From NCBI GenBank assembly GCA_000171875.1, contig ABHI01000001.1, forward strand, positions 186,001-250,000: a stretch of DNA of 64,000 nucleotides. The letters are read 5' to 3'. Position 1 is the first letter of the stretch; every line of letters starts with the position of its first letter. The position numbers were made by a program, and so were the translations under genes. Below, one piece after another: positions 1 through 64,000 of the stretch. The notes below the pieces were generated by a model. That model did no database searches and had not been told where the DNA came from. It saw nothing but the letters and a program-made list of their open reading frames with translations. The stretch is from Flavobacteriales bacterium ALC-1 (lineage in GTDB: Bacteria > Bacteroidota > Bacteroidia > Flavobacteriales > Flavobacteriaceae).

Positions 1-121
1 TTGTATTGTACCATTTCCATTAAAATTCTCATCTAAAGACAACTTACCAAAAAACTTGATTGAAAATACTGAAAAGACTGATAATGAGGAAGATGAAGAT
101 GTTTTGAAAGAGGTATTCTGA
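1..121 (+). CDS. 3' end of an unidentified gene (partial)
   Basis: One frame is open from the first bases to a TGA at 119-121 and would encode about 39 residues, ending in an acidic stretch (NEEDEDVLKEVF). The start lies outside the window. I do not recognise the family. It could be a chance open frame; the Glu/Asp-rich tail and the codon pattern slightly favour a real gene end. Confidence 0.4.
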   Translation, partial: CIVPFPLKFSSKDNLPKNLIENTEKTDNEEDEDVLKEVF

Positions 122-194
122 AGGTTTTTCACCCTATTTAATCTTTTTCTACTATATTAGTCAAAATTTTGTATAACACCTAAATCTAAATACA

Positions 195-527
195 ATGATA
201 ACCAAAACATTAAAAGTCAGTTTTTTTGTGATAGCTCTTGCTTCATTTTCTTACGCTGGTGCTCAAGAAACGATCGAAGTTTCAGAGGATAAATCTAGAA
301 AAATGTTTAAACATCTCGACATGAACGAAGATGGAAAAATAACATTAGAAGAATTTAAAACTATGCGTGTAAAATCCCCTTCTAAAGTCGCGCAAGTTGA
401 AAAGCGTTTTGTAAGTATGGATACTAATAAAGACGGAACTGTAGATAAAGCTGAGTTTAGAATCTTTTTTGAAGGTTCAAGAAAAGCAAAACAAAAAAAG
501 CAAGAAATTAAAGTTAAAAAAGGTTAA
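195..527 (+). CDS. Secreted EF-hand calcium-binding protein
   Basis: A 110-residue protein with a Sec signal peptide (hydrophobic residues about 8-22, ending AGAQ). Two canonical 12-residue EF-hand loops follow: residues 42-53 (DMNEDGKITLEE) and 76-87 (DTNKDGTVDKAE). Both have Asp at 1, Asn at 3, Asp at 5, Gly at 6 and Glu at 12, so both should bind calcium. A Lys-rich tail closes the protein. It is a single-gene unit ending at a bidirectional terminator shared with the convergent DUF2132 gene. Role is probably periplasmic calcium binding; the partner is unknown. Confidence 0.85.
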   Translation: MITKTLKVSFFVIALASFSYAGAQETIEVSEDKSRKMFKHLDMNEDGKITLEEFKTMRVKSPSKVAQVEKRFVSMDTNKDGTVDKAEFRIFFEGSRKAKQKKQEIKVKKG

Positions 528-550
528 TTATAGTTTAACTGATAAGATTA

Positions 551-580
551 AAAAACCTCTAAAATAATTTAGAGGTTTTT
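551..580. terminator. Bidirectional terminator between convergent genes
   Basis: 13-base arms AAAAACCTCTAAA and TTTAGAGGTTTTT around a 4-base loop, with A-run and T-run on the two flanks, lie between the EF-hand gene and the convergent small gene, overlapping the stop codon of the latter. Confidence 0.85.
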
Positions 581-811
581 TAAGTTTTGACGCCTTTTTC
601 TTAACATCTCCAAATACATATTTTCCACTTTAGTTCTTGCCCAAGGTGTACGCCTTAAAAATTTCAAGCTAGATTTTATAGATGGATCGTGTGTAAAGCA
701 ACGAATGTTAATCTGGTAGCCCATATACTCCCAACCATAATGTGCTTCTAGTTCAGTAATAATCTGTTCTAGTTTTATGCCATGAAGTGGATTGTTAGGT
801 TGTGTTGACAA
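569..811 (-). CDS. VF530-type DNA-binding protein (DUF2132)
   Basis: An 80-residue basic protein matching the DUF2132/VF530 family by its pattern [16 protein letters not shown], then GWEYMG, then [20 protein letters not shown]. Length is normal for this small alpha-helical family, described structurally as possibly DNA-binding. It sits one base downstream of the 77-residue gene at 813-1046 on the same strand, so the two are probably co-transcribed. Cellular function is not established. Confidence 0.85.
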
Positions 812-812
812 A

Positions 813-1046
813 CTATAAGTTTTTTACTAATTCCTTAATCTTTAATGCTTTCTCAAAATGATCTAAGCTATGTGTTTGTATCCACCAAGTAGCAGCTTCC
901 ATTAGTAATTCTGGATTGTCATTCTTGTTTTTAAAAAATGCATAAAATGATACCCCAACGCTATCTCCTTTTTGAGCAATTTTTTTATCGCAGACTTCTA
1001 TGATTTTGGCTTTTAAACTTTGTGTCATTTGATTATAAGTTTTCAA
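813..1046 (-). CDS. Small conserved protein, DUF6500-like
   Basis: A 77-residue protein with no signal peptide or membrane segment. The core ([48 protein letters not shown]) resembles a small conserved family I recall as DUF6500; that name is from memory. It ends one base before the DUF2132 gene on the same strand, suggesting a two-gene unit. Its function is unknown. A dispersed palindromic element lies just upstream, between this gene and rhlE. Confidence 0.65.
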
Positions 1047-1060
1047 TAAATAGAATAAAC

Positions 1061-1091
1061 AGATTGCAATATCATTCTTCCTCGCAATGAC
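1061..1091 (-). repeat. Dispersed short palindromic element (GTCATTGCGAGG type)
   Basis: Read on the minus strand the segment begins GTCATTGCGAGGAAGAATGA and closes with TTGCAATCT, so its ends (ATTGC / GCAAT) are complementary. This matches a short interspersed element I know to be common between genes in Bacteroidota. It lies between the stop of rhlE and the next minus-strand gene. Only one copy of this type was seen here. Confidence 0.6.
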
Positions 1092-1099
1092 AAAAACGA

Positions 1100-2410
1100 C
1101 TAGCTTCTATTATCGCTATTACGTCTTCGATTTCGGTTTTTATTGCGATTACGGTTACGATTAGAATTTTTATTTCCTTCTCCTGAGTTTCTTCTAGAAT
1201 TAGAGTTTTTATTTTGATTTCCCCCTCTACCTCTATTTCTATTCTGTCCTGGTTTAATAGGTTCTGTTGAAGCATTAGGATCTGGCTCAAAACCTTCAAC
1301 AACCTCAACCTCAATCTTCATGTCTATTAATTTCTCAATAGATCTTAAATATGTGGTTTCATCTGCACTCACTAAAGATATTGCTTCACCACTAGCTCCA
1401 GCTCTGCCAGTTCTTCCTATTCTATGCACATAGTCTTCAGAAATATTAGGAATCTCATAATTAACAACATGTGGTAATAAAGGAATATCTAAACCTCTTG
1501 CAGCAATATCTGTAGCTACAAGCACTCTAACTTTACCACTCTTAAAACCAGCTAAAGCTTTTGTTCTTGCACCTTGACTTTTATTTCCATGAATTGCTGC
1601 TGCAGTAATACCTGCACTAATCATCTTTTTACAAAGCTTGTTAGCTCCATGCTTAGTTCTGGTAAATACTAAAACTTGTTTCCAATTACCTTCGGAAATT
1701 AATTTAATAATTAAGCCCGTCTTTTTGCCTTTGGCAACACGATATACTTTTTGATCAATAACTTCAACAGCTGTATTTTCTGGTGTCGCTTCAACTTTTA
1801 CAGGGTTATTAAGAATAGAATACGCTAACTTCTTGATATCCTTAGAAAATGTTGCCGAAAACATTAGGTTTTGGCGCTTGTCTGGCATCAACTTCATAAC
1901 GCGTTCTATATCGCGTAAAAAACCCATATCTAGCATACGATCGGCTTCGTCTAACACAAAAATTTCAACGCGCTTTAAGGATAATAGCCCTTGACTTTCT
2001 AAATCAATGAGTCGACCTGGAGTAGCAACCAAAACATCAACACCTTTTCTTATCGTTGCTACTTGTGGTTTCTGATTAACTCCACCAAAAATAACTGTGC
2101 TTTTAATATTTAAAAACTCACTATATTCTTTTACGTTGGTATGTACTTGAGCTGCTAACTCTCGTGTTGGAGTTAAGATTAAGGCTCTAATTGGTCTATG
2201 TTTCTGTACTGGTCTTTGAGAAAGTAAATGCAATAATGGTAATGTAAAACCTGCTGTTTTACCAGTACCTGTTTGCGCAGATGCCAACACATCTTTTTCT
2301 TCTAAAACTGGTGGAATGGCTTTAGCTTGTATTGGAGATGGTGTTTCATAGCCTTTTTTGCTAATTGCACGTAATAAAGGCTCAGATAAGCCTAATGATT
2401 TAAATGACAT
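1100..2410 (-). CDS. rhlE: DEAD-box ATP-dependent RNA helicase, RhlE type
   Basis: A 436-residue RNA helicase that uses ATP to remodel RNA duplexes, probably in ribosome assembly or RNA decay. All core motifs are visible: Q motif (SPIQAK, about 24-29), Walker A AQTGTGKT (45-52), PTRELA (81-86), TPGR (130-133), DEAD (154-157), SAT, then the second RecA domain with ARGLD and HRIGRTGR. The C-terminal 60 residues are a low-complexity Asn/Arg/Gly tail, typical of RNA-binding tails in this family. Monocistronic, with the start at 2410 fitting the family N-terminus MSFKSLGLS. Confidence 0.95.
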
Positions 2411-2630
2411 ACATCGTTTTTAGTTAAGATGAATATCTATTTAAAGCTCACCTCTTTTTGTTTTGGCGAAGGTACTGTTAATTTATGCCATGACTCAAAA
2501 AATCTATTATTATCTTAAAACTTATTCAATTTGAAAAACTTAAAACTCACTTTAAAAACTATGTTTTATAATTGTTTTTATCGTAAGTTTAAAGTCATTG
2601 TCTAACACATTAATTTTAAAACCTAAAAAA

Positions 2631-3197
2631 ATGAAAATACTACTTAGTTTCTTACTCTTATTCCCATTAAGTTTTTTTGCTCAGCAACAAACAGGTTCAG
2701 AAAAATTTTGGAAACAATTAGAAGCACATTGTGGTAATGCTTATGAGGGCGAGATTACAGAAGGAGCAGTTGAAGGAGATAGTTTTACTGGAAAAAAATT
2801 AGTGATGCATGTACGTTCTTGTGACACTAACACTATTAGAATTCCATTTTTTGTAGGTGAAGACAAATCACGTACTTGGGTTTTAAACATTAATGAAGAT
2901 AAAATAATTAGTCTAAAACACGATCATAGACATGAAGATGGCACAGAAGATAAATTAACCCAATATGGTGGCACAAGTACAAATGTTGGTTTGGCTAATG
3001 TACAAGTATTTCCTGCAGACGAACATACTTCAGATATTTTACCTCCTGCTTCTACTAATATCTGGTGGATAACTATTGATGACACGAGCTTTACTTATAA
3101 CCTTAGACGTATTGGAACTGATCGTTTGTTTACTGTTCGTTTTGATTTAACAAAAACCATTGAAACACCTGATGCACCTTGGGGAACTGAGGATTAG
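2631..3197 (+). CDS. Secreted protein of unknown function
   Basis: I place the start at the ATG at 2631 because it gives a clean signal peptide (MKILLSFLLLFPLSFFAQQ); an upstream TTG at 2598 would bury it. The mature part (about 170 residues) has two Cys, an acidic/His segment (KHDHRHEDGTED) and several Trp and Tyr in beta-rich sequence. No catalytic motif is recognised. It stands alone between divergent rhlE and the convergent glycosylase-like gene. Confidence 0.8.
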   Translation: MKILLSFLLLFPLSFFAQQQTGSEKFWKQLEAHCGNAYEGEITEGAVEGDSFTGKKLVMHVRSCDTNTIRIPFFVGEDKSRTWVLNINEDKIISLKHDHRHEDGTEDKLTQYGGTSTNVGLANVQVFPADEHTSDILPPASTNIWWITIDDTSFTYNLRRIGTDRLFTVRFDLTKTIETPDAPWGTED

Positions 3198-3257
3198 CTT
3201 TCAACTTACTAAACTAAACCTTATGTAAAACTATGCAACTACTGTCTATAAGACTAT

Positions 3258-3935
3258 CTAAAAAAATTCAGAATACTGCATAACCCTAAAATCAAACGTA
3301 TTAAAATTTGGATTTTTAGCTTTGAGTTGTTTATATAATGGCAATCTGCTTATGGATATGTTTGCTGCGCCAGAGCCTGAGGTAAGGGAAACGGTTTTGA
3401 TTATTCTTTGTGATTCTTCATTTCGTTCTGAATGACTAAGCGAGAATTTGTGAATTCTTGGCACTACATTATTCACCAATTCTAGTTTTAAGTCGTAATC
3501 TTTAAGATGCCTTCTAAAAAAATATTCTGGGCCGTTTTTACTATTACCGCCTGTAAATAGAATGGTTTCTATACTTGGATATTGTTTTAAATAACCAATC
3601 ACATCTCTTAGCTTAATGTTTTGCATACCTAAGTCAGATGCATCAACTTTTTCACGTTCTGCGCTATCTACAATATCGCAAACACCTATTTTATGTTTAA
3701 TTAGAAATTGCTTACGCTCTTCTATAGCTTTTTGAGAATTGTCGTAACGTAAATTAAGATTATGAATTTTGTCTATAAACAACCACAGCGAGTTGTAATA
3801 ACTACCATAACAAAAATTGACATCTTTTTCTAACAACTCACCAGTAGAAAAACGTGGTGGAGGTAAAGTGCCAACAATAAGTTTTTTGGTATCTTTTTGG
3901 ATAAATGGTTGATAAGGATGTTTATGAAAAAACAT
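3258..3935 (-). CDS. Uracil-DNA glycosylase superfamily-like protein
   Basis: A 225-residue cytosolic protein. The N-terminal VGTLPPPRFSTGE segment and the later ILFTGGNSKNGPEYFF and SGSGAAN segments fit the uracil/hypoxanthine-DNA glycosylase-like superfamily, though the catalytic residues are not certain, so activity is unproven. It touches yaaA (stop of yaaA and start of this gene share position 3935), suggesting co-expression. Residues SHSERNEESQ look like the translation of a dispersed palindromic element inserted in frame and are probably not part of the ancestral fold. Confidence 0.65.
   Translation of the reverse strand: MFFHKHPYQPFIQKDTKKLIVGTLPPPRFSTGELLEKDVNFCYGSYYNSLWLFIDKIHNLNLRYDNSQKAIEERKQFLIKHKIGVCDIVDSAEREKVDASDLGMQNIKLRDVIGYLKQYPSIETILFTGGNSKNGPEYFFRRHLKDYDLKLELVNNVVPRIHKFSLSHSERNEESQRIIKTVSLTSGSGAANISISRLPLYKQLKAKNPNFNTFDFRVMQYSEFF
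3412..3435 (-). repeat. Dispersed palindromic element inside a coding sequence
   Basis: On the minus strand this reads GTCATTCAGAACGAAATGAA then GAATC, the pattern of the GTCATTCTGAGCGAA-type interspersed element of Bacteroidota. It is read through in frame as HSERNEESQ within the glycosylase-like gene. Confidence 0.6.
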
Positions 3936-4693
3936 TATCTAGTAAAAACTAACTCATTCTCTGAAGATAATTGATCGCTAAAACCATAACCTTCATAATT
4001 AAAGCCTTTAAGATTATCAATCGTTTTTGCATTGGTATCTATAACATAACGCGTCATATAACCTCTGGCTAGTTTCGCAAAGGTCATTATAGTTTTATAC
4101 TCTCCGTTTTTTAAATCTTTAAAACTTGCTGTAACCACAGGAACTTTTAAAGCCTTTTTATCAATAGCTTTAAAATACTCGTTACTTGCTAAGTTTAAAA
4201 ACAACTCGTTATCTTCTAATTCATCATTTAAAGCTTGCGTTACTTTTTTCTTCCAGAACTCATACAGGTTTTTGTTTTTACCAACTGGCATTCTGGTTCC
4301 CATTTCTAATCGGTAAGGTTGAATTAAATCTAATGGTTTTAAAATGCCATAAAGCCCAGAAATAATTCGAATTGTATCTTGTACCTTATCCAGTTTTTTA
4401 GTATCTATGGTATAAGCATCTATACCTCTGTACACATCACCACTAAAAGCATATAAGGCTTGTCTGGCATTATCTTTTGTAAAAGGCAAACTCCAGTCTT
4501 GATTACGCTCGTAGTTTAGTTGTCCTAAATTATCTGAAATGCTCATTAGTTTCGATAAACTTCTAGCAGATTTCTTTTTTAATAGTTTATTTAAACGCTC
4601 AGCTTCAGCTAAAAAGCAACCTTCTGTAGTTTTAGTTGTTGGTAATTGAGTTTCAAAATTTAGAGATTTTGCAGGTGATAATACGAGTTTCAT
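3935..4693 (-). CDS. yaaA: Peroxide stress protein YaaA (UPF0246/DUF328)
   Basis: A 252-residue protein with the family start MKLVLSPAKSLNFE, the internal FSGDVYRGIDA segment, SGLYGILKPLDLIQPYRLEMGT, and the C-terminal MTFAKLARGYMTRYVID. Length matches the E. coli protein, which limits free iron and DNA damage during hydrogen peroxide stress and binds DNA. It is followed directly by the glycosylase-like gene, which makes a small DNA-protection operon plausible. Confidence 0.92.
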   Translation of the reverse strand: MKLVLSPAKSLNFETQLPTTKTTEGCFLAEAERLNKLLKKKSARSLSKLMSISDNLGQLNYERNQDWSLPFTKDNARQALYAFSGDVYRGIDAYTIDTKKLDKVQDTIRIISGLYGILKPLDLIQPYRLEMGTRMPVGKNKNLYEFWKKKVTQALNDELEDNELFLNLASNEYFKAIDKKALKVPVVTASFKDLKNGEYKTIMTFAKLARGYMTRYVIDTNAKTIDNLKGFNYEGYGFSDQLSSENELVFTR

Positions 4694-4774
4694 TTATATC
4701 AAGTTATTTCAGTATCAAATTTCCACAACTGTGGTTTTTATATATTATTTGTTTAACATTTTTGTGCATACAAA

Positions 4775-5428
4775 TTACAACAATTCTTTAATTTTCCCAT
4801 CTTCAAAACTAAAGTTGTAGTCACCTTTAATTATAAACTCAGAAGTAAATGCTTTGTCATTTGTAGGGTACCATTCCTTTTTTGTTTTATCAATTAAGAT
4901 AAATAAGCCATTATCATCACCTAAGGCACAAAAACGTAAAAAATCACCATCAAAAATTGGTATTGGCTTTATATTATTAATACTATTAAAAATAATTTCA
5001 ATATTGTTTGTTGCAATTGCCATTTCACTAATTGAGACTATACTTGCTACCGAAAACTCATTAATAGTTTTAGTATTTATAGCATCTCTAGCTATGAGCT
5101 CCATTATGTTTTTGTCTTCATCATAGAAATAAATAGCTTTAGCGTTCCAGTTTTCAAAATTTGTAATATAATGTTCTCCAGATGGAATAATAGTCATTCT
5201 ATTCTCTAACCAGCTTCTAGCTTCATTTATTGAACCAGAAGGTATATTAAATGCCAAATGCGAAGGCTTCACCAATTTCTTATATCGAAAAGTTATTATA
5301 CTTGCTCCAACTTTAAATGAAATTTCTTTTGGTAAATCAATCAATTGTTCTAAACCTAAAATATCCTTATAAAAGTGTTTTTGAGCTTTAATTTGTTTTG
5401 TGAATAATATAACTTCACCTATTCTCAT
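4775..5428 (-). CDS. VOC (glyoxalase/bleomycin-resistance fold) protein
   Basis: A 217-residue cytosolic protein built from two VOC-like halves. The first half has the pattern VILFTKQIKAQKHFYKDILG and the metal-site region around YFYDEDKNIMELI, where the Glu is the usual metal ligand. The second half is shorter and degenerate. Substrate unknown; lactoylglutathione lyase, dioxygenase or resistance roles are all possible. It stands alone on the minus strand. Confidence 0.8.
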   Translation of the reverse strand: MRIGEVILFTKQIKAQKHFYKDILGLEQLIDLPKEISFKVGASIITFRYKKLVKPSHLAFNIPSGSINEARSWLENRMTIIPSGEHYITNFENWNAKAIYFYDEDKNIMELIARDAINTKTINEFSVASIVSISEMAIATNNIEIIFNSINNIKPIPIFDGDFLRFCALGDDNGLFILIDKTKKEWYPTNDKAFTSEFIIKGDYNFSFEDGKIKELL

Positions 5429-5557
5429 GCGACTTAATTTTTAACAAAATTAGACAAAGCTTAATTTTAAAACCATAAGTAACATTTACTTAAATAAATA
5501 AAACTATAGATTTTATCTATACTTAAGATTTAAATAAAATAAGGGATTTAATTTAAA

Positions 5558-6589
5558 CTATTTTACATGAGTAGCATAATGCCGCCACTTCTCGATACAT
5601 TGTGCTATATCTTCTGGTATTTCAGACTCGAACCTCAAAAACTCACCAGTAGTTGGGTGTTCAAAACCAAGTGTTCTAGCATGTAAGGCTTGTCTTGGCA
5701 AAATTTTAAAACAATTTTCTACAAACTGCTTGTATTTAGAAAACGTAGTACCCTTTAAGATGCGTTCACCTCCATAACGTGCATCATTGAATAACGTGTG
5801 TCCAATATGTTTCATATGTACACGAATTTGATGTGTACGACCCGTTTCGAGCTTACAGCTTACCAAAGTTACATAACCTAAACGCTCAATAACTTTGTAA
5901 TGTGTTATGGCTGGTTTTCCTTTGTCGGCTTCGTCATCTAAGTAAACCGTATTTTGTAATCTATTTTTTGGATGACGACCAATATTGCCTTCAATTATGC
6001 CTTCATCTTCCGTCATATTTCCCCAAACCAAAGCAACATATTCGCGCTCACTAGTTTTTTTCGCAAACTGGTTAGATAAATGTGCCATAGCTTGCTCTGT
6101 TTTAGCTACAACCAATAAGCCACTGGTGTCTTTATCTATACGATGTACCAAACCTGGTCGATCACTTGAGTTATTTGGTAAGTTTTCAAAATGAAAAATT
6201 AAGGCATTAATCAATGTTCCTGAATAGTTACCATGACCTGGATGTACCACCATGCCTGCTGGTTTATTTACCACCAACAAATCATCATCTTCGTAAACCA
6301 CATCGATAGGAATATCCTCTGCGATTAATAAATTTTCATGTGGAGGATGCTTAAACTTAACCGTTACAAAATCGTTTGGTTTAACTTTGTAATTAGATTT
6401 TACAGGCGAATTATTAATAAAAATACAGCCATCTTTTGCTGCTGATTGAATTTTGTTACGTGTTGCATTTTCAACAAAATTCATTAAATATTTATCTATA
6501 CGAAGAGGTTGTTGCCCTTTATCTACTCTAAAAGCATAATGCTCATATAGCTCATCTTCATGTTCGGATATATCAGAAATATCTGGCAT
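5558..6589 (-). CDS. rluD: RluD-family 23S rRNA pseudouridine synthase
   Basis: A 343-residue enzyme with an N-terminal S4 RNA-binding domain (RIDKYLMNFVENATRNKIQS, about 30-50) and a C-terminal PseudoU_synth_2 domain. The catalytic motif is HRIDKDTSGLLVVAK with the nucleophilic Asp, preceded by NKPAGMVVHPG and followed by GRTHQIRVH. RluD converts uridines in helix 69 of 23S rRNA. It starts 6 bases after the PASTA gene on the same strand, so they form one transcript, a neighbourhood shared with ddl and coaD in related bacteria. Confidence 0.93.
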   Translation of the reverse strand: MPDISDISEHEDELYEHYAFRVDKGQQPLRIDKYLMNFVENATRNKIQSAAKDGCIFINNSPVKSNYKVKPNDFVTVKFKHPPHENLLIAEDIPIDVVYEDDDLLVVNKPAGMVVHPGHGNYSGTLINALIFHFENLPNNSSDRPGLVHRIDKDTSGLLVVAKTEQAMAHLSNQFAKKTSEREYVALVWGNMTEDEGIIEGNIGRHPKNRLQNTVYLDDEADKGKPAITHYKVIERLGYVTLVSCKLETGRTHQIRVHMKHIGHTLFNDARYGGERILKGTTFSKYKQFVENCFKILPRQALHARTLGFEHPTTGEFLRFESEIPEDIAQCIEKWRHYATHVK

Positions 6590-6595
6590 TACTTA

Positions 6596-7147
6596 CTATC
6601 TTTTACCATTACCTAAAACCAAATCTATAGTAGATGTAAGTGGTAAAAGTTCACCTGGTTTTAAAGTTTTACCATTATGTTTCATACCTAAAACTACATC
6701 TTTACCAATGTTATCTATATAAGTAATATTACCTAATTTAAACTCTAAAGCACTTAATTGAGGTTTTGCCTGTCTAAAGGTTCGTTTTAAAATATTTGGT
6801 ACTTCAACTTTTCTGTAACCAGAAGGGTTTAAGATTAAGTAAATCTTTCGATTTTCTTTAACCTGAGCTCCTGCAGCTGGGTTTTGTTCTATAACAGAAT
6901 ACTTAGGGTAATTAGGATTAAAATTGGCAGAATCCTGAATTTCCATCGCTAAATCATTATCATTTAATTCTATCTTAACAGTTTCTATAGATTTGCCTTT
7001 TAAATTTGGTACAACAACAAAATCCCCATGATTAGTCGTAATATTTAGCCATTTTAACATTATAAAACACAAAGCCACTATAGCAATAATGGCAAAAGCA
7101 ACTTGTTTTAAAAACACTTTACTGGTAAGAAACTTAACAAAACTCAT
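6596..7147 (-). CDS. PASTA-domain membrane protein
   Basis: A 183-residue protein with a short cytosolic N-terminus, one membrane helix (about 13-33) and an exported part with two full PASTA repeats and part of a third (VPNLKGKSIETVKIEL, VIEQNPAAGAQV, VPNILKRTFRQAKPQL). PASTA domains bind muropeptides or lipid II stems. No kinase or transpeptidase domain is attached, so it is a stand-alone PASTA protein. It is divergent from ddl (D-Ala ligase), consistent with a peptidoglycan link. Confidence 0.88.
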   Translation of the reverse strand: MSFVKFLTSKVFLKQVAFAIIAIVALCFIMLKWLNITTNHGDFVVVPNLKGKSIETVKIELNDNDLAMEIQDSANFNPNYPKYSVIEQNPAAGAQVKENRKIYLILNPSGYRKVEVPNILKRTFRQAKPQLSALEFKLGNITYIDNIGKDVVLGMKHNGKTLKPGELLPLTSTIDLVLGNGKR

Positions 7148-7304
7148 AAACTAATAATTGTTGACAAAACTAATAAATTATAACGTTATAATAACGCATT
7201 AAAATTAATATACGTATCATTTCTGCATATAGATTATGAAAAATTAATGATACTTTTACATTATAGCTTTTAAATTAATAGATACTGAAACAAGTTCTGC
7301 ATAA

Positions 7305-8282
7305 ATGAAAAAAAATATCGCCATCATAATGGGAGGCTATTCTAGCGAGTATCAAATTTCGTTGAAAAGCGGCAATGTGGTCTATGAAACCCTAGATAAA
7401 GAAAAGTATAATGCATTTCGTATTCATATTTTTAAAGATAAATGGGTTTTTGTTAATGATTTAGACAATGAATTTCCTGTAGATAAAAATGATTTTTCGA
7501 TTAAAGTAAATGGTGTTAAAATTACTTTTGATTGTGTTTTTAATGCTATACATGGTTCGCCTGGCGAAGATGGTTTTATGCAAGGGTATTTTGAATTGAT
7601 TGGAATTCCTCAGACGAGTTGCAATATGTACCAAGCAGCATTGACTTTTAATAAACGAGATTTATTGGCAACACTAAAACCATACGGCATTAAAACAGCT
7701 GAAAGCTATTATTTAAATCTTGGAGATGCTATTAATGAAGGTGCTATAGTCGCAAAAGTAGGTTTACCTTGTTTTGTGAAAGCTAATAAGGCAGGAAGTA
7801 GTTTCGGAATTTCTAAAGTCTATAAAAAAGAAGACTTAAAAGCTGCCATAAATAATTCGTTTAAAGAGGATAATGAAATTATTATAGAGCAATTTTTAGA
7901 TGGTGTTGAAGTCTCTGTAGGTGTAATTTCATATAGGGGAGAAACGAAAGTATTACCAATTACAGAAATTGTATCTGAAAATGATTTCTTTGATTATGCT
8001 GCAAAATATGAAGGTAAATCACAAGAGATTACTCCTGCACGTATTTCTAAAGATTATGAGCAAAAAACCGTAACTGTTGCTAAGCAAGTCTATGAAATTT
8101 TAGGTATGACAGGTTTTTCGCGAAGTGAATTTATTTTTAAAAATGATGAGCCCTATTTACTCGAAATGAATACGGTTCCAGGTTTAACTAAAGAAAGTAT
8201 TTTACCTCAGCAAGCAGCAGAAGCAGGAATTAACATGAGTGATTTGTTTGATAATGCTATTGAAGAAGCTTTGAAAAATTAA
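7305..8282 (+). CDS. ddl: D-alanine--D-alanine ligase
   Basis: A 325-residue ATP-grasp enzyme that joins two D-alanines for peptidoglycan precursors in the cytosol. Visible: N-terminal IIMGGYSSEYQISLKSG, substrate segment HGSPGEDGFMQGYFE, the ATP loop KANKAGSSFGISKV, and the metal/substrate site LLEMNTVPGLTKESI. Length is normal. The start ATG at 7305 follows an AT-rich divergent spacer from the PASTA gene; coaD follows 58 bases downstream and is probably co-transcribed. Confidence 0.96.
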   Translation: MKKNIAIIMGGYSSEYQISLKSGNVVYETLDKEKYNAFRIHIFKDKWVFVNDLDNEFPVDKNDFSIKVNGVKITFDCVFNAIHGSPGEDGFMQGYFELIGIPQTSCNMYQAALTFNKRDLLATLKPYGIKTAESYYLNLGDAINEGAIVAKVGLPCFVKANKAGSSFGISKVYKKEDLKAAINNSFKEDNEIIIEQFLDGVEVSVGVISYRGETKVLPITEIVSENDFFDYAAKYEGKSQEITPARISKDYEQKTVTVAKQVYEILGMTGFSRSEFIFKNDEPYLLEMNTVPGLTKESILPQQAAEAGINMSDLFDNAIEEALKN

Positions 8283-8340
8283 TAGTTATATTTGATTAAC
8301 AAAAGTTCTCATTTTAAATAGGAACGACAATATATTGTTG

Positions 8341-8799
8341 ATGAAAAGAGCAATTTTCCCAGGATCTTTTGATCCCATTACTTTAGGACATTACGATATC
8401 ATAAAACGTGGTATTAAACTTTTTGACGAAGTTGTTGTAGCCATTGGTGTTAACGCTGATAAAAAGTATATGTTCTCTTTAGAAGAACGAAAAGCGTTTA
8501 TTGAAAAATCTTTTGAACATGAACCTAAGGTCAAGGTCGTAACTTACAAGGGACTGACTATTGATTTCTGCAAAGAGATTGATGCCCAATTTATTCTCAG
8601 AGGCTTAAGAAATCCTGCAGATTTTGAGTTTGAAAAAGCTATTGCACATACCAATAGAAAACTATCTAATATTGAAACTGTATTTCTATTAACTGCAGCT
8701 AGCACGTCTTATATTTCGTCTTCTATAGTACGTGATGTGATTAGAAATGATGGTGACTATACTAAATTAGTACCAGATAGTGTGCGAGTGAATCCTTAA
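8341..8799 (+). CDS. coaD: Pantetheine-phosphate adenylyltransferase (coenzyme A synthesis)
   Basis: Transfers AMP to 4'-phosphopantetheine to give dephospho-CoA. The nucleotidyltransferase motif FPGSFDPITLGHYDI and the C-terminal TSYISSSIVRD are intact, with RGLRNPADFEFE between. I use the ATG at 8341; two in-frame TTG codons at 8335 and 8338 precede it but would only add two residues. Length (152 aa) is typical. Confidence 0.95.
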   Translation: MKRAIFPGSFDPITLGHYDIIKRGIKLFDEVVVAIGVNADKKYMFSLEERKAFIEKSFEHEPKVKVVTYKGLTIDFCKEIDAQFILRGLRNPADFEFEKAIAHTNRKLSNIETVFLLTAASTSYISSSIVRDVIRNDGDYTKLVPDSVRVNP

Positions 8800-8974
8800 T
8801 ATCTTTTTATTAAATACTATTCCTTTTCTCATTGTTGAAATATTTATTGGTTAATACTGAGGCAAATCTCAACAATAAGACAAAGGCAAAACATACGATG
8901 AATTGCGTATATTTTTTCAAAAACTAACTATCAGCCTTTTAATTATTATCTTAAAAAGAATTTGAGCTAATCAT

Positions 8975-9001
8975 TGTAACAAAATGTTGAATTTTGTTAC
9001 A
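8975..9001. repeat. Perfect hairpin upstream of the HEAT gene
   Basis: 11-base arms TGTAACAAAAT and ATTTTGTTACA flank a 5-base loop. There is no T-run of terminator type directly after the stem on the plus strand. It sits 26 bases before the HEAT-protein start, so an operator or leader hairpin is as likely as a weak coaD terminator. Confidence 0.6.
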
Positions 9002-9027
9002 TATAATTAATAGTCTACAACGGTTTT

Positions 9028-9474
9028 ATGGCACATTCATTAACATATATATTCTTTAAAATGAAGTTGATTCAGCCTTCAGAGGATACTATTATGGATT
9101 GGAAAGATGTTAATGCTGTAAATAAATTAGAGTATGCACTTGTGCATGGCAATTATAAAACGCGTCAATTCGCTGCTGAAGCTTTAGAGAAAGTGGGGCA
9201 ACCATCTTCTATTCCCATTCTACTTAAAGCTATGAATGATAAAATTCAAAAGGTATCTATTGCAGCTTTAAATGCCCTCGAAGCATTAGGATGTACTGAT
9301 GATTTGGTTATTTCTATTACTAGAAAACGTTTTAATTGGGTTAAAGAACTTCGTGATAAAGAAGAAAAAACCAAAGTAAAAAAAGATAAAAAACATAATA
9401 TTTACCGCTGGAAACGTGCTAGTAAAGCATCTTTTGACCGTGTTAAAGAACAACTAAAGAAACCTATCCGCTAG
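9028..9474 (+). CDS. HEAT-repeat protein
   Basis: A 148-residue cytosolic protein. Residues about 40-105 hold two HEAT-type helical pairs (TRQFAAEALEKVGQPSSIPI and KVSIAALNALEALGCTDD). The C-terminal 40 residues are strongly basic. The start at 9028 is my preference; an ATG at 9061 is possible, and the residues between would be MAHSLTYIFFK. HEAT repeats are usually protein-binding scaffolds; the partner is unknown. It converges with the GSCFA gene with only 13 bases between them. Confidence 0.75.
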   Translation: MAHSLTYIFFKMKLIQPSEDTIMDWKDVNAVNKLEYALVHGNYKTRQFAAEALEKVGQPSSIPILLKAMNDKIQKVSIAALNALEALGCTDDLVISITRKRFNWVKELRDKEEKTKVKKDKKHNIYRWKRASKASFDRVKEQLKKPIR

Positions 9475-9487
9475 ATGTATTACCTAG

Positions 9488-10438
9488 TCAAAATTTAAAA
9501 TGCGGATGTTTTATACACAAGTCTTTTATATGAGACTGAAGCTTGGTTACAAACAATTGATGTGCTTCAGAATTTGGATTAAAAGGCTTGTGTTTTAAAC
9601 CTTTCTGAATTACATCTACGTCCTGCATGATAAGTTCCGTATTTTCTAAAATCCAAACATGTTTAAACTTATCCCAAATATAATTTATGGCGACGCTATT
9701 AGGATGAAGCATATCAGCTTCATAGAAACGATAATCACGTAACTCATCTATCATAATCTCATAAGACGGAAAATAATAGTTTTGCTTTCTAGGTTCAACA
9801 ACATTATGGATTGCAGTAATTAAATGCGATTTGCTTTGCGTATTTTCTACAAAACCGTCTTTGGTATGACGCACTGGAGATACCGTAAAAATGAAATTCA
9901 CTTTTGAGTTAATACTTCTGACCAAACTAACTATGGCTTCAAGCGATTCTGAGATTTGCTCTACTGAAAGTAACTCTTTTAAAAACTGTTTTTGTGGCAA
10001 TTTATGACAATTCGCTACAATAGCATCTGATGAAATATGTCTATATACCCAACTTGTACCTAGCGTTATTATAATATGTGTTGTATTATGAAGTTGCTCA
10101 CAAACTTTATCAATTTGAGTATTTAAAACAGTAAGCAATTCTTCTTTTGAAGTATTATTTAATTTAGAATGTGCATCTAAACAACACCATAGTTCATTAT
10201 GAAAATGCAAGTCCTCCTCCGTGTAATAATCTTTGTTTATTGAACGCGTTACTAAATTTTCAATCGCTAAGGGATGAAATAAAATTCCGAAAGGATTTAC
10301 TACAGATTGAAACTTAAAGTACTCAAATTTATCACCTATGTTTTCAGAAAAACATGAGCCTAATAAAGTAACCTTAGAATCATAATCTATTTGATTATGA
10401 GGTTGTTCTTTAAGCGGTATTTGTGTTTGTAGTTTCAT
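9488..10438 (-). CDS. GSCFA-family protein
   Basis: A 316-residue protein with the family motif GSCFSENIG (about 27-35), which resembles the block I Ser of SGNH/GDSL-type hydrolases, plus IITLGTSWVY and a late DMLHPNSVAINYIW with the His expected for the catalytic pair. The family is common in Bacteroidota; substrate is not established. Follows alaS on the same strand, separated by a dispersed palindromic element. Confidence 0.85.
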   Translation of the reverse strand: MKLQTQIPLKEQPHNQIDYDSKVTLLGSCFSENIGDKFEYFKFQSVVNPFGILFHPLAIENLVTRSINKDYYTEEDLHFHNELWCCLDAHSKLNNTSKEELLTVLNTQIDKVCEQLHNTTHIIITLGTSWVYRHISSDAIVANCHKLPQKQFLKELLSVEQISESLEAIVSLVRSINSKVNFIFTVSPVRHTKDGFVENTQSKSHLITAIHNVVEPRKQNYYFPSYEIMIDELRDYRFYEADMLHPNSVAINYIWDKFKHVWILENTELIMQDVDVIQKGLKHKPFNPNSEAHQLFVTKLQSHIKDLCIKHPHFKF

Positions 10439-10440
10439 AA

Positions 10441-10467
10441 TGGATTCCGCATCAAGTGCGAAATGAC
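10441..10467 (-). repeat. Dispersed palindromic element (TTTCGCACTTGATGCGGAATC type)
   Basis: On the minus strand it reads GTCATTTCGCACTTGATGCG then GAATCCA, with complementary arms CGCA(CTT)/(ATG)TGCG-like around a short loop. It fills the 33-base gap between alaS and the GSCFA gene. Confidence 0.6.
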
Positions 10468-10471
10468 AAAC

Positions 10472-13084
10472 TTAAAGATAATTTTTAGCAGCCTTCAAAG
10501 CGGCATCAATACCAGCAGGGTTTTTTCCGCCAGCTGTAGCAAAAAATGGTTGACCTCCACCTCCACCTTGGATGTGTTTACCTAACTCTCTAACTATAGT
10601 ACCAGCATTTAAATCTTTACTAGCAACTAACTCTTTTGAAATATAACAAGATAGAATCGCCTTTCCATTATTTTCAGATCCAAATAATAAGAACAGGTTT
10701 TTAAATTGACTTCCTAACTCAAAGGATACATCCTTTATACCTCCAGCATCTAAATCTAACTTCTTAGCTAAAAACTGAACCCCATTAATTTCAGTCAACT
10801 CATTTTTAAGTTCACCTTTAATGTTCTTCGCTTTATCTTTTAATAAATTTTCAATCTGCTTCTTTAAATCTGTATTTTCATCTTGCAGATTCTGTAATGC
10901 TTTAAGGGGTTCTTTAGCGTTGTTGAGTAAATCCTTCATTTCAAAATACACTCTGTTATTTTCAAAATAAAAGTCCTTTACTGCATCATTAGTTATGGCT
11001 TCAATACGACGAATACCTGAAGCTACCGCACTTTCAGAAGTAATCTTAAAATGCCATATGTCCGCCGTATTATTGACATGAGTACCTCCGCAAAGTTCTA
11101 TAGATTGTCCAAATCGAATTGTACGAACATTATCACCATATTTTTCACCAAAGAGCGACATTGCACCATCAGCAATGGCTTGTTCTTTTGGCACGCTTCT
11201 GTTTTCTTCTAAAGGTAATTTACCTTCAATACGAGAATTTACAAAATTTTCTACATCACGTAATTCTTCTAGAGTAAGTTTAGAGAAATGTGAAAAGTCA
11301 AAACGTAAGTGTTTAGAATGAACCGCAGACCCTTTTTGCTCTACATGGTCCCCTAAAACTTCTCTTAATGCCTGATGCAATAAATGCGTAGCAGTATGAT
11401 TACACTCTGTTCTATATCGCTGCTTAATGTCTACTACGGCTTTTAAAACCTCATCGCTATGCTTCGGTAAATTCTTAGTAAAATGGATAATAAGATTATT
11501 TTCCTTTTTGGTATCTAAAATATAAACCACATCTCCATGTTCATCTTCTAAATAACCCTTATCACCGACTTGTCCACCGCCTTCAGGATAAAATGGTGTT
11601 ATATTAAATACCAGCTGATACATTTCACCATCTTTTTTAGAGGTTACTTTTCTATATCGTGTTATTTTCACGTGCGCTTCAAGCGTATCGTAACCGATAA
11701 ATTCTTCTACTTCATCATGATGCAAAATGGTCCAATCATCCGATTTTAACTCTGATGCTTCTCGTCCACGATCTTGTTGCGCTTTAAGAGATGTTTTAAA
11801 CTCTTCTGCATTATAAGTATAACCTTTCTCTCTAAGGATAAGGTCTGTTAAATCTTCAGGAAAACCATACGTATCTTTAAGTTCAAATACTTTAGACCCA
11901 GAAATTTCTTTTGTTTTAGAAGTCTTAACAATTCCATCTAAAAGAACTAGACCCTGCTCTAAGGTTCTCAAAAATGAACTCTCTTCTTCTTTAATAACAT
12001 TTTCAATTAATTGTTTTTGAGCCTTTAACTCAGGAAATGCTTTTCCCATTTTCTTACTCAAAATGTTAACTAATCGATAGATAAAAGGTTCTTTTTTATC
12101 TAAAAACGTAAACCCGTATCGTACAGCACGACGTAAAATTCTACGAATTACATAACCTGCACCATTATTACTTGGTAACTGACCATCTGCTATAGAAAAT
12201 GCTACTGCTCTTACATGGTCAGAAATTACACGAATTGCTACATCAACCTTCTCATCTTTGCCATAATCTTTATGAGTTATGGCTTCAATTTCGCGGATAA
12301 TTGGTGTAAAAACATCCGTATCGTAATTAGATTGTACTCCTTGTAACACCATACATAGACGTTCAAAGCCCATTCCTGTATCAATATGCTTATTTGGTAA
12401 AGTTTCTAAAGACTTATTTGCTTTACGATTGTATTGCATAAACACGAGGTTCCAAATTTCTACAACCTGTGGATGATCCATATTTACTAAAGACTTTCCA
12501 TCTACCTTGCTTTTTTCTTCCTCAGAACGAATATCTACATGGATCTCACTACATGGCCCACAAGGGCCTTGGTCTCCCATTTCCCAGAAGTTATCCTTTT
12601 TATTTCCCATAAGGATACGATCTTCTGGGATGAACTCTTTCCAAAGGTCGTATGCTTCTTGATCCATTTTTAAATTATCGGCATCGTTGCTACCTTCAAA
12701 AACAGTAACGTACAGCATATCTTTATCGATACCATAAACTTCCGTCAACAATTCCCAAGCCCAAGCAATAGCTTCTTTTTTAAAGTAATCTCCAAAAGAC
12801 CAATTACCCAACATTTCAAAAAGCGTATGATGATACGTATCATAACCTACTTCTTCTAAATCATTATGCTTACCTGAAACGCGAAGACATTTTTGACTAT
12901 CTGCAATCCTATTTTTCTTAGGATCTGCATTACCTAAAAAATACTCTTTAAAAGGAGCCATACCAGAGTTAACAAACATTAAGGTAGGGTCATCTTTTAA
13001 TACCATAGGAGCAGAAGGCACAATGAGGTGTTGCTTTCCTTCAAAGAAATTTAAAAATTTAGAACGAATTTCTTGAGATTTCAT
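10472..13084 (-). CDS. alaS: Alanyl-tRNA synthetase
   Basis: 870 residues, full length. Class II catalytic core at the N-terminus ([36 protein letters not shown]), then the editing domain with zinc ligands [11 protein letters not shown] and CGGTHVNNT, a coiled-coil segment (about 720-760), and the C-Ala domain ending [19 protein letters not shown]. Charges tRNA-Ala and clears mischarged Ser/Gly. Divergent from the M23 peptidase gene. Confidence 0.97.
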
Positions 13085-13139
13085 ATACTGAAATTATAGC
13101 TTGTTTCTAATTAATTACCACAATTGCAAAACAATTTTT

Positions 13140-13147
13140 TATCTTTG
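13140..13147 (+). promoter_or_regulatory. -7 promoter box (TATCTTTG) upstream of the M23 gene
   Basis: Exact match to the Bacteroidota -7 consensus TAnnTTTG, 68 bases upstream of the M23 start. No TTG was found at the best -33 spacing, so the call is on the -7 box only. Confidence 0.4.
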
Positions 13148-13215
13148 GTCGTTACTCTGATAAAAGGAGCTTGTTTTGTGAGCTTATTAGCTGCAAAAAT
13201 AGCATAAATTCAAAC

Positions 13216-14187
13216 ATGGCTAAGGTAAAATATTATTATGATTCCGAAACGCTTTCTTATCGTAAGATAAAGCGCAAAAAAACCACTACACTAAAGTACG
13301 CTGTTGCTTTCTTGACTGCTGCTGCATTATTCGGATTTCTTTGTTTTTTCATTGCTAGTCAATATCTCGAATCACCTAAAGAGCGCCAATTAGCAAGAGA
13401 ATTGCAAAATATGGAATTGCAATATGAGTTAATCAATAAGCGTATGGATGATGCTATTGCTGCTTTAGAAAATGTGGAAGAACGCGACAATGCCATTTAT
13501 AGACTTTATTTTGAAGCTAACCCAATTCCAGAAGAACAAAGACGTGCTGGTTTTGGTGGGATTAATCGCTACAAAAAATTTGAAGGTTTCGACAATTCGC
13601 AATTAATAGCAGAAAGTAATAAACGTTTAGATATTTTAGAAAAAGCTGTTGTAGTACAATCTAGATCCTTAGACGAAATTGCCAAACTTGCAGAGGACAA
13701 AGAAAAATTTTTAGAAGCCATACCTGCAATTCAGCCTGTGAACAATCTCAATTTAACACGTATGGCATCTGGTTATGGTTACAGAACAGATCCATTTACT
13801 AAAGTGAGAAAGTTTCATTTTGGCATGGATTTTACAGCGCCAAGAGGTACACCAGTTTATGCTTCAGGAGATGGAGTTATAAAGCGAGCTGATAATGGGT
13901 CTACTGGTTATGGCAACCATATTAGAATAGATCATGGCTATGGTTACATTTCACTATATGCACATTTGTACAAGTATAATGTTAAAGTAAACCAACGTGT
14001 TAAGCGTGGTGATTTAATTGGTTTTGTTGGTAGTACAGGACGTTCGGAAGCACCTCATCTACATTACGAAGTGTTTAAAGACGGAGAACGTATTAACCCA
14101 ATTAATTTTTATTACGGAAACTTATCTGCTGAAGAGTATGACAAATTGTTGAAGAAAGCCTCATTAGAAAATCAATCCCTCGATTAA
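13216..14187 (+). CDS. M23-family metallopeptidase, membrane anchored
   Basis: I take the ATG at 13216 (MAKVKYYYDSETLSYRKI) rather than the upstream TTG at 13171. One membrane helix at about residues 25-48 is followed by a coiled-coil-prone stretch and a C-terminal LytM domain with both zinc motifs: HFGMDFTAPRGTPVYASGDG (H and D ligands) and HLHYEVF (HxH). It should cleave or bind peptidoglycan crosslinks in the periplasm. It is followed after one base by the MerR-type gene, starting a run to 16414. Confidence 0.92.
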   Translation: MAKVKYYYDSETLSYRKIKRKKTTTLKYAVAFLTAAALFGFLCFFIASQYLESPKERQLARELQNMELQYELINKRMDDAIAALENVEERDNAIYRLYFEANPIPEEQRRAGFGGINRYKKFEGFDNSQLIAESNKRLDILEKAVVVQSRSLDEIAKLAEDKEKFLEAIPAIQPVNNLNLTRMASGYGYRTDPFTKVRKFHFGMDFTAPRGTPVYASGDGVIKRADNGSTGYGNHIRIDHGYGYISLYAHLYKYNVKVNQRVKRGDLIGFVGSTGRSEAPHLHYEVFKDGERINPINFYYGNLSAEEYDKLLKKASLENQSLD

Positions 14188-14188
14188 G

Positions 14189-14518
14189 ATGCATATAGAA
14201 TTACCAGAAAAACGTTATTATGGTATTGGCGAAGTCGCCAAAGCCTTTAAAGTAAATGCCTCATTAATTCGCTTTTGGGAAAAAGAATTTGATGTTATTA
14301 AGCCTAAAAAAAATGCAAAAGGCAACCGTAAGTTTACTCCTGAAGACATTAAAAATCTAAAGTTTATATACCATCTCGTTAAAGAACGTGGTTTTACACT
14401 AGAAGGTGCAAAAACGCATTTAAAGGAAGAAAAGAAACAAGCTTTAGAAAAATACCAAATCATAGAAAAACTTGAAGATATAAAAGCTCAATTAGTTAAA
14501 ATAAAAACTCAACTTTAA
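14189..14518 (+). CDS. MerR-family transcriptional regulator
   Basis: 109 residues: an N-terminal winged helix-turn-helix (YYGIGEVAKAFKVNASLIRFWEKEFDVI) with the MerR pattern, a wing KGNRKFTPEDIKNLKFIYHLV, and a short C-terminal coiled coil (LEKYQIIEKLEDIKAQLVKIKTQL region). There is no effector-binding domain and no Cys cluster, so the inducer is not a metal bound by Cys. Starts one base after the M23 gene and precedes lemA, so it may control its own operon. Confidence 0.88.
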   Translation: MHIELPEKRYYGIGEVAKAFKVNASLIRFWEKEFDVIKPKKNAKGNRKFTPEDIKNLKFIYHLVKERGFTLEGAKTHLKEEKKQALEKYQIIEKLEDIKAQLVKIKTQL

Positions 14519-14530
14519 AACTTATTTATT

Positions 14531-15130
14531 ATGAAAAAATGGCTCATTCCTTTAATAATTATAGGATTATTAGCAATCGCTCTCTATTCTTGGGGAAAAG
14601 GATTTAATAATACAGCTGTAGAATATGAAGCTGATGCCAAAACAGCTTGGTCTAACGTAGAGAGTTCATATCAGCGAAGAAATGACCTTATTGGTAATTT
14701 AATAAAAACTGTACAAGGTGCTGCTGATTTTGAAAGAACTACTTTAAGAGAAGTTATTGAAGCTAGAGCAAAAGCAACATCTACAACAATTGACGCTAGT
14801 GGCATAACACCAGAAAACATGGCACAGTTTCAGCAAGCACAGAGTGGTTTAAGCGGTGCACTATCTAAACTATTAGTTTCTGTAGAACGCTACCCTGAAT
14901 TAAAAGCCAATCAGAATTTCTTAGAATTACAAAGTCAGCTTGAAGGCACAGAAAATCGTATAAATGTTGCCAGAGATCGTTATAACGAAAAAGTTAACAT
15001 CTACGATATCCACACTACTAAATTCCCTGGTAAACTACTAGCTGGAATGTTTGGATTTGAAGAAATGCCACGATACAAAGCAGATCCTGGAAGTGAAAAT
15101 GCACCAGATGTAGAATTTGACTTTAAATAA
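14531..15130 (+). CDS. lemA: LemA-family membrane protein
   Basis: 199 residues with one N-terminal membrane helix (about 4-22), then the LemA pattern WSNVESSYQRRNDLIGNLIKTVQ, SGLSGALSKLLVSVERYPELKANQNF and FPGKLLAGMFGFEEMPRY. Coiled helical protein facing outside. LemA next to two TPM-domain genes is a recurrent set in many bacteria; function in envelope quality control is suspected, not proven. Confidence 0.93.
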   Translation: MKKWLIPLIIIGLLAIALYSWGKGFNNTAVEYEADAKTAWSNVESSYQRRNDLIGNLIKTVQGAADFERTTLREVIEARAKATSTTIDASGITPENMAQFQQAQSGLSGALSKLLVSVERYPELKANQNFLELQSQLEGTENRINVARDRYNEKVNIYDIHTTKFPGKLLAGMFGFEEMPRYKADPGSENAPDVEFDFK

Positions 15131-15139
15131 AATCTAACC

Positions 15140-15577
15140 ATGTCTAATCTTGAAGATTTTCTCACTTCTAAAGAGGAAGAGGAAATCGTTGAAGCTATTC
15201 GTATCGCTGAGTGTGATACTTCAGGTGAAATTCGTGTTCATATAGAGCGTAATTGCAATATAGATGTTTACGAACGTGCACTTGATGTGTTTCATATTCT
15301 AAAGATGGATAACACTAAACAGCAAAATGGTGTACTTATATATGTCGCTGTTGACAATAAATCCTTTGTCATTTTTGGAGATCATGGCATCAACAATATT
15401 GTAGGTACTGATTTTTGGAATTCTACACGAGATAAAATTGCTTCGCAATTTAAGGTTGGTAATTTCAAACAAGGTATTATAGATGGTGTGACAGAAGCAG
15501 GCAAAGCCCTTTCTAAGCATTTTCCCTGGGAACATGGAGACCATGACGAATTAGATAATACAATCTCAAAAGCCTAA
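15140..15577 (+). CDS. TPM-domain protein, soluble form
   Basis: 145 residues without signal peptide or membrane helix. It carries one TPM (TLP18.3/Psb32/MOLO-1) domain: EEEIVEAIRIAECDTSGEIRVHIE, VLIYVAVDNKSFVIFGDHGI, and NFKQGIIDGVTEAGKAL. Lies between lemA (9 bases before) and the secreted TPM gene, overlapping its start in TAATG, so translation is probably coupled. Confidence 0.9.
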   Translation: MSNLEDFLTSKEEEEIVEAIRIAECDTSGEIRVHIERNCNIDVYERALDVFHILKMDNTKQQNGVLIYVAVDNKSFVIFGDHGINNIVGTDFWNSTRDKIASQFKVGNFKQGIIDGVTEAGKALSKHFPWEHGDHDELDNTISKA

Positions 15578-16422
15578 TGCCACAACTAAAACATATAGCG
15601 TTTAGGTTATTTTTTATTCTATTTTTAGTAAGCCCTTTTATTGGTTTTGCTCAATATGATATTCCAGAAAAACCTGAGTTTCAAACGAGTGTTTATGATA
15701 ACGACATTAAATTGTTGTCAGCTATAGAAAAAAAGAGCTTAGAAGAGAAACTTATTCGATATTCTGACACCACCTCAACTCAAATTGTTGTTATAATTAT
15801 AAGTTCTACTAATGGTGAATATATTAACTATTTGGGAGCGCAATGGGGAGAAAAATGGGAAATAGGACAAGCAGATAAAGACAATGGTATTCTTATACTA
15901 TTAGCTAAAGACGATCGTAAAATTGGCATCAATACTGGTAAAGGTGTAGAACATTTGCTTACCGATGCCATGAGCAAACGTATTATCGATAGAGATATAA
16001 TCCCTTATTTTAAACGTAACGATTACTATGGTGGACTAAACAGGGCTACCGATGCCATTTTTGAAGTAATGAATGGTGAATACGAAGGCACCAGGCAAAA
16101 TAATGACGTTCGCTTTCCTTTTGAAATTTTTATTTTCCTATTCATCATTTTTATCATTTTCATCATCGCTATTTCTAAAAGTCGCGGCGGAGGAAGAGGT
16201 GGTAATGGCGGTAATCGTAATAATGATGAGGCTAGAAGCATTCTTGAAGCTATAATCCTAAGTATATGGGGCGCGGAAGTTATTCTAGAGGTTCTTCTTC
16301 TGGTGGCGGAATTTTGGAGGAGGTTTTGGAGGCGGTTCTTCTTCTGGAGGTGGCTTTGGAGGTGGCTTCGGAGGCGGAAGCTTCGGAGGTGGTGGCGCTT
16401 CTGGGGGATGGTGATGCAGTAA
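15577..16422 (+). CDS. Secreted TPM-domain protein, YgcG-like, with frameshifted Gly-rich tail
   Basis: Signal peptide (about 8-25, ending GFAQ), TPM domain (about 45-165: STQIVVIIISSTNGEYINYL, NGILILLAKDDRKIGINTGKG), then a membrane helix (about 183-200). The normal tail should be Gly/Ser-rich. Here the frame as read turns into WRRFWRRFFFWRW-type sequence. Following it in other frames restores GRGSYSRGSSSGGG and then GFGGGSFGGGGASGGW with a TGA at 16412-16414. Two missing bases, near 16264 (an A) and 16311 (a G), explain this; the intended stop is therefore probably 16414. Confidence 0.85.
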   Translation: MPQLKHIAFRLFFILFLVSPFIGFAQYDIPEKPEFQTSVYDNDIKLLSAIEKKSLEEKLIRYSDTTSTQIVVIIISSTNGEYINYLGAQWGEKWEIGQADKDNGILILLAKDDRKIGINTGKGVEHLLTDAMSKRIIDRDIIPYFKRNDYYGGLNRATDAIFEVMNGEYEGTRQNNDVRFPFEIFIFLFIIFIIFIIAISKSRGGGRGGNGGNRNNDEARSILEAIILSIWGAEVILEVLLLVAEFWRRFWRRFFFWRWLWRWLRRRKLRRWWRFWGMVMQ

Positions 16423-16457
16423 GCAGTAAGCAGTAAGCAGTAAGCAGTAAGCAGTAA
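16416..16457. repeat. Six tandem copies of GCAGTAA
   Basis: Six perfect 7-bp units plus a partial seventh (GC) sit directly after the TPM stop, between two convergent genes. The unit contains TAA, so reading in any frame soon ends in a stop, including the frameshifted TPM reading. Confidence 0.95.
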
Positions 16458-16502
16458 GCTAAAATTTAAAATCTATACCGTACTTTTCTCTTAAAATATA
16501 GA

Positions 16503-19283
16503 TTAATCAAAAAAGATAACATCTCCTCCTCTTGTCTCGCCCTTAGAACCTAAGCTATTAAACTTATAACTAAAACTTAACATAAAATATCTTCTCAAAA
16601 CGGTACTCTGGGAATCTTGTATATAATCTTGCGTAGCAATACGTCTAGCATTAGTGTTTTGGTTTAACAAATCGTAAACTTTTAGTGTAATAATACCTTT
16701 ATCTTTTAAGACTGAATAAGCTAAAGTAGAGTTCCAGAACCAAGCACTTTTCTGAAAACCATCTGCTACATTTGGATTATAATTAAAACTAATGTCATTT
16801 CTCCATTCTAAATTTTTAGGTAAAAATGTCGCTGTCCTTAAACCTGCATTATGCCTTGTAAACTGTCTGTCTTCAAAAGCTTCAATATCATAAGCATTAT
16901 TAGTAAAGTTGAGCTCATAATAAGGTTTAAACTCCATGACCTTATTCCAAATAAAATCTAGACCTACTCTTGGAGATATAGTTTGTACCTGGCTTGCATA
17001 TTTTATATCATTATTAAAATTAATTCTTTCAGAAAAATTATAGCGCGCTCTAAATCTGAATTTTAGCGTCCTTAATGTATCTAGCTTCACATCTTTAGTA
17101 AAGTTACCTGAGACACCGTAATTATAATTACCGTTAACATTTTCATAAGTTGTAGTTCGTCGTAATGTTTCAGGATCTACTGTTGTCCTAGATATAACTT
17201 GATTATTGGTAACAGTAGCATTAACATTTGCATAAAACCCTGTACGCTTTTGCCAATCAAATCCATTATAACCTGCATAGAAACTATGTCTATTAGAGGG
17301 CTCTAAATTAGGATTACCAATAACAGTACTCAGCGGATTAGATACATCTGTAAATGCTTGTAATTGTCTTAATGCTGGTGGATTATTCCTTAACCAGTAA
17401 CTCGCATAAATAGACGATTTTGGACTAAACCTATAATTAATCCTGTAATTAGCCTCGATGTTTTTAAACTGACGTTCTACATTAAATTGAGGTCTTAAAA
17501 GGTCTTCATTTTCTAGTGTACGTATGTTATAGCCTAAGTTAAATCTTGTAGACCATTTTTCACCTCTATAGGTTAATCCAAATGATGGCACACTTCTCGT
17601 ATCAGTATATTCAAAATCGGTACTTAAATCGGTATTAAAATCGGTAAAACCTTGTGTACCATTATTAAAATCGAAAGTACTTTCTCTATTCTTATCTTTA
17701 TCTCTAGAGTATTCGTATTCAAAATTCAAAAAGAACTTTTTGGCTATTATTGGCAATCTATAAGTTAACTCTGTTGTAACACCATAACTGTTCTTTTCTC
17801 CATCTGTAAATTGATCTCTAATTATAGTCTCTGGATTAGCACCAAATACTTCTGTATTTGAATCTAAAAAATCATCACTTTCTTGTTGATTAACACTAGT
17901 TTCTAGCTCAACTCTAACAAAACCTCCTTTATCTCCATATCGCTTGGTTACTGATATTTCATTTGAAAATTCCTTAGCAAAACTTTCAACATTAGAATTG
18001 ACTTCAGACTGATTAGTCAATACCAAATCCTCATCTAAAGTTTCTTCATCACTACTATAACGTGTTCTTGTTTTTGAATAGCTAAAAGAAGGTTCAATAT
18101 TAATTTGAAATGTTGAATCTGTTTCAATTTCAAACTCCACATTAGCAGAATGACTATCCGTATCATTATCTGACCTAGATTTAGAATTAGTAAAAAAACG
18201 AGAGTCAGCTAAAATGGTTTCACGTTGTGATGAAGATTCATTTTCAGAGCTACTCGAAGAATAAAAATAATCTCCTGCAATCTCTGTATTTTCCCCTATC
18301 TGATCGGCATAATTAACTCCTGCATTTTGAGATGTGGTAATACCTTGACCACCACCAAAAGAACGACCTCCAATAGCAAATGAACCGTTGCTATTAAAAC
18401 TTATACCACCACCATTTCCAAACATTTTAGAAATTTCACCAAAGCTAAAACCTGGTGAATTGGTGTTATTTCCTCCTGCAAGCACACTAATTCTCTGATC
18501 ATTATCAAAAAAATTAACCATACCAGCAAGCTCATAACGCTCATCTGTACCTGCCCCAGCCGATACACGACCAAAGACTCCTTTATTATTCTCTTCTTTT
18601 ATGGTAAGATTTATTGTTTTATTTTCTTCATCACCAGATTCACCAGTAAAAGCTTGTGCCTTCGTTTTTGTATCTACAATTTGAATTTTTTCGATAATAT
18701 CTTTAGTTAAATTTTTTGTTGTAATTGTAGGGTCGTTACCAAAAAAAGGCTTTCCGTTTACAAGAATTTTATTCACTTCTTTACCATTTACAGTAATCTT
18801 TCCTTCGTCATCTACTTCTACTCCTGGTAATTGCTTAAGCAAATCTTCTACATTAGCATCTTTTTTTGTTTTAAAGGACTTTACATTAAACTCTAGTGTG
18901 TCCTTTTTGATAGTAATTGGAGCTGTTGACTTTACCAAAACCTCATCAAGTTGATTATCTAGTTGCATAGATATTGTACCTACATCTATTTTTTCCTTAT
19001 CGATTGCTAACTTTTTTAGATAAGTTTTATAACCAACGTAAGACACATAAAAATTCAAGTCTTTGTCGTAAGTAGTATTCTGAAGTTTAAATTTCCCTTC
19101 TTTATCAGAAATTGTATAAGTAACAATTGTGCTGTCTTTTACACGCTCTATATAAACTGTTGCTGATTCAATTGGGGTATTTGAATCTTCTGTTACTAAT
19201 TTACCGACAATTTCAAATGATTTTTCTTGAGAAAATGAATGTAATGCAAATAGTAATGCAAAAACTAGAGTTAGTTTTTTCAT
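16503..19283 (-). CDS. TonB-dependent-receptor-like outer membrane beta-barrel protein
   Basis: 926 residues with signal peptide (MKKLTLVFALLFALHSFSQ). Residues about 22-110 form a carboxypeptidase-regulatory-like beta domain (LVTEDSNTPIESATVYIE), followed by a plug region (LLKQLPGVEVDDEGKITVNG, KILVNGKPFFGNDP, KIQIVDTKTKAQAFTG) and a long beta-barrel ending in an aromatic (VIFFD). Fits the outer membrane beta-barrel family of Bacteroidota. No SusD partner is adjacent, so the substrate cannot be guessed. A Gly/Ser-rich loop lies about 285-325. Confidence 0.88.
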   Translation of the reverse strand: MKKLTLVFALLFALHSFSQEKSFEIVGKLVTEDSNTPIESATVYIERVKDSTIVTYTISDKEGKFKLQNTTYDKDLNFYVSYVGYKTYLKKLAIDKEKIDVGTISMQLDNQLDEVLVKSTAPITIKKDTLEFNVKSFKTKKDANVEDLLKQLPGVEVDDEGKITVNGKEVNKILVNGKPFFGNDPTITTKNLTKDIIEKIQIVDTKTKAQAFTGESGDEENKTINLTIKEENNKGVFGRVSAGAGTDERYELAGMVNFFDNDQRISVLAGGNNTNSPGFSFGEISKMFGNGGGISFNSNGSFAIGGRSFGGGQGITTSQNAGVNYADQIGENTEIAGDYFYSSSSSENESSSQRETILADSRFFTNSKSRSDNDTDSHSANVEFEIETDSTFQINIEPSFSYSKTRTRYSSDEETLDEDLVLTNQSEVNSNVESFAKEFSNEISVTKRYGDKGGFVRVELETSVNQQESDDFLDSNTEVFGANPETIIRDQFTDGEKNSYGVTTELTYRLPIIAKKFFLNFEYEYSRDKDKNRESTFDFNNGTQGFTDFNTDLSTDFEYTDTRSVPSFGLTYRGEKWSTRFNLGYNIRTLENEDLLRPQFNVERQFKNIEANYRINYRFSPKSSIYASYWLRNNPPALRQLQAFTDVSNPLSTVIGNPNLEPSNRHSFYAGYNGFDWQKRTGFYANVNATVTNNQVISRTTVDPETLRRTTTYENVNGNYNYGVSGNFTKDVKLDTLRTLKFRFRARYNFSERINFNNDIKYASQVQTISPRVGLDFIWNKVMEFKPYYELNFTNNAYDIEAFEDRQFTRHNAGLRTATFLPKNLEWRNDISFNYNPNVADGFQKSAWFWNSTLAYSVLKDKGIITLKVYDLLNQNTNARRIATQDYIQDSQSTVLRRYFMLSFSYKFNSLGSKGETRGGDVIFFD

Positions 19284-19369
19284 GATGGTTGATTGATGAT
19301 TTTCTAATAGCTTAATTAATAGCGCAAGTAACTAAGATTTCGTCTGAAAATTCTTAAAAAAACTATAAA

Positions 19370-20674
19370 TTATTTTTTACGCATATATACACTTACAGGT
19401 ACTCCATTAAAATCGAAATGATTTCTTAATTGGTTTTCTAAAAAGCGTTTGTAAGGTTCTTTTACATACTGAGGAAGATTACAGAAAAATGCAAATTGTG
19501 GTTGCGGAGTCGGTAGCTGCATAATGTACTTTATTTTCACAAACTTACCCTTATAAGCTGGTGGAGGTTGATGCTCAATTATTGGCAACAATGTATCGTT
19601 AAGCACACTAGTTTTAATACGTTTGGCTCTATTTTTATAAACATCAACAGCAGTTTCAATCGCTTTAAAAATACGTTGCTTATTCAATACCGAAATAAAC
19701 ACTATTGGCACATCTGTAAATGGAGCTATTTGCTCTCTAATATGTTTTTCAAAAGCCTTAGCGGTCTTTGTTTCTTTTTCAATTAAATCCCACTTATTCA
19801 CTAAAATCACTATCCCTTTTCGGTTCCGCTCTGCCAACCAAAATATATTTTGAACCTGGCCATCGAAACCGCGAGTTGCATCTAAAACCAACAAACAAAC
19901 ATCGCAATGTTCTATAGCTCTAACACTACGCATTACAGAATAAAATTCTAAGTCTTCTTTAACCTTAGATTTACGACGAATACCAGCCGTATCTACTAAA
20001 TTAAATTCGAAACCAAAACGATTGTACTTTGTATCTATAGAATCTCTTGTGGTGCCAGCAATGTCAGTAACGATATAACGTTCTTCACCGATTAGAGCAT
20101 TTATAAAGGAAGATTTACCTGCATTTGGTCTTCCTACAACAGCAAAACGAGGCAACTCTTCTTCTTCAACCTCTTCTTTTTCTGGCAAAGCATCTACAAC
20201 TGCATCTAATAAATCACCTGTTCCACTTCCATTGATACTAGCTATTGTAAAATAATCGCCTAACCCAAGAGAATAAAACTCAACAGCATCTTCTGCACGC
20301 TTATTATTATCCACTTTATTAACTACTAAAAAAACAGGTTTCTTTACTTTACGAAGTAAGTTAGCAACATCTTCATCCATGCCAGTAATACCAGTTTCTA
20401 CATCTACCATAAAAATGATGGCATCAGCTTCATCAATCGCTAGTTCTACTTGCTTATCAATTTCAGCTTCAAATATATCATCACTACCGACCACATATCC
20501 TCCTGTATCTATTAAAGAGAATTCCTTACCATTCCAATCAGTTTTACCATAATGGCGATCTCTAGTGACACCACTAACAGCATCAACTATAGCCTCACGT
20601 CTTTTAATTAAACGATTAAAAAACGTCGATTTCCCTACATTTGGACGACCTACTACAGCTACTATATTGCTCAT
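19370..20674 (-). CDS. der: Ribosome-assembly GTPase Der (EngA)
   Basis: 434 residues with two consecutive GTPase domains: first [14 protein letters not shown] (8-21), DTGG and NKVD; second [14 protein letters not shown] (about 182-195), DTAG and NKWD. A KH-like C-terminal domain follows ([18 protein letters not shown]). Acts in 50S subunit maturation. Start fits the family N-terminus [16 protein letters not shown]. Confidence 0.96.
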
Positions 20675-21012
20675 TGTTTGAATTTAAGGCTACAAAGATA
20701 GTATATACTCACAAGTTATAAGGAACAATTCATGTTTTTTAGATTAAAACAAACCTAATATGTAATGAGCAGTAAAACCTAATAAATATTATCAAAAACA
20801 TTGTTAATATCCTGTTGATAAGAAGTGTGAATTTAAAAACTGAAGCCTATATTTTTAGTAATTTTAATGCTCATATATATCAACCGCTTTTTTGTGGTTT
20901 TTTTTCACAATTAAACAGATAGATTGTATAAGAATAAGCCCCTTTCTTAATGATTTCTATCTGCATTAAGAAGAATAATTATATCTGATAATTTAAAACA
21001 GTTTAAAAAGGG
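20675..21012. other. Intergenic region between divergent der and LysM genes
   Basis: 338 AT-rich bases with no credible open frame. On the minus strand 20700-20693 is a TATCTTTG -7 box that can serve der. On the plus strand I found no good TAnnTTTG box for the LysM gene. A GAATTT-poor, T-run stretch (20891-20910) is present. I see no RNA gene. Confidence 0.6.
20693..20700 (-). promoter_or_regulatory. -7 promoter box (TATCTTTG) for der
   Basis: Exact TAnnTTTG match on the minus strand, 18 bases upstream of the der start. TTG triplets upstream are not at the usual spacing. Confidence 0.45.
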
Positions 21013-23155
21013 ATGGGGAAATTTTTTACGCTTATTATAATTTTTATTTTAGGCTCAAATCTTACAATAGCTCAACAAAATATTATAGAGCATTCCATTC
21101 AAAAAGGCGAAAATGTATATGTTATCTCCAAAAGATATGGAGTAAGTATGAATGCAATTTTTGAGCTAAATCCTGGCTCAGAAAATGTAATTTATGCTGG
21201 CAGAACATTACGAATACCAAGTCCAAACTCCAGCAACCCGTCAAATACAGTAATTGGAGATACTCAAATCTCTAATTATGAAGTAAAACGAGGAGAAACT
21301 AAATCTGGCCTTTCAAGACGATTTGGTGTTAGCATTGCAATGTTAGAACAACAGAACCCACATATTATAAGAATGTTGCAAGCTGGACATATTATCAATG
21401 TAGATAAAACAATTAAAGAACAAGTACGCCAAGCAAAAGAAGGAGAGCATATCGTAGTAAAAGGAGAAACACTTTGGGGAATTGCAAGACGTAATAATAT
21501 AAGTGTCAATCAATTAACTGCTGCTAACACTAATAGATTATCAGAGTTTTTGCAAATTGGACAAACATTAACTATTCCAGACAAAAACTCAGATCCAGCA
21601 ATTGCAGGTCAGTACTTGGTTAAACGTGGTGATACAAAATTTGAACTTGCGAGACGATTTAATATGACCATTGATGAGCTTGAACAAAAAAACCCTCACA
21701 TTATAGATATGTTAATGGCTGGTCATAAAATTGATGTTGACAATACCACTTCTATAGCAAGTACAGATAATAATAATCTTGATTCTGAAGAAAACGATAC
21801 AATACCCGATGACTCGACCTCTGAAACAACTACAACACCAACCTCAACAGATACTGAAGACAAACGTTATGTAGACTACATAATACAACCTAAAGAAACA
21901 CTATTTGGTTTATCTAGAAAAGCGGGTATGTCTATTAGTGAATTTACCACACTAAACCCGAAATTATTAACTTCAGTTAACAAAGGTGATATTATAAAGA
22001 TGCCTGTTGATGCCGTTGAAACAGATATTAGCTCAAATGACACCCCCACTTCATCTACTAATTCAACAAATACAATAACAACGAATAGGAATGCCGCTTT
22101 ATATTCTAATTTAAATACCTCCAATACAAACGGACTTTATTTTTACACCCCTTTTTCTGGTAACGAACTTAGCTCACCAGAATTAAGACAAGAAATGCTT
22201 AGTAATAATGATGATTACGAAAAATTTCTAGAGTTTTTTCAAGGAGCCCAAATAGCAATAGATTCGGCTTTAGCTTTAAATTTAAATTTTGATATTACCT
22301 TGATTAAAGAGAGCGATGTTAAATCGCGACTAAAGATTGAAAGTTTATATTATAAAAATGCTGTTCTTGTTCCATTTTTAGAAACGGGTACTCGTTTTCC
22401 TAACATAGAATCTAATGAAAATATTTCTGTAATTGACATAGAGTCAAATATGAACCCTGTAGAAAATAGTGTTGTTTATAAATCAATTCCTTCTGAAAAC
22501 TTCCAAAAAACAAAAACTTTAAACTATATAGCAAATAAAGATGCTCAAGTTGTTGTAGTTAGTGATTTAGATGAAGCTAGAAACAAAGATCTAATTCTTA
22601 ATACAATTCCCGATGCAAAATTTTTGAAGGTAGATAACGCTGGTTTTTTTGAAAGTAACGCGCTTCAATTAGCTCTTGATAAAGATAAGCTCAATTATGT
22701 TGTTCTAGACAGTGAGAAAACTATTGTTTTCCTAAATTCTACTACAGCGTTAATGAGCAAATCTGCTGATTATAATATTCAGTTAGTATTGATTAACGCT
22801 TCGCTATTGCCTGAAAAAAAAGATGTTTCCGACTTGAGGTATAAAGTATTAAAACTAATATATCCTACAATTATAATTGAGGAAGACAATAAAGCTAAAA
22901 CTGATTTTGAAAATAGTTATGAAAAATTATTCAATAACAAACCGTCTAGGTATGCTGTTTTAGGCTTCAATATTACTCTAGATGTTTTATTAAGGCTATC
23001 TCAAAACTCATCTTTTGAAGACACTATTAAAAATATAACATCAGAACATCCACATCTAAAATTTGATTATAAGAGAACAAATGATAAAATTATTCAAATG
23101 CAGGTCTTTATTTGTTACAATACGATTCAATGAAGGGATAATTAAACTTGAATAA
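21013..23155 (+). CDS. Secreted protein with five LysM domains and a receptor-like C-terminal domain
   Basis: About 713 residues. Signal peptide (1-20), then five LysM-type repeats at about 24-70, 89-130, 145-190, 200-242 and 289-333 (for example VVKGETLWGIARRNNISVNQ), separated by a Thr/Ser/Asp-rich linker (245-285). The C-terminal half (about 380 on) resembles a periplasmic binding protein fold, as in flavobacterial LysM proteins annotated as amino-acid ABC substrate-binding; no transporter genes are near. The open frame as read stops at 23133, but adding one A near 23089 and one near 23131 gives a more natural end (NAGLYLLQYDSNEGIIKLE) with a TAA at 23153-23155. Confidence 0.85.
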
Positions 23156-23205
23156 TACACATGGATAATAGTAGAAAAACCTTACAAATCTATAAATTGT
23201 TATTA

Positions 23206-23238
23206 TTTTGCTAAATAACCGCTATTTACATATATTTG
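23206..23238 (+). promoter_or_regulatory. Bacteroidota promoter for the adhesin operon
   Basis: -33 element TTTTG at 23206-23210, 20-base spacer, and -7 element TATATTTG at 23231-23238. Both elements match the consensus at the expected distance, 108 bases before the adhesin start, leaving a leader of about 100 bases. Confidence 0.6.
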
Positions 23239-23345
23239 TTTACCCCTCTATTATGTTATTTAGCAAGAAAGCATTATAACTTTTGAACTTGCTGTTCTTA
23301 ATCCATGGCATCGATTTCAACTAATACAGTTAGTATATTTTTTTA

Positions 23346-26300
23346 ATGAAAGCCAAAAAGTACAGTACAAAATCTAAACCTACTCTTGTAGTTTTGTTTC
23401 TTTTATCCTTTATATTGGGATTAACTTCTATTAATGCGCAATGCCCAACTGTAACTAATAATAATCAATCATTTTGTGATCTCGAATCTATATTAGTTTC
23501 TGATTTAGTAGCAGTAGATAATGGAAACGGTGTGGTGTGGTATGATTCTGCTACGTCTACAGTTCCTCTATCTAATTTAACAAGCCTTATTGATGGTGAA
23601 GATTATTATGCAGATGACAATTCTGGTACATGTGGTACAAGAGCTAGAGTAGATGTTACAATATATGGAGCACCAACAGGACAAAATTTTCAAGGTGTCT
23701 GTTTAGATGATCCTTCACTTGCAACAGTAGGTGATTTAATCGCTATAGGAAACGATGTACAATGGTATTTAACAGCATCAGGGGGCTTACCTTTAAACAG
23801 TAGTACTGTTTTAATAGATGACACAATATATTACGCCGATCAAGCTAATCCTGATACAGGCTGTAGAACATCTCGTCTATCTGTATTAGTAAATGTAGGT
23901 TTTACACCTATACCAACTGGTGAAATGGTTCAAGAATTTTGTTTCTCTTCTCAATTTAATCCAACAGTTGCAGATTTAGTAGCTAGTGGTACTAATAATT
24001 GGTACATCTCTTTATTCTCAGCTCTACCCTTACCAGAAACACACCTCTAGTAAATGGACAGACATATTATGCACACAACGGATCCGCCATGCGAAAGTAC
24101 TGGTAGATTTGCTGTATTAGTGATGTTAACTGGCGGTCCAGACCCAGGGACAAGTGGCATTTTAGATTTATGTGATACCGATACTAATACTATAGATTTA
24201 TTTACCGTTCTTGGAGGTTCACCTGAACCTGGAGGTGTATGGTTTCCAATGCTTAATAGTGGAACAGGCGTATATGACCCAAGTATAGATCCAGAAGGAA
24301 CTTATACTTATACTGTAAGTTCCGTTAATACATGTCCTGATGCTTCATCTACTGTTACAGTAACAATTTCCCCTGAGCCAAACGCTGGTTCTGATGGCAC
24401 ATTAGATCTATGTAGTGACAATAATTCTGTGAACTTATTTAACAGCTTAAATGGTACACCAGAAACAGGAGGAAATTGGTCCCCTGCACTTGCCAGTGGT
24501 ACAAGTATTTTTGACCCTTCTATTGATACATCAGGTGTCTATACGTATACAGTAAATGGACAAGCTCCATGTAATGATGCCACAGCTACAGTTACAGTTA
24601 CAGTAATACCATTCCTTGATGCAGGCGAGGACAGTGTTGTACAAATCTGTGATAATAATGGTACAATAGATTTATTTAACAATCTTGGTGGCACACCAGA
24701 TGCAGGGGGTACTTGGTCGCCTGCTCTAACTAGCGGCACAAGTGTTTTTGACCCGTTAACTGACGCAGCTGGAATATATATATACTCATTTTCAGGAAAT
24801 GCGCCTTGCCCAGATAATTTTGCATCAGTAACAGTAACAGTAAACGAATTATCTGATGCTGGTACAAATGCTACACTCGAACTATGTAGTAATGATACTT
24901 CTATTATAGATTTATTTGATAGTTTGGGAGGTACGCCAGATATTGGTGGAATATGGTCACCGGCACTTGCCAGTGGTACAGGAATTTTTGATCCTACACT
25001 TGATTCTCAAGGTATTTACACCTATACAATTGTTGGAGATACACCTTGTCCAAATGCATCAGCAACAGTTAATGTCACTATAGTACCAGAACCTAACGCT
25101 GGAACTGACGCAACATTAGAAATCTGTGATAATAATGGTACAATAGATTTATTTAATAGTCTTGGTGGCACACCAGATATTGGTGGAACTTGGTCTCCCG
25201 CTCTCAATAGTGGTACAGGTATATTCGATCCAACTTTAGATTCTCAAGGTATATATACCTATACCATTTTAGGTTCAAGCCCTTGTGCAGATGCTTCAGC
25301 TACAATAGCTGTTACAGTGACTCCTTTTATAAGTGCTGGGCTTAATGGTAATATTCTATTATGTTCTAATGATAGTGCTGTAGATTTATTTGATAGCCTA
25401 AGTGGGGCACCTGCAACTGGTGGAACTTGGTCTCCTGCTTTAACTAGTGGAACTGGTATATTTGATCCATCATTAGACCCTGAAGGAACATACACCTATA
25501 CAATTTCAAACTCAGGATCTTGTTCGGACGATTCAGCAACTGTAGTTGTAAGTATAATAACAGCACCAGATGCAGGTAATGATGGAGTTCTTGAATTATG
25601 TGATACAACAAATACTGTTGATTTATTTGACAGTCTTGAGGGTACGCCAGATATTGGAGGTGTATGGTCACCAGCACTTGCTAGTAGCACAGGAATCTTT
25701 GACCCAAATGCTGATCCTGAAGGTATTTACACCTATACAATAGCCTCAACATGTGGTAATGTTTCAGCTACGGTTACAGTTTCAATAGCTAATTCAATTG
25801 ACCCTGGTAATAATGGGTCTTTAGAACTTTGTATAACTGGTACAACTGTAGATTTATTTGATAGCTTACTAGGTACACCAGACACTGGTGGAACCTGGTT
25901 ACCAGCTCTTAATAGTGGTACTGGAATATTTGATCCGAGTATAGACCCTGAAGGTACATACACATATACAGTTGAAAGTAATTTATCTTCATGTCCTAAT
26001 GCATCAGCCAATGTAATTGTTACAATTATTGAAGAGCCAAATGCTGGAACAGATGGTACATTAAACTTATGTGGTGCTACTAATACTGTGGATCTATTTG
26101 ACAGTTTAGCAGAATACCAGAACAGTGGTACTTGGTCACCTGCTCTTGCTAGTGGTACTGGTGTTTTTGACCCAAATATAGATCTTGAAGGCGCTTACAC
26201 ATACACAATAAGTAATATTTGTGGTAACGCATCGGCAGTCGTAACTGTCTCTTTTACTGATCTCAATGATGCAGGAGATGATGGCACTCTAGATATTTGT

Positions 26301-27593
26301 AGTAATGATTCTCCTGTAGATTTATTTGATAGCTTAAACGGTACACCTCAACCTGGTGGTTTTTGGTCACCATCACTAAACAGTGGCACGGGTCTCTTTG
26401 ATCCAAATGTTGATGCTGCTGGGACTTATGTTTACACAGTTTTTTCAGGTGAAGGATCACTTTGTCCTGATGATTCGGCGAGTGTAACGGTAACATTAGC
26501 ACCTATATTTAGTGCAGGCAGTGATGGTAATTTAGATATATGTACTGGTGATACAAATCCAATAGATTTATTTGATAGTCTTGGAGGTACGCCTAATACT
26601 GGTGGAATATGGTCACCTGCTCTTAATAGTGGTACAGGAATATTTGACCCAACTATTGATACTCCTGGTATATATACTTATACGGTTACCACGGTAGCAT
26701 GTAATGTAACAGATGAGGCTACCGTAACTGTGGGGTTTGCTGATATACCTGATGTATCAAGTATGACCTTATCAATAGATGATATAGTTTGTTTTGGTAA
26801 TGATGTTGTTGTAAATATTGATGGAGCTAATCAATTGGCAGATGGTGATTATACTATTGTATATGAGATTAGTGGTGTTAATGTGTCTTCAAACACTACC
26901 ACAATTTCAGTAATCTCTGGAAGCTCTTCATTTACTATTCCCCAGAATTTATTTCCTAATTCAGGATTGAGTACCTTAACACTATCTGAATTTTATTTTG
27001 CTGGTGAATTTTGTAACGCGGATACTTCAGCTATTAATACTATTGAAATAGTTATTCCAGATATTCCTACACCTCAAATTAATGAAGATGGTGCAAATTT
27101 TTGTGAATTCGATGATCCAACAGTTGCAAATTTAACAGAAAACATCATTAGTGGAGGAACGATAATATGGTATAACCAACCTAATGGTGGTGTAGCATAT
27201 TCTGAAACAGATCTTCTCCAAGATGGAGTTACTTATTATGCAGCTCTACAATCAGAATCGGGTTGTGAAAGTAATATACGATTAGCTGTTACGGTAAACT
27301 TTATCGATTGTGTCTTAGAATTAATTATTCCTGACGGATTTTCACCAAATGGAGATACAATTAATGATGACTTTCATATAGTAAATTTAAATGAGCTTTA
27401 TCCAAATTTTAAGTTAAGCATTTATAACAGATATGGTAATATACTTTATGAAGGAGATATAACTTCAAATCGATGGGATGGTACTTCAAAAAAGAGTGGT
27501 AAAATATTACCTGTCGGTGTATACTTCTATATTTTAGAATTTAATGATGGAACACGTTCTCCATTACAAGGTAGAGTGTATTTGAGCAGATAA
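23346..27593 (+). pseudogene. Giant T9SS repeat adhesin with type B sorting domain, frame broken at 24048
   Basis: One gene read as two pieces (23346-24050 and 24054-27593, same frame). It has a signal peptide, N-terminal Ig-like units with C-P-T / WY-D patterns, then 11 repeats of about 78 residues (consensus CSNDTVDLFDSLGGTPDIGG, WSPALNSGTGIFDP, GIYTYT), another Ig-like unit, and the gliding-motility-associated C-terminal domain (IPDGFSPNGDTINDDFHIVN, YNRYGNILYEG, GVYFYILEF) used as a type B T9SS sorting signal. The TAG at 24048 is bypassed if an A is added near 24040 and a G dropped near 24081, giving PLVNGQTYYAHNDPPCEST. It heads an operon with a SprF-like protein and an OmpA-family protein. 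Confidence 0.85.
24135..26749 (+). repeat. Eleven tandem protein repeats of about 78 residues
   Basis: Eleven units share the pattern (D/N)AGxDGxLxLC, VDLFDSLGGTPD, GGTWSPALNSGTGIFDP, GTYTYT. The DNA is partly conserved between units. In unit 9 (26100-26140) the usual LGGTPDTGG is replaced by LAEYQNS, best explained by three single-base losses that together keep the frame. Confidence 0.9.
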
Positions 27594-27595
27594 CT

Positions 27596-28534
27596 ATGAT
27601 AAATAAATTAATAACATATTGCATTACATTTTTTATCCTAAGTTTAGGTTTAAAAACGTATGCACAGCAGGACCCTCAGTATACACAGTATATGTATAAT
27701 ATGAGTGTATTAAATCCTGCATATGCTACAGATGATAGCTCTCTTATAAATCTCGGATTAATCTATCGTACGCAATGGGTTGGTTCGGTAGGTGCTCCAA
27801 CAACAGGCTCTCTTTTTGCTCATTCAAAACTTACAGATCGTTTAGAGGGTGGCATCTCTATTATTCATGATGAAATAGGTGATGTTGTAAAACAAACAAA
27901 CGCTTATGTAGATTTCGCATATGTGATTCCTACTGGTGATGCTTCTAAATTATCTTTTGGTGTAAAGGCAGGTGCTACATTTTTTAGTACAGATTTTAAT
28001 GGCTTTGTATATTCAGACCCATTACCAGACCCTGCATTTGCAGAAAACCTAAGTAGAACCTTTCCTAATATAGGAGCTGGTTTATATTATTTTACTGACC
28101 GTTATTATTTAGGCTTTTCAGCACCTAATTTACTAGAATCAAAACATTTAGATGAAAATAGTGGTATAGTAACGCAAGGGTCGGAAAATATACATTTATT
28201 CTTTACAGGTGGTTATATATTTAACATTAATGATAACTTGAAACTTAAACCAGCTTTTATGGCAAAACAAGTTTCTGGTTCACCAATTGCAGTAGATTTT
28301 ACAGCAAATGTCTTAATCAATGATAAAATAGAATTTGGAGCCTCATACAGGTTTGATGATTCAGTTAGTGCTTTAGCTAACTTATCTGTATCACCATCCT
28401 TAAGGATAGGTTATGCTTATGATTATACCGTTTCTAATTTGGGTAAATTTAATTCTGGTACACACGAAATATTTTTGTTATTTAACATTAGTAGGCTCGG
28501 AAAAGGCTATGATAAATCCCCAAGATTTTTCTAA
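27596..28534 (+). CDS. PorP/SprF-family type IX secretion outer membrane protein
   Basis: 312 residues with signal peptide (ending TYAQ) and the family start QQDPQYTQYMYNMSVLNPAY, then beta-barrel sequence (GLIYRTQWVGSVGAPTTG) ending in an aromatic-rich strand. SprF-like proteins are usually encoded right after T9SS type B cargo and are needed for its surface delivery or anchoring. It starts 2 bases after the adhesin stop, so it almost certainly works with that adhesin. Confidence 0.92.
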   Translation: MINKLITYCITFFILSLGLKTYAQQDPQYTQYMYNMSVLNPAYATDDSSLINLGLIYRTQWVGSVGAPTTGSLFAHSKLTDRLEGGISIIHDEIGDVVKQTNAYVDFAYVIPTGDASKLSFGVKAGATFFSTDFNGFVYSDPLPDPAFAENLSRTFPNIGAGLYYFTDRYYLGFSAPNLLESKHLDENSGIVTQGSENIHLFFTGGYIFNINDNLKLKPAFMAKQVSGSPIAVDFTANVLINDKIEFGASYRFDDSVSALANLSVSPSLRIGYAYDYTVSNLGKFNSGTHEIFLLFNISRLGKGYDKSPRFF

Positions 28535-28544
28535 TTGAAGACAA

Positions 28545-30428
28545 ATGAAAACGTTTAAACTTTTTATATTATTGACTGTTTTAAATACAGGATCACTATG
28601 CTTTTCTCAATCCCTGAAAAAAGCAGATTTGCTGTACGAAAATAGAGCGTATATAGAAGCTGCAGAAATCTATGCGCAACTTCCTAAAACAGCTACCAAT
28701 TTAGAAAAACTAGGTGATTGTTATTATTATAATTCTGAATTTGAAAAGGCATATAAAGCTTACAAATTAATTTATGATAATAAAGAAAAATTAGAACTCT
28801 CTGAATCCTTTTACTTAAAGTATTATGATGTACTAAAAGGCACAAAAAATTATGATGAAGCTGATGAAGTTTCAACAGTAGACCTTAACGACCCTTTTAG
28901 TACTGAAAATTTTAAATCGATATTGAAGCGTATTATTCCTTATGAATATGAACTAAAAAGTATAACTAAGGATATTGGAGGTTCAAACTTTGGTATAAGC
29001 CTGCATGGAGATAAAATTGTCTTTGCCTCTACTCAAAATCTAAAAAATCCCAATTATAACTGGAACGGAAAGCCTTATTTAGATCTATACGAAGCCAAAG
29101 TTTCTCAAGGTGATACTATTACCTTAGATAGTATAATGCCTTTTAAAAAGACTATAAATACTAAAAAACAACACGAAAGCAGTGCTGTATTTACTAAAGA
29201 TGGTAAAACCATGTATTTTTCAAGAAACCTAAAAAAACGTATTGATTTAGATTCTACAAAAGTTGCTGTCGTTAATATATTTAAAGCTGAATTAGTTGAT
29301 AATGAATGGACTAATGTAGAGCCTGTATCATTTTCAAGTGAGTTATACTCTACTATGCATCCAGCTCTAAATGATGATGAAACCAAACTTTACTTTTCTA
29401 GTGACATGCCAAACAGTTTGGGATCTTTTGATATTTTCTATGTAGATATTTTAGAGGATAATACATTTGGAGAACCTGTAAACTTAGGTTCAGCTATTAA
29501 CTCTGAGCGTAGAGAACAATTTCCTTACATGTCTAAAGACAGCACACTTTATTTTGCTTCAAATGGTAAATACGGATTTGGAGGTTTAGATTTATTTTCA
29601 AGCAGTGTAAAAAACAGTAAGTTTTTAGATGCTCTTAATTTAGGAGAATCTATAAATAGTGAAAAAGATGATTTTGCATTTGTAGTTATAGATTCTTTAA
29701 ATACTGGTTATGTATCTTCTAACAGGAATGGAATTGACAATATTTATTCTTTTGTACGTGTTCCTACTGAAAGAGAATATTTTATTGAAGGTTTAGTTAC
29801 TGACAAAGTCACAGGCAAGCTATTACCATATACAACAGTAACCTTATTTGATGAAGATGGTAATGTGATTTCGGAGATGATTGTTGGTGAAGATGCGAGA
29901 TATAAGTTAAAAACTTTGCCAAACAGAAGTTATTCAGTAGAAGGTTTTCAACCAAAATACATTCCTGAAATTGAGTTTTTTGATACCAATGATAGCGGTA
30001 ATATAGAATTTAATATTGAACTTGAAATCGAATCTTATAAAGATGCTGAAGAGATTGTCACTGATGATGAAGATGGTAACACCTATATTGAACTAGAAAA
30101 CATCTATTTCGATTTTGCAAAATGGGATATTAAACCACAAGCAGCAAGAACCTTAGATATATTAGTTGCATTACTTAAAAAGTATCCTCGTATGGAAATT
30201 CAACTTGGTGCTCATACAGATTCTAGAGCAGGATTTGAATTTAACATGGACTTATCACATAAAAGAGCTAAAGCCACATTAGAGTATCTTGTAGAAAATG
30301 GTATATCAAGAGCACGTTTAACTTCTAAAGGTTATGGAGAAACACAACCACTTGTACCTTGTGGTGATAATTGTACTGAAACAGAATTTTCAATTAATAG
30401 ACGTTGTGAATTTCTTATTTTAAAATAA
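28545..30428 (+). CDS. OmpA-family outer membrane protein with TPR-like and PD40 repeats
   Basis: 627 residues. Signal peptide; TPR-like helices (about 25-110); PD40/WD40-like beta-propeller units (about 150-400: GKTMYFSRNL, ETKLYFSSDMPNSLGSFDIF, YFASNGKYGFGGLDLF); a carboxypeptidase-regulatory-like domain (about 412-490); and a C-terminal OmpA peptidoglycan-binding domain (NIYFDFAKWDIKPQA, GAHTDSRAG, NRRCEFLI). It is third in the adhesin operon, 10 bases after the SprF-like gene, and probably ties the adhesin apparatus to the cell wall. Confidence 0.92.
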   Translation: MKTFKLFILLTVLNTGSLCFSQSLKKADLLYENRAYIEAAEIYAQLPKTATNLEKLGDCYYYNSEFEKAYKAYKLIYDNKEKLELSESFYLKYYDVLKGTKNYDEADEVSTVDLNDPFSTENFKSILKRIIPYEYELKSITKDIGGSNFGISLHGDKIVFASTQNLKNPNYNWNGKPYLDLYEAKVSQGDTITLDSIMPFKKTINTKKQHESSAVFTKDGKTMYFSRNLKKRIDLDSTKVAVVNIFKAELVDNEWTNVEPVSFSSELYSTMHPALNDDETKLYFSSDMPNSLGSFDIFYVDILEDNTFGEPVNLGSAINSERREQFPYMSKDSTLYFASNGKYGFGGLDLFSSSVKNSKFLDALNLGESINSEKDDFAFVVIDSLNTGYVSSNRNGIDNIYSFVRVPTEREYFIEGLVTDKVTGKLLPYTTVTLFDEDGNVISEMIVGEDARYKLKTLPNRSYSVEGFQPKYIPEIEFFDTNDSGNIEFNIELEIESYKDAEEIVTDDEDGNTYIELENIYFDFAKWDIKPQAARTLDILVALLKKYPRMEIQLGAHTDSRAGFEFNMDLSHKRAKATLEYLVENGISRARLTSKGYGETQPLVPCGDNCTETEFSINRRCEFLILK

Positions 30429-30452
30429 GAAATTTACAGAAAGAACACCCAT

Positions 30453-30963
30453 ATGGAACTTTCTAATGACATTGTGCTAAGACCACGCTTTAAGTTTATG
30501 TCACTCAGATATGAAAGCTTATTGTCTTTATTGATGCAACGTATGACAATCAGAATTTATTGTAACACGTGTTGATGATCATGTATTTATAAAAATTCCG
30601 AAAGTGAAACAACACTTTTGGTCTCCACAATTGCATCTTGAAATAAATGAAGCTTACGACCAAAAGGATAAAAGCATTATTTATGGTTTATTTGGGCCTA
30701 ATCCAACAGTTTGGACCATGTTTATGTTTTTTCACTTCCTTGTAGCTGGCTTATTTATTGCTTTTGCTATATGGACTTATGTAAATTGGTCGTTAGAGAA
30801 AAATTTTGCCATCCAATTATTTGTTATGCTATTGATGATCGTAATTTGGATCGCATTATATTTTGGTGGACGACTTGGTAAAAAATCTGGAATGGCACAA
30901 ATGCACGAATTGCATCATTTTATGAGAGACACACTAAGAAGTGAAGATATTCATGCAGTTTAG
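30453..30963 (+). pseudogene. Two-helix membrane protein gene with frameshifts in its 5' third
   Basis: The intact part (30604-30963, about 119 residues from a GTG) has two membrane helices (about 35-57 and 66-87) and a His-rich end. It lacks its natural start: upstream, ATG at 30453 opens MELSNDIVLRPRFKF. Following the frame by adding at least two Ts (near 30514 and 30563) joins it as LFDATYDNQNF, IVTRVDDHVFIKIPKVKQHFW. This gives a full protein of about 169 residues like a conserved flavobacterial membrane protein often mislabelled GTP-binding because it neighbours era. Additional losses near 30498 and 30510 are possible. Confidence 0.75.
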
Positions 30964-30966
30964 AAA

Positions 30967-31848
30967 TTACTTCTGATTGTAACCAAAACGTCTCAACTGA
31001 TTTTGATTACTTCTCCAGTTTTTATTCACCTTTACATAGAGTTCTAAATGCACTTGCTTGCCAAAGAACTTTTCTAAATCCTTTCGAGCCTCTACTCCAA
31101 CACGTTTTAATGCAGAACCTTTGTGACCTATGATAATACCTTTTTGCGTTTCGCGCTCTACCATAATTACTGAACGCATTCTAATGATTTTTTCTTCTTC
31201 AAAAAACTCTTCTGTATCAACTTCAACTGCATAAGGAATTTCCTTTTTATAGTGCATCAAAATTTTCTCTCTAATCGCTTCATTCACAAAAAAACGTTCA
31301 GGTTTATCCGTTAATTGATCTTTAGGATAAAAGGCAGGAGATTCTGGTAATAATTCTATAATTCTATCAAACACATTCTGAACATTAAACCCTTTTAATG
31401 CAGAAATAGGATAAAACTCAGCATTAGGCACTTTGCTTTGCCATAATTCTGCTTGCTCTTCTAATTGTTCTTGGTTAGAATTGTCAATTTTATTCAACAG
31501 CAGTAATACTGGTATTTTAGAATTAGTAATCTTCTTGAAAAAAGCTTCATCTTTTAATGCTTTTTCTCCTATTTCCACCATATAAATTAATACGTCTGCA
31601 TCTTCAAAAGCTGACTTTACAAAATCCATCATAGAAGTTTGTAACTCGTAAGCTGGTTTAATAATTCCCGGTGTATCACTTAGAATAACTTGAAAGTCAT
31701 CACCATTAACTATTCCTAAAATACGATGTCTAGTTGTTTGCGCTTTAGAAGTAATTATAGATAATTTCTCACCTATAAAGGCATTCATAAGTGTTGATTT
31801 ACCAACGTTTGGATTCCCTATAATGTTTACAAAACCTGCTTTGTGCAT
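30967..31848 (-). CDS. era: GTPase Era
   Basis: 293 residues: N-terminal GTPase domain with GNPNVGKSTLMNAFIG (Walker A), DTPG and NKID, then a C-terminal KH domain (KGIIIGHKGSALKRVGVEAR). Era binds 16S rRNA and helps 30S assembly. Converges with the membrane-protein gene at 30963 with 3 bases between. A TACCTTTG box lies 17 bases upstream. Confidence 0.96.
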   Translation of the reverse strand: MHKAGFVNIIGNPNVGKSTLMNAFIGEKLSIITSKAQTTRHRILGIVNGDDFQVILSDTPGIIKPAYELQTSMMDFVKSAFEDADVLIYMVEIGEKALKDEAFFKKITNSKIPVLLLLNKIDNSNQEQLEEQAELWQSKVPNAEFYPISALKGFNVQNVFDRIIELLPESPAFYPKDQLTDKPERFFVNEAIREKILMHYKKEIPYAVEVDTEEFFEEEKIIRMRSVIMVERETQKGIIIGHKGSALKRVGVEARKDLEKFFGKQVHLELYVKVNKNWRSNQNQLRRFGYNQK

Positions 31849-31864
31849 TTCTAAAAATTTACTG

Positions 31865-31872
31865 CAAAGGTA
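31865..31872 (-). promoter_or_regulatory. -7 promoter box (TACCTTTG) for era
   Basis: Consensus TAnnTTTG on the minus strand 17 bases before the era start. No -33 TTG at the usual distance. Confidence 0.4.
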
Positions 31873-31922
31873 GTACTAAAATGAAGACATTTAAAAAAAT
31901 GTATAATAAGTAGAAAACAAAA

Positions 31923-31948
31923 AAAGTCTTCCTAAATAGGAAGACTTT
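31923..31948 (-). terminator. Terminator downstream of rpsT
   Basis: 11-base arms AAAGTCTTCCT and AGGAAGACTTT with a 4-base loop, followed on the minus strand by a T-run (the AAAAA at 31916-31925 on plus). Confidence 0.85.
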
Positions 31949-31971
31949 AATATCTTAGTAAGAGGCTACAA

Positions 31972-32223
31972 TTAAAGTGCAGCTACGTGTTTAGTTAACT
32001 GAGATTTTAAGTTACCAGCTTTGTTAGAATGTATAACATTCTTCTTTGCTAACTTATCAATCATACTAATAACAGAAGGCAACATTTTTTGTGCTTCTTT
32101 TGCATTAGTTATTTCACGTAATTTTTTAATAGCATTACGAGTTGTCTTATGCTGATATCTGTTAAGTACACGTCTTTTTTCGTTACTTCTAATTCTTTTT
32201 AATGCTGACTTATGATTTGCCAT
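31972..32223 (-). CDS. rpsT: 30S ribosomal protein S20
   Basis: 83 residues, strongly basic: MANHKSALKRIRSNEKRRVL, TRNAIKKLREI, HSNKAGNLKSQLTKHV. Binds 16S rRNA in the small subunit. Lies just downstream of tRNA-Glu on the same strand and before its own terminator, so it is probably read from the tRNA promoter. Confidence 0.97.
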   Translation of the reverse strand: MANHKSALKRIRSNEKRRVLNRYQHKTTRNAIKKLREITNAKEAQKMLPSVISMIDKLAKKNVIHSNKAGNLKSQLTKHVAAL

Positions 32224-32246
32224 TTTATTTTTCTTATTAAAAATTG

Positions 32247-32318
32247 TAGCCCGTAGGGGAATCGAACCCCTCTTACCAGGATGAAAACCTGGCGTCCTAG
32301 CCGATAGACGAACGGGCC
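32247..32318 (-). tRNA. tRNA-Glu (anticodon TTC)
   Basis: 72 nt. Acceptor stem GGCCCGT pairs with ACGGGCT (one G-U at the end), anticodon stem CCAGG/CCTGG around loop TTTTCAT, and T arm GGGG-TTCGATT-CCCC. The anticodon TTC reads GAA/GAG. CCA is not encoded. Confidence 0.97.
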
Positions 32319-32369
32319 ATTTGGTTATTTTACTAATTAAATGAACCTACAATGTTTCCATTGCGGATG

Positions 32370-32399
32370 CAAAAATACAACTATTTTTAAATGTTGCAA
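32370..32399 (-). promoter_or_regulatory. Promoter for tRNA-Glu and rpsT
   Basis: On the minus strand, TTG (32399-32397), a 19-base spacer and TATTTTTG (32377-32370), matching the Bacteroidota consensus; about 52 bases upstream of the tRNA. Confidence 0.6.
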
Positions 32400-32427
32400 C
32401 TACTAGCATATATTTTTTAAAAAAAAA

Positions 32428-33906
32428 TTAATAGGCTTTTGCAAAAAGAACACGTTGTGTAGATGGTAGCCCGCTATATATACATTTTCCGTCTTCTAAT
32501 TTATTATTCATAGGAATGCATCTAATAGTTGCTTTAGTTATTTCTTTAATTTTTTGTTCTGTTTCAGCTGTACCATCCCAATGCGCAGAGATAAAACCTG
32601 TCTTAGTTTCTAAAACAGTTTTAAATTCTTCAAAATCTTCAACTTCAGTAATGTGAGTATCTCTATAATTTAATGCTTTGGTAAACAATTCATTTTGAAT
32701 TTTTTCTAAAAGTCCTTTTATGGTTTGAGTTAAGTCATCCATTTGAACAATCTCCTTTGTTAAAGTATCTCGTCTAGCTAATTCAACAGTATTATTCTCT
32801 AAATCTTTTGGTCCTATAGCAATTCTTAAAGGCACACCTTGTAATTCATGCTGAGCAAACTTAGCACCTGGCCTATGAGTCGATCGTTTATCAAATTTAC
32901 AACTCACTCCTAATGCCTTTAACTCTTTACTTATAGTATTAGCCTTTTTAGAAATTAAGTCAAACTGCTCATCATTCTTATATATAGGAACAATAACTAC
33001 CTGAAATGGAGCTAAATTAGGTGGTAATACTAAACCCTTATCATCACTGTGTGTCATAATTAAAGCTCCCATTAAGCGTGTAGAAACTCCCCAAGACGTT
33101 GCCCAAACATGGTCTAATTTCCCTTCGTTATTCGTAAACTTAACATCAAATGCTTTTGCAAAATTCTGACCTAAAAAATGAGACGTACCAGCTTGTAATG
33201 CTTTTCCGTCTTGCATCAATGCTTCAATACAAAAAGTTTCTTCAGCACCAGCAAAACGTTCACTTTCAGTTTTCACTCCTTTAATAACTGGTATAGCCAT
33301 AAAATTTTCTGCAAACTCAGCATAGACATTATTCATCTGTTCAGCCTCTTCTAATGCTTCTACTTTGGTCGCATGAGCAGTATGGCCTTCTTGCCATAAA
33401 AATTCTGCAGTTCTTAAAAATAAACGTGTACGCATTTCCCAACGTACTACATTTGCCCATTGATTTATTAAGATTGGTAAATCTCTATAACTTTGTATCC
33501 AACCTTTATAGGTATTCCAAATAATAGCTTCACTTGTTGGTCTTACAATCAATTCTTCTTCTAGTTTAGCATTTGGGTCAACACGTAGTTTCCCTTCTTT
33601 ATCTGGATCGTTTTCCAATCTATAATGTGTAACAACCGCACACTCTTTAGCAAAACCCTCAGCATTCTTCTCTTCTGCTTCAAATAGGCTTTTTGGAACA
33701 AATAGTGGGAAATAAGCATTTACATGACCTGTTTCTTTAAACATTCTATCTAATTCTGCTTGCATTTTCTCCCAAATAGCATAACCATACGGCTTTATAA
33801 CCATACAACCTCTAACTGCAGAATTTTCTGCTAAGTCAGCCTTTACAACTAATTCGTTGTACCATTTCGAATAATCTTCAGCTCTATTTGTAAGATTTTT
33901 GCTCAT
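32428..33906 (-). CDS. proS: Prolyl-tRNA synthetase, archaeal/eukaryotic-like type
   Basis: 492 residues, class II core with [14 protein letters not shown] and a [16 protein letters not shown] motif; no bacterial-type editing insertion. This short ProS form is usual in Bacteroidota. The start at 33906 ([20 protein letters not shown]) is preferred over a TTG two codons upstream. The C-terminal domain ends in [16 protein letters not shown], where the family has a terminal Tyr. Divergent from the lipoprotein gene at 34007. Confidence 0.95.
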
Positions 33907-33970
33907 TTTCAATGTTTTGGCACAAATATTGTGCTTATGTTAAATAAAAAAATAGTTCAGCAAAACTAAC

Positions 33971-33978
33971 TATTTTTG
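33971..33978 (+). promoter_or_regulatory. -7 promoter box (TATTTTTG)
   Basis: Exact TAnnTTTG 29 bases before the lipoprotein start at 34007. No -33 TTG at normal spacing. Confidence 0.4.
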
Positions 33979-34006
33979 CATTGTTCAACAATAAAATAAA
34001 AGAGAT

Positions 34007-35158
34007 ATGCAATTTAAAACTATTACAAAACAAAAATTGCCATTTTATGTTGCTCTCGGCTTAATGGCCGTGTTAACTTCATGTGGTTCATTTCAATATG
34101 CAGGATATGATAATGATGGCATATATTCTGATGATTATGATACTGAGGTTGAACAACCAGTAGCTACCACATCTTCAAGCGACTCAAATTATTATAAAAA
34201 CTATTTTGCTGAAAATTCAGCAGAAATTAATGCTATAAAAGAAGAAAGTGAAATATTTACTGATATAGATTCTTATGAAGGAAACTATATCGAAAAAGCT
34301 CAAGACACATTAGAACAACGACCAGCATATGGTGGTTGGGGACAAAACAGTAGTACGGTTACTATAAACGTAATTGACAATGGATGGTATGGATATGGAT
34401 GGAATGATCCATGGTTATGGAATGGTGGTTTTGGTGTTGCTTCATATGGTTGGGGACGACCTTGGAGATGGAATCGTTGGGGATGGGATTCTTGGGGTTG
34501 GAATAATCGTTGGGGCTGGAATACTGGCTGGGGTTATGGATATGGTTATGGATGGAATACTTGGTGTCCTCCAGGATACAACAATTGGGGTTGGAATAAT
34601 GGTTATTATAGACATAACAACAGATATGCTTACAGCAATAGTCGAAGAGGATCATTACTTTACAGTAATAATTTAAGTCGACTTTCTAGAAGTAATTCAG
34701 CAATATCTAGACGTAATCAGTCTATACGTAGGTTATCAAATGCTGCTTCCACAACAAGAAATACGAGAAGTACTAGAGTTAGATCTGATCTTTCGACAAG
34801 AAATAATACTGGTAATACCCGTACTGGTAGATCAACGCGAGTTACCAGAAATACAAGACCTTCAAGTACTATGAGGCCATCTACAAGAACAACAAGATCA
34901 TCTAATAATAGAGTTACTCGACCTTCTAGAAGTACAAGAACTTCTGGAACAATGAGATCTGGAAGAAGTTCTAGATCATCGTCATCTGGAACTACTAGAT
35001 CTAGCTCTCGTAGCTCTTCTAGGTCATCTGGAAGTGCTAGATCAAGTTCTCGTAGTTCTAGATCTTCTTCTGGTAACAGTGCTAGAACTTCTAGAAGTTC
35101 TTCTAGATCATCATCTGGAAGCAGATCTTCTAGCAGTGGAAGACGAGGACGTGGATAA
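34007..35158 (+). CDS. Lipoprotein with Trp/Gly-rich centre and Ser/Arg-rich tail
   Basis: 383 residues. Hydrophobic N-terminus with a lipobox-like LTSCGS (Cys at about 27) suggests a lipoprotein. Acidic/Tyr segment (28-110), then about 120-205 rich in Trp, Gly, Asn and Tyr (GWGRPWRWNRWGWDSWGWNN), and a C-terminal 160 residues of Ser/Arg/Thr (SRSSSRSSSGS-type). No catalytic motif. Similar proteins are often mislabelled vitellogenin-like. Followed 36 bases later by the FadL/OmpP1-like gene and probably in one operon; the pair may act together at the outer membrane. Confidence 0.85.
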   Translation: MQFKTITKQKLPFYVALGLMAVLTSCGSFQYAGYDNDGIYSDDYDTEVEQPVATTSSSDSNYYKNYFAENSAEINAIKEESEIFTDIDSYEGNYIEKAQDTLEQRPAYGGWGQNSSTVTINVIDNGWYGYGWNDPWLWNGGFGVASYGWGRPWRWNRWGWDSWGWNNRWGWNTGWGYGYGYGWNTWCPPGYNNWGWNNGYYRHNNRYAYSNSRRGSLLYSNNLSRLSRSNSAISRRNQSIRRLSNAASTTRNTRSTRVRSDLSTRNNTGNTRTGRSTRVTRNTRPSSTMRPSTRTTRSSNNRVTRPSRSTRTSGTMRSGRSSRSSSSGTTRSSSRSSSRSSGSARSSSRSSRSSSGNSARTSRSSSRSSSGSRSSSSGRRGRG

Positions 35159-35194
35159 ACTTTAATTTAATTTTCCAAATTTTAAAAATTACTT

Positions 35195-36713
35195 ATGAAA
35201 AAATTACTTATGCTAAGCATAGGCTTAATAAGCACGTCTTATATTTTAGCGCAAGACATTACAGATGCGGTTAGATATTCCATGGATGAAATTCAAGGCA
35301 CAGCTCGTTTTAGAGCTATGGGTGGTGCTTTTGGAGCCTTAGGTGGTGATTTATCAAGTATAAACATTAATCCTGCTGGATCCGCATATTTAATAACAGT
35401 AGTGCTTCATTATCACTAGGTTTAATATAATGATAATAATGTAGCTACATTAATGGTCTCAATTCATCTTCTATTCTAACCTGGATTTGAATCAATTAGG
35501 AGCTACATTTGTTTTAGAAATACTAATGTAAATCTCCTTGGAAAAATTTACATTAAGTGCTGCATATGATCGCGCTGCTAATTTTGATGATGAATGGGTG
35601 GCTAGTGGTACTAATACCAATTCAATTGACAGTTATTTTCTTTCTATTACTAATAATTCAGAAATTCCTTTTGGTGTTTTAAAGCTACAGCCAAATGAAT
35701 TTTTAGAAGAAGCTTACGCTGATATAGGAACGCTTAATAATGGTTATGCTATTCAACAAGCGTTTTTAGGTTATTGGTCTGGTATTATTGATCCTGAAAA
35801 CTTAGATGATGACACCAATAATGATGAAACTAATTATGTTTCAAATATTGCATCTGGAAGCTTTAATCAAGAACACCTATACTCTGCTACTGGTTATAAT
35901 GGCAAGTTTGCATTTAATTTTGCTACAGATTATGATGATAAATTCTTTTTTGGATTAAACTTAAATACTCATTTTATTAACTATGAAAAGTTTACTAGAC
36001 TTAATGAAACTAATTCTAATAACGGATCAGTAGTAAATAATCTTACTTTCGAAAATTTATTAACTACAAATGGTAGTGGATTTTCTTTTCAATTTGGTGC
36101 AATTGCAAAATTAACATCAGAGTTAAGAGCTGGTGTTTCTTATAATTCTCCTACATGGTATAGAATAAGTGAAGAATTAGTTCAAGGAATTGATTCTAAC
36201 AACGCTGATCCTGATATCGGTTTTATAAGCGATGTTGTAAACATATATCCTGAATATAAATTTCAGACTCCTGGAAAAATCACTGGAAGTTTAGCTTACG
36301 TATTTGGAAGAAAAGGGTTATTAAGTTTTGACTACACTGTAAAAGACTACAGTAGCACAAAATTTAGGCCAACTACTGATATTAGTTTTTCTAATTTAAA
36401 TACTGATATTGGTGATGCTTTAACTACTGCATCAACATATAGAATTGGTGGCGAATATCGTTATAAACAACTAAGTTTTAGAGGTGGTTACCGTTTTGAA
36501 GAAAGCCCGTATAAGGATAATACTGCCTATGGTGATTTAACTGGTTATTCTCTTGGGTTAGGGTATAGTTTTGGTGATCTTAATTTAGACCTTGCATTTA
36601 GCCAAGCTGAAAGAGATATGAATTATCAGTTATATACTATTGGATTAACAGATTCAGCTAGAATTGAATCTAAATTTACAGATGTTACACTCTCTCTAGC
36701 TTTTAAGATCTAG
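35195..36713 (+). pseudogene. FadL/OmpP1-type outer membrane protein gene with clustered frameshifts
   Basis: The first 75 residues (35195-35419) have a signal peptide and the family start DITDAVRYSMDEIQGTARFRAMGGAFGALGGDLSSININPAGSA. The rest (35538-36713, 391 residues) is a beta-barrel ending DVTLSLAFKI. Between 35395 and 35545 the frame is lost, but the protein can be followed across three frames (NNSSASLSLG, NDNNVATL, NLDLNQLGATFV) if about eight single bases are added, mostly in A or T runs. Without correction the gene makes no full barrel. OmpP1/FadL proteins pass hydrophobic compounds; hemin receptor is a frequent label. Confidence 0.85.
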
Positions 36714-36726
36714 AGCATTATACAAT

Positions 36727-36780
36727 GTATAAAAAAATAAAGGTCTGAGGATTAATCCTCAGACCTTTATTTTTTTATAC
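36727..36780. terminator. Bidirectional terminator; 54-bp perfect palindrome
   Basis: Fully self-complementary over 54 bases (27-base arms, no spacer; centre ATTAAT). Arms contain AAAGGTCTGAGGATT / AATCCTCAGACCTTT with A-run and T-run flanks, so it terminates both the OmpP1 gene and the convergent 2052-residue gene. Confidence 0.9.
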
Positions 36781-36792
36781 TATTTCCCTTGT

Positions 36793-39700
36793 TTATCGTT
36801 TCAAGGTAAAATGGGCTTTAAACTCTTTACGGTTGCCAGTCAATGGTTCATCGTACTCTACTGTAAACCAGTAATCACTCGTTGGCATTAGATTCCCTCT
36901 ATAGGTACCATTCCAACCTGAACCTGTCGGGCTAATCTGCTTCAACAGCTTTCCATAACGGTCAAATATATAAATTTTTGCGCTACTTCCAATACCCGGA
37001 ATATTCCATGTATCGTGGTTACCATCCCCATTGGGTGTAAAGTAAGCTGGGTAATCTATCACAAATATAGATGTACTGACCATACCACAACCGTTCTTAT
37101 CTCTTGCTGTGACCTCATGGGTGCCTGATGATACGTTGGTAAACGTCCCACTATCTTGCCATGGCCCTCCGTCTAAACTGTACTCATACACTCCTATTCC
37201 AGTCGCCAATGCTTCTATAACGTTATTATCTGCAAAAGCTTGTGTCACTAAGTTAACTTCTAAACTCGGTGGTGCACTTTCTATAACTTCTGTCGTGTCT
37301 GTATTTACACAACTTGTTACTGTTGAGCTACTGATATCTGTTACTGTTACACTGTAAGTACCTCCACCCGTTGGCATCAGACTTGAACCTGTCTCTGTTG
37401 CTAGTATTGCACCGTTATAACTCCACTCAAAACTATAAGCCGTCTCTGATAAACCTGTGTCTAATACCAGTGGGTCTAGAATTTCTGTGCCATTGGTAGT
37501 CACACATAATATATAACTGTCATCCAAGTCGAACTCTGGTAAAGGATTAACTTGTAGTGTTAATCCTGCTACTGCATAACAAATTGAGGTGTCTGCCCCT
37601 GTTATGGCATCTAAGGTATTATTATCTACTCTTGCATAGATCGTTTGTGGGTTGACTATATTCTCATATAAGCTTGGTAATGGATTTACATTTAGGTTCG
37701 CATCTGCTTCTGTCGCATAATAGGTCACAATGTAATTCGCCGGATCTTGACCGTCTAATACCTGGTCGTCCTGTGTTGTTAAATCAAACTGCGTACTATC
37801 ATTGGTTGGATCACCATCGGTTTCCATAGTATCATCACAGGTCTCATACAATATAGCATTCATATCTGAGTTGGCTTCTGCTGCTTCATCTACTTGGATA
37901 TTAAAACTCTGTGTGCTGATACTACAGCCTGTAACATTGTTCGTTATCCTTACAAAAATCTGTTGTGGATTGCTTTGGTTGGTGTAAGAACTAACCAAAC
38001 CATTCACCCCTGCTTCGGCATCAGCTACACTTGCATGATAACTTACTATAAATTGGCTTGGGTCCTGTCCATTTAATACTTCGTCGTCTTTACTCGTTAA
38101 ATCAAAACTATCAAATCCATCCGTGTTGAGTTCACATTGTATAAAGTCCGTTACTGCCACTACATCTGGTAAAGGGTATACAGTAATGGTAAAGTCTACT
38201 AGGGTATAACAGCCCGTAACATCATTTGTCACTCTCACATAAATCTCTTGGGATGGGCTCTCTATATTGGTGTACTGTGTTGGATCTGCTATCGGGTTAC
38301 TTCCTGAATCTGCATCGGCTAGTGTCTCATGGTAGGTCGCTGTAACCCCACTCTCACCATTAAGGATTAATACCTCTCGTTCTGTAAGATCAAACACTTC
38401 TACTCCATCTCCTGTATTCACCTGATCACATAATTCTAAATCTGGTAACTGATCACTCGCTGTAGGGGTAGGTATCGGATCTACACGTAAAGTTAACGTC
38501 ACTGTACTGTAACAGCCTGTGGTATTGTTCTCTGCTCTTACAAAAATTGTTTGTGCATTACTGGTATTTACATAGGGACTCTCTATTGGATTTGTCGCAT
38601 TGTCCGCATCTAATTGTGTCTCGTAATACGTTAAACTCACACCTCCTTGACCATTGAGTATTTCGGCATTAGCATCCTCTAAGTTAAAGCCTTCTTGACC
38701 ATCTCCTGGATTGTTAACATCACACAACTCTAATGGGGATGGGGCTACCAATACAGGTAATGGATTAACTATTAACTCTAAAGTCGTTAGCTTATAACAA
38801 CCAGATACCGTAGTAATATCTTCTACCCGTACCCAAAGGATTTGGTTAAAAGCTGAGGTGTTGGTATAACCTGATGGACCTACTATAGCATTACTTGCTG
38901 ATAGTGCATTGGCCTGTGTTTCGTAATAGCTCACCTGATACTGCATTGGGTCTTGACCGTTTAATACTTCTTCGTTTTTGCTCGTTAAATCAAAATTAGC
39001 AAAGCCATCTGCTGAAATATCATCACATGCCTCTAATGGGGTCGGATCTACTAATTGTGGCGTAGGCTCTACGATTAAATCTAACGCTACTATGGTGGCA
39101 CAGTCCGTGGCTATGGTGGCACTTTCTACACGTGCATATAACGTTTGCGCGTTTAAAACTATATTAGTATAGTCTATCGTGGTGTCTATAGCATCGGCAT
39201 CGTTCTCGGCATTGACCAAAGTCTCATGATAGCTCACCGTCAATCCTGGTGCACCTCCTGTAATTTCATTATCTGCATCGGTCAAGCTAAATACTCCTAT
39301 ACCATCATTGTCTGGATCGCAATAGCGTAACGGTGTTGGCGTGAACGCTATAGGGGCTTGTTCTACAATTAATTCTAAGGTTGTTGTATCATAACAGCCT
39401 GTATTTATATCTTCTACACGTACATAGATGATTTGTCCATTACTGGTATTGGTATATAACGTGGGTAATGGATTTAGCTCTGAATCGGCATCAACTTGAC
39501 TCTGGTAATAACTTACTGAATAGTTAGGGTTGTTACCCGTAATCTCTGTGTTCTTTAGACTCAAATCCATCTCTGTTAAACCATCTGGTGTACCATCATC
39601 ACAAACTTCTAATGCCGTTGGTGCTACTAATACGGGTAAAGGGTTCACGACTAAATCAAACGTTACACTTGAATTACAACCGGTCATCGTATTGGTCAAT

Positions 39701-42700
39701 ACGGCTATTATAGATTGTGAATTGCTCGTATTACTATATAGACCTATTATAGCATTTATACCCATATCGGCATCGGTTTGACTTGCGTAATAGGCTATTG
39801 AAATATTAACCTGACCGTTTAGAATTTCTGCATCCTTTGTCGTTAAGTCAAACTGCTCTTGTTCATCCCCTGGATTGTTATAATCACAAAGCTCATATGG
39901 TGTAACGGCTATAATGGTTGGTAAAGGATTAACAATCAATTGCAATGTCGTGGTCGCATAACAACCTGTTGTCCCATTTTCTATACGTGCATAGATCTCT
40001 CTAGTAACGGTTGTATAAATTGTTGCTACAGCACTAGTACCTGTCTCAGCTAGTTCTGGAGTACTGTAATAACTTACACTCATGCCTGTTTGTGACCCGA
40101 TGATCTGTGCATCTTTTGTACTTAAATCAAAAGTTGCTATACCATCTGTATCATCATCACAAACTTCTAATGGTGTCGTAGCATTGGCTATTGGATTCTC
40201 TAAAACTTCAAGCTGTAAAACAGTAATATTATAACACGTCGTTGCTGTGTTTTCCATACGCACATAAATCGTTTGACTCGTCATGGTCGTATTTACATAA
40301 CCATCTAAAACTTCTGCCGTGTCCGTTTCTGCACCGACTAAGCTCTCATGGTAAGATACCTCAACTCCCGTCTGACCATTTAATATCTCAGATGTCTTGG
40401 TACTTAATGGAAAACCTACAAATCCATCCGCATCATCATCACAAACCTGTAATGGTGTCACTGAACTTAATACAGGTAAGCCGTTGACCACTAAATCGAA
40501 ACTTGTCGTGTCATAACAACTTGGCTCTAGAGGATCTTCTACTCTTGCATAAATGGTCTCTAAATTTGGAATAATATTAGTATAATTGGTTGGTAATGGA
40601 GATATATTAGCATCAGCATCTGCTTGACTACCGTGGAAAGTGACTGTAAATACCCCTGGATTTTGAGCCCCTAATATAACAGGCTCTTGATTGCTTAAAT
40701 CAAATGTTGCAATGCCATCATTTGAAATATCATCACAAACCACCATATCCATAACTGGATTAGCTACAGCTGCTGTATTAACTACTAAATTAAATAAGGG
40801 TGTTGCAGAGGCATTATAACAGTTACTATCACCCACACTCTCTACACGTACATAAATCGGTTCTGGGTTATTGACATTGGTGTATAAATTTGGTAATGCT
40901 CCGGTTCCTGAATCGGCATCAGCAAAACTTAAATGATAACTCACTGCAAAATCGGTAGAGGATTGTGTGCCTAATATCCCTAAATCTTGACTACTTAAAT
41001 CAAACTCTGCAAAACCATCATTACTTGCATCATCACATAACTCTATATCTGAAACTGTATTGATCGTCGGTTGGCCAATAACATTTAAAGTAAAAGACTG
41101 TACTTCGTAACATCCAGAATCCAAATACTCTACTCTTACAAATATGGTTTCCCCATCTGTGCCTGTATAACTTCCAGAACCGGCAATTGCTCCAATGTCA
41201 GCATCAGCATCAGCAAGAGAATTATGATATGTAACCACTAAATCAGATGCATTTGTTGCACTAGCAAGAACAATAGCTGTGTTTGAATCTAAATCAAAAA
41301 TGTATGGTGGTGCTCCACTATCACATACAAACAAATTATTTGGTGTTTCAGTAATTAATTCTGGTAGTACATCTATACATACTTCCTCTGTATATTCGCA
41401 ACCAAAGTCATCAGTTACTCTATATGTATAACAATGCTGACCTGCATCAGGTGGTGTTACAGTAATAACATTACCTATAGTATTTGTTATAGTAGGATCT
41501 GTATCCCAAGCTTCAGATGTGATTACAGGTGTAAAAGATAATTCTGGTGGTTGCAATGCTGGATCAAACTCAATACTCCATGCAAAAATATGTCCATTAT
41601 CTGATCCTAAATTATCTACCACTCTAATTGTCCAATCCCCATTAAGAGGTGATCCTATAAGACCATCTAGAGGATTTACCGAGCTATAATTACCAGCAGG
41701 AACAAAAGAATCGTTGTAAGTACCTGGACCATCATTAATTGTAAATACACCACCAGTCTGTATACCTCCTACCAAAGTTGGAAAACCTCCACTAGGCACA
41801 AAACAATACTGTAATCCTACCCCTGGTGTATTACCATTACCAAATGCATCAACAGTATCTGAAGCCCATGGAATACCCAAATTAGCACTATTACCACCTT
41901 GATCATGCATTCTAACTACTTGTCCATTAGGCGAAATGATTTCAATATCTAAATCCCCTAAATAAGAATGTTCCATAGTCAAGCAAATACTCACCAGTTG
42001 ATTAACATCTGTAATTGTTTGAGCGGAATCATAACAATCTACAGTAATGGAAGTCTCATAAGAAACCCCATTTCCATCTGGTAAAAAAGTAACTCCACTA
42101 ACAGGTGGTGTACAATCATTTATAAATTCAACAGGTACAACTGAACCCGTGATATCAGTGCTTTCCCCATAACAAATTGTGGCATTAACAGCTTCAGTAC
42201 CTGTAAAGTCTGGTTCTGTAGCGACTTGTATGACTTGATTAACTAAGTTATTATTTTCACACCCCAAAGGATCAATTGAGGTATTAGCATCTCGTATATT
42301 TAAATTTACAATATATACACCTGGATCTGGATACGAGAACGTGGCTGTTTGACCAGATGCCGTATTACCGTCACCTAAATCCCATTCGTAAGTGGCTCCT
42401 GTTCCATCTATAGAGAATACACCACTTCCAGTTAAAGTAACTTCTTCATTTGGGCATACTCTAATATAACCATCCCCATTCGGTGCCGGGCTTGTAGAAT
42501 CAATTTGAGAATTAATAGTCTGACACGGTGTTAAACACGAAATATTTGCAGCCCATCCGTCTATATTACCGCCATCACTTGAGACAAACTGGATAGTTAT
42601 ACATCCAGAAGTATTATCTTGAGTGGCTTGTACTAATCCTGGACTGGTTGTTCCAGAAAAATCGCCAAAAGGTGGTGCAGCTACACTATCACCATTAAAA

Positions 42701-42951
42701 ATAGACATCACATCTGGTGTTGCCCCAAGTTGCGTCACAAATGTTGTAAAATCTAATTGTATTTTTTGCCCAGCGTTTTCAGGGCAAATCGTAAGAACAA
42801 AATTCTCATCATTTCCATAGTTTCCAAACTCTCCACCAGAATCGTAAAATACTCCTCCACATTGGTTAACTGTGGTGGTTTGCATATTAACATCTTGAGC
42901 TAAGACTAGTGATGAAAATAATAGAGGGATTATAGTAAATAAATATTTCAT
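36793..42951 (-). CDS. Giant modular T9SS protein with 13 repeats and type B sorting domain
   Basis: 2052 residues. In order: signal peptide (1-18); CUB-like domain (about 25-145, FYDSGGEFGNYGNDENFVLT); PKD domain (YEWDLGDGNTASG); proprotein-convertase P-like domain (EHSYLGDLDIEIISPNGQ to GDWTIRVVDNLGSDNGH, about 320-470); an HYR-like stretch; 13 repeats of about 95 residues (PLELCDDNNDG, FDLTSKD, ILNGQ, VSYYET, ADAD, YTN, QTIYVRVEN, TGCY); Ig-like units; and a gliding-motility C-terminal domain (YPAYFTPNGDGNHDTWNIPG, IFDRYGKLLKQI, YWFTVEY). Probably a surface adhesin or cell-envelope filament. The N-terminal modules are paralogous to those of the gene at 48586. Confidence 0.92.
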   Translation of the reverse strand: MKYLFTIIPLLFSSLVLAQDVNMQTTTVNQCGGVFYDSGGEFGNYGNDENFVLTICPENAGQKIQLDFTTFVTQLGATPDVMSIFNGDSVAAPPFGDFSGTTSPGLVQATQDNTSGCITIQFVSSDGGNIDGWAANISCLTPCQTINSQIDSTSPAPNGDGYIRVCPNEEVTLTGSGVFSIDGTGATYEWDLGDGNTASGQTATFSYPDPGVYIVNLNIRDANTSIDPLGCENNNLVNQVIQVATEPDFTGTEAVNATICYGESTDITGSVVPVEFINDCTPPVSGVTFLPDGNGVSYETSITVDCYDSAQTITDVNQLVSICLTMEHSYLGDLDIEIISPNGQVVRMHDQGGNSANLGIPWASDTVDAFGNGNTPGVGLQYCFVPSGGFPTLVGGIQTGGVFTINDGPGTYNDSFVPAGNYSSVNPLDGLIGSPLNGDWTIRVVDNLGSDNGHIFAWSIEFDPALQPPELSFTPVITSEAWDTDPTITNTIGNVITVTPPDAGQHCYTYRVTDDFGCEYTEEVCIDVLPELITETPNNLFVCDSGAPPYIFDLDSNTAIVLASATNASDLVVTYHNSLADADADIGAIAGSGSYTGTDGETIFVRVEYLDSGCYEVQSFTLNVIGQPTINTVSDIELCDDASNDGFAEFDLSSQDLGILGTQSSTDFAVSYHLSFADADSGTGALPNLYTNVNNPEPIYVRVESVGDSNCYNASATPLFNLVVNTAAVANPVMDMVVCDDISNDGIATFDLSNQEPVILGAQNPGVFTVTFHGSQADADANISPLPTNYTNIIPNLETIYARVEDPLEPSCYDTTSFDLVVNGLPVLSSVTPLQVCDDDADGFVGFPLSTKTSEILNGQTGVEVSYHESLVGAETDTAEVLDGYVNTTMTSQTIYVRMENTATTCYNITVLQLEVLENPIANATTPLEVCDDDTDGIATFDLSTKDAQIIGSQTGMSVSYYSTPELAETGTSAVATIYTTVTREIYARIENGTTGCYATTTLQLIVNPLPTIIAVTPYELCDYNNPGDEQEQFDLTTKDAEILNGQVNISIAYYASQTDADMGINAIIGLYSNTSNSQSIIAVLTNTMTGCNSSVTFDLVVNPLPVLVAPTALEVCDDGTPDGLTEMDLSLKNTEITGNNPNYSVSYYQSQVDADSELNPLPTLYTNTSNGQIIYVRVEDINTGCYDTTTLELIVEQAPIAFTPTPLRYCDPDNDGIGVFSLTDADNEITGGAPGLTVSYHETLVNAENDADAIDTTIDYTNIVLNAQTLYARVESATIATDCATIVALDLIVEPTPQLVDPTPLEACDDISADGFANFDLTSKNEEVLNGQDPMQYQVSYYETQANALSASNAIVGPSGYTNTSAFNQILWVRVEDITTVSGCYKLTTLELIVNPLPVLVAPSPLELCDVNNPGDGQEGFNLEDANAEILNGQGGVSLTYYETQLDADNATNPIESPYVNTSNAQTIFVRAENNTTGCYSTVTLTLRVDPIPTPTASDQLPDLELCDQVNTGDGVEVFDLTEREVLILNGESGVTATYHETLADADSGSNPIADPTQYTNIESPSQEIYVRVTNDVTGCYTLVDFTITVYPLPDVVAVTDFIQCELNTDGFDSFDLTSKDDEVLNGQDPSQFIVSYHASVADAEAGVNGLVSSYTNQSNPQQIFVRITNNVTGCSISTQSFNIQVDEAAEANSDMNAILYETCDDTMETDGDPTNDSTQFDLTTQDDQVLDGQDPANYIVTYYATEADANLNVNPLPSLYENIVNPQTIYARVDNNTLDAITGADTSICYAVAGLTLQVNPLPEFDLDDSYILCVTTNGTEILDPLVLDTGLSETAYSFEWSYNGAILATETGSSLMPTGGGTYSVTVTDISSSTVTSCVNTDTTEVIESAPPSLEVNLVTQAFADNNVIEALATGIGVYEYSLDGGPWQDSGTFTNVSSGTHEVTARDKNGCGMVSTSIFVIDYPAYFTPNGDGNHDTWNIPGIGSSAKIYIFDRYGKLLKQISPTGSGWNGTYRGNLMPTSDYWFTVEYDEPLTGNRKEFKAHFTLKR
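37535..41345 (-). repeat. Thirteen tandem protein repeats of about 95 residues
   Basis: Units share a CDD core, FDLT, NGQ, VSYYxSxxDAD and YTNxxNxQTIYVRVENxxTGCYxTTxLxL. Hand counts of two rows give 52% (38281-38340) and 43% (39001-39060) GC, above the roughly 35% of neighbouring genes, so this block may have been acquired or expanded separately. Confidence 0.85.
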
Positions 42952-42962
42952 GCTAGTTGCGT

Positions 42963-43400
42963 TTATTGGTATTGGGACTTAATGATGATGTAATAATTTG
43001 TATGATCTACTTGATATATTGCTGCCCCTCTAGAATAAAAATTAAAACCATATTTCAATGGATTAAAATCATTTGGATTAAATTTAGAATCATCAAAATG
43101 AGATACTTCAGACAATTTTGGGCAAGGTTTCTTCTCATTCTCATTAGTTATCAACTTTATAACCACTCTATTTCTAAGGATATGTTTAATACTCTTAAGT
43201 CGGTGTGGATTATTAAAAACAAGTTTATCTGCAGACTCTCCATAGACTTCAATAATTTGAGCACGTTCTTTTGCTGTTAGAGGCAATTTTACGTTATCAT
43301 CATATTTTGCTAATGGAAGCGGATTTTTTTGTTTTGATTGCTGCCCAGACACACAAAAAGGGATTAGTATCAAGGAAAGAATAGTTAGGAATTTTTTCAT
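42963..43400 (-). CDS. Small secreted protein upstream of the giant T9SS gene
   Basis: 145 residues with signal peptide (ending VSGQ). Mature part is soluble, with one Cys, and no recognised domain (LPLTAKERAQIIEVYGESAD, HILRNRVVIKLI). It starts the transcript that continues 11 bases later into the 2052-residue gene, so a role in its surface delivery or attachment is possible, but this rests on position only. Confidence 0.8.
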   Translation of the reverse strand: MKKFLTILSLILIPFCVSGQQSKQKNPLPLAKYDDNVKLPLTAKERAQIIEVYGESADKLVFNNPHRLKSIKHILRNRVVIKLITNENEKKPCPKLSEVSHFDDSKFNPNDFNPLKYGFNFYSRGAAIYQVDHTNYYIIIKSQYQ

Positions 43401-43550
43401 GGATTAATCTAAATTATTGAATTTCGAAAATTAAGAAAATTTTAGGAAAACCGTTGTTAGTTCGTCAATGTTATTGGTAGTTTAACGGTTTTAACTATAT
43501 AACAGTTGTAATATTAAAACTCCTACCTTAATGAAACTGTTTTTATTGCT

Positions 43551-43558
43551 TATCTTTG
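43551..43558 (+). promoter_or_regulatory. -7 promoter box (TATCTTTG) for folE
   Basis: Exact TAnnTTTG match 36 bases before the folE start; no -33 TTG at usual spacing. Confidence 0.45.
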
Positions 43559-43594
43559 ACTCTTCTTATTAAAGTTGATTAATAATTTTTTACA

Positions 43595-44272
43595 ATGAAA
43601 ATCGAAAGTGATTTTAATGATATTGATGCTCTAGGTGATGATCATATAGGTTCTTCTATTGAGACTCCTATGAGGGCAGATGCTTTTAAATTATCTAATA
43701 GTGAAAAGATAGATATTATTAAAGACGATGTTAGGCATATTTTAGAAACCTTAGGCTTAGATTTAAATGATGATAGTCTTAACGGAACTCCAAACCGTGT
43801 TGCAAAAATGTTTGTTAATGAGATTTTTGGTGGCTTAGATCCTAGCAAAAAACCAAGTGCCTCTACGTTTGATAACAAATATAAATACGGTGAAATGTTA
43901 GTAGAAAAAAACATTACCGTTTACTCTACTTGCGAACACCATTTATTACCAATTGTAGGACGAGCTCATGTTGCATACATCTCAAATGGTACTGTGGTTG
44001 GACTGTCTAAAATGAATAGAATTGTAGATTATTTTGCTAAACGTCCGCAAGTACAAGAGCGTTTAACTATTCAAATTGTAAAGGAACTTCAAAATGTTTT
44101 AGGTACCGAAGACGTAGCATGTGTCATAGACGCCAAACATCTGTGTGTTAATTCTCGTGGAATTAGAGATATTGAAAGTAGTACTGTAACTTCTGAATTT
44201 GGGGGCAAATTCAAAGAAAAAGAAACAAAAAGAGAGTTTTTAGACTACATTCAATTAGACACACAATTTTAA
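43595..44272 (+). CDS. folE: GTP cyclohydrolase I
   Basis: 225 residues. Converts GTP to 7,8-dihydroneopterin triphosphate, first step to folates and pterins. Zinc and catalytic residues are visible in TCEHHLLPIVGRAHVAYI (Cys, His) and DVACVIDAKHLCVNSRGI (second Cys), with the QVQERLT segment between. An extra N-terminal 25 residues precede the conserved helix. cysS follows 57 bases downstream. Confidence 0.96.
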   Translation: MKIESDFNDIDALGDDHIGSSIETPMRADAFKLSNSEKIDIIKDDVRHILETLGLDLNDDSLNGTPNRVAKMFVNEIFGGLDPSKKPSASTFDNKYKYGEMLVEKNITVYSTCEHHLLPIVGRAHVAYISNGTVVGLSKMNRIVDYFAKRPQVQERLTIQIVKELQNVLGTEDVACVIDAKHLCVNSRGIRDIESSTVTSEFGGKFKEKETKREFLDYIQLDTQF

Positions 44273-44328
44273 CTTGCTTTCTCTAAGCTAGTTCTTTAGC
44301 TTTGTTATTCATTTTTCAAATTTGCATC

Positions 44329-45810
44329 ATGCCTTTATACGATAGTCAACATATAAAAATATACAATACACTTTCTGGTGAAAAGGAACTTTTTGTACCT
44401 ATTACAGAGGGTCATGTTGGCATGTATGTTTGCGGACCAACGGTTTACAGCAATGTGCATTTAGGTAATGTGAGAACTTTTATGTCCTTTGACATGATTT
44501 TTCGCTACTTTAATCATTTAGGTTATAAAGTCCGTTACGTGCGTAACATTACAGACGCAGGGCATTTAGAAAATGACGATGATGTTGGTGAAGATAAGAT
44601 TACTAAAAAAGCAAGATTAGAAGCCATAGAACCTATGGAAATTGTACAGCGCTACACAGTCGATTTTCATAATGTATTAAACACGTTTAATTTCTTACCA
44701 CCAAGTATAGAACCTACTGCAACTGGTCATATTATTGAGCAAATTGAATTGATTGAATCTATTATAGATAAAGGGTTTGCCTATGTTGTAAATGGTTCGG
44801 TTTATTTTGATGTTCACAAATACAACGAATCTAATGCATATGGTATTTTAAGTAAGCGTAAGCTTGAAGACTTAATTCACAATACAAGAACACTTGATGG
44901 GCAAAGTGACAAAAAGAATCCTCAAGATTTTGCACTTTGGAAAAAAGCTGAACCTGCACATATTATGCGTTGGCCATCTCCTTGGAGTGATGGTTTTCCT
45001 GGATGGCATTTAGAATGTACAGCAATGAGCACTAAATATCTAGGTGAGTATTTTGATATTCACGGTGGTGGAATGGATTTAAAATTCCCGCATCACGAAT
45101 GTGAGATTGCCCAAAACCAAGCTGCTAAAGGACAAGATCCTGTTAAATACTGGATGCATGCAAATATGCTTGAACTGAATGGTGCTCGCATGAGTAAATC
45201 ATCAGGTAATTATATTAATCCTGCTGAATTATTATCTGGCAACAACGATAAAATGTCTAAAGGCTATAACCCAATGGTTATCCGTTTCTTTATGATGCAA
45301 GCATCTTACAAAAGTGTTTTAGACTTAACCGATGCTGGCTTAAAAGCTGCTGAAAAAGGATTTAATAGATTAATGGATGCTATCAATCTAATTGATAATT
45401 TAAAAACTAGTGATTCATCATCATTTGATATTTCTGTTTGGAAACAGAAATGCTATGATGCCATGAATGATGACTTTAACACTCCAATATTAATAGCTCA
45501 CCTTTTTGATGCTGCAAAATTTATCAATCAGATAAAGGATGGGAGTGCTACAGTGACTTCAGAAGATTTAGATTTCCTAAAACAAACTATAGAAACATTT
45601 ACTTTCGATATTTTAGGACTGACTAATGTTTCTAAAGACGATTCTAACACAGATAAATTGACTGGGGCTGTTGAAATTTTAATTAACCTTAGAAAAGAAG
45701 CTAGATTAAATAAAGATTTTGCTTTATCAGATAAAATTAGAGATGAATTGGCTGAAGCTGGTATTCAACTTAATGATAGTAGAGACGGCACAACTTTTAC
45801 GACTAATTAA
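44329..45810 (+). CDS. cysS: Cysteinyl-tRNA synthetase
   Basis: 493 residues. Start at the ATG 44329 ([20 protein letters not shown]). Class I motifs are clear: [15 protein letters not shown] (HIGH-like) and ARMSKSSGN (KMSKS). Zinc site Cys/His segments (CGP near 33; [14 protein letters not shown]) are present. Charges tRNA-Cys. yidD starts 2 bases after the stop, so co-transcribed. Confidence 0.96.
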
Positions 45811-45812
45811 TC

Positions 45813-46049
45813 GTGAAAAAAATCTTAACATACCCTTTTTTGTTTCTTATTAAGATTTATCAAACTCTTATTTCTCCAATTACTCCAGCAACTTGTAGAT
45901 ACCAACCCACTTGTTCTCACTATGCAAAAGAAGCATTAGAAGTTCATGGTTTTTTTAAAGGTGGAAAGCTAGCAATTAAACGTATTTTTAGTTGTCATCC
46001 TTTTGGCGGTAAAGGTTTTGACCCTGTCCCTAAGAAGGATGACAACTAA
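45813..46049 (+). CDS. yidD: Membrane protein insertion efficiency factor YidD, rebuilt 3' end
   Basis: 78 residues from a GTG start at 45813, which fits the family N-terminus. Core YidD pattern: amphipathic helix ([32 protein letters not shown]) and [14 protein letters not shown]. The last residues (KKDDN) are encoded by an 18-bp inverted copy of the segment encoding FSCHP, so this end looks rebuilt. A second, diverged copy of the tail sits downstream (46109-46167). Confidence 0.9.
45986..46043. repeat. 18-bp perfect inverted repeat inside yidD
   Basis: TTTTTAGTTGTCATCCTT (about 45986-46003) and its reverse complement AAGGATGACAACTAAAAA (to about 46052) flank the last part of yidD, so the 3' end can fold into a long hairpin. 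The second arm runs past the stop. Confidence 0.85.
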
Positions 46050-46059
46050 AAAATTGCCC

Positions 46060-46167
46060 TCGCACGCAAGCTCGCCCATTCACTAAAAATGTACACTGTA
46101 CATTTTCTTAACGCTCTGTCGTCTTTTGGTGGAAAAGGTTTTGACCCAGTTCTACCAAAAGAAGAGT
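46060..46167 (+). repeat. REP-like element and duplicated yidD tail
   Basis: 46060-46113 holds a dispersed-repeat-like stretch (CTCGCACGCAAGCTCGCCC, then AAAATGTACACTGTACATTTT, 10-base arms around one base, then TTAACGCTCTGTCG). It is followed by [15 protein letters not shown]-type coding sequence ending in TAA at about 46167, which matches the yidD tail with third-base differences. Not translated with yidD. Confidence 0.65.
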
Positions 46168-46308
46168 AATACCATTTCTCATTCAAAATTATTGCTAAAA
46201 AAGCCCTTTTCTTTCACAACAATTTTAAACAAGAACTGGTATAATATTACGTTAATCTCATTTTCAATCCCTTTCAAAATATTATATTTACCACTCAATT
46301 ATATACCT

Positions 46309-47139
46309 ATGCATTTATTACAAATAAATTGGGATCCTACTAAAGGAATAGATTTAGGATTTTTTACGCTTCACTTTTATAGTATGATGTGGATTATAGC
46401 CTTTATTATAGGTTTCTATATTACCAAACGTATCTATAGAAATGAAGGGCAATCCGATGAATCTCTTGACTCACTATTTATCTATTCTGTATTAGGAATA
46501 ATGCTTGGTGCACGTTTAGGACATGTTATATTTTACCAGTCTGAATTAATTACCGATGATTTCTTCAGTATCTTTTTACCTTTTAAGTTTAAAGGTGGTT
46601 TTGAGTTTACAGGTTTTCAAGGTTTAGCCAGTCATGGTGCTGCAATTGCCATGATTATTTCTATGTACATCTACAATAAAAAAGTATTACATAAAACGGT
46701 ACTTTGGATTCTAGATCGTGTCGTAATTCCAGTTGCACTTGGTGCTGTATTTGTAAGAATCGGAAATTTTATTAATTCTGAAATTATTGGAAAATATACC
46801 AATAGTGATTTTGGTGTTATTTTTAAACAATTAGGGGAAACAGAGCCGAGACATCCTGCTCAATTATATGAAGCAATCTGTTATGTTTTTGTCTTTATCA
46901 TATTATTTTATTTCTATTGGAAAACTAAAAAATCTGAGCAACAAGGTTTCCTTTTTGGGTTATTTTTAGTTTTACTATGGACAGTTAGGTTCTTTGTGGA
47001 ATATTATAAAGTCAGTCAAGGTGGTATTGAAGAATACTTTGGAAACAGCTTATCTACTGGTCAGCTCTTAAGTATTCCATTTATATTAATTGGTTTATAC
47101 TTTATGTTTGTTTATAAACCAAAAACTAAATCAGCTTAA
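46309..47139 (+). CDS. lgt: Prolipoprotein diacylglyceryl transferase
   Basis: 276 residues, inner membrane enzyme that adds diacylglycerol to lipobox Cys. Seven membrane helices are suggested by hydrophobic blocks. Lgt signature GAVFVRIGNFINSEIIGK (about 145-162) and RHPAQLYEA, plus HGAAIA. I use the ATG at 46309 (MHLLQINWDPTKGIDLGFF); a longer frame runs from 46126 through the yidD remnant and is not the start. Overlaps the next gene by one base (TAATG). Confidence 0.95.
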   Translation: MHLLQINWDPTKGIDLGFFTLHFYSMMWIIAFIIGFYITKRIYRNEGQSDESLDSLFIYSVLGIMLGARLGHVIFYQSELITDDFFSIFLPFKFKGGFEFTGFQGLASHGAAIAMIISMYIYNKKVLHKTVLWILDRVVIPVALGAVFVRIGNFINSEIIGKYTNSDFGVIFKQLGETEPRHPAQLYEAICYVFVFIILFYFYWKTKKSEQQGFLFGLFLVLLWTVRFFVEYYKVSQGGIEEYFGNSLSTGQLLSIPFILIGLYFMFVYKPKTKSA

Positions 47140-47642
47140 TGTTATTAAAAACTTTATTAAAATATTCATTAGTGCTCTTAGTAATTCTATCAGTTTTTAA
47201 CTGTAAAGAAGAGAAGGCTACGCAAACTGAAGATAAAGTTGTTGTTAAGTTTAAGAAAGAAGGTGTGCTCTCAATTAAAAAAGCAGATTCAGATACTATC
47301 ATTAAGACCCTTGATATTGAAATTGCTGACAATGAATATGAAACCCAAACTGGCTTAATGTATCGGGATAAGTTAGAAACCAGTCACGGAATGCTTTTTA
47401 TATTTCCTAATATCGATTTTAGGAGTTTCTACATGAAGAATACAAAAATTCCTTTAGACATTATCTATATAGCTGAAGACAAAAGTATTGTTAGTGTTCA
47501 AAAAAATGCCAAACCTTTTGATGAGACTTCATTGCCTTCTGAAGCTCCTGCCAAATATGTCTTAGAGATTAATGGTGGTTTATTTGATGAGTGGCAGCTT
47601 AACGTTGGCGACAAAATAAGTTTCACCTCAATTAATGAGTAA
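47139..47642 (+). CDS. DUF192 lipoprotein
   Basis: 167 residues. The N-terminus is hydrophobic with a lipobox-like VFNC (Cys about 22). The DUF192 domain follows: ETQTGLMYRDKLETSHGMLF, IFPNIDFRSFYMKNTKIPLDIIYIAED, YVLEINGG. Function not established, often near envelope genes. Start overlaps the lgt stop and its end overlaps the next start, so lgt, this gene and the hydrolase are translationally coupled. Confidence 0.9.
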   Translation: MLLKTLLKYSLVLLVILSVFNCKEEKATQTEDKVVVKFKKEGVLSIKKADSDTIIKTLDIEIADNEYETQTGLMYRDKLETSHGMLFIFPNIDFRSFYMKNTKIPLDIIYIAEDKSIVSVQKNAKPFDETSLPSEAPAKYVLEINGGLFDEWQLNVGDKISFTSINE

Positions 47643-48495
47643 GCCATTAGATATTCTTATTAATACACCTTTAGGCCACGATTTAGGACTTACTCTTTTT
47701 AAACCTAAAACATCTAATAATAAGAGCTTAGTTATATCTTCAGCCACAGGTGTTCTTCAGCACTATTATTATAAGTTCGCTATTTATCTCTCTAAATTAG
47801 GTTATACAGTTTATACATTCGACTATTATGGTATAGGGAAATCTAACTCAAATATTGATGCCCTAAAGAAAAATATCATTAACCTTAAATGTTGGGGTGA
47901 AAATGATCAAGCTTCGGTTATAGATTATGCTAAGGCTCAAAATCAAAAGCACGAAATAATAGCTATTACTCATAGTATTGGTGGTCAAATTTTAGCTTTT
48001 AACAAAAGCATATCAAAAATAGACGCTATAATTACTGTCGCTTCTCAGAGTGGCTATTGGAAGCATTGGAAAGGTTATGAACGTATTAGAATGTTTGCTT
48101 TTTGGCATCTGATGATTCCCTTATTAACTCCTGTATTTGGTTATTTTCCTGCTAAAAAGATGAAACTTTTTGAGAATTTACCAAAACAAATGGTCTACCA
48201 ATGGATGCGTTGGGGGAAACATAAAGACTATATGTTAAGTGAATTTGATTTTAAAAATCTAGAGTTCAAAAATTATAATAAACGTTTACTTGTACTTAGT
48301 TTTCCTAGAGATGAATATGCTTCAAAAAGTTCTGTTGATTGGCTTGCAAAACTATTTAATAACTCTAATATAGATAGACGCCATATCATACCCGAAGATA
48401 TTGGTATTGAAAATGTTGGTCATTTTGGATTCTTTAGAAGTAAATTTGAAGACTCTTTATGGAAAATGACACATGAATGGATTATAGCTAATTAG
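47635..48495 (+). CDS. Alpha/beta-hydrolase-fold protein
   Basis: 286 residues, no signal peptide. Nucleophile elbow is ITHSIGGQILAF (His-Ser-x-Gly-Gly variant of GxSxG), an acid segment near SFPRDEYASKSS, and a C-terminal His in NVGHFGFFR, so a triad is plausible. Similar to serine aminopeptidase-S33/lysophospholipase-like proteins; substrate unknown. Overlaps DUF192 by 8 bases (ATGAGTAA). Confidence 0.8.
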   Translation: MSKPLDILINTPLGHDLGLTLFKPKTSNNKSLVISSATGVLQHYYYKFAIYLSKLGYTVYTFDYYGIGKSNSNIDALKKNIINLKCWGENDQASVIDYAKAQNQKHEIIAITHSIGGQILAFNKSISKIDAIITVASQSGYWKHWKGYERIRMFAFWHLMIPLLTPVFGYFPAKKMKLFENLPKQMVYQWMRWGKHKDYMLSEFDFKNLEFKNYNKRLLVLSFPRDEYASKSSVDWLAKLFNNSNIDRRHIIPEDIGIENVGHFGFFRSKFEDSLWKMTHEWIIAN

Positions 48496-48534
48496 TAATT
48501 TTGAAAGTGAATACATTTCAAATTATTAAGAATA

Positions 48535-48567
48535 AAAAATGCCTCTCCTTTTCTGAGAGGCATTTTT
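48535..48567. terminator. Bidirectional terminator
   Basis: 13-base arms AAAAATGCCTCTC and GAGAGGCATTTTT, 7-base loop, between the hydrolase and the convergent T9SS gene. Confidence 0.85.
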
Positions 48568-48585
48568 ATAACATATCGGTTTTTA

Positions 48586-50664
48586 TTAGTTTTTAATGAT
48601 TTTTTTTACGACACTAAAACCAATATCTTTATTTAGTATTTCCATAAAATAATGAGCATTCTCTAATTTATCTAGTCCATCAACCCTAATTTCACCATCT
48701 ATAGTAGTAGCGATTTTTCTATATACTACTCGCCCATTTAAATCATATATATTAATATTTAATTCGTTCCCAATTATAATGGTAGGAACTTTAAATATTA
48801 AATGATCACCAAATGGATTTGTAAATACAATAATACTTTTAGCATTCAAATTATTAACACCAAGTAAATTCCCATCAACACCATCACAATTTTCATCAAC
48901 ACCATCACCTTCAGGGTCATCTACATCTGGATTAATATCACCATTTGTATCATTACAATCTAGACCATTAGCTACATAACCAAATGGTGGTGTATCAGAA
49001 CAATCTTCAATAGTACTGTCTGGATCACCATATCCATCACCATCCAAATCTTCATAAAAAGTTGTAGGTGACTGTCCTTCTGCTGTCATAGTAACACACA
49101 CATCTTCTGTATACTCACAACCAAATTCATCTATCGTCCTGAGAACAAAGCAATGCTCACCTGCAGACTGAGGAGCAACAGTGATAATATTTCCATTTAT
49201 TTCACTGATACTAGGATTCGCATCCCATGATTGAGATATGATTGTTGGTGTGTAACTATAATCTTCTAAGGTTAAAGCTTCATCAAAGTTAAGCTCCCAA
49301 GAAAATATATAACCATTGTCAGCACCTAAATTATCAACTATAACAATTTTCCATTCCCCATTTAAAGGAGACCCAATAAGGCCATTTAAATCAGAAACCG
49401 AACTATAATTTCCAGCAGGAACAAAACTATCGATATAAGTATCTGGTCCATCACCAACAGGAAAAGCACCTCCAGTCTCAATACCATCAATTAAAGTAGG
49501 AAAGCTACCATTAGCCACAAAACAATAATCATATCCTATACCAGGAGTTATATTCGCACTATTACCATCAACTGTATTAGTAGACCAAGGAATTCCAAGA
49601 TTTGCAGAACCTCCTCCTTGATCATGTAGTCTTACCGTTTGACCATTTGGAGAAATAATTTCGATATCCAAATCTCCTAAGTATGAATGTTCCATATTTA
49701 AACAGATACTCTCTATTTGACTAATATCAGTTAAACTTTGCGAAGCCTCAAAACATGTTACATTAATACTAGTGCTGTAAGCAACCCCACTTCCATCTGG
49801 CAAAAATGTCACTGCACTTTCTGGCGGTGGACAATTATATACTAAACTCAAAGGGTTAACAACACCTTCTATTGTTGTAGATTCTCCAAAGCATAACGTA
49901 TTATCAGTAGCTAGAGTACCTGTAAAATCAGGACTACCTGATACTCTAATAATTTGGTTTACTGTATTTGTATTAGGACAACCATCCATAAAGTTATCCA
50001 TATTAGTATCTCTTATATTCAAGTTTACTAGATATACTCCAGGTGCATCATAAGATATATTAACACTTGTTCCAGAAACAGTATTTCCATCTCCTAAATC
50101 CCAAGTATAACTTGCACCAACTCCATCAACTTCAAAAGCAGCACTGCCATTAAGGTTAATATTTTCACCTACACAAACCTCTATAATACCTTCTGCATTG
50201 GCAGCTGGCACTGATGCATCTATTTGAGCAGTTATATCTTGACAAGGTATTGCACAAGAAACATTAGCAGACCATCCTATTGTATTACCAGAGTTGTTAG
50301 AAACAAATTCAATAGTTAAACAACCACTTGAGTTATCAAAACCAGCAAATACTAAACCAGGAGATTGTACGCCAGAGTAGGTTCCTATGATTTCTGCTGT
50401 AGTATCAATACCATCGTAAATATTCATTATATCTCCATTAAGCTGAGTCATAAAATCTTGAAATTCTATTTTAGTTCTTTGACCTGCTTGTTCAGGACAA
50501 ATTGTTAAAGTATAGTTTTCATTGCTACCATAATTTAAAAACTCACCTCCAGAATCATAAAATATACCTGAACATATGTTTACGGTTCCATTTTGCATAA
50601 TTATATCTTGACTAAAACCATAAATTGAGGTCATTGAGAATATGAAGAGTAAAATTTTTTTCAT
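48586..50664 (-). CDS. Modular T9SS protein (CUB-PKD-P-like) with type A sorting domain
   Basis: 692 residues from the ATG at 50664 (MKKILLFIFSMTSIYGFSQD signal peptide). N-terminal CUB-like, PKD (YTWDLGDGNTVSG) and P-like domain (EHSYLGDLDIEIISPNGQ, EWKIVIVDNLGADNGY) closely parallel the first 530 residues of the protein at 36793. A calcium-type DxDGDGYGDP and MopE-like metal-binding segment (GLDCNDTNGDINPDVDDPEG) follow, then a type A sorting domain (IIVFTNPFGDHLIFKVP, INIYDLNGRVVYRK, YFMEI). Exported to the surface by T9SS; catalytic activity not visible. Confidence 0.9.
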   Translation of the reverse strand: MKKILLFIFSMTSIYGFSQDIIMQNGTVNICSGIFYDSGGEFLNYGSNENYTLTICPEQAGQRTKIEFQDFMTQLNGDIMNIYDGIDTTAEIIGTYSGVQSPGLVFAGFDNSSGCLTIEFVSNNSGNTIGWSANVSCAIPCQDITAQIDASVPAANAEGIIEVCVGENINLNGSAAFEVDGVGASYTWDLGDGNTVSGTSVNISYDAPGVYLVNLNIRDTNMDNFMDGCPNTNTVNQIIRVSGSPDFTGTLATDNTLCFGESTTIEGVVNPLSLVYNCPPPESAVTFLPDGSGVAYSTSINVTCFEASQSLTDISQIESICLNMEHSYLGDLDIEIISPNGQTVRLHDQGGGSANLGIPWSTNTVDGNSANITPGIGYDYCFVANGSFPTLIDGIETGGAFPVGDGPDTYIDSFVPAGNYSSVSDLNGLIGSPLNGEWKIVIVDNLGADNGYIFSWELNFDEALTLEDYSYTPTIISQSWDANPSISEINGNIITVAPQSAGEHCFVLRTIDEFGCEYTEDVCVTMTAEGQSPTTFYEDLDGDGYGDPDSTIEDCSDTPPFGYVANGLDCNDTNGDINPDVDDPEGDGVDENCDGVDGNLLGVNNLNAKSIIVFTNPFGDHLIFKVPTIIIGNELNINIYDLNGRVVYRKIATTIDGEIRVDGLDKLENAHYFMEILNKDIGFSVVKKIIKN

Positions 50665-50761
50665 CTTGAGGGTCAGTTTAATTAATATTTTAATGTAATA
50701 CAATTTTTACATTTCATATTAATTAGATGGATGAAAAGCAATAAGGTTGCGTCAAAAAACA

Positions 50762-50789
50762 AAAAGCCTTTCTTTTCAGAAAGGCTTTT
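50762..50789 (-). terminator. Terminator downstream of secDF
   Basis: 11-base arms AAAAGCCTTTC and GAAAGGCTTTT with 6-base loop; T-run follows on the minus strand. Confidence 0.85.
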
Positions 50790-50810
50790 ATAATATATAA
50801 CAAAAAAAAA

Positions 50811-53800
50811 TTAAGCTTCGTCTTCCTCTTTTACTTTCTTCTTTAAAGATTCAGCGGCATCGCCTTTCTTCGCTGTATCATACATTAATGGTGTTGCGAT
50901 AAACATAGATGAGTATGTACCTACTACTACACCAATAATTAAGGCGAATAATAAACCTCTAAGTGAATCTGCACCAAAAGCAAACATCGCTAATAATACT
51001 ACTAATGTAGTTACAGATGTATTTAAGGTTCTACTTAATGTACTGTTTAATGAAGCGTTGATCGTTTTATCAAATTCCCAAGACGTGTGCTCATTTAAGA
51101 ACTCTCTAATTCTATCGAATACAACAACCGTATCATTAAGCGAGTAACCAATTACCGTTAAGATTGCCGCAATAAATGCTTGGTCAATTTCCATACTAAA
51201 TGGCATAAATTTCCATGTTAATGAGAAGATCCCTAATACAATTAAAACATCATGGAATACTGCCGCTACAGCACCAAGTGAGAATTGCCATTTCTTAAAT
51301 CTAAATAAGATATATAAGAATACCACCACTAAAGATCCTAAAACAGCCCATAATGAAGATTTTTTAATATCATCTGCAATGGTCGGACTTACTTTACTCG
51401 ATAGCATTTTACCAATCTTAGCGTCACCAGAACCGTCAACAAATTCTGGATAAGTCATTCCATCTGGAAGGTATTTTTGTAAAGCCCCAAACAATTTAGA
51501 CTGTACCTCTTCATCTGTCTCAACGGAGTTGTCTTCAACCTTATATTTTGTTGAAATTTTTAATTGGTTGTCTCCACCAATAGTCTTTACTTCTGCACTA
51601 TTAAACACAGCATTAAGATCGCCTTTTACTTCTTCTACACTAACAGGTTGCTCAAAACGAACTTGGTACGTTCTACCTCCAACAAAGTCAATACCTTGAT
51701 CTAAACCAGTAGTAAATAATGACCCTAAACTTGCAAGAATTAATATACCAGAAATTACATAAGCAATCTTACGCTTCTTAAGGAAATTGATATTGATATT
51801 CTTAAATAAACCTTTAGTCATAGTCGTAGAGAAATCTAATTTCCCTCCTCTATTTACCCACCAGTCAATCAATAAACGTGTAATGAATATTGCCGTAAAT
51901 AATGATGTTAAAATACCAATGATTAATGTTGTTGCGAAACCTTTAATCGGTCCTGTACCAAATACGAATAAAATTAAGGCTGTTAAACCTGTTGTAATAT
52001 TCGCATCTAATATTGAAGATAATGCATTAGAGAAACCATCTTTAATCGATTCTTTTTGCGACTTTCCTTTTGCTAATTCTTCTCTAATGCGTTCGAAGAT
52101 AAGAACGTTCGCATCGACCGAGATACCAATGGTAAGTACAATACCAGCAATGCCAGGTAGCGTTAATACAGCTCCTAAACTTGCTAATACACCAAATATT
52201 AATAAGATATTGAATAATAAAGCAACATCTGCAAAAATACCAGCCTTACCATAATAAAATATCATCCATAGCAAAACGAATGTTAAAGCGATAAGAAATG
52301 ATTTCATACCACTATCAATAGCTTCTTGTCCTAATGATGGACCAACTTCATCTGCTTGCACTATCTCAGCAGAAGCAGGTAATTTACCAGCTCTTAATAC
52401 GTTAGCTAAATCCACAGCTTCTGTTAATGAAAATGATCCTGATATTTGCGAACGACCACCAGAAATGCCGCCTACCTGAGATACACCAGGTGCAGAATAC
52501 ACAATATTATCTAATACAATTGCTATATTACCATCTTCTTCATTGGCCTTTTTGGTCATCTCTTCCCAAATCTTGGCACCTTTAGCATTCATTGCCATAC
52601 CTACAGCAGGATTGTTTACTGGGTCAAACTCCTGTCTTGCATCAGTAATTACCGCACCACTTAAAGGTGGTTGATTATCTCTGTTTGTTTTGATAGCATA
52701 TAACTCTACAAACTCAGAATCCTTTTTTTGAACACCCCAAGCAAACTTCACATAACGCATTTCTGCTGGTAATAATGCCCTATTCTTAGGATTATTAAGA
52801 GCAGTCATTATTTTTTCTTTATCCTTAGTTAAGAACATACCAATTACCGAAGGATGACCTCCACGTCCTTGATAGCCAATAGGATTACTATCTACAACAT
52901 CTGTAGAATCTGTAGCTATCTGGCCTGTTAATTCATCAATTGCGTTTGCTGTACTATCTTGTTCTACTAAAGCTTCTTCAACTTCATCAATTGCTTCAGG
53001 TTTCTCTGCAGCAGCAGCAACCATTGCGTTATTTACCTGACCAATATATGGAAGAACTTCTTGGTCTTTATAAGTTTCCCAAAACTGTAGTTGTGCTGTT
53101 TTTGTAATGATATCTACAACACGCTTTTTGTCTTTAGCACCTGGCAACTCTATTAAAATACGACCAGAATTTCCTAGACGTTGAATGTTTGGTGACGATA
53201 CACCAAAACCATCAATACGATTACGTAATACTTCGAAAGCTGAAACAATAGACTCGTCAATCTTAGTTTCAATAATACCTTTTACCTCATCATCTGACAT
53301 ATCAAACTCAACGATATCTCTTAAATCACGATTGGCAAAAATATCTGGAGATGCTAATTTGGTATCTCCTTTTATAGCATCAAATGCTCTGAAAAAAGAT
53401 TCTAAGTAAGATTCTTGTGCATCTTTTTGTAACTCTTCAGCATCTTCTAATGCTTTGTTAAATATTGGGTCTTTACTATTATTAGATAAACCTTTTAAGA
53501 TATCTTTTACAGATATTTGAATAATAGCGTTAATACCACCTTTAAGGTCTAAACCTAATTTCATGGCATTACCTTCAACTTCATTGTAAGTATATTGAGA
53601 CACACCTATATTATAAACTTCAATAGGCTCTAAATTTTCACCTACTTGAACTTTATTGGTCTTTAAAGAATCCAAATAACGAATCTCTTCTTCGTTTCTT
53701 TTAGATTGATAATCGTCTGCTGTATCAGCATACTTAGCTATTGCAGCTCCTTTAGCTTCATCTTCTATCTGATTGGCTTTAAATGTGAATGATAATTGGT

Positions 53801-53858
53801 AGATACTTACCAAGCCAAATAAAATAGCAAAAAGCTTAATTACTCCTTTGTTTTGCAT
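50811..53858 (-). CDS. secDF: Fused protein translocase subunit SecDF
   Basis: 1015 residues, SecD and SecF in one chain, as is usual in Bacteroidota. SecD half: first helix, DLKGGINAIIQI, periplasmic P1 (FEVLRNRIDGFGVSSPNIQR), GKLPASAEIVQADEVGPSLGQEA, then membrane helices with the ISVDANVLIFERIREELAKG signature. SecF half: GIDFVGGRTYQVRF, then DTVVVFDRIREFLNEH. The proton-relay Asp/Arg of SecDF are within these signatures. Drives late export across the inner membrane using the proton force. Confidence 0.96.
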   Translation of the reverse strand: MQNKGVIKLFAILFGLVSIYQLSFTFKANQIEDEAKGAAIAKYADTADDYQSKRNEEEIRYLDSLKTNKVQVGENLEPIEVYNIGVSQYTYNEVEGNAMKLGLDLKGGINAIIQISVKDILKGLSNNSKDPIFNKALEDAEELQKDAQESYLESFFRAFDAIKGDTKLASPDIFANRDLRDIVEFDMSDDEVKGIIETKIDESIVSAFEVLRNRIDGFGVSSPNIQRLGNSGRILIELPGAKDKKRVVDIITKTAQLQFWETYKDQEVLPYIGQVNNAMVAAAAEKPEAIDEVEEALVEQDSTANAIDELTGQIATDSTDVVDSNPIGYQGRGGHPSVIGMFLTKDKEKIMTALNNPKNRALLPAEMRYVKFAWGVQKKDSEFVELYAIKTNRDNQPPLSGAVITDARQEFDPVNNPAVGMAMNAKGAKIWEEMTKKANEEDGNIAIVLDNIVYSAPGVSQVGGISGGRSQISGSFSLTEAVDLANVLRAGKLPASAEIVQADEVGPSLGQEAIDSGMKSFLIALTFVLLWMIFYYGKAGIFADVALLFNILLIFGVLASLGAVLTLPGIAGIVLTIGISVDANVLIFERIREELAKGKSQKESIKDGFSNALSSILDANITTGLTALILFVFGTGPIKGFATTLIIGILTSLFTAIFITRLLIDWWVNRGGKLDFSTTMTKGLFKNININFLKKRKIAYVISGILILASLGSLFTTGLDQGIDFVGGRTYQVRFEQPVSVEEVKGDLNAVFNSAEVKTIGGDNQLKISTKYKVEDNSVETDEEVQSKLFGALQKYLPDGMTYPEFVDGSGDAKIGKMLSSKVSPTIADDIKKSSLWAVLGSLVVVFLYILFRFKKWQFSLGAVAAVFHDVLIVLGIFSLTWKFMPFSMEIDQAFIAAILTVIGYSLNDTVVVFDRIREFLNEHTSWEFDKTINASLNSTLSRTLNTSVTTLVVLLAMFAFGADSLRGLLFALIIGVVVGTYSSMFIATPLMYDTAKKGDAAESLKKKVKEEDEA

Positions 53859-53903
53859 TGTTATAGTTATTTAATGTCGAATTTTATTTTTTGAATATGA
53901 GCG

Positions 53904-53934
53904 CAAATATAGAATTTACGGCATAACCCGACAA
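53904..53934 (-). promoter_or_regulatory. Promoter for secDF
   Basis: On the minus strand TTG (53934-53932), a 20-base spacer and TATATTTG (53911-53904), 46 bases upstream of the start. Same spacing as the adhesin operon promoter. Confidence 0.6.
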
Positions 53935-54001
53935 TGTTTTATTAAATAGATTTTTTAGCTTTTCGATTGATAAAAGCTACACGAAGTGAAGGGGAATTAT
54001 T

Positions 54002-54628
54002 TTAGATTGTAAATTCCCTTTTTGTAGGTCCTGCTCTAACTTCAGGAATTTTATAGGATGTATTATCCGTAACAATAACTACAGATTTATTAACCTGTAA
54101 AGCAACTTTCACAATACTATTATTGTGCTCGGTATTTTGTAGTTCCCCAGAAGTATTAACCTTAGGATTATATGAGTGTTCACTTTTTTGGTTAAGTTCT
54201 ACAACTTCAGTTCTTTCAAAATCCCAATTGCTATCATTATTATTCTGAATTTCTGAAATATTAAGTTCATAATCTTTTCCGCTTTTTTCTTTAGGGAAAT
54301 TAGTAGAGCTTTTTTCTTTAGAATTATAAGCGAATTTATAGCCTTCTTCTTGGGAAAGTATGTTTTGAATGCGTTTTACATCTGAATCGCTGTAGTAAGT
54401 TATTTTAAGCTGACCATTGTCATTTTGTACAATTTGAATCTGCTTTGCGCCTATAATTTCTAATTGTTTTTTAACAATTTCGATAGCATTATTGGCATCT
54501 TCTTTTGCGACATCCTTATCAGAAAACTGAATTACAATCTGTTGATTAGGAACAGAAGATTCCTCTATATACCTTCCAAAAAAGGCTAAGAGTAAAATTA
54601 TAATCCCTAAATGCAATTTGGTTTTCAT
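54002..54628 (-). CDS. Membrane-anchored protein with a SecD-P1-like segment
   Basis: 208 residues. One N-terminal hydrophobic helix (5-20) then a periplasmic part. Residues about 28-95 (QQIVIQFSDKDVAKEDANNA, IEIVKKQLEIIGAKQIQIVQ, GQLKITYYSDSDVKRIQNIL) look like the beta-alpha-beta pattern of the SecD P1 region, an inference. The rest is low-complexity polar. It lies directly upstream of secDF on the same strand but secDF has its own promoter. Confidence 0.65.
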   Translation of the reverse strand: MKTKLHLGIIILLLAFFGRYIEESSVPNQQIVIQFSDKDVAKEDANNAIEIVKKQLEIIGAKQIQIVQNDNGQLKITYYSDSDVKRIQNILSQEEGYKFAYNSKEKSSTNFPKEKSGKDYELNISEIQNNNDSNWDFERTEVVELNQKSEHSYNPKVNTSGELQNTEHNNSIVKVALQVNKSVVIVTDNTSYKIPEVRAGPTKREFTI

Positions 54629-54644
54629 TCAGCAAATATAAAAA

Positions 54645-54672
54645 ATAAAGACTGCAAAGGTGCAGTCTTTAT
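54645..54672 (-). terminator. Terminator after the DUF4412-like gene
   Basis: 12-base arms ATAAAGACTGCA and TGCAGTCTTTAT with a 4-base loop, and an A-run on the plus strand giving U-run on minus. Confidence 0.8.
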
Positions 54673-54702
54673 AGATTATCTGTTAGGCAAACTAATTGAT
54701 GT

Positions 54703-55362
54703 TTAGTACATGCTTTTATAGCCTTCTGGTGGCGTAAGACTAAACTTATCGTCTGATACTGTTTCCTTTTTTATTTCAATAACTTCTGTAATAATATTCA
54801 TTTGCTCACCATTCATATTCATACTCATCTTCATGTAGAGCGGAAATCCCTTTACTTTTTCACCATATAAAGCTGTTTGCTGTGGTTGTGCCGCTTCTAT
54901 TTTATCTGTAACAAACATTTCAATACTAGTTTTTGCTCCATTTTGTGTGGTTTCTACTGTGTATTGAGAACATGTATATCCTAAAATCTCTTTGGTCTCA
55001 TCCCCTTTTATTACCACAACACTTTTTAACATCTCATCTGTAACCTTAATTTCTTGAAGCATATAGATTTTTCCCATTGTTGGATTATCCATTAAAACAA
55101 GTATTTTTTGGGCTTCTGGATCGGATATTGTCACTACCGAACCTGTAGCTTCATTATTCATTTTCGAATGCGATTTTGCACCTTTAATGTAGGTTATAGT
55201 TTCTACATCACTCATACTTGCCATTTGCATTTTCACCTGCATATTATCACTATCTGAAGTCATTGATTGTTTAGAAACGATAACTCCTTCCGTAAATTTT
55301 TCTTGAGCTAATGCTGTAAAGCCAAGTAAAAAAGCAAAACTCAATAATAGTATTTTTTTCAT
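54703..55362 (-). CDS. Secreted DUF4412-like protein
   Basis: 219 residues from the ATG at 55362 (MKKILLLSFAFLLGFTALAQ). Mature part of about 200 residues with Met-rich beta sequence (MASMSDVETITYIKGAKSHS, GEKVKGFPLYMKMSMNMNGE) and a single Cys, like the DUF4412 family of Bacteroidota periplasmic proteins. An upstream TTG-type extension is refuted by a terminator hairpin inside it. Function unknown. Confidence 0.8.
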   Translation of the reverse strand: MKKILLLSFAFLLGFTALAQEKFTEGVIVSKQSMTSDSDNMQVKMQMASMSDVETITYIKGAKSHSKMNNEATGSVVTISDPEAQKILVLMDNPTMGKIYMLQEIKVTDEMLKSVVVIKGDETKEILGYTCSQYTVETTQNGAKTSIEMFVTDKIEAAQPQQTALYGEKVKGFPLYMKMSMNMNGEQMNIITEVIEIKKETVSDDKFSLTPPEGYKSMY

Positions 55363-55388
55363 TTTTAATGTATTTAGTTTATAATAAG

Positions 55389-55420
55389 AAACCTTACCAA
55401 CAAACATGCCAGTAAGGTTT
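55389..55420 (-). terminator. Hairpin downstream of mdh
   Basis: 9-base arms AAACCTTAC and GTAAGGTTT with a 14-base loop. Fair stem, so moderate confidence as mdh terminator. Confidence 0.55.
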
Positions 55421-55445
55421 TGATTTATATAACTTTAGTTGAACT

Positions 55446-56372
55446 TTATAATTCTAAAAGGCCATTGGTTTTCTTCACACCTTCTGCACTTTCTGTCATG
55501 TGAGCCTTTTCTGCATTACTTAAAGGTACATCTACAATTTGCTCAATACCGTTTCTACCTAAAATTACTGGTACACCAATACATAAGTCACTTAAACCAT
55601 ATTCACCATCTAATAATGTAGAACAAGGAAATATTTTCTTCTGATCACAAGCTATTGCTTGAACCAATCCGCTTACAGCAGCTCCTGGTGCATACCAAGC
55701 AGATGTTCCTAACAACTTAGTTAATGTCGCTCCACCAACCTTAGTGTCTGCTGCAACTTGATTTAAACGTTCTTCTGATAAAAACTCAGATACTTTAATA
55801 CTATTTCTAGTCGCATGAGATGTTAATGGTACCATACCCTTATCACTATGCCCACCAATTACCATGCCGTCAACATCACTAATTGGTGCTTCTAGAGCTT
55901 CTGCTAATCTGTACTTAAAACGTGCAGAGTCTAATGCTCCACCCATTCCTATAATTCTATTTTTTGGAAGATCTATAGTTTTATGCACTAAATAAGTCAT
56001 CGTATCCATTGGGTTACTTACTACGATAATTATTGTATTTGGTGAATGTGCAACTAAACTTGATGATACCGTTTTTACGATACCAGCATTGATACCTATT
56101 AATTCTTCACGTGTCATTCCCGGCTTACGAGGAATACCTGAAGTAATAACACAAATATCACTATTAGCTGTTTTTGAGTAATCGCTTGTGCTGCCTGTAA
56201 TTTTGGTATCGAAACCATTTAAAGATGCACACTGCATTAAATCCATTGCTTTACCTTCTGCATAGCCTTCTTTAATATCTAATATGACAACTTCAGAGGC
56301 AAAGTTTTTAATTGCAATATATTCTGCACAACTTGCTCCTACTGCACCTGCACCAACTACTGTTACTTTCAT
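55446..56372 (-). CDS. mdh: Malate dehydrogenase
   Basis: 308 residues. NAD-binding Gly motif VVGAGAVGASCAEYIA (5-20), nucleotide-specificity Asp in VVILDIKEG, catalytic segment SGIPRKPGMTREEL, VVSNPMDTMTYLV, and GMGGALDSARF; His of the Asp-His pair in VIGGHSDKGMV. Oxidises malate to oxaloacetate in the TCA cycle. LDH-like MDH type. A TAATTTTG -7 box lies at 56436-56443. Confidence 0.95.
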   Translation of the reverse strand: MKVTVVGAGAVGASCAEYIAIKNFASEVVILDIKEGYAEGKAMDLMQCASLNGFDTKITGSTSDYSKTANSDICVITSGIPRKPGMTREELIGINAGIVKTVSSSLVAHSPNTIIIVVSNPMDTMTYLVHKTIDLPKNRIIGMGGALDSARFKYRLAEALEAPISDVDGMVIGGHSDKGMVPLTSHATRNSIKVSEFLSEERLNQVAADTKVGGATLTKLLGTSAWYAPGAAVSGLVQAIACDQKKIFPCSTLLDGEYGLSDLCIGVPVILGRNGIEQIVDVPLSNAEKAHMTESAEGVKKTNGLLEL

Positions 56373-56435
56373 TTTTATATTTTTTTGTGTGAAACTTTGT
56401 ATTTAAACAACTTTACCTTCTGGTAAAATCAGGTG

Positions 56436-56443
56436 CAAAATTA
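56436..56443 (-). promoter_or_regulatory. -7 promoter box (TAATTTTG) for mdh
   Basis: TAnnTTTG match on the minus strand 64 bases before mdh; no -33 TTG at normal spacing. Confidence 0.35.
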
Positions 56444-56466
56444 CGAATAAAATTGCTGTAAATGAA

Positions 56467-56495
56467 GAAAGCGCAAGATTTACTCTTGCGCTTTC
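56467..56495 (-). terminator. Hairpin downstream of the DUF6588-like gene
   Basis: 12-base arms GAAAGCGCAAGA and TCTTGCGCTTTC with a 5-base loop; strong stem without a long U-run. Confidence 0.65.
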
Positions 56496-56516
56496 AATTA
56501 TATTGAAATAACGTAT

Positions 56517-57563
56517 TTATCTAAAACTAAATGCGATACCTAATGTAGCTGTATTATACTTTTGAAAGGTATAATCTGCAAAGATCTTAAAGAAGGCCAA
56601 ATTTAATCTTGTACCCAAAGTAGCGCGCATTCCGTTAGCCTCAAAATCTAAATTTATTGGATTAGATATAGTTTCATCAATAGTACCTATCTGATTTCCG
56701 CTACCATCTTCTACATCATAAGTTAATGTATAGTCTCCTTTCATTTTGGCTGTAGTTTTACCATTATTATAACCTACACTACCATAGAATGTAATTATTT
56801 TAAGGTCTATTGAAGCTAAAGCTTGAACCGTCCATGTATTCATCTTAAATTCAGCCTCACCATTATTTACTGAAACATCATCGGTTGTAGATTCATCATT
56901 AATTGCATAAGTCACTTTCATATTTGTAAATGCACCTAAGATTGAGATACTAAGTGGTAACTTATCCATTGGACCTAAGTATTGTGTTAAATCGTGCTGT
57001 AAACCAAAACCTATTAAGTTTGCTTCTACATCATCATCAAAATTTAAATCAGGCACAAATCTTGCTTTAATATCTGTTTTAAAAGGCAATCCAAATCCAA
57101 CCTGTACTGTTGGAGCTGGTACTGCATTTACTGGCAAATCTTCTGTGATTCCTCCAGGCATATTAAAAGACGCTACTTTAAAAGTCCCATCTCCAACCGG
57201 AATGGAAATATCTATTGTAGTTTCTACATCATTTTCGCTCATCACTGTTTGCAATTCTGATTCACCATTCGGTAGGGTAACAAACGAGTAATCACTAGGC
57301 ACAAATGCAAATGCTTGAGCCTTATCTGGAACAAGAGAAGCATTAAACCCTATCGTAATATCAAAACCAAACTTTTTATGAACCTTGGCAGTGGTTGTCC
57401 ATCCTCCATTCATACTATACATTAAACCTTCCATAGCTGGGTTTAGATAGTTTTGAGTTAGCAAGCTTGCATCATCTGCTGCAAGTAAAAGGCTTTCTAA
57501 TTCTTGTGCTTTACTCAATTGCATACTAACAATCAAAATAAATAAAGTAAAAATTTTTTTCAT
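56517..57563 (-). CDS. DUF6588-like outer membrane protein
   Basis: 348 residues with signal peptide (ending SKAQ). The body has alternating beta sequence, PAPTVQVGFGLPFKTDIKAR and a C-terminal strand FKIFADYTFQ, GIAFSFR, so a beta-barrel is likely. I associate it with DUF6588, from memory. Function unknown. It lies between mdh and gyrB with its own hairpin terminator. Confidence 0.75.
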   Translation of the reverse strand: MKKIFTLFILIVSMQLSKAQELESLLLAADDASLLTQNYLNPAMEGLMYSMNGGWTTTAKVHKKFGFDITIGFNASLVPDKAQAFAFVPSDYSFVTLPNGESELQTVMSENDVETTIDISIPVGDGTFKVASFNMPGGITEDLPVNAVPAPTVQVGFGLPFKTDIKARFVPDLNFDDDVEANLIGFGLQHDLTQYLGPMDKLPLSISILGAFTNMKVTYAINDESTTDDVSVNNGEAEFKMNTWTVQALASIDLKIITFYGSVGYNNGKTTAKMKGDYTLTYDVEDGSGNQIGTIDETISNPINLDFEANGMRATLGTRLNLAFFKIFADYTFQKYNTATLGIAFSFR

Positions 57564-57670
57564 GACGTTTTTGGGTTACGATTGCGGTAAAATTATGAAA
57601 AAAAAGCTAAAAAAATGTATTTCATCGATTTTTTTTGCATTTAAACGTTGAATTATGAATTATAAGACAT

Positions 57671-57700
57671 AAAAAAACACCCATAGAAGGGTGTTTTTTT
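57671..57700 (-). terminator. Terminator downstream of gyrB
   Basis: 12-base arms AAAAAAACACCC and GGGTGTTTTTTT, 6-base loop. Confidence 0.85.
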
Positions 57701-57721
57701 ATCAAATTTTACTGTTAACTA

Positions 57722-59695
<1,974 letters not shown>

Positions 59696-59706
59696 TTATG
59701 GCATAA

Positions 59707-59732
59707 AAAAATGACACAATTGTATCATTTTT
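59707..59732. promoter_or_regulatory. 26-bp imperfect palindrome in the gyrB leader
   Basis: Arms AAAATGAcACAA / TTGTaTCATTTT around ACAATTGT, one mismatched pair, between the gyrB -7 box and its start, 36-61 bases upstream. Could be an operator or a leader hairpin. Confidence 0.55.
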
Positions 59733-59741
59733 GAATACTAA

Positions 59742-59749
59742 CAAATATA
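59742..59749 (-). promoter_or_regulatory. -7 promoter box (TATATTTG) for gyrB
   Basis: Consensus TAnnTTTG on the minus strand 71 bases before gyrB; no -33 TTG at 19-20 bases. Confidence 0.45.
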
Positions 59750-59967
59750 CGAATTAAAGACCCTTTTTAAAAGCATTTTATCGATTGATAGCAATAATTA
59801 TCAACATTTGTTAATTACTTAAAAACGTCTTAAAACACCTTAAAAGCACTTTAAAATTGATTTACGGTATTTTTAAACTCTTATAAAAAATATAAAAACA
59901 CTAAATCGTCTTAGAACTAAAATTTCATGTTTTATCAAGTTTTAAAATTGCTTAAAACCATCCATAA

Positions 59968-60783
59968 TTAGGACGTCTTATTCAATGACAATTTATCCCA
60001 TTTCCAAATCATGAAAGTTACAATTAGAAACACACCATTAAAGATAAGAATGGAACCTATAAAGGAAGGCCAAGTATCAAAAGACGCATTGTTCGTAGTA
60101 TATAATATGGTCTCACCAGAATTGGAATTCGTAATCAAATGCCTACTGGCCCAATTATTCCCTAAATGCAGTCCTATAGGAAAGAATAAAGTCCTAGATT
60201 TTAACAACCCCGTAGAAAACCAAATATGCCCTACAGGAATAATGATCATCAACATAATCATATGTCCTGCATTTTGCATTACACTCTCATCTAAAACATG
60301 AATTGACATAAACAGAATCGAAAAAATAACATTAGCAATTATGACATTAGATTTTTCAATAGTTTTTTTAAACAAATACCCTCTAAAGAGAAACTCTTCT
60401 ACCGCGACAGTTGGCAGAATGTAGTATAAAGCCATCAATATGGCTTTATAATTTACGACCTCACTTATAACAAAAGCTTCCCCAGCATATAAAGCTCTTG
60501 CATATTTATCTGCTAAAAGTGCGATTGCTCCAATTAATATACCAAGTGGTAAAAACAAGAGATTTCTAATTTTTAAATTTAGACCTATTTCTGATAAGGA
60601 TTTATTTTCGGATTTGTATAATATCCAGGTTGTAACACCTAATAAAATTGCAGCTGTATAAGGGAAATATGCTTTTACAACACCTTTATTTATTACATTA
60701 CTTAATATTAAGGCTGAAGCAAATAGCAGTAATGCTAATAACATTCGAGTTGCTGATGGATACTTATTTAATAGTCTTTTCAT
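59968..60783 (-). CDS. CPBP-family intramembrane protease/immunity-type protein
   Basis: 271 residues with several membrane helices. All three CPBP motifs are kept: EEFLFR (Glu129-Glu130, Arg134), FMSIH (His162) and HLGNN (His206, Asn210). Could process lipidated or membrane peptides, or act as self-immunity to bacteriocins; the family covers both. Starts 5 bases after the next gene upstream (60788-61498), so co-transcribed with it. Confidence 0.88.
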   Translation of the reverse strand: MKRLLNKYPSATRMLLALLLFASALILSNVINKGVVKAYFPYTAAILLGVTTWILYKSENKSLSEIGLNLKIRNLLFLPLGILIGAIALLADKYARALYAGEAFVISEVVNYKAILMALYYILPTVAVEEFLFRGYLFKKTIEKSNVIIANVIFSILFMSIHVLDESVMQNAGHMIMLMIIIPVGHIWFSTGLLKSRTLFFPIGLHLGNNWASRHLITNSNSGETILYTTNNASFDTWPSFIGSILIFNGVFLIVTFMIWKWDKLSLNKTS

Positions 60784-60787
60784 TGAT

Positions 60788-61498
60788 TTAGCTACTTATG
60801 GTTTGAACAATTTTAGAATTGGATTTTAACAGGTATTTTAAGAATAGAAGAGTGAGAATTGATGGAAAGAGTCCTTTTATAAGATGATAAAATAACCAAT
60901 CCCAATCGACAAGGTTAGTTTTAGACACTTCCATATAAATTAATTCTCCAAAAGGTGCTGATTCATAAAACATACTCATCAAGAAATTATAACCTAAATG
61001 AAATCCTAAGGCCAACATAATAGATTTAGTTTTATAAAAACTATAAGCCCAAACATAACCTGTAAACCCTGTAATTAACACAACATAAAGTATAGAAATG
61101 ATTTTACTATTTAGCATACCATAAGAGAACACATGGTAAATACCGAAGACAATTGCAGATAAAAATATGGCTTTCTTTGCCCCTATTCTTCGAGTAAGTA
61201 TATATAAAATTGCTCCTCTAAACACTAAATCTTCCGTTAATGCAGATCTAATGTGATAAACAAACGATTCAAAAATTAAGCTGTAATTGATTTCACCATT
61301 TAATTGCCATTCTACATTTAATACAAAAGTCTCAATTGCAATCCACATAAGGCAAAGTGACATCATAAACAACATACCAATAATAAACTGAAGTAACCTT
61401 TTTGGGTAAGGAATGATGCCTAAAATTTCGATGGTTTTTTTCTCAAAAAAATGCACAAGCACCCATGAGACTATTATTATTACTAATAATCCAATCAT
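60788..61498 (-). CDS. CPBP-family intramembrane protein, second copy
   Basis: 236 residues, membrane helices throughout. Motifs EDLVFR (Glu89-Asp90, Arg94; Asp replaces the second Glu), FGIYH (His122) and HLGYN (His167, Asn171). Only distantly alike to the neighbouring copy. Follows the HTH-DUF4870 gene by 23 bases; the three genes look like one unit. Confidence 0.85.
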   Translation of the reverse strand: MIGLLVIIIVSWVLVHFFEKKTIEILGIIPYPKRLLQFIIGMLFMMSLCLMWIAIETFVLNVEWQLNGEINYSLIFESFVYHIRSALTEDLVFRGAILYILTRRIGAKKAIFLSAIVFGIYHVFSYGMLNSKIISILYVVLITGFTGYVWAYSFYKTKSIMLALGFHLGYNFLMSMFYESAPFGELIYMEVSKTNLVDWDWLFYHLIKGLFPSILTLLFLKYLLKSNSKIVQTISS

Positions 61499-61521
61499 AA
61501 TATATAAAATTTTAAAAGTGT

Positions 61522-62091
61522 TTAAACCTGTTTAGGTTTTAAAAAAGGAATTGATAAGGGATACTTATAGGTACCGGAATCTAGAGCAGACATTAAATTT
61601 TTGATATTGACAATTAAACCGAATAGAAAAACAGCTGCTGTTCCAAAATAATTGATCCCAGGAAATGGAAAAAATAAAAGTAATGACACAATTATTAAGA
61701 GGTTAATTGTACAATGAAAATTAATTACGGCACGTCCATGTTGGTCATAAACCTTATTATCTTGTGCTTTACTAATCCAAATAAAAAGTGGAAATAATAC
61801 ATTTGCGAAAGGAATAATTAGTCCGAAAAACGGAGATCCATGTAAAAGCAACATCCATTTTCTCTGAATTGTTTCTTCCTTAGGATTCTCAAGTTTCAGC
61901 AAATCATCGACTTCAACATCTAAGCCAACAGCCAACAATTTTACGGTTTGCAAATGCGGTTGCACTTCGCCTTTTTCTATACGTTGAATTGTACGTACAC
62001 CAACCGTAGTTTTATCTGCAAGCTCTTCTTGCGTAAATCCTTTTAACTTGCGCTGATATAATAAATTATCTTTTAAAGTTTGTTTTTTCAT
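61522..62091 (-). CDS. XRE-type HTH regulator fused to a DUF4870 membrane domain
   Basis: 189 residues. HTH_3 domain at about 8-62 (LLYQRKLKGFTQEELADKTT, VGVRTIQRIEKG), then a membrane part (about 80-185) with DUF4870-like WISKAQDNKVYDQHGRAVINF. A DNA-binding head attached to a membrane domain suggests sensing of envelope state. Likely controls the CPBP pair downstream. Confidence 0.88.
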   Translation of the reverse strand: MKKQTLKDNLLYQRKLKGFTQEELADKTTVGVRTIQRIEKGEVQPHLQTVKLLAVGLDVEVDDLLKLENPKEETIQRKWMLLLHGSPFFGLIIPFANVLFPLFIWISKAQDNKVYDQHGRAVINFHCTINLLIIVSLLLFFPFPGINYFGTAAVFLFGLIVNIKNLMSALDSGTYKYPLSIPFLKPKQV

Positions 62092-62196
62092 TTTGCATTA
62101 TTTGTTGGTACAAATCTATGCTATCAACTTGGTTTTCCTCACGCCATTTAAATGTCACCTAACTGTCATTTATAGGTATATATAGGTTTTGAGACT

Positions 62197-62985
62197 TTAA
62201 TACGCTAATTCTTTTTCAATTTCATTAATAATGGCATCACATAATCTCCCTTGTTCCATAAGTGTGGCTTGGCCAACTTTTATATTAGACATATAAAACC
62301 TTAACTCCTCTATAAGTTTAGAATTACTACTTAAATCAAAAATCAAAACCCTAGCCTCTTCTTCACTAATAAAAGGGTCACATTTTTGTAAAATCTGGTT
62401 ATCTCCTTCTGTAACGTGACAATTATCCCACATATAATTTTGAATCTTTGATGGAATTAAACCTCGTATCATTTTACGATATGGAGGATTAATACCCATA
62501 GTCTGTTGATAACGTTTTAATCCATTGCCATGATAAAATGGTAATCTATTTCTAAGTGTTACATTTTGAATAAATGATAGCTCACCAGAACTTTTAAGCT
62601 CTTCGTAAGTTGAGGACTGCATTAACATAGGCCATATCTGACTTGCATGAAAATAGGAGGTTAAAATATCCCATTGAGAAGTAGAAATATCATCTTCACC
62701 TTCAGCATGAGATAATACTAAACTACCAGCTACAAAAACATCTTGATAAAAATCTTGATTAAGTTCTATGGCATTTCTATCAGAAATTAAGTCTTCCTTT
62801 AAACGCGTTAAATACTCCTTTTCTTTAATCCGTTCTTTTCTATTTTCATTCCAATTATTAATCTGTAGTGCTATTAAAATACCAATTACCACAAGTATAA
62901 TTTCACCAATAGCGTATTTGAAGTATTCAGTTGTTTTTCCTGTTTCCAAGAGGTTATAGCGTATTTTACGAAAGAATTTAATCAT
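62197..62985 (-). CDS. DUF6090-family membrane protein
   Basis: 262 residues: MIKFFRKIRYNLLETGKTTE, then one helix (about 26-45, IGEIILVVIGILIALQINNW) and a helical C-terminal part starting NWNENRKERIKEKEYL. Matches DUF6090 by its start. Function unknown. Stop of the upstream S41 gene is 2 bases before the start, so co-transcribed. Confidence 0.85.
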   Translation of the reverse strand: MIKFFRKIRYNLLETGKTTEYFKYAIGEIILVVIGILIALQINNWNENRKERIKEKEYLTRLKEDLISDRNAIELNQDFYQDVFVAGSLVLSHAEGEDDISTSQWDILTSYFHASQIWPMLMQSSTYEELKSSGELSFIQNVTLRNRLPFYHGNGLKRYQQTMGINPPYRKMIRGLIPSKIQNYMWDNCHVTEGDNQILQKCDPFISEEEARVLIFDLSSNSKLIEELRFYMSNIKVGQATLMEQGRLCDAIINEIEKELAY

Positions 62986-62987
62986 TA

Positions 62988-64000
62988 CTAATTCTTTAAG
63001 TCTTTCATAATTTCCTCAATGGCTTTATCTAATTGTGGTTGATTACCAGTTAAACGATCTTTAAAATCTTCTTTTACATAAATATCTGGTGTTACACCTG
63101 TTTTTTCTAAATTATCACCATTTAAACCATAACAACCCCAAGACGGCAATCTATAGAATGAGCCATCTACTAAACCTGCTCCAGAGGTAAAAATAATCCA
63201 ACGATAGGTTTCTGTACCAATAATTTTTCCTAATCCTAATGCTTTAAAACCAGCTGAGGTAACTTCTGCATCACTTAAAGATTGTTCATTAACTAATATA
63301 ATAATTGGTTTGGCTGCTGGTCCGAAATTAGGTTGTGGAGCCAGTTTCCCTTCTCTGTATTTCCATTGTGCATAAGGTTTTTGAGACAAAAATCGTAGCA
63401 CATCATCATGTACATTACCACCTGTATTATTTCTTAAATCTAAAATAAGAGCATCTCTGTTATAAGCTTCTGAAACCATTTCGCGTCTAAAGTTGTTCAA
63501 TTCTCCTCCACCCATATTTTTCATGTGTACATAAGCGATCTTCTTACTACTTTTACTATCAACATAAGATTGGTTAGACGCTACCCATTCATCATATAAT
63601 AAACCTCGCAAACTAAATGTTGCAATAGGATGAATATTAACCGTAATCATACTCCCATTTCTGTCAAACACCAATTGCAATTCATTCTCCATAGATGGTT
63701 TAGAGAAGTATAATTCTCGATTCATTTTTGCATCCACAGCTTCACCACTAACATGGGTTAAAATATCGCCTGGTCTTATATCTTTTCCTGCAATATCGCT
63801 AGGGCTTTTTGCTATAATACGTGCCACTTTATATGGATTGTCCTTAGAAAAAACAATACCCGTTTCTAGAGTTCTACTACCATAATAAGGTCTATCTTCC
63901 TGTCCTTGAGTTCTAAACCCAAAATGAGACGTATTAAGCTCCCCTAACATATCATTAAATAGTAAACTTAGTTGTGAACGTTTAGTAATGTAAGGCAAAA
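62988..64000 (-). CDS. Tricorn-like S41 peptidase, 5' end outside the window
   Basis: 336 residues in the window, open at its 5' edge; the N-terminus should contain a further several hundred residues. Visible: tricorn C1-like segment (LLFNDMLGELNTSHFGFR), PDZ domain (ARIIAKSPSDIAGKDIRPGD), and the S41 fold ALILDLRNNTGG with catalytic Ser in NEQSLSDAEVTSAGFK and a C-terminal GTET segment. Probably a periplasmic serine protease. Confidence 0.9.
   Translation of the reverse strand, partial: LPYITKRSQLSLLFNDMLGELNTSHFGFRTQGQEDRPYYGSRTLETGIVFSKDNPYKVARIIAKSPSDIAGKDIRPGDILTHVSGEAVDAKMNRELYFSKPSMENELQLVFDRNGSMITVNIHPIATFSLRGLLYDEWVASNQSYVDSKSSKKIAYVHMKNMGGGELNNFRREMVSEAYNRDALILDLRNNTGGNVHDDVLRFLSQKPYAQWKYREGKLAPQPNFGPAAKPIIILVNEQSLSDAEVTSAGFKALGLGKIIGTETYRWIIFTSGAGLVDGSFYRLPSWGCYGLNGDNLEKTGVTPDIYVKEDFKDRLTGNQPQLDKAIEEIMKDLKN

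Follow-up and report, generated by a model that had tools for sequence, protein, structure and literature searches.

The window analysed here is a stretch of 64,000 nucleotides from Flavobacteriales bacterium ALC-1, and the genome to which it belongs is of Winogradskyella type. On its forward strand lies yidD (45813 to 46049; Pfam YidD match, PF01809), followed on the same strand by lgt (PF01790; 46309 to 47139), for which we adopted the ATG at 46309, by likeness to relatives, and not the mechanically called TTG at 46126. The gene on the other side of yidD from lgt is, judging from its sequence, presumably cysS. The yidD gene has a rebuilt C-terminus. Comparison of inverted repeats and pair counts identified a coding segment around the residues S-C-H-P (U, 45985 to 46002, forward strand) that is the perfect reverse complement, over 18 nt, of a second arm 32 nt further on (U', 46035 to 46052, forward strand). 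This second arm encodes the final yidD codons, K-D-D-N, and a new stop codon at 46047-46049. Repeat comparison further revealed that the yidD tail is duplicated, with 89% identity over 28 nt (46000-46027 and 46123-46150). The first copy (D1, 46001 to 46030, forward strand) now serves as the working end of the gene, and the second (D2, 46124 to 46169, forward strand), recognized also from the tail of a relative, is the displaced old end, out of the yidD frame and still readable to its stop. The space between U' and D2 is occupied by the core of an element that we call R (46062 to 46123, forward strand), which scores 85.7 bits against a covariance model (R1) and contains a perfect 21-nt palindrome at 46086-46106 as its hairpin. 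Together, positions 46001 to 46123 of the forward strand form one complete D-U'-R repeat unit of 123 nt, in keeping with the spacing of 121-123 nt between tandem units in four genomes (G004, G027, G016, G349).

An initial annotation of this DNA had described the last codons of yidD as the inverted complement of the gene's own upstream sequence, with the inverted arm supplying a new stop; in the window both statements are borne out. It had also placed a second tail 60 bases downstream, behind a palindrome; the tail copy and the palindrome are there, but the copy starts 74 nt past the new stop. Among 60 first-order Markov versions of the window, none contained a perfect inverted repeat of at least 18 nt with a gap of at most 100 nt, of which the real window has two; those of at least 14 nt occurred at a mean of 0.05 per version. 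The stretch from U through D to U' has a folding energy of -31.8 kcal/mol. The other inverted repeat of the window is a perfect 54-nt palindrome at 36727-36780, located between convergent genes; judged by position, it is an ordinary two-way terminator.

We examined the same locus in 68 genomes of the genus, 64 of which yielded a yidD gene. The 64 yidD ends fall into two forms, being either short (DPVPPKED-stop or similar, with lgt close by) or extended (DPVPxKDDN-stop, with an insert). The insert consensus was found at 29 loci in 27 of these 64 genomes, two genomes carrying it on two contigs. At four loci (L026, L040, L045, L053) two or three units stand in tandem, Winogradskyella aurantia being a species with three, and three draft assemblies (G017, G025, G028) have contigs broken inside the insert. 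A typical unit measures 121-123 nt. It starts with D, about 30 nt copied from the yidD tail of the species concerned, continues with the arm U', which complements the sequence around the U|D junction, and closes with R, which borders directly on the following D at its 3' end. In general form the design is U[D U' R]nD, with U|D standing for the original end of the gene and R for a hairpin element of about 62-75 nt. The nearest relative, W. echinorum (L317), has a single yidD tail, and the sequence past its stop resembles, by eye, the sequence past the second tail of the window; this single tail and similar downstream sequence show the old yidD end of the window to be displaced rather than newly made. 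The distance to lgt agrees with an insertion as well: in species free of the unit a fixed lgt motif mostly lies 131 nt past the yidD stop (183 nt in the nearest relative), as compared to 325 nt in the window.

We also searched 397 genomes of the family for the pattern of the yidD stem (TGTCATCC…GGATGACAACT). Matches were obtained in 22 genomes, representing 19 of 237 genera, and the reversed-pattern control gave none. Of the 22 matches, 21 were confirmed as yidD, the exception being the locus in G266. R is decayed or partial at L229, L237 and L242, the contig stops within three further loci (L239, L240, L248), and L228 is masked; all remaining loci show the arm, R and a second tail. One locus from another genus (L196) carries three tandem yidD units. 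In some other genera (L238, L239, L241 and L242) a stop codon precedes the arm, and therefore the supply of a stop by the arm is incidental to the design. Separately, the yidD locus L345 carries an R of a general subtype (CAGCTGGCC, with a GTCCGG end) that is unlike the yidD subtype; its arm is decayed and it has no second tail.

An alignment of 55 yidD loci (A2) revealed that the arm changes along with its target. Pairing is intact in 92.9% of the stem cells. The pair formed by columns 6 and 71, just outside the AGTTGTC motif, is paired in 54 of 55 rows, with seven double changes and the pair types UA, GC, AU and CG; the sole row that breaks the covarying column is L241. For each of three measures (paired cells, cells with a double change, and the covariation score) none of 500 shuffles scored as high, and two others were unexceptional, namely the number of covarying pairs (four; 120 of 500 shuffles as high) and the number of pair types (ten further types; 142 of 500). 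The alignment was assembled largely by pattern: 47 of the 55 rows were gathered with a pattern that demands the inner arm, and two antisense duplicates were removed; the constancy of the inner pairs thus in part reflects how rows were chosen. Six outer target letters and the last four arm letters were left free, and eight rows that the pattern had missed, mostly pair-breaking, were added to avoid biasing the count (L281, L290, L299, L300, L316, L342, L345, L351). In L238, L239, L241 and L242 the arm is non-coding and yet still complementary over AGTTGTCATCC, which argues that the arm tracks its target for reasons other than the encoded protein. The arm may be kept matched by a fresh copy made at each insertion, by correction through template switching or by selection on the stem.

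The R element itself was modelled from 20 copies (alignment A1). It begins at about GGCCAANGCGCC, continues into a covarying hairpin with a 9-bp stem, in which six of the nine pairs have undergone double changes, and ends in CGCTCnGTC(C) directly against D; the flanks of the stem are conserved. With this covariance model, R was detected in at least 49 of 68 genomes of the genus (E 0.01), at least 133 of 299 of the family and at least 18 of 295 of the class, 16 of these outside the family (both at E 0.0001), all counts being lower bounds in that the best 79 or the best 18 candidates per genome were scored. R is accordingly dispersed in the family and rarer in the class. Among the candidates scored, no genome of the genus had more than 12 copies. 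When 150 candidates were scored in each of eight genomes, the copy numbers were 3 (ALC-1), 10, 55 (G088), 11, 14, 14, 13 and 11. Nine copies from G088 that were read (L206-L214) are near-identical, which suggests that R has multiplied in that genome. The copies read sit between further small hairpins within a longer repeat of about 190-260 bp, which apparently multiplied recently; among the copies read, L213 differs from the others on its left side.

Searches of Rfam 15 gave no match for R at gathering score (in 11 sources, the window included, the matches were tRNAs alone), and the 25 matches up to E 10 at 45700-46400 all lie far below that score; on this basis R was rejected as a known structured RNA. 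The insert had no blastn match in a plasmid collection. An integron attC site was also considered, and its core-site consensus did not fit by eye.

Most copies lie between genes: in a set of 90 R copies with flanks, 81 are outside any open reading frame of at least 100 amino acids, and 14 are within about 200 nt of a tRNA gene. Other sites in the genus include positions before tRNA-Pro and tRNA-Arg genes, beside MIKFFRK genes and inside terminator-like hairpins, as well as one beside what we take to be a TPP-riboswitch-like sequence and one between genes that we take to be ftsA and ftsZ. In seven loci R ends at most one base from the first base of tRNA-Pro (L109, L111, L112, L114, L130, L131, L184), and in three at most one base from the first base of tRNA-Arg (L111, L133, L141). 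At six loci (L110, L126, L132, L135, L136, L139) it lies at the start of MIKFFRKIR-type genes with a partial second gene start opposite, a doubling for which tandem paralogues could be an alternative source.

Most R copies elsewhere lack the U-D-U'-R-D design, which is found at yidD, tRNA-Phe, tRNA-Leu and L257. At the tRNA-Phe gene of L259, from another family, three units are spaced 141 bp apart, each consisting of the tRNA 3' end with its terminator, an arm (GGCGGAATCGAAC) that complements the T-arm at the junction, and R. A tRNA-Leu gene (L191/L202) and the locus L257 have the same design. The arms measure 13 nt at tRNA-Phe, 8 nt at tRNA-Leu and 10 nt at L257, as compared to a null with a median of 5 nt, a 99% level of 7 nt and a maximum of 9 nt. 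Beside tRNA-Gln, L173 has an apparent second unit with a 12-nt arm, by reading alone. The lengths of the target duplications range from about 12 to 85 nt across sites.

We then considered how general the duplication is. An earlier test of 47 R copies had indicated that flank duplication is not general and occurs mostly at one gene type. In the present set it exceeds the 99% level of the null in 27 of 93 copies, yidD included, and does not in 66, with a null that is long-tailed (99.9% level of 170), probably because some loci overlap. Of 17 duplicated rows outside yidD, an arm longer than the 99% level is present in 3 and no clear arm in 14, a count that retains one row (L259@1658) scored as armless in which the wrong, R-preceded copy was compared. 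Rows from the CRISPR-like array have none above that level (0 of 7). That array (L195; G245:C8:153000-166500) contains several R copies at about 880-2360 and 10850-11650; it has a 36-nt repeat with 17 matches within three mismatches, about 70 nt apart where regular. At the R copies read there, the next CRISPR-like repeat is without its first bases, and R may be invading CRISPR repeats.

Direct reading of the junctions indicates what is constant among these sites. At unrelated targets, the junction between arm and R, wherever an arm exists, falls at nearly one and the same left end of R (about GGCC), and the junction between R and D falls at a constant right end (GTC or GTCC). R thus behaves as a defined unit, which would not be expected of random template switching. 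The initial annotation had offered a template switch or a REP-like insertion as the event that displaced the old gene end. A snap-back template switch acting purely locally at yidD could by itself have made the inverted arm and the duplicated tail, with no mobile element involved; U' is the exact reverse complement of U over 18 nt and covaries with it, as a template-switch product would, and perfect stems are known to arise and to be maintained through template switching (as described in the portion of PMC8794818 available to us). We nevertheless consider this very improbable. R, between the arm and the second tail, matches copies at tRNA genes, at the CRISPR-like array and at numerous further sites. 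Moreover, the stem is found again in 19 genera, and at unrelated targets the arm joins R at nearly the same left end. A purely local switch is insufficient because R, which it leaves unaccounted for, occurs at many other loci; the template switch and the REP-like insertion each describe one half of the footprint. A palindromic, REP-like element has indeed displaced the old gene end, but not as a private event of this genome, with 27 of 64 loci in the genus having the insert.

A different possibility is that D1 and D2 represent the attL/attR scar of an element moved by a tyrosine recombinase. The 3' ends of tRNA genes are classical sites of such recombinases, tRNA 3' ends are duplicated at L259, L191 and L173, and exact restoration of the site would be expected on loss. 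However, the units, at 121-141 bp, contain no gene, and the presence of R and of tandem arrays at unrelated targets would require several recombinase specificities. We regard this as the least probable of the explanations weighed here.

We constructed a quick tree (LG+G4) from cysS, the yidD core and lgt for 80 named loci and the window. R is present at yidD in 33 of the 81 loci and absent in 48, including close sisters, with L305 set as present by hand (its contig ends inside the unit) and decayed remnants (L333, L334, L336, L355) scored as absent. The distribution needs 20 changes of state, at least 17 of them forced by starred branches, and the two nearest relatives of the window, in a clade of three rows, are without R at yidD. 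The initial annotation had named relatives with the same two tails as evidence against its reading. Two tails are indeed shared by relatives, in 27 of 64 loci of the genus and in other genera, so that this objection holds in part; yet the arrangement is not stable, since its presence changes 20 times on the tree. Within genomes, D1 agrees with D2 at a mean of 26.1 of 30 positions, as compared to 25.1 between D1 and the three nearest relatives; the internal agreement is the closer in 18 of 28 genomes, the less close in nine and equal in one. In five of the 28 the two copies are identical (30/30), though D2 no longer codes. These values refer to 28 last units; R-bearing loci at which the contig breaks off within the unit or shortly beyond it gave no D2.

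At the largest host distances units are still about 76% identical, with the next 90 bp at the level of shuffled sequence (0.50 versus 0.53). The distances between units correlate with those between hosts (Mantel r 0.46, p 0.001), and part of the pattern is therefore vertical. The closest unit to that of the window, 94% identical, belongs to a species (L277) more distant than the nearest carrier (L298). In L300 the second tail, and not the first, matches the R-less close sister L293 (28 versus 24 of 30), which fits either an exact loss in L293 or the arrival of a foreign unit in L300. As read from these sequences, vertical descent, recurrent loss, re-expansion and some transfer appear to fit best in combination.

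These observations also bear on a possible role of the unit as a functional structure in RNA or DNA (a terminator, processing signal or regulatory hairpin) maintained by selection between yidD and lgt and inherited vertically with losses. Such a structure would account for the covarying stem, for conservation of the unit beyond that of neighbouring intergenic DNA and for the partly vertical signal. It sits poorly with absence from 48 of 81 loci, close sisters included, with tandem copies, with a coding overlap that varies and with the presence of R in unrelated contexts, and we consider it unlikely.

We searched for an enzyme that could mobilise R. A Y1 profile had no match in 9 of 15 R-bearing genomes, ALC-1 and the 55-copy G088 among them; the alignment of this profile to TnpA-REP proteins is only partial, and some of them may escape it (according to the available part of PMC6006769). 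A RAYT protein search at E 1e-10 gave matches in 7 of 68 genomes of the genus and none in the other 61, ALC-1 included, and no R was found in 12 Y1 loci. By these searches ALC-1 has no REPtron, that is, no cognate RAYT flanked by the repeat. A RAYT or Y1 protein as resident mobiliser was rejected, with no match in ALC-1 and no R in the 12 Y1 loci. A reverse transcriptase domain (PF00078) is encoded in 4 of 14 genomes, twice in the R-richest, G088; being absent from ALC-1 and from 10 of the 14 in all, a reverse transcriptase or group II intron derivative was rejected as well. The Y1, RAYT and PF00078 searches thus yielded no mobilising enzyme for R; one that was active earlier, or that is encoded on a different replicon, may have been responsible.

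The same results weigh on the suggestion that a RAYT/TnpA-REP (HUH Y1) transposase mobilises R, which would then represent a new group of REPs. R is a short intergenic palindrome with conserved unpaired flanks and up to 55 copies in one genome, and CGTC REPs have been reported from Bacteroidetes, likewise without a dedicated transposase (in the available text of PMC3733652). On the other side, the tag of R is neither GTAG nor CGTC, no Y1 match was found in 9 of 15 R-bearing genomes, RAYT matches were confined to 7 of 68 genomes that do not include ALC-1, and the 12 Y1 loci contained no R; we find this origin unlikely too.

Comparison with described systems places R near several of them. It shares with the GTAG/CGTC REPs (Di Nocera 2013, PMC3733652, as far as available) a short, mostly intergenic, dispersed non-coding palindrome with a conserved unpaired end. 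R is longer than these REPs (62-75 nt) and ends in GTC(C), the 20-copy alignment ending in CGCTCnGTC(C), or GGAC when reversed, with no conserved GTAG or CGTC by the stem; the letters of its stem vary and the flanks are conserved, and at some sites it brings a target duplication and an inverted target copy. The main text of that paper, in the version available to us, nowhere uses the word stem 'duplicat'. REPs usually number more than 100 copies per genome (PMC2817692, in its available portion). Like MITEs and minisatellite MITEs such as BrickBuilt of Porphyromonas gingivalis (PMC4596501, from the part available), R is non-autonomous, intergenic, tandem and found in Bacteroidota. BrickBuilt has an internal 23-nt repeat unit and its own inverted-repeat ends, whereas in the R unit the end of the target gene is itself part of what is repeated, and the inverted repeat is formed with the target. 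R has neither terminal inverted repeats of its own nor a fixed-length target duplication, and the arms at its sites, where present, derive from the target and differ between sites. R thus resembles REPs and MITEs as a short dispersed palindrome and departs from the former in its tag and from the latter in lacking inverted ends of its own.

Template-switch mutations, as presented in the accessible part of PMC8794818, are like U' in placing a reverse-complement copy by its source and in perfect stems kept by paired changes; the R design differs in that it returns at the same sites across many genera and is in every case linked to R. The ends and guides of IS200/IS605 elements (PMC8266576 and PMC6006769, in the text available) also combine a hairpin with neighbouring bases that match the target. 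Their guides are tetranucleotides, whereas the R arm is 8-18 nt long and spans the junction, and no Y1 was found in ALC-1. The literature searched, from which most subscription papers were out of reach, contained no description of R or its footprint.

Together, the compared loci show that a site U|D became U-D-U'-R-D, that units stand in tandem and that the state of the site changes often. The best explanation appears to be a REP/MITE-like element with an unusual insertion footprint, and positions 46001-46123 are probably a single unit of a mobile hairpin element of Bacteroidia that is dispersed, non-coding and non-autonomous and whose preferred site is the 3' end of yidD. Such an insertion may begin with one-ended attachment, in which R would be joined through its 3' end to the target, broken between U and D. 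Copying could then run from the free end of U along D and snap back over the junction, generating U', which would be joined to the left end of R, so that a single event would yield D, U' and R in the observed order. That the arm extends no more than a few bases into U would be explained by a short snap-back. Recombination between D copies would then either multiply units, giving tandem arrays, or delete them exactly, giving clean losses in which the old gene end is restored. Re-insertion or template switching may keep the stem matched to a changing target, and some units may travel between species with the yidD-lgt segment. A further proposal, that R elements form a mobile DNA class of their own, strikes us as speculative and rather doubtful; in this view U' can be written at insertion and serves as a target-specific guide for re-insertion of the same lineage at the same site (yidD or one tRNA) in new hosts, with D permitting exact reversal.

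The double yidD tail of ALC-1 is, on this comparison, one case of a recurrent element that is often at the same spot in related bacteria, and the recurrent unit explains both the odd yidD ends and the contig breaks at this locus. A short hairpin element would thus have rewritten, time and again, the 3' ends of a conserved gene and of some tRNA genes, with a working copy left in place. The dozens of species with filled and empty sites constitute natural replicates for hairpin insertion, array expansion and the matching of arm to target.
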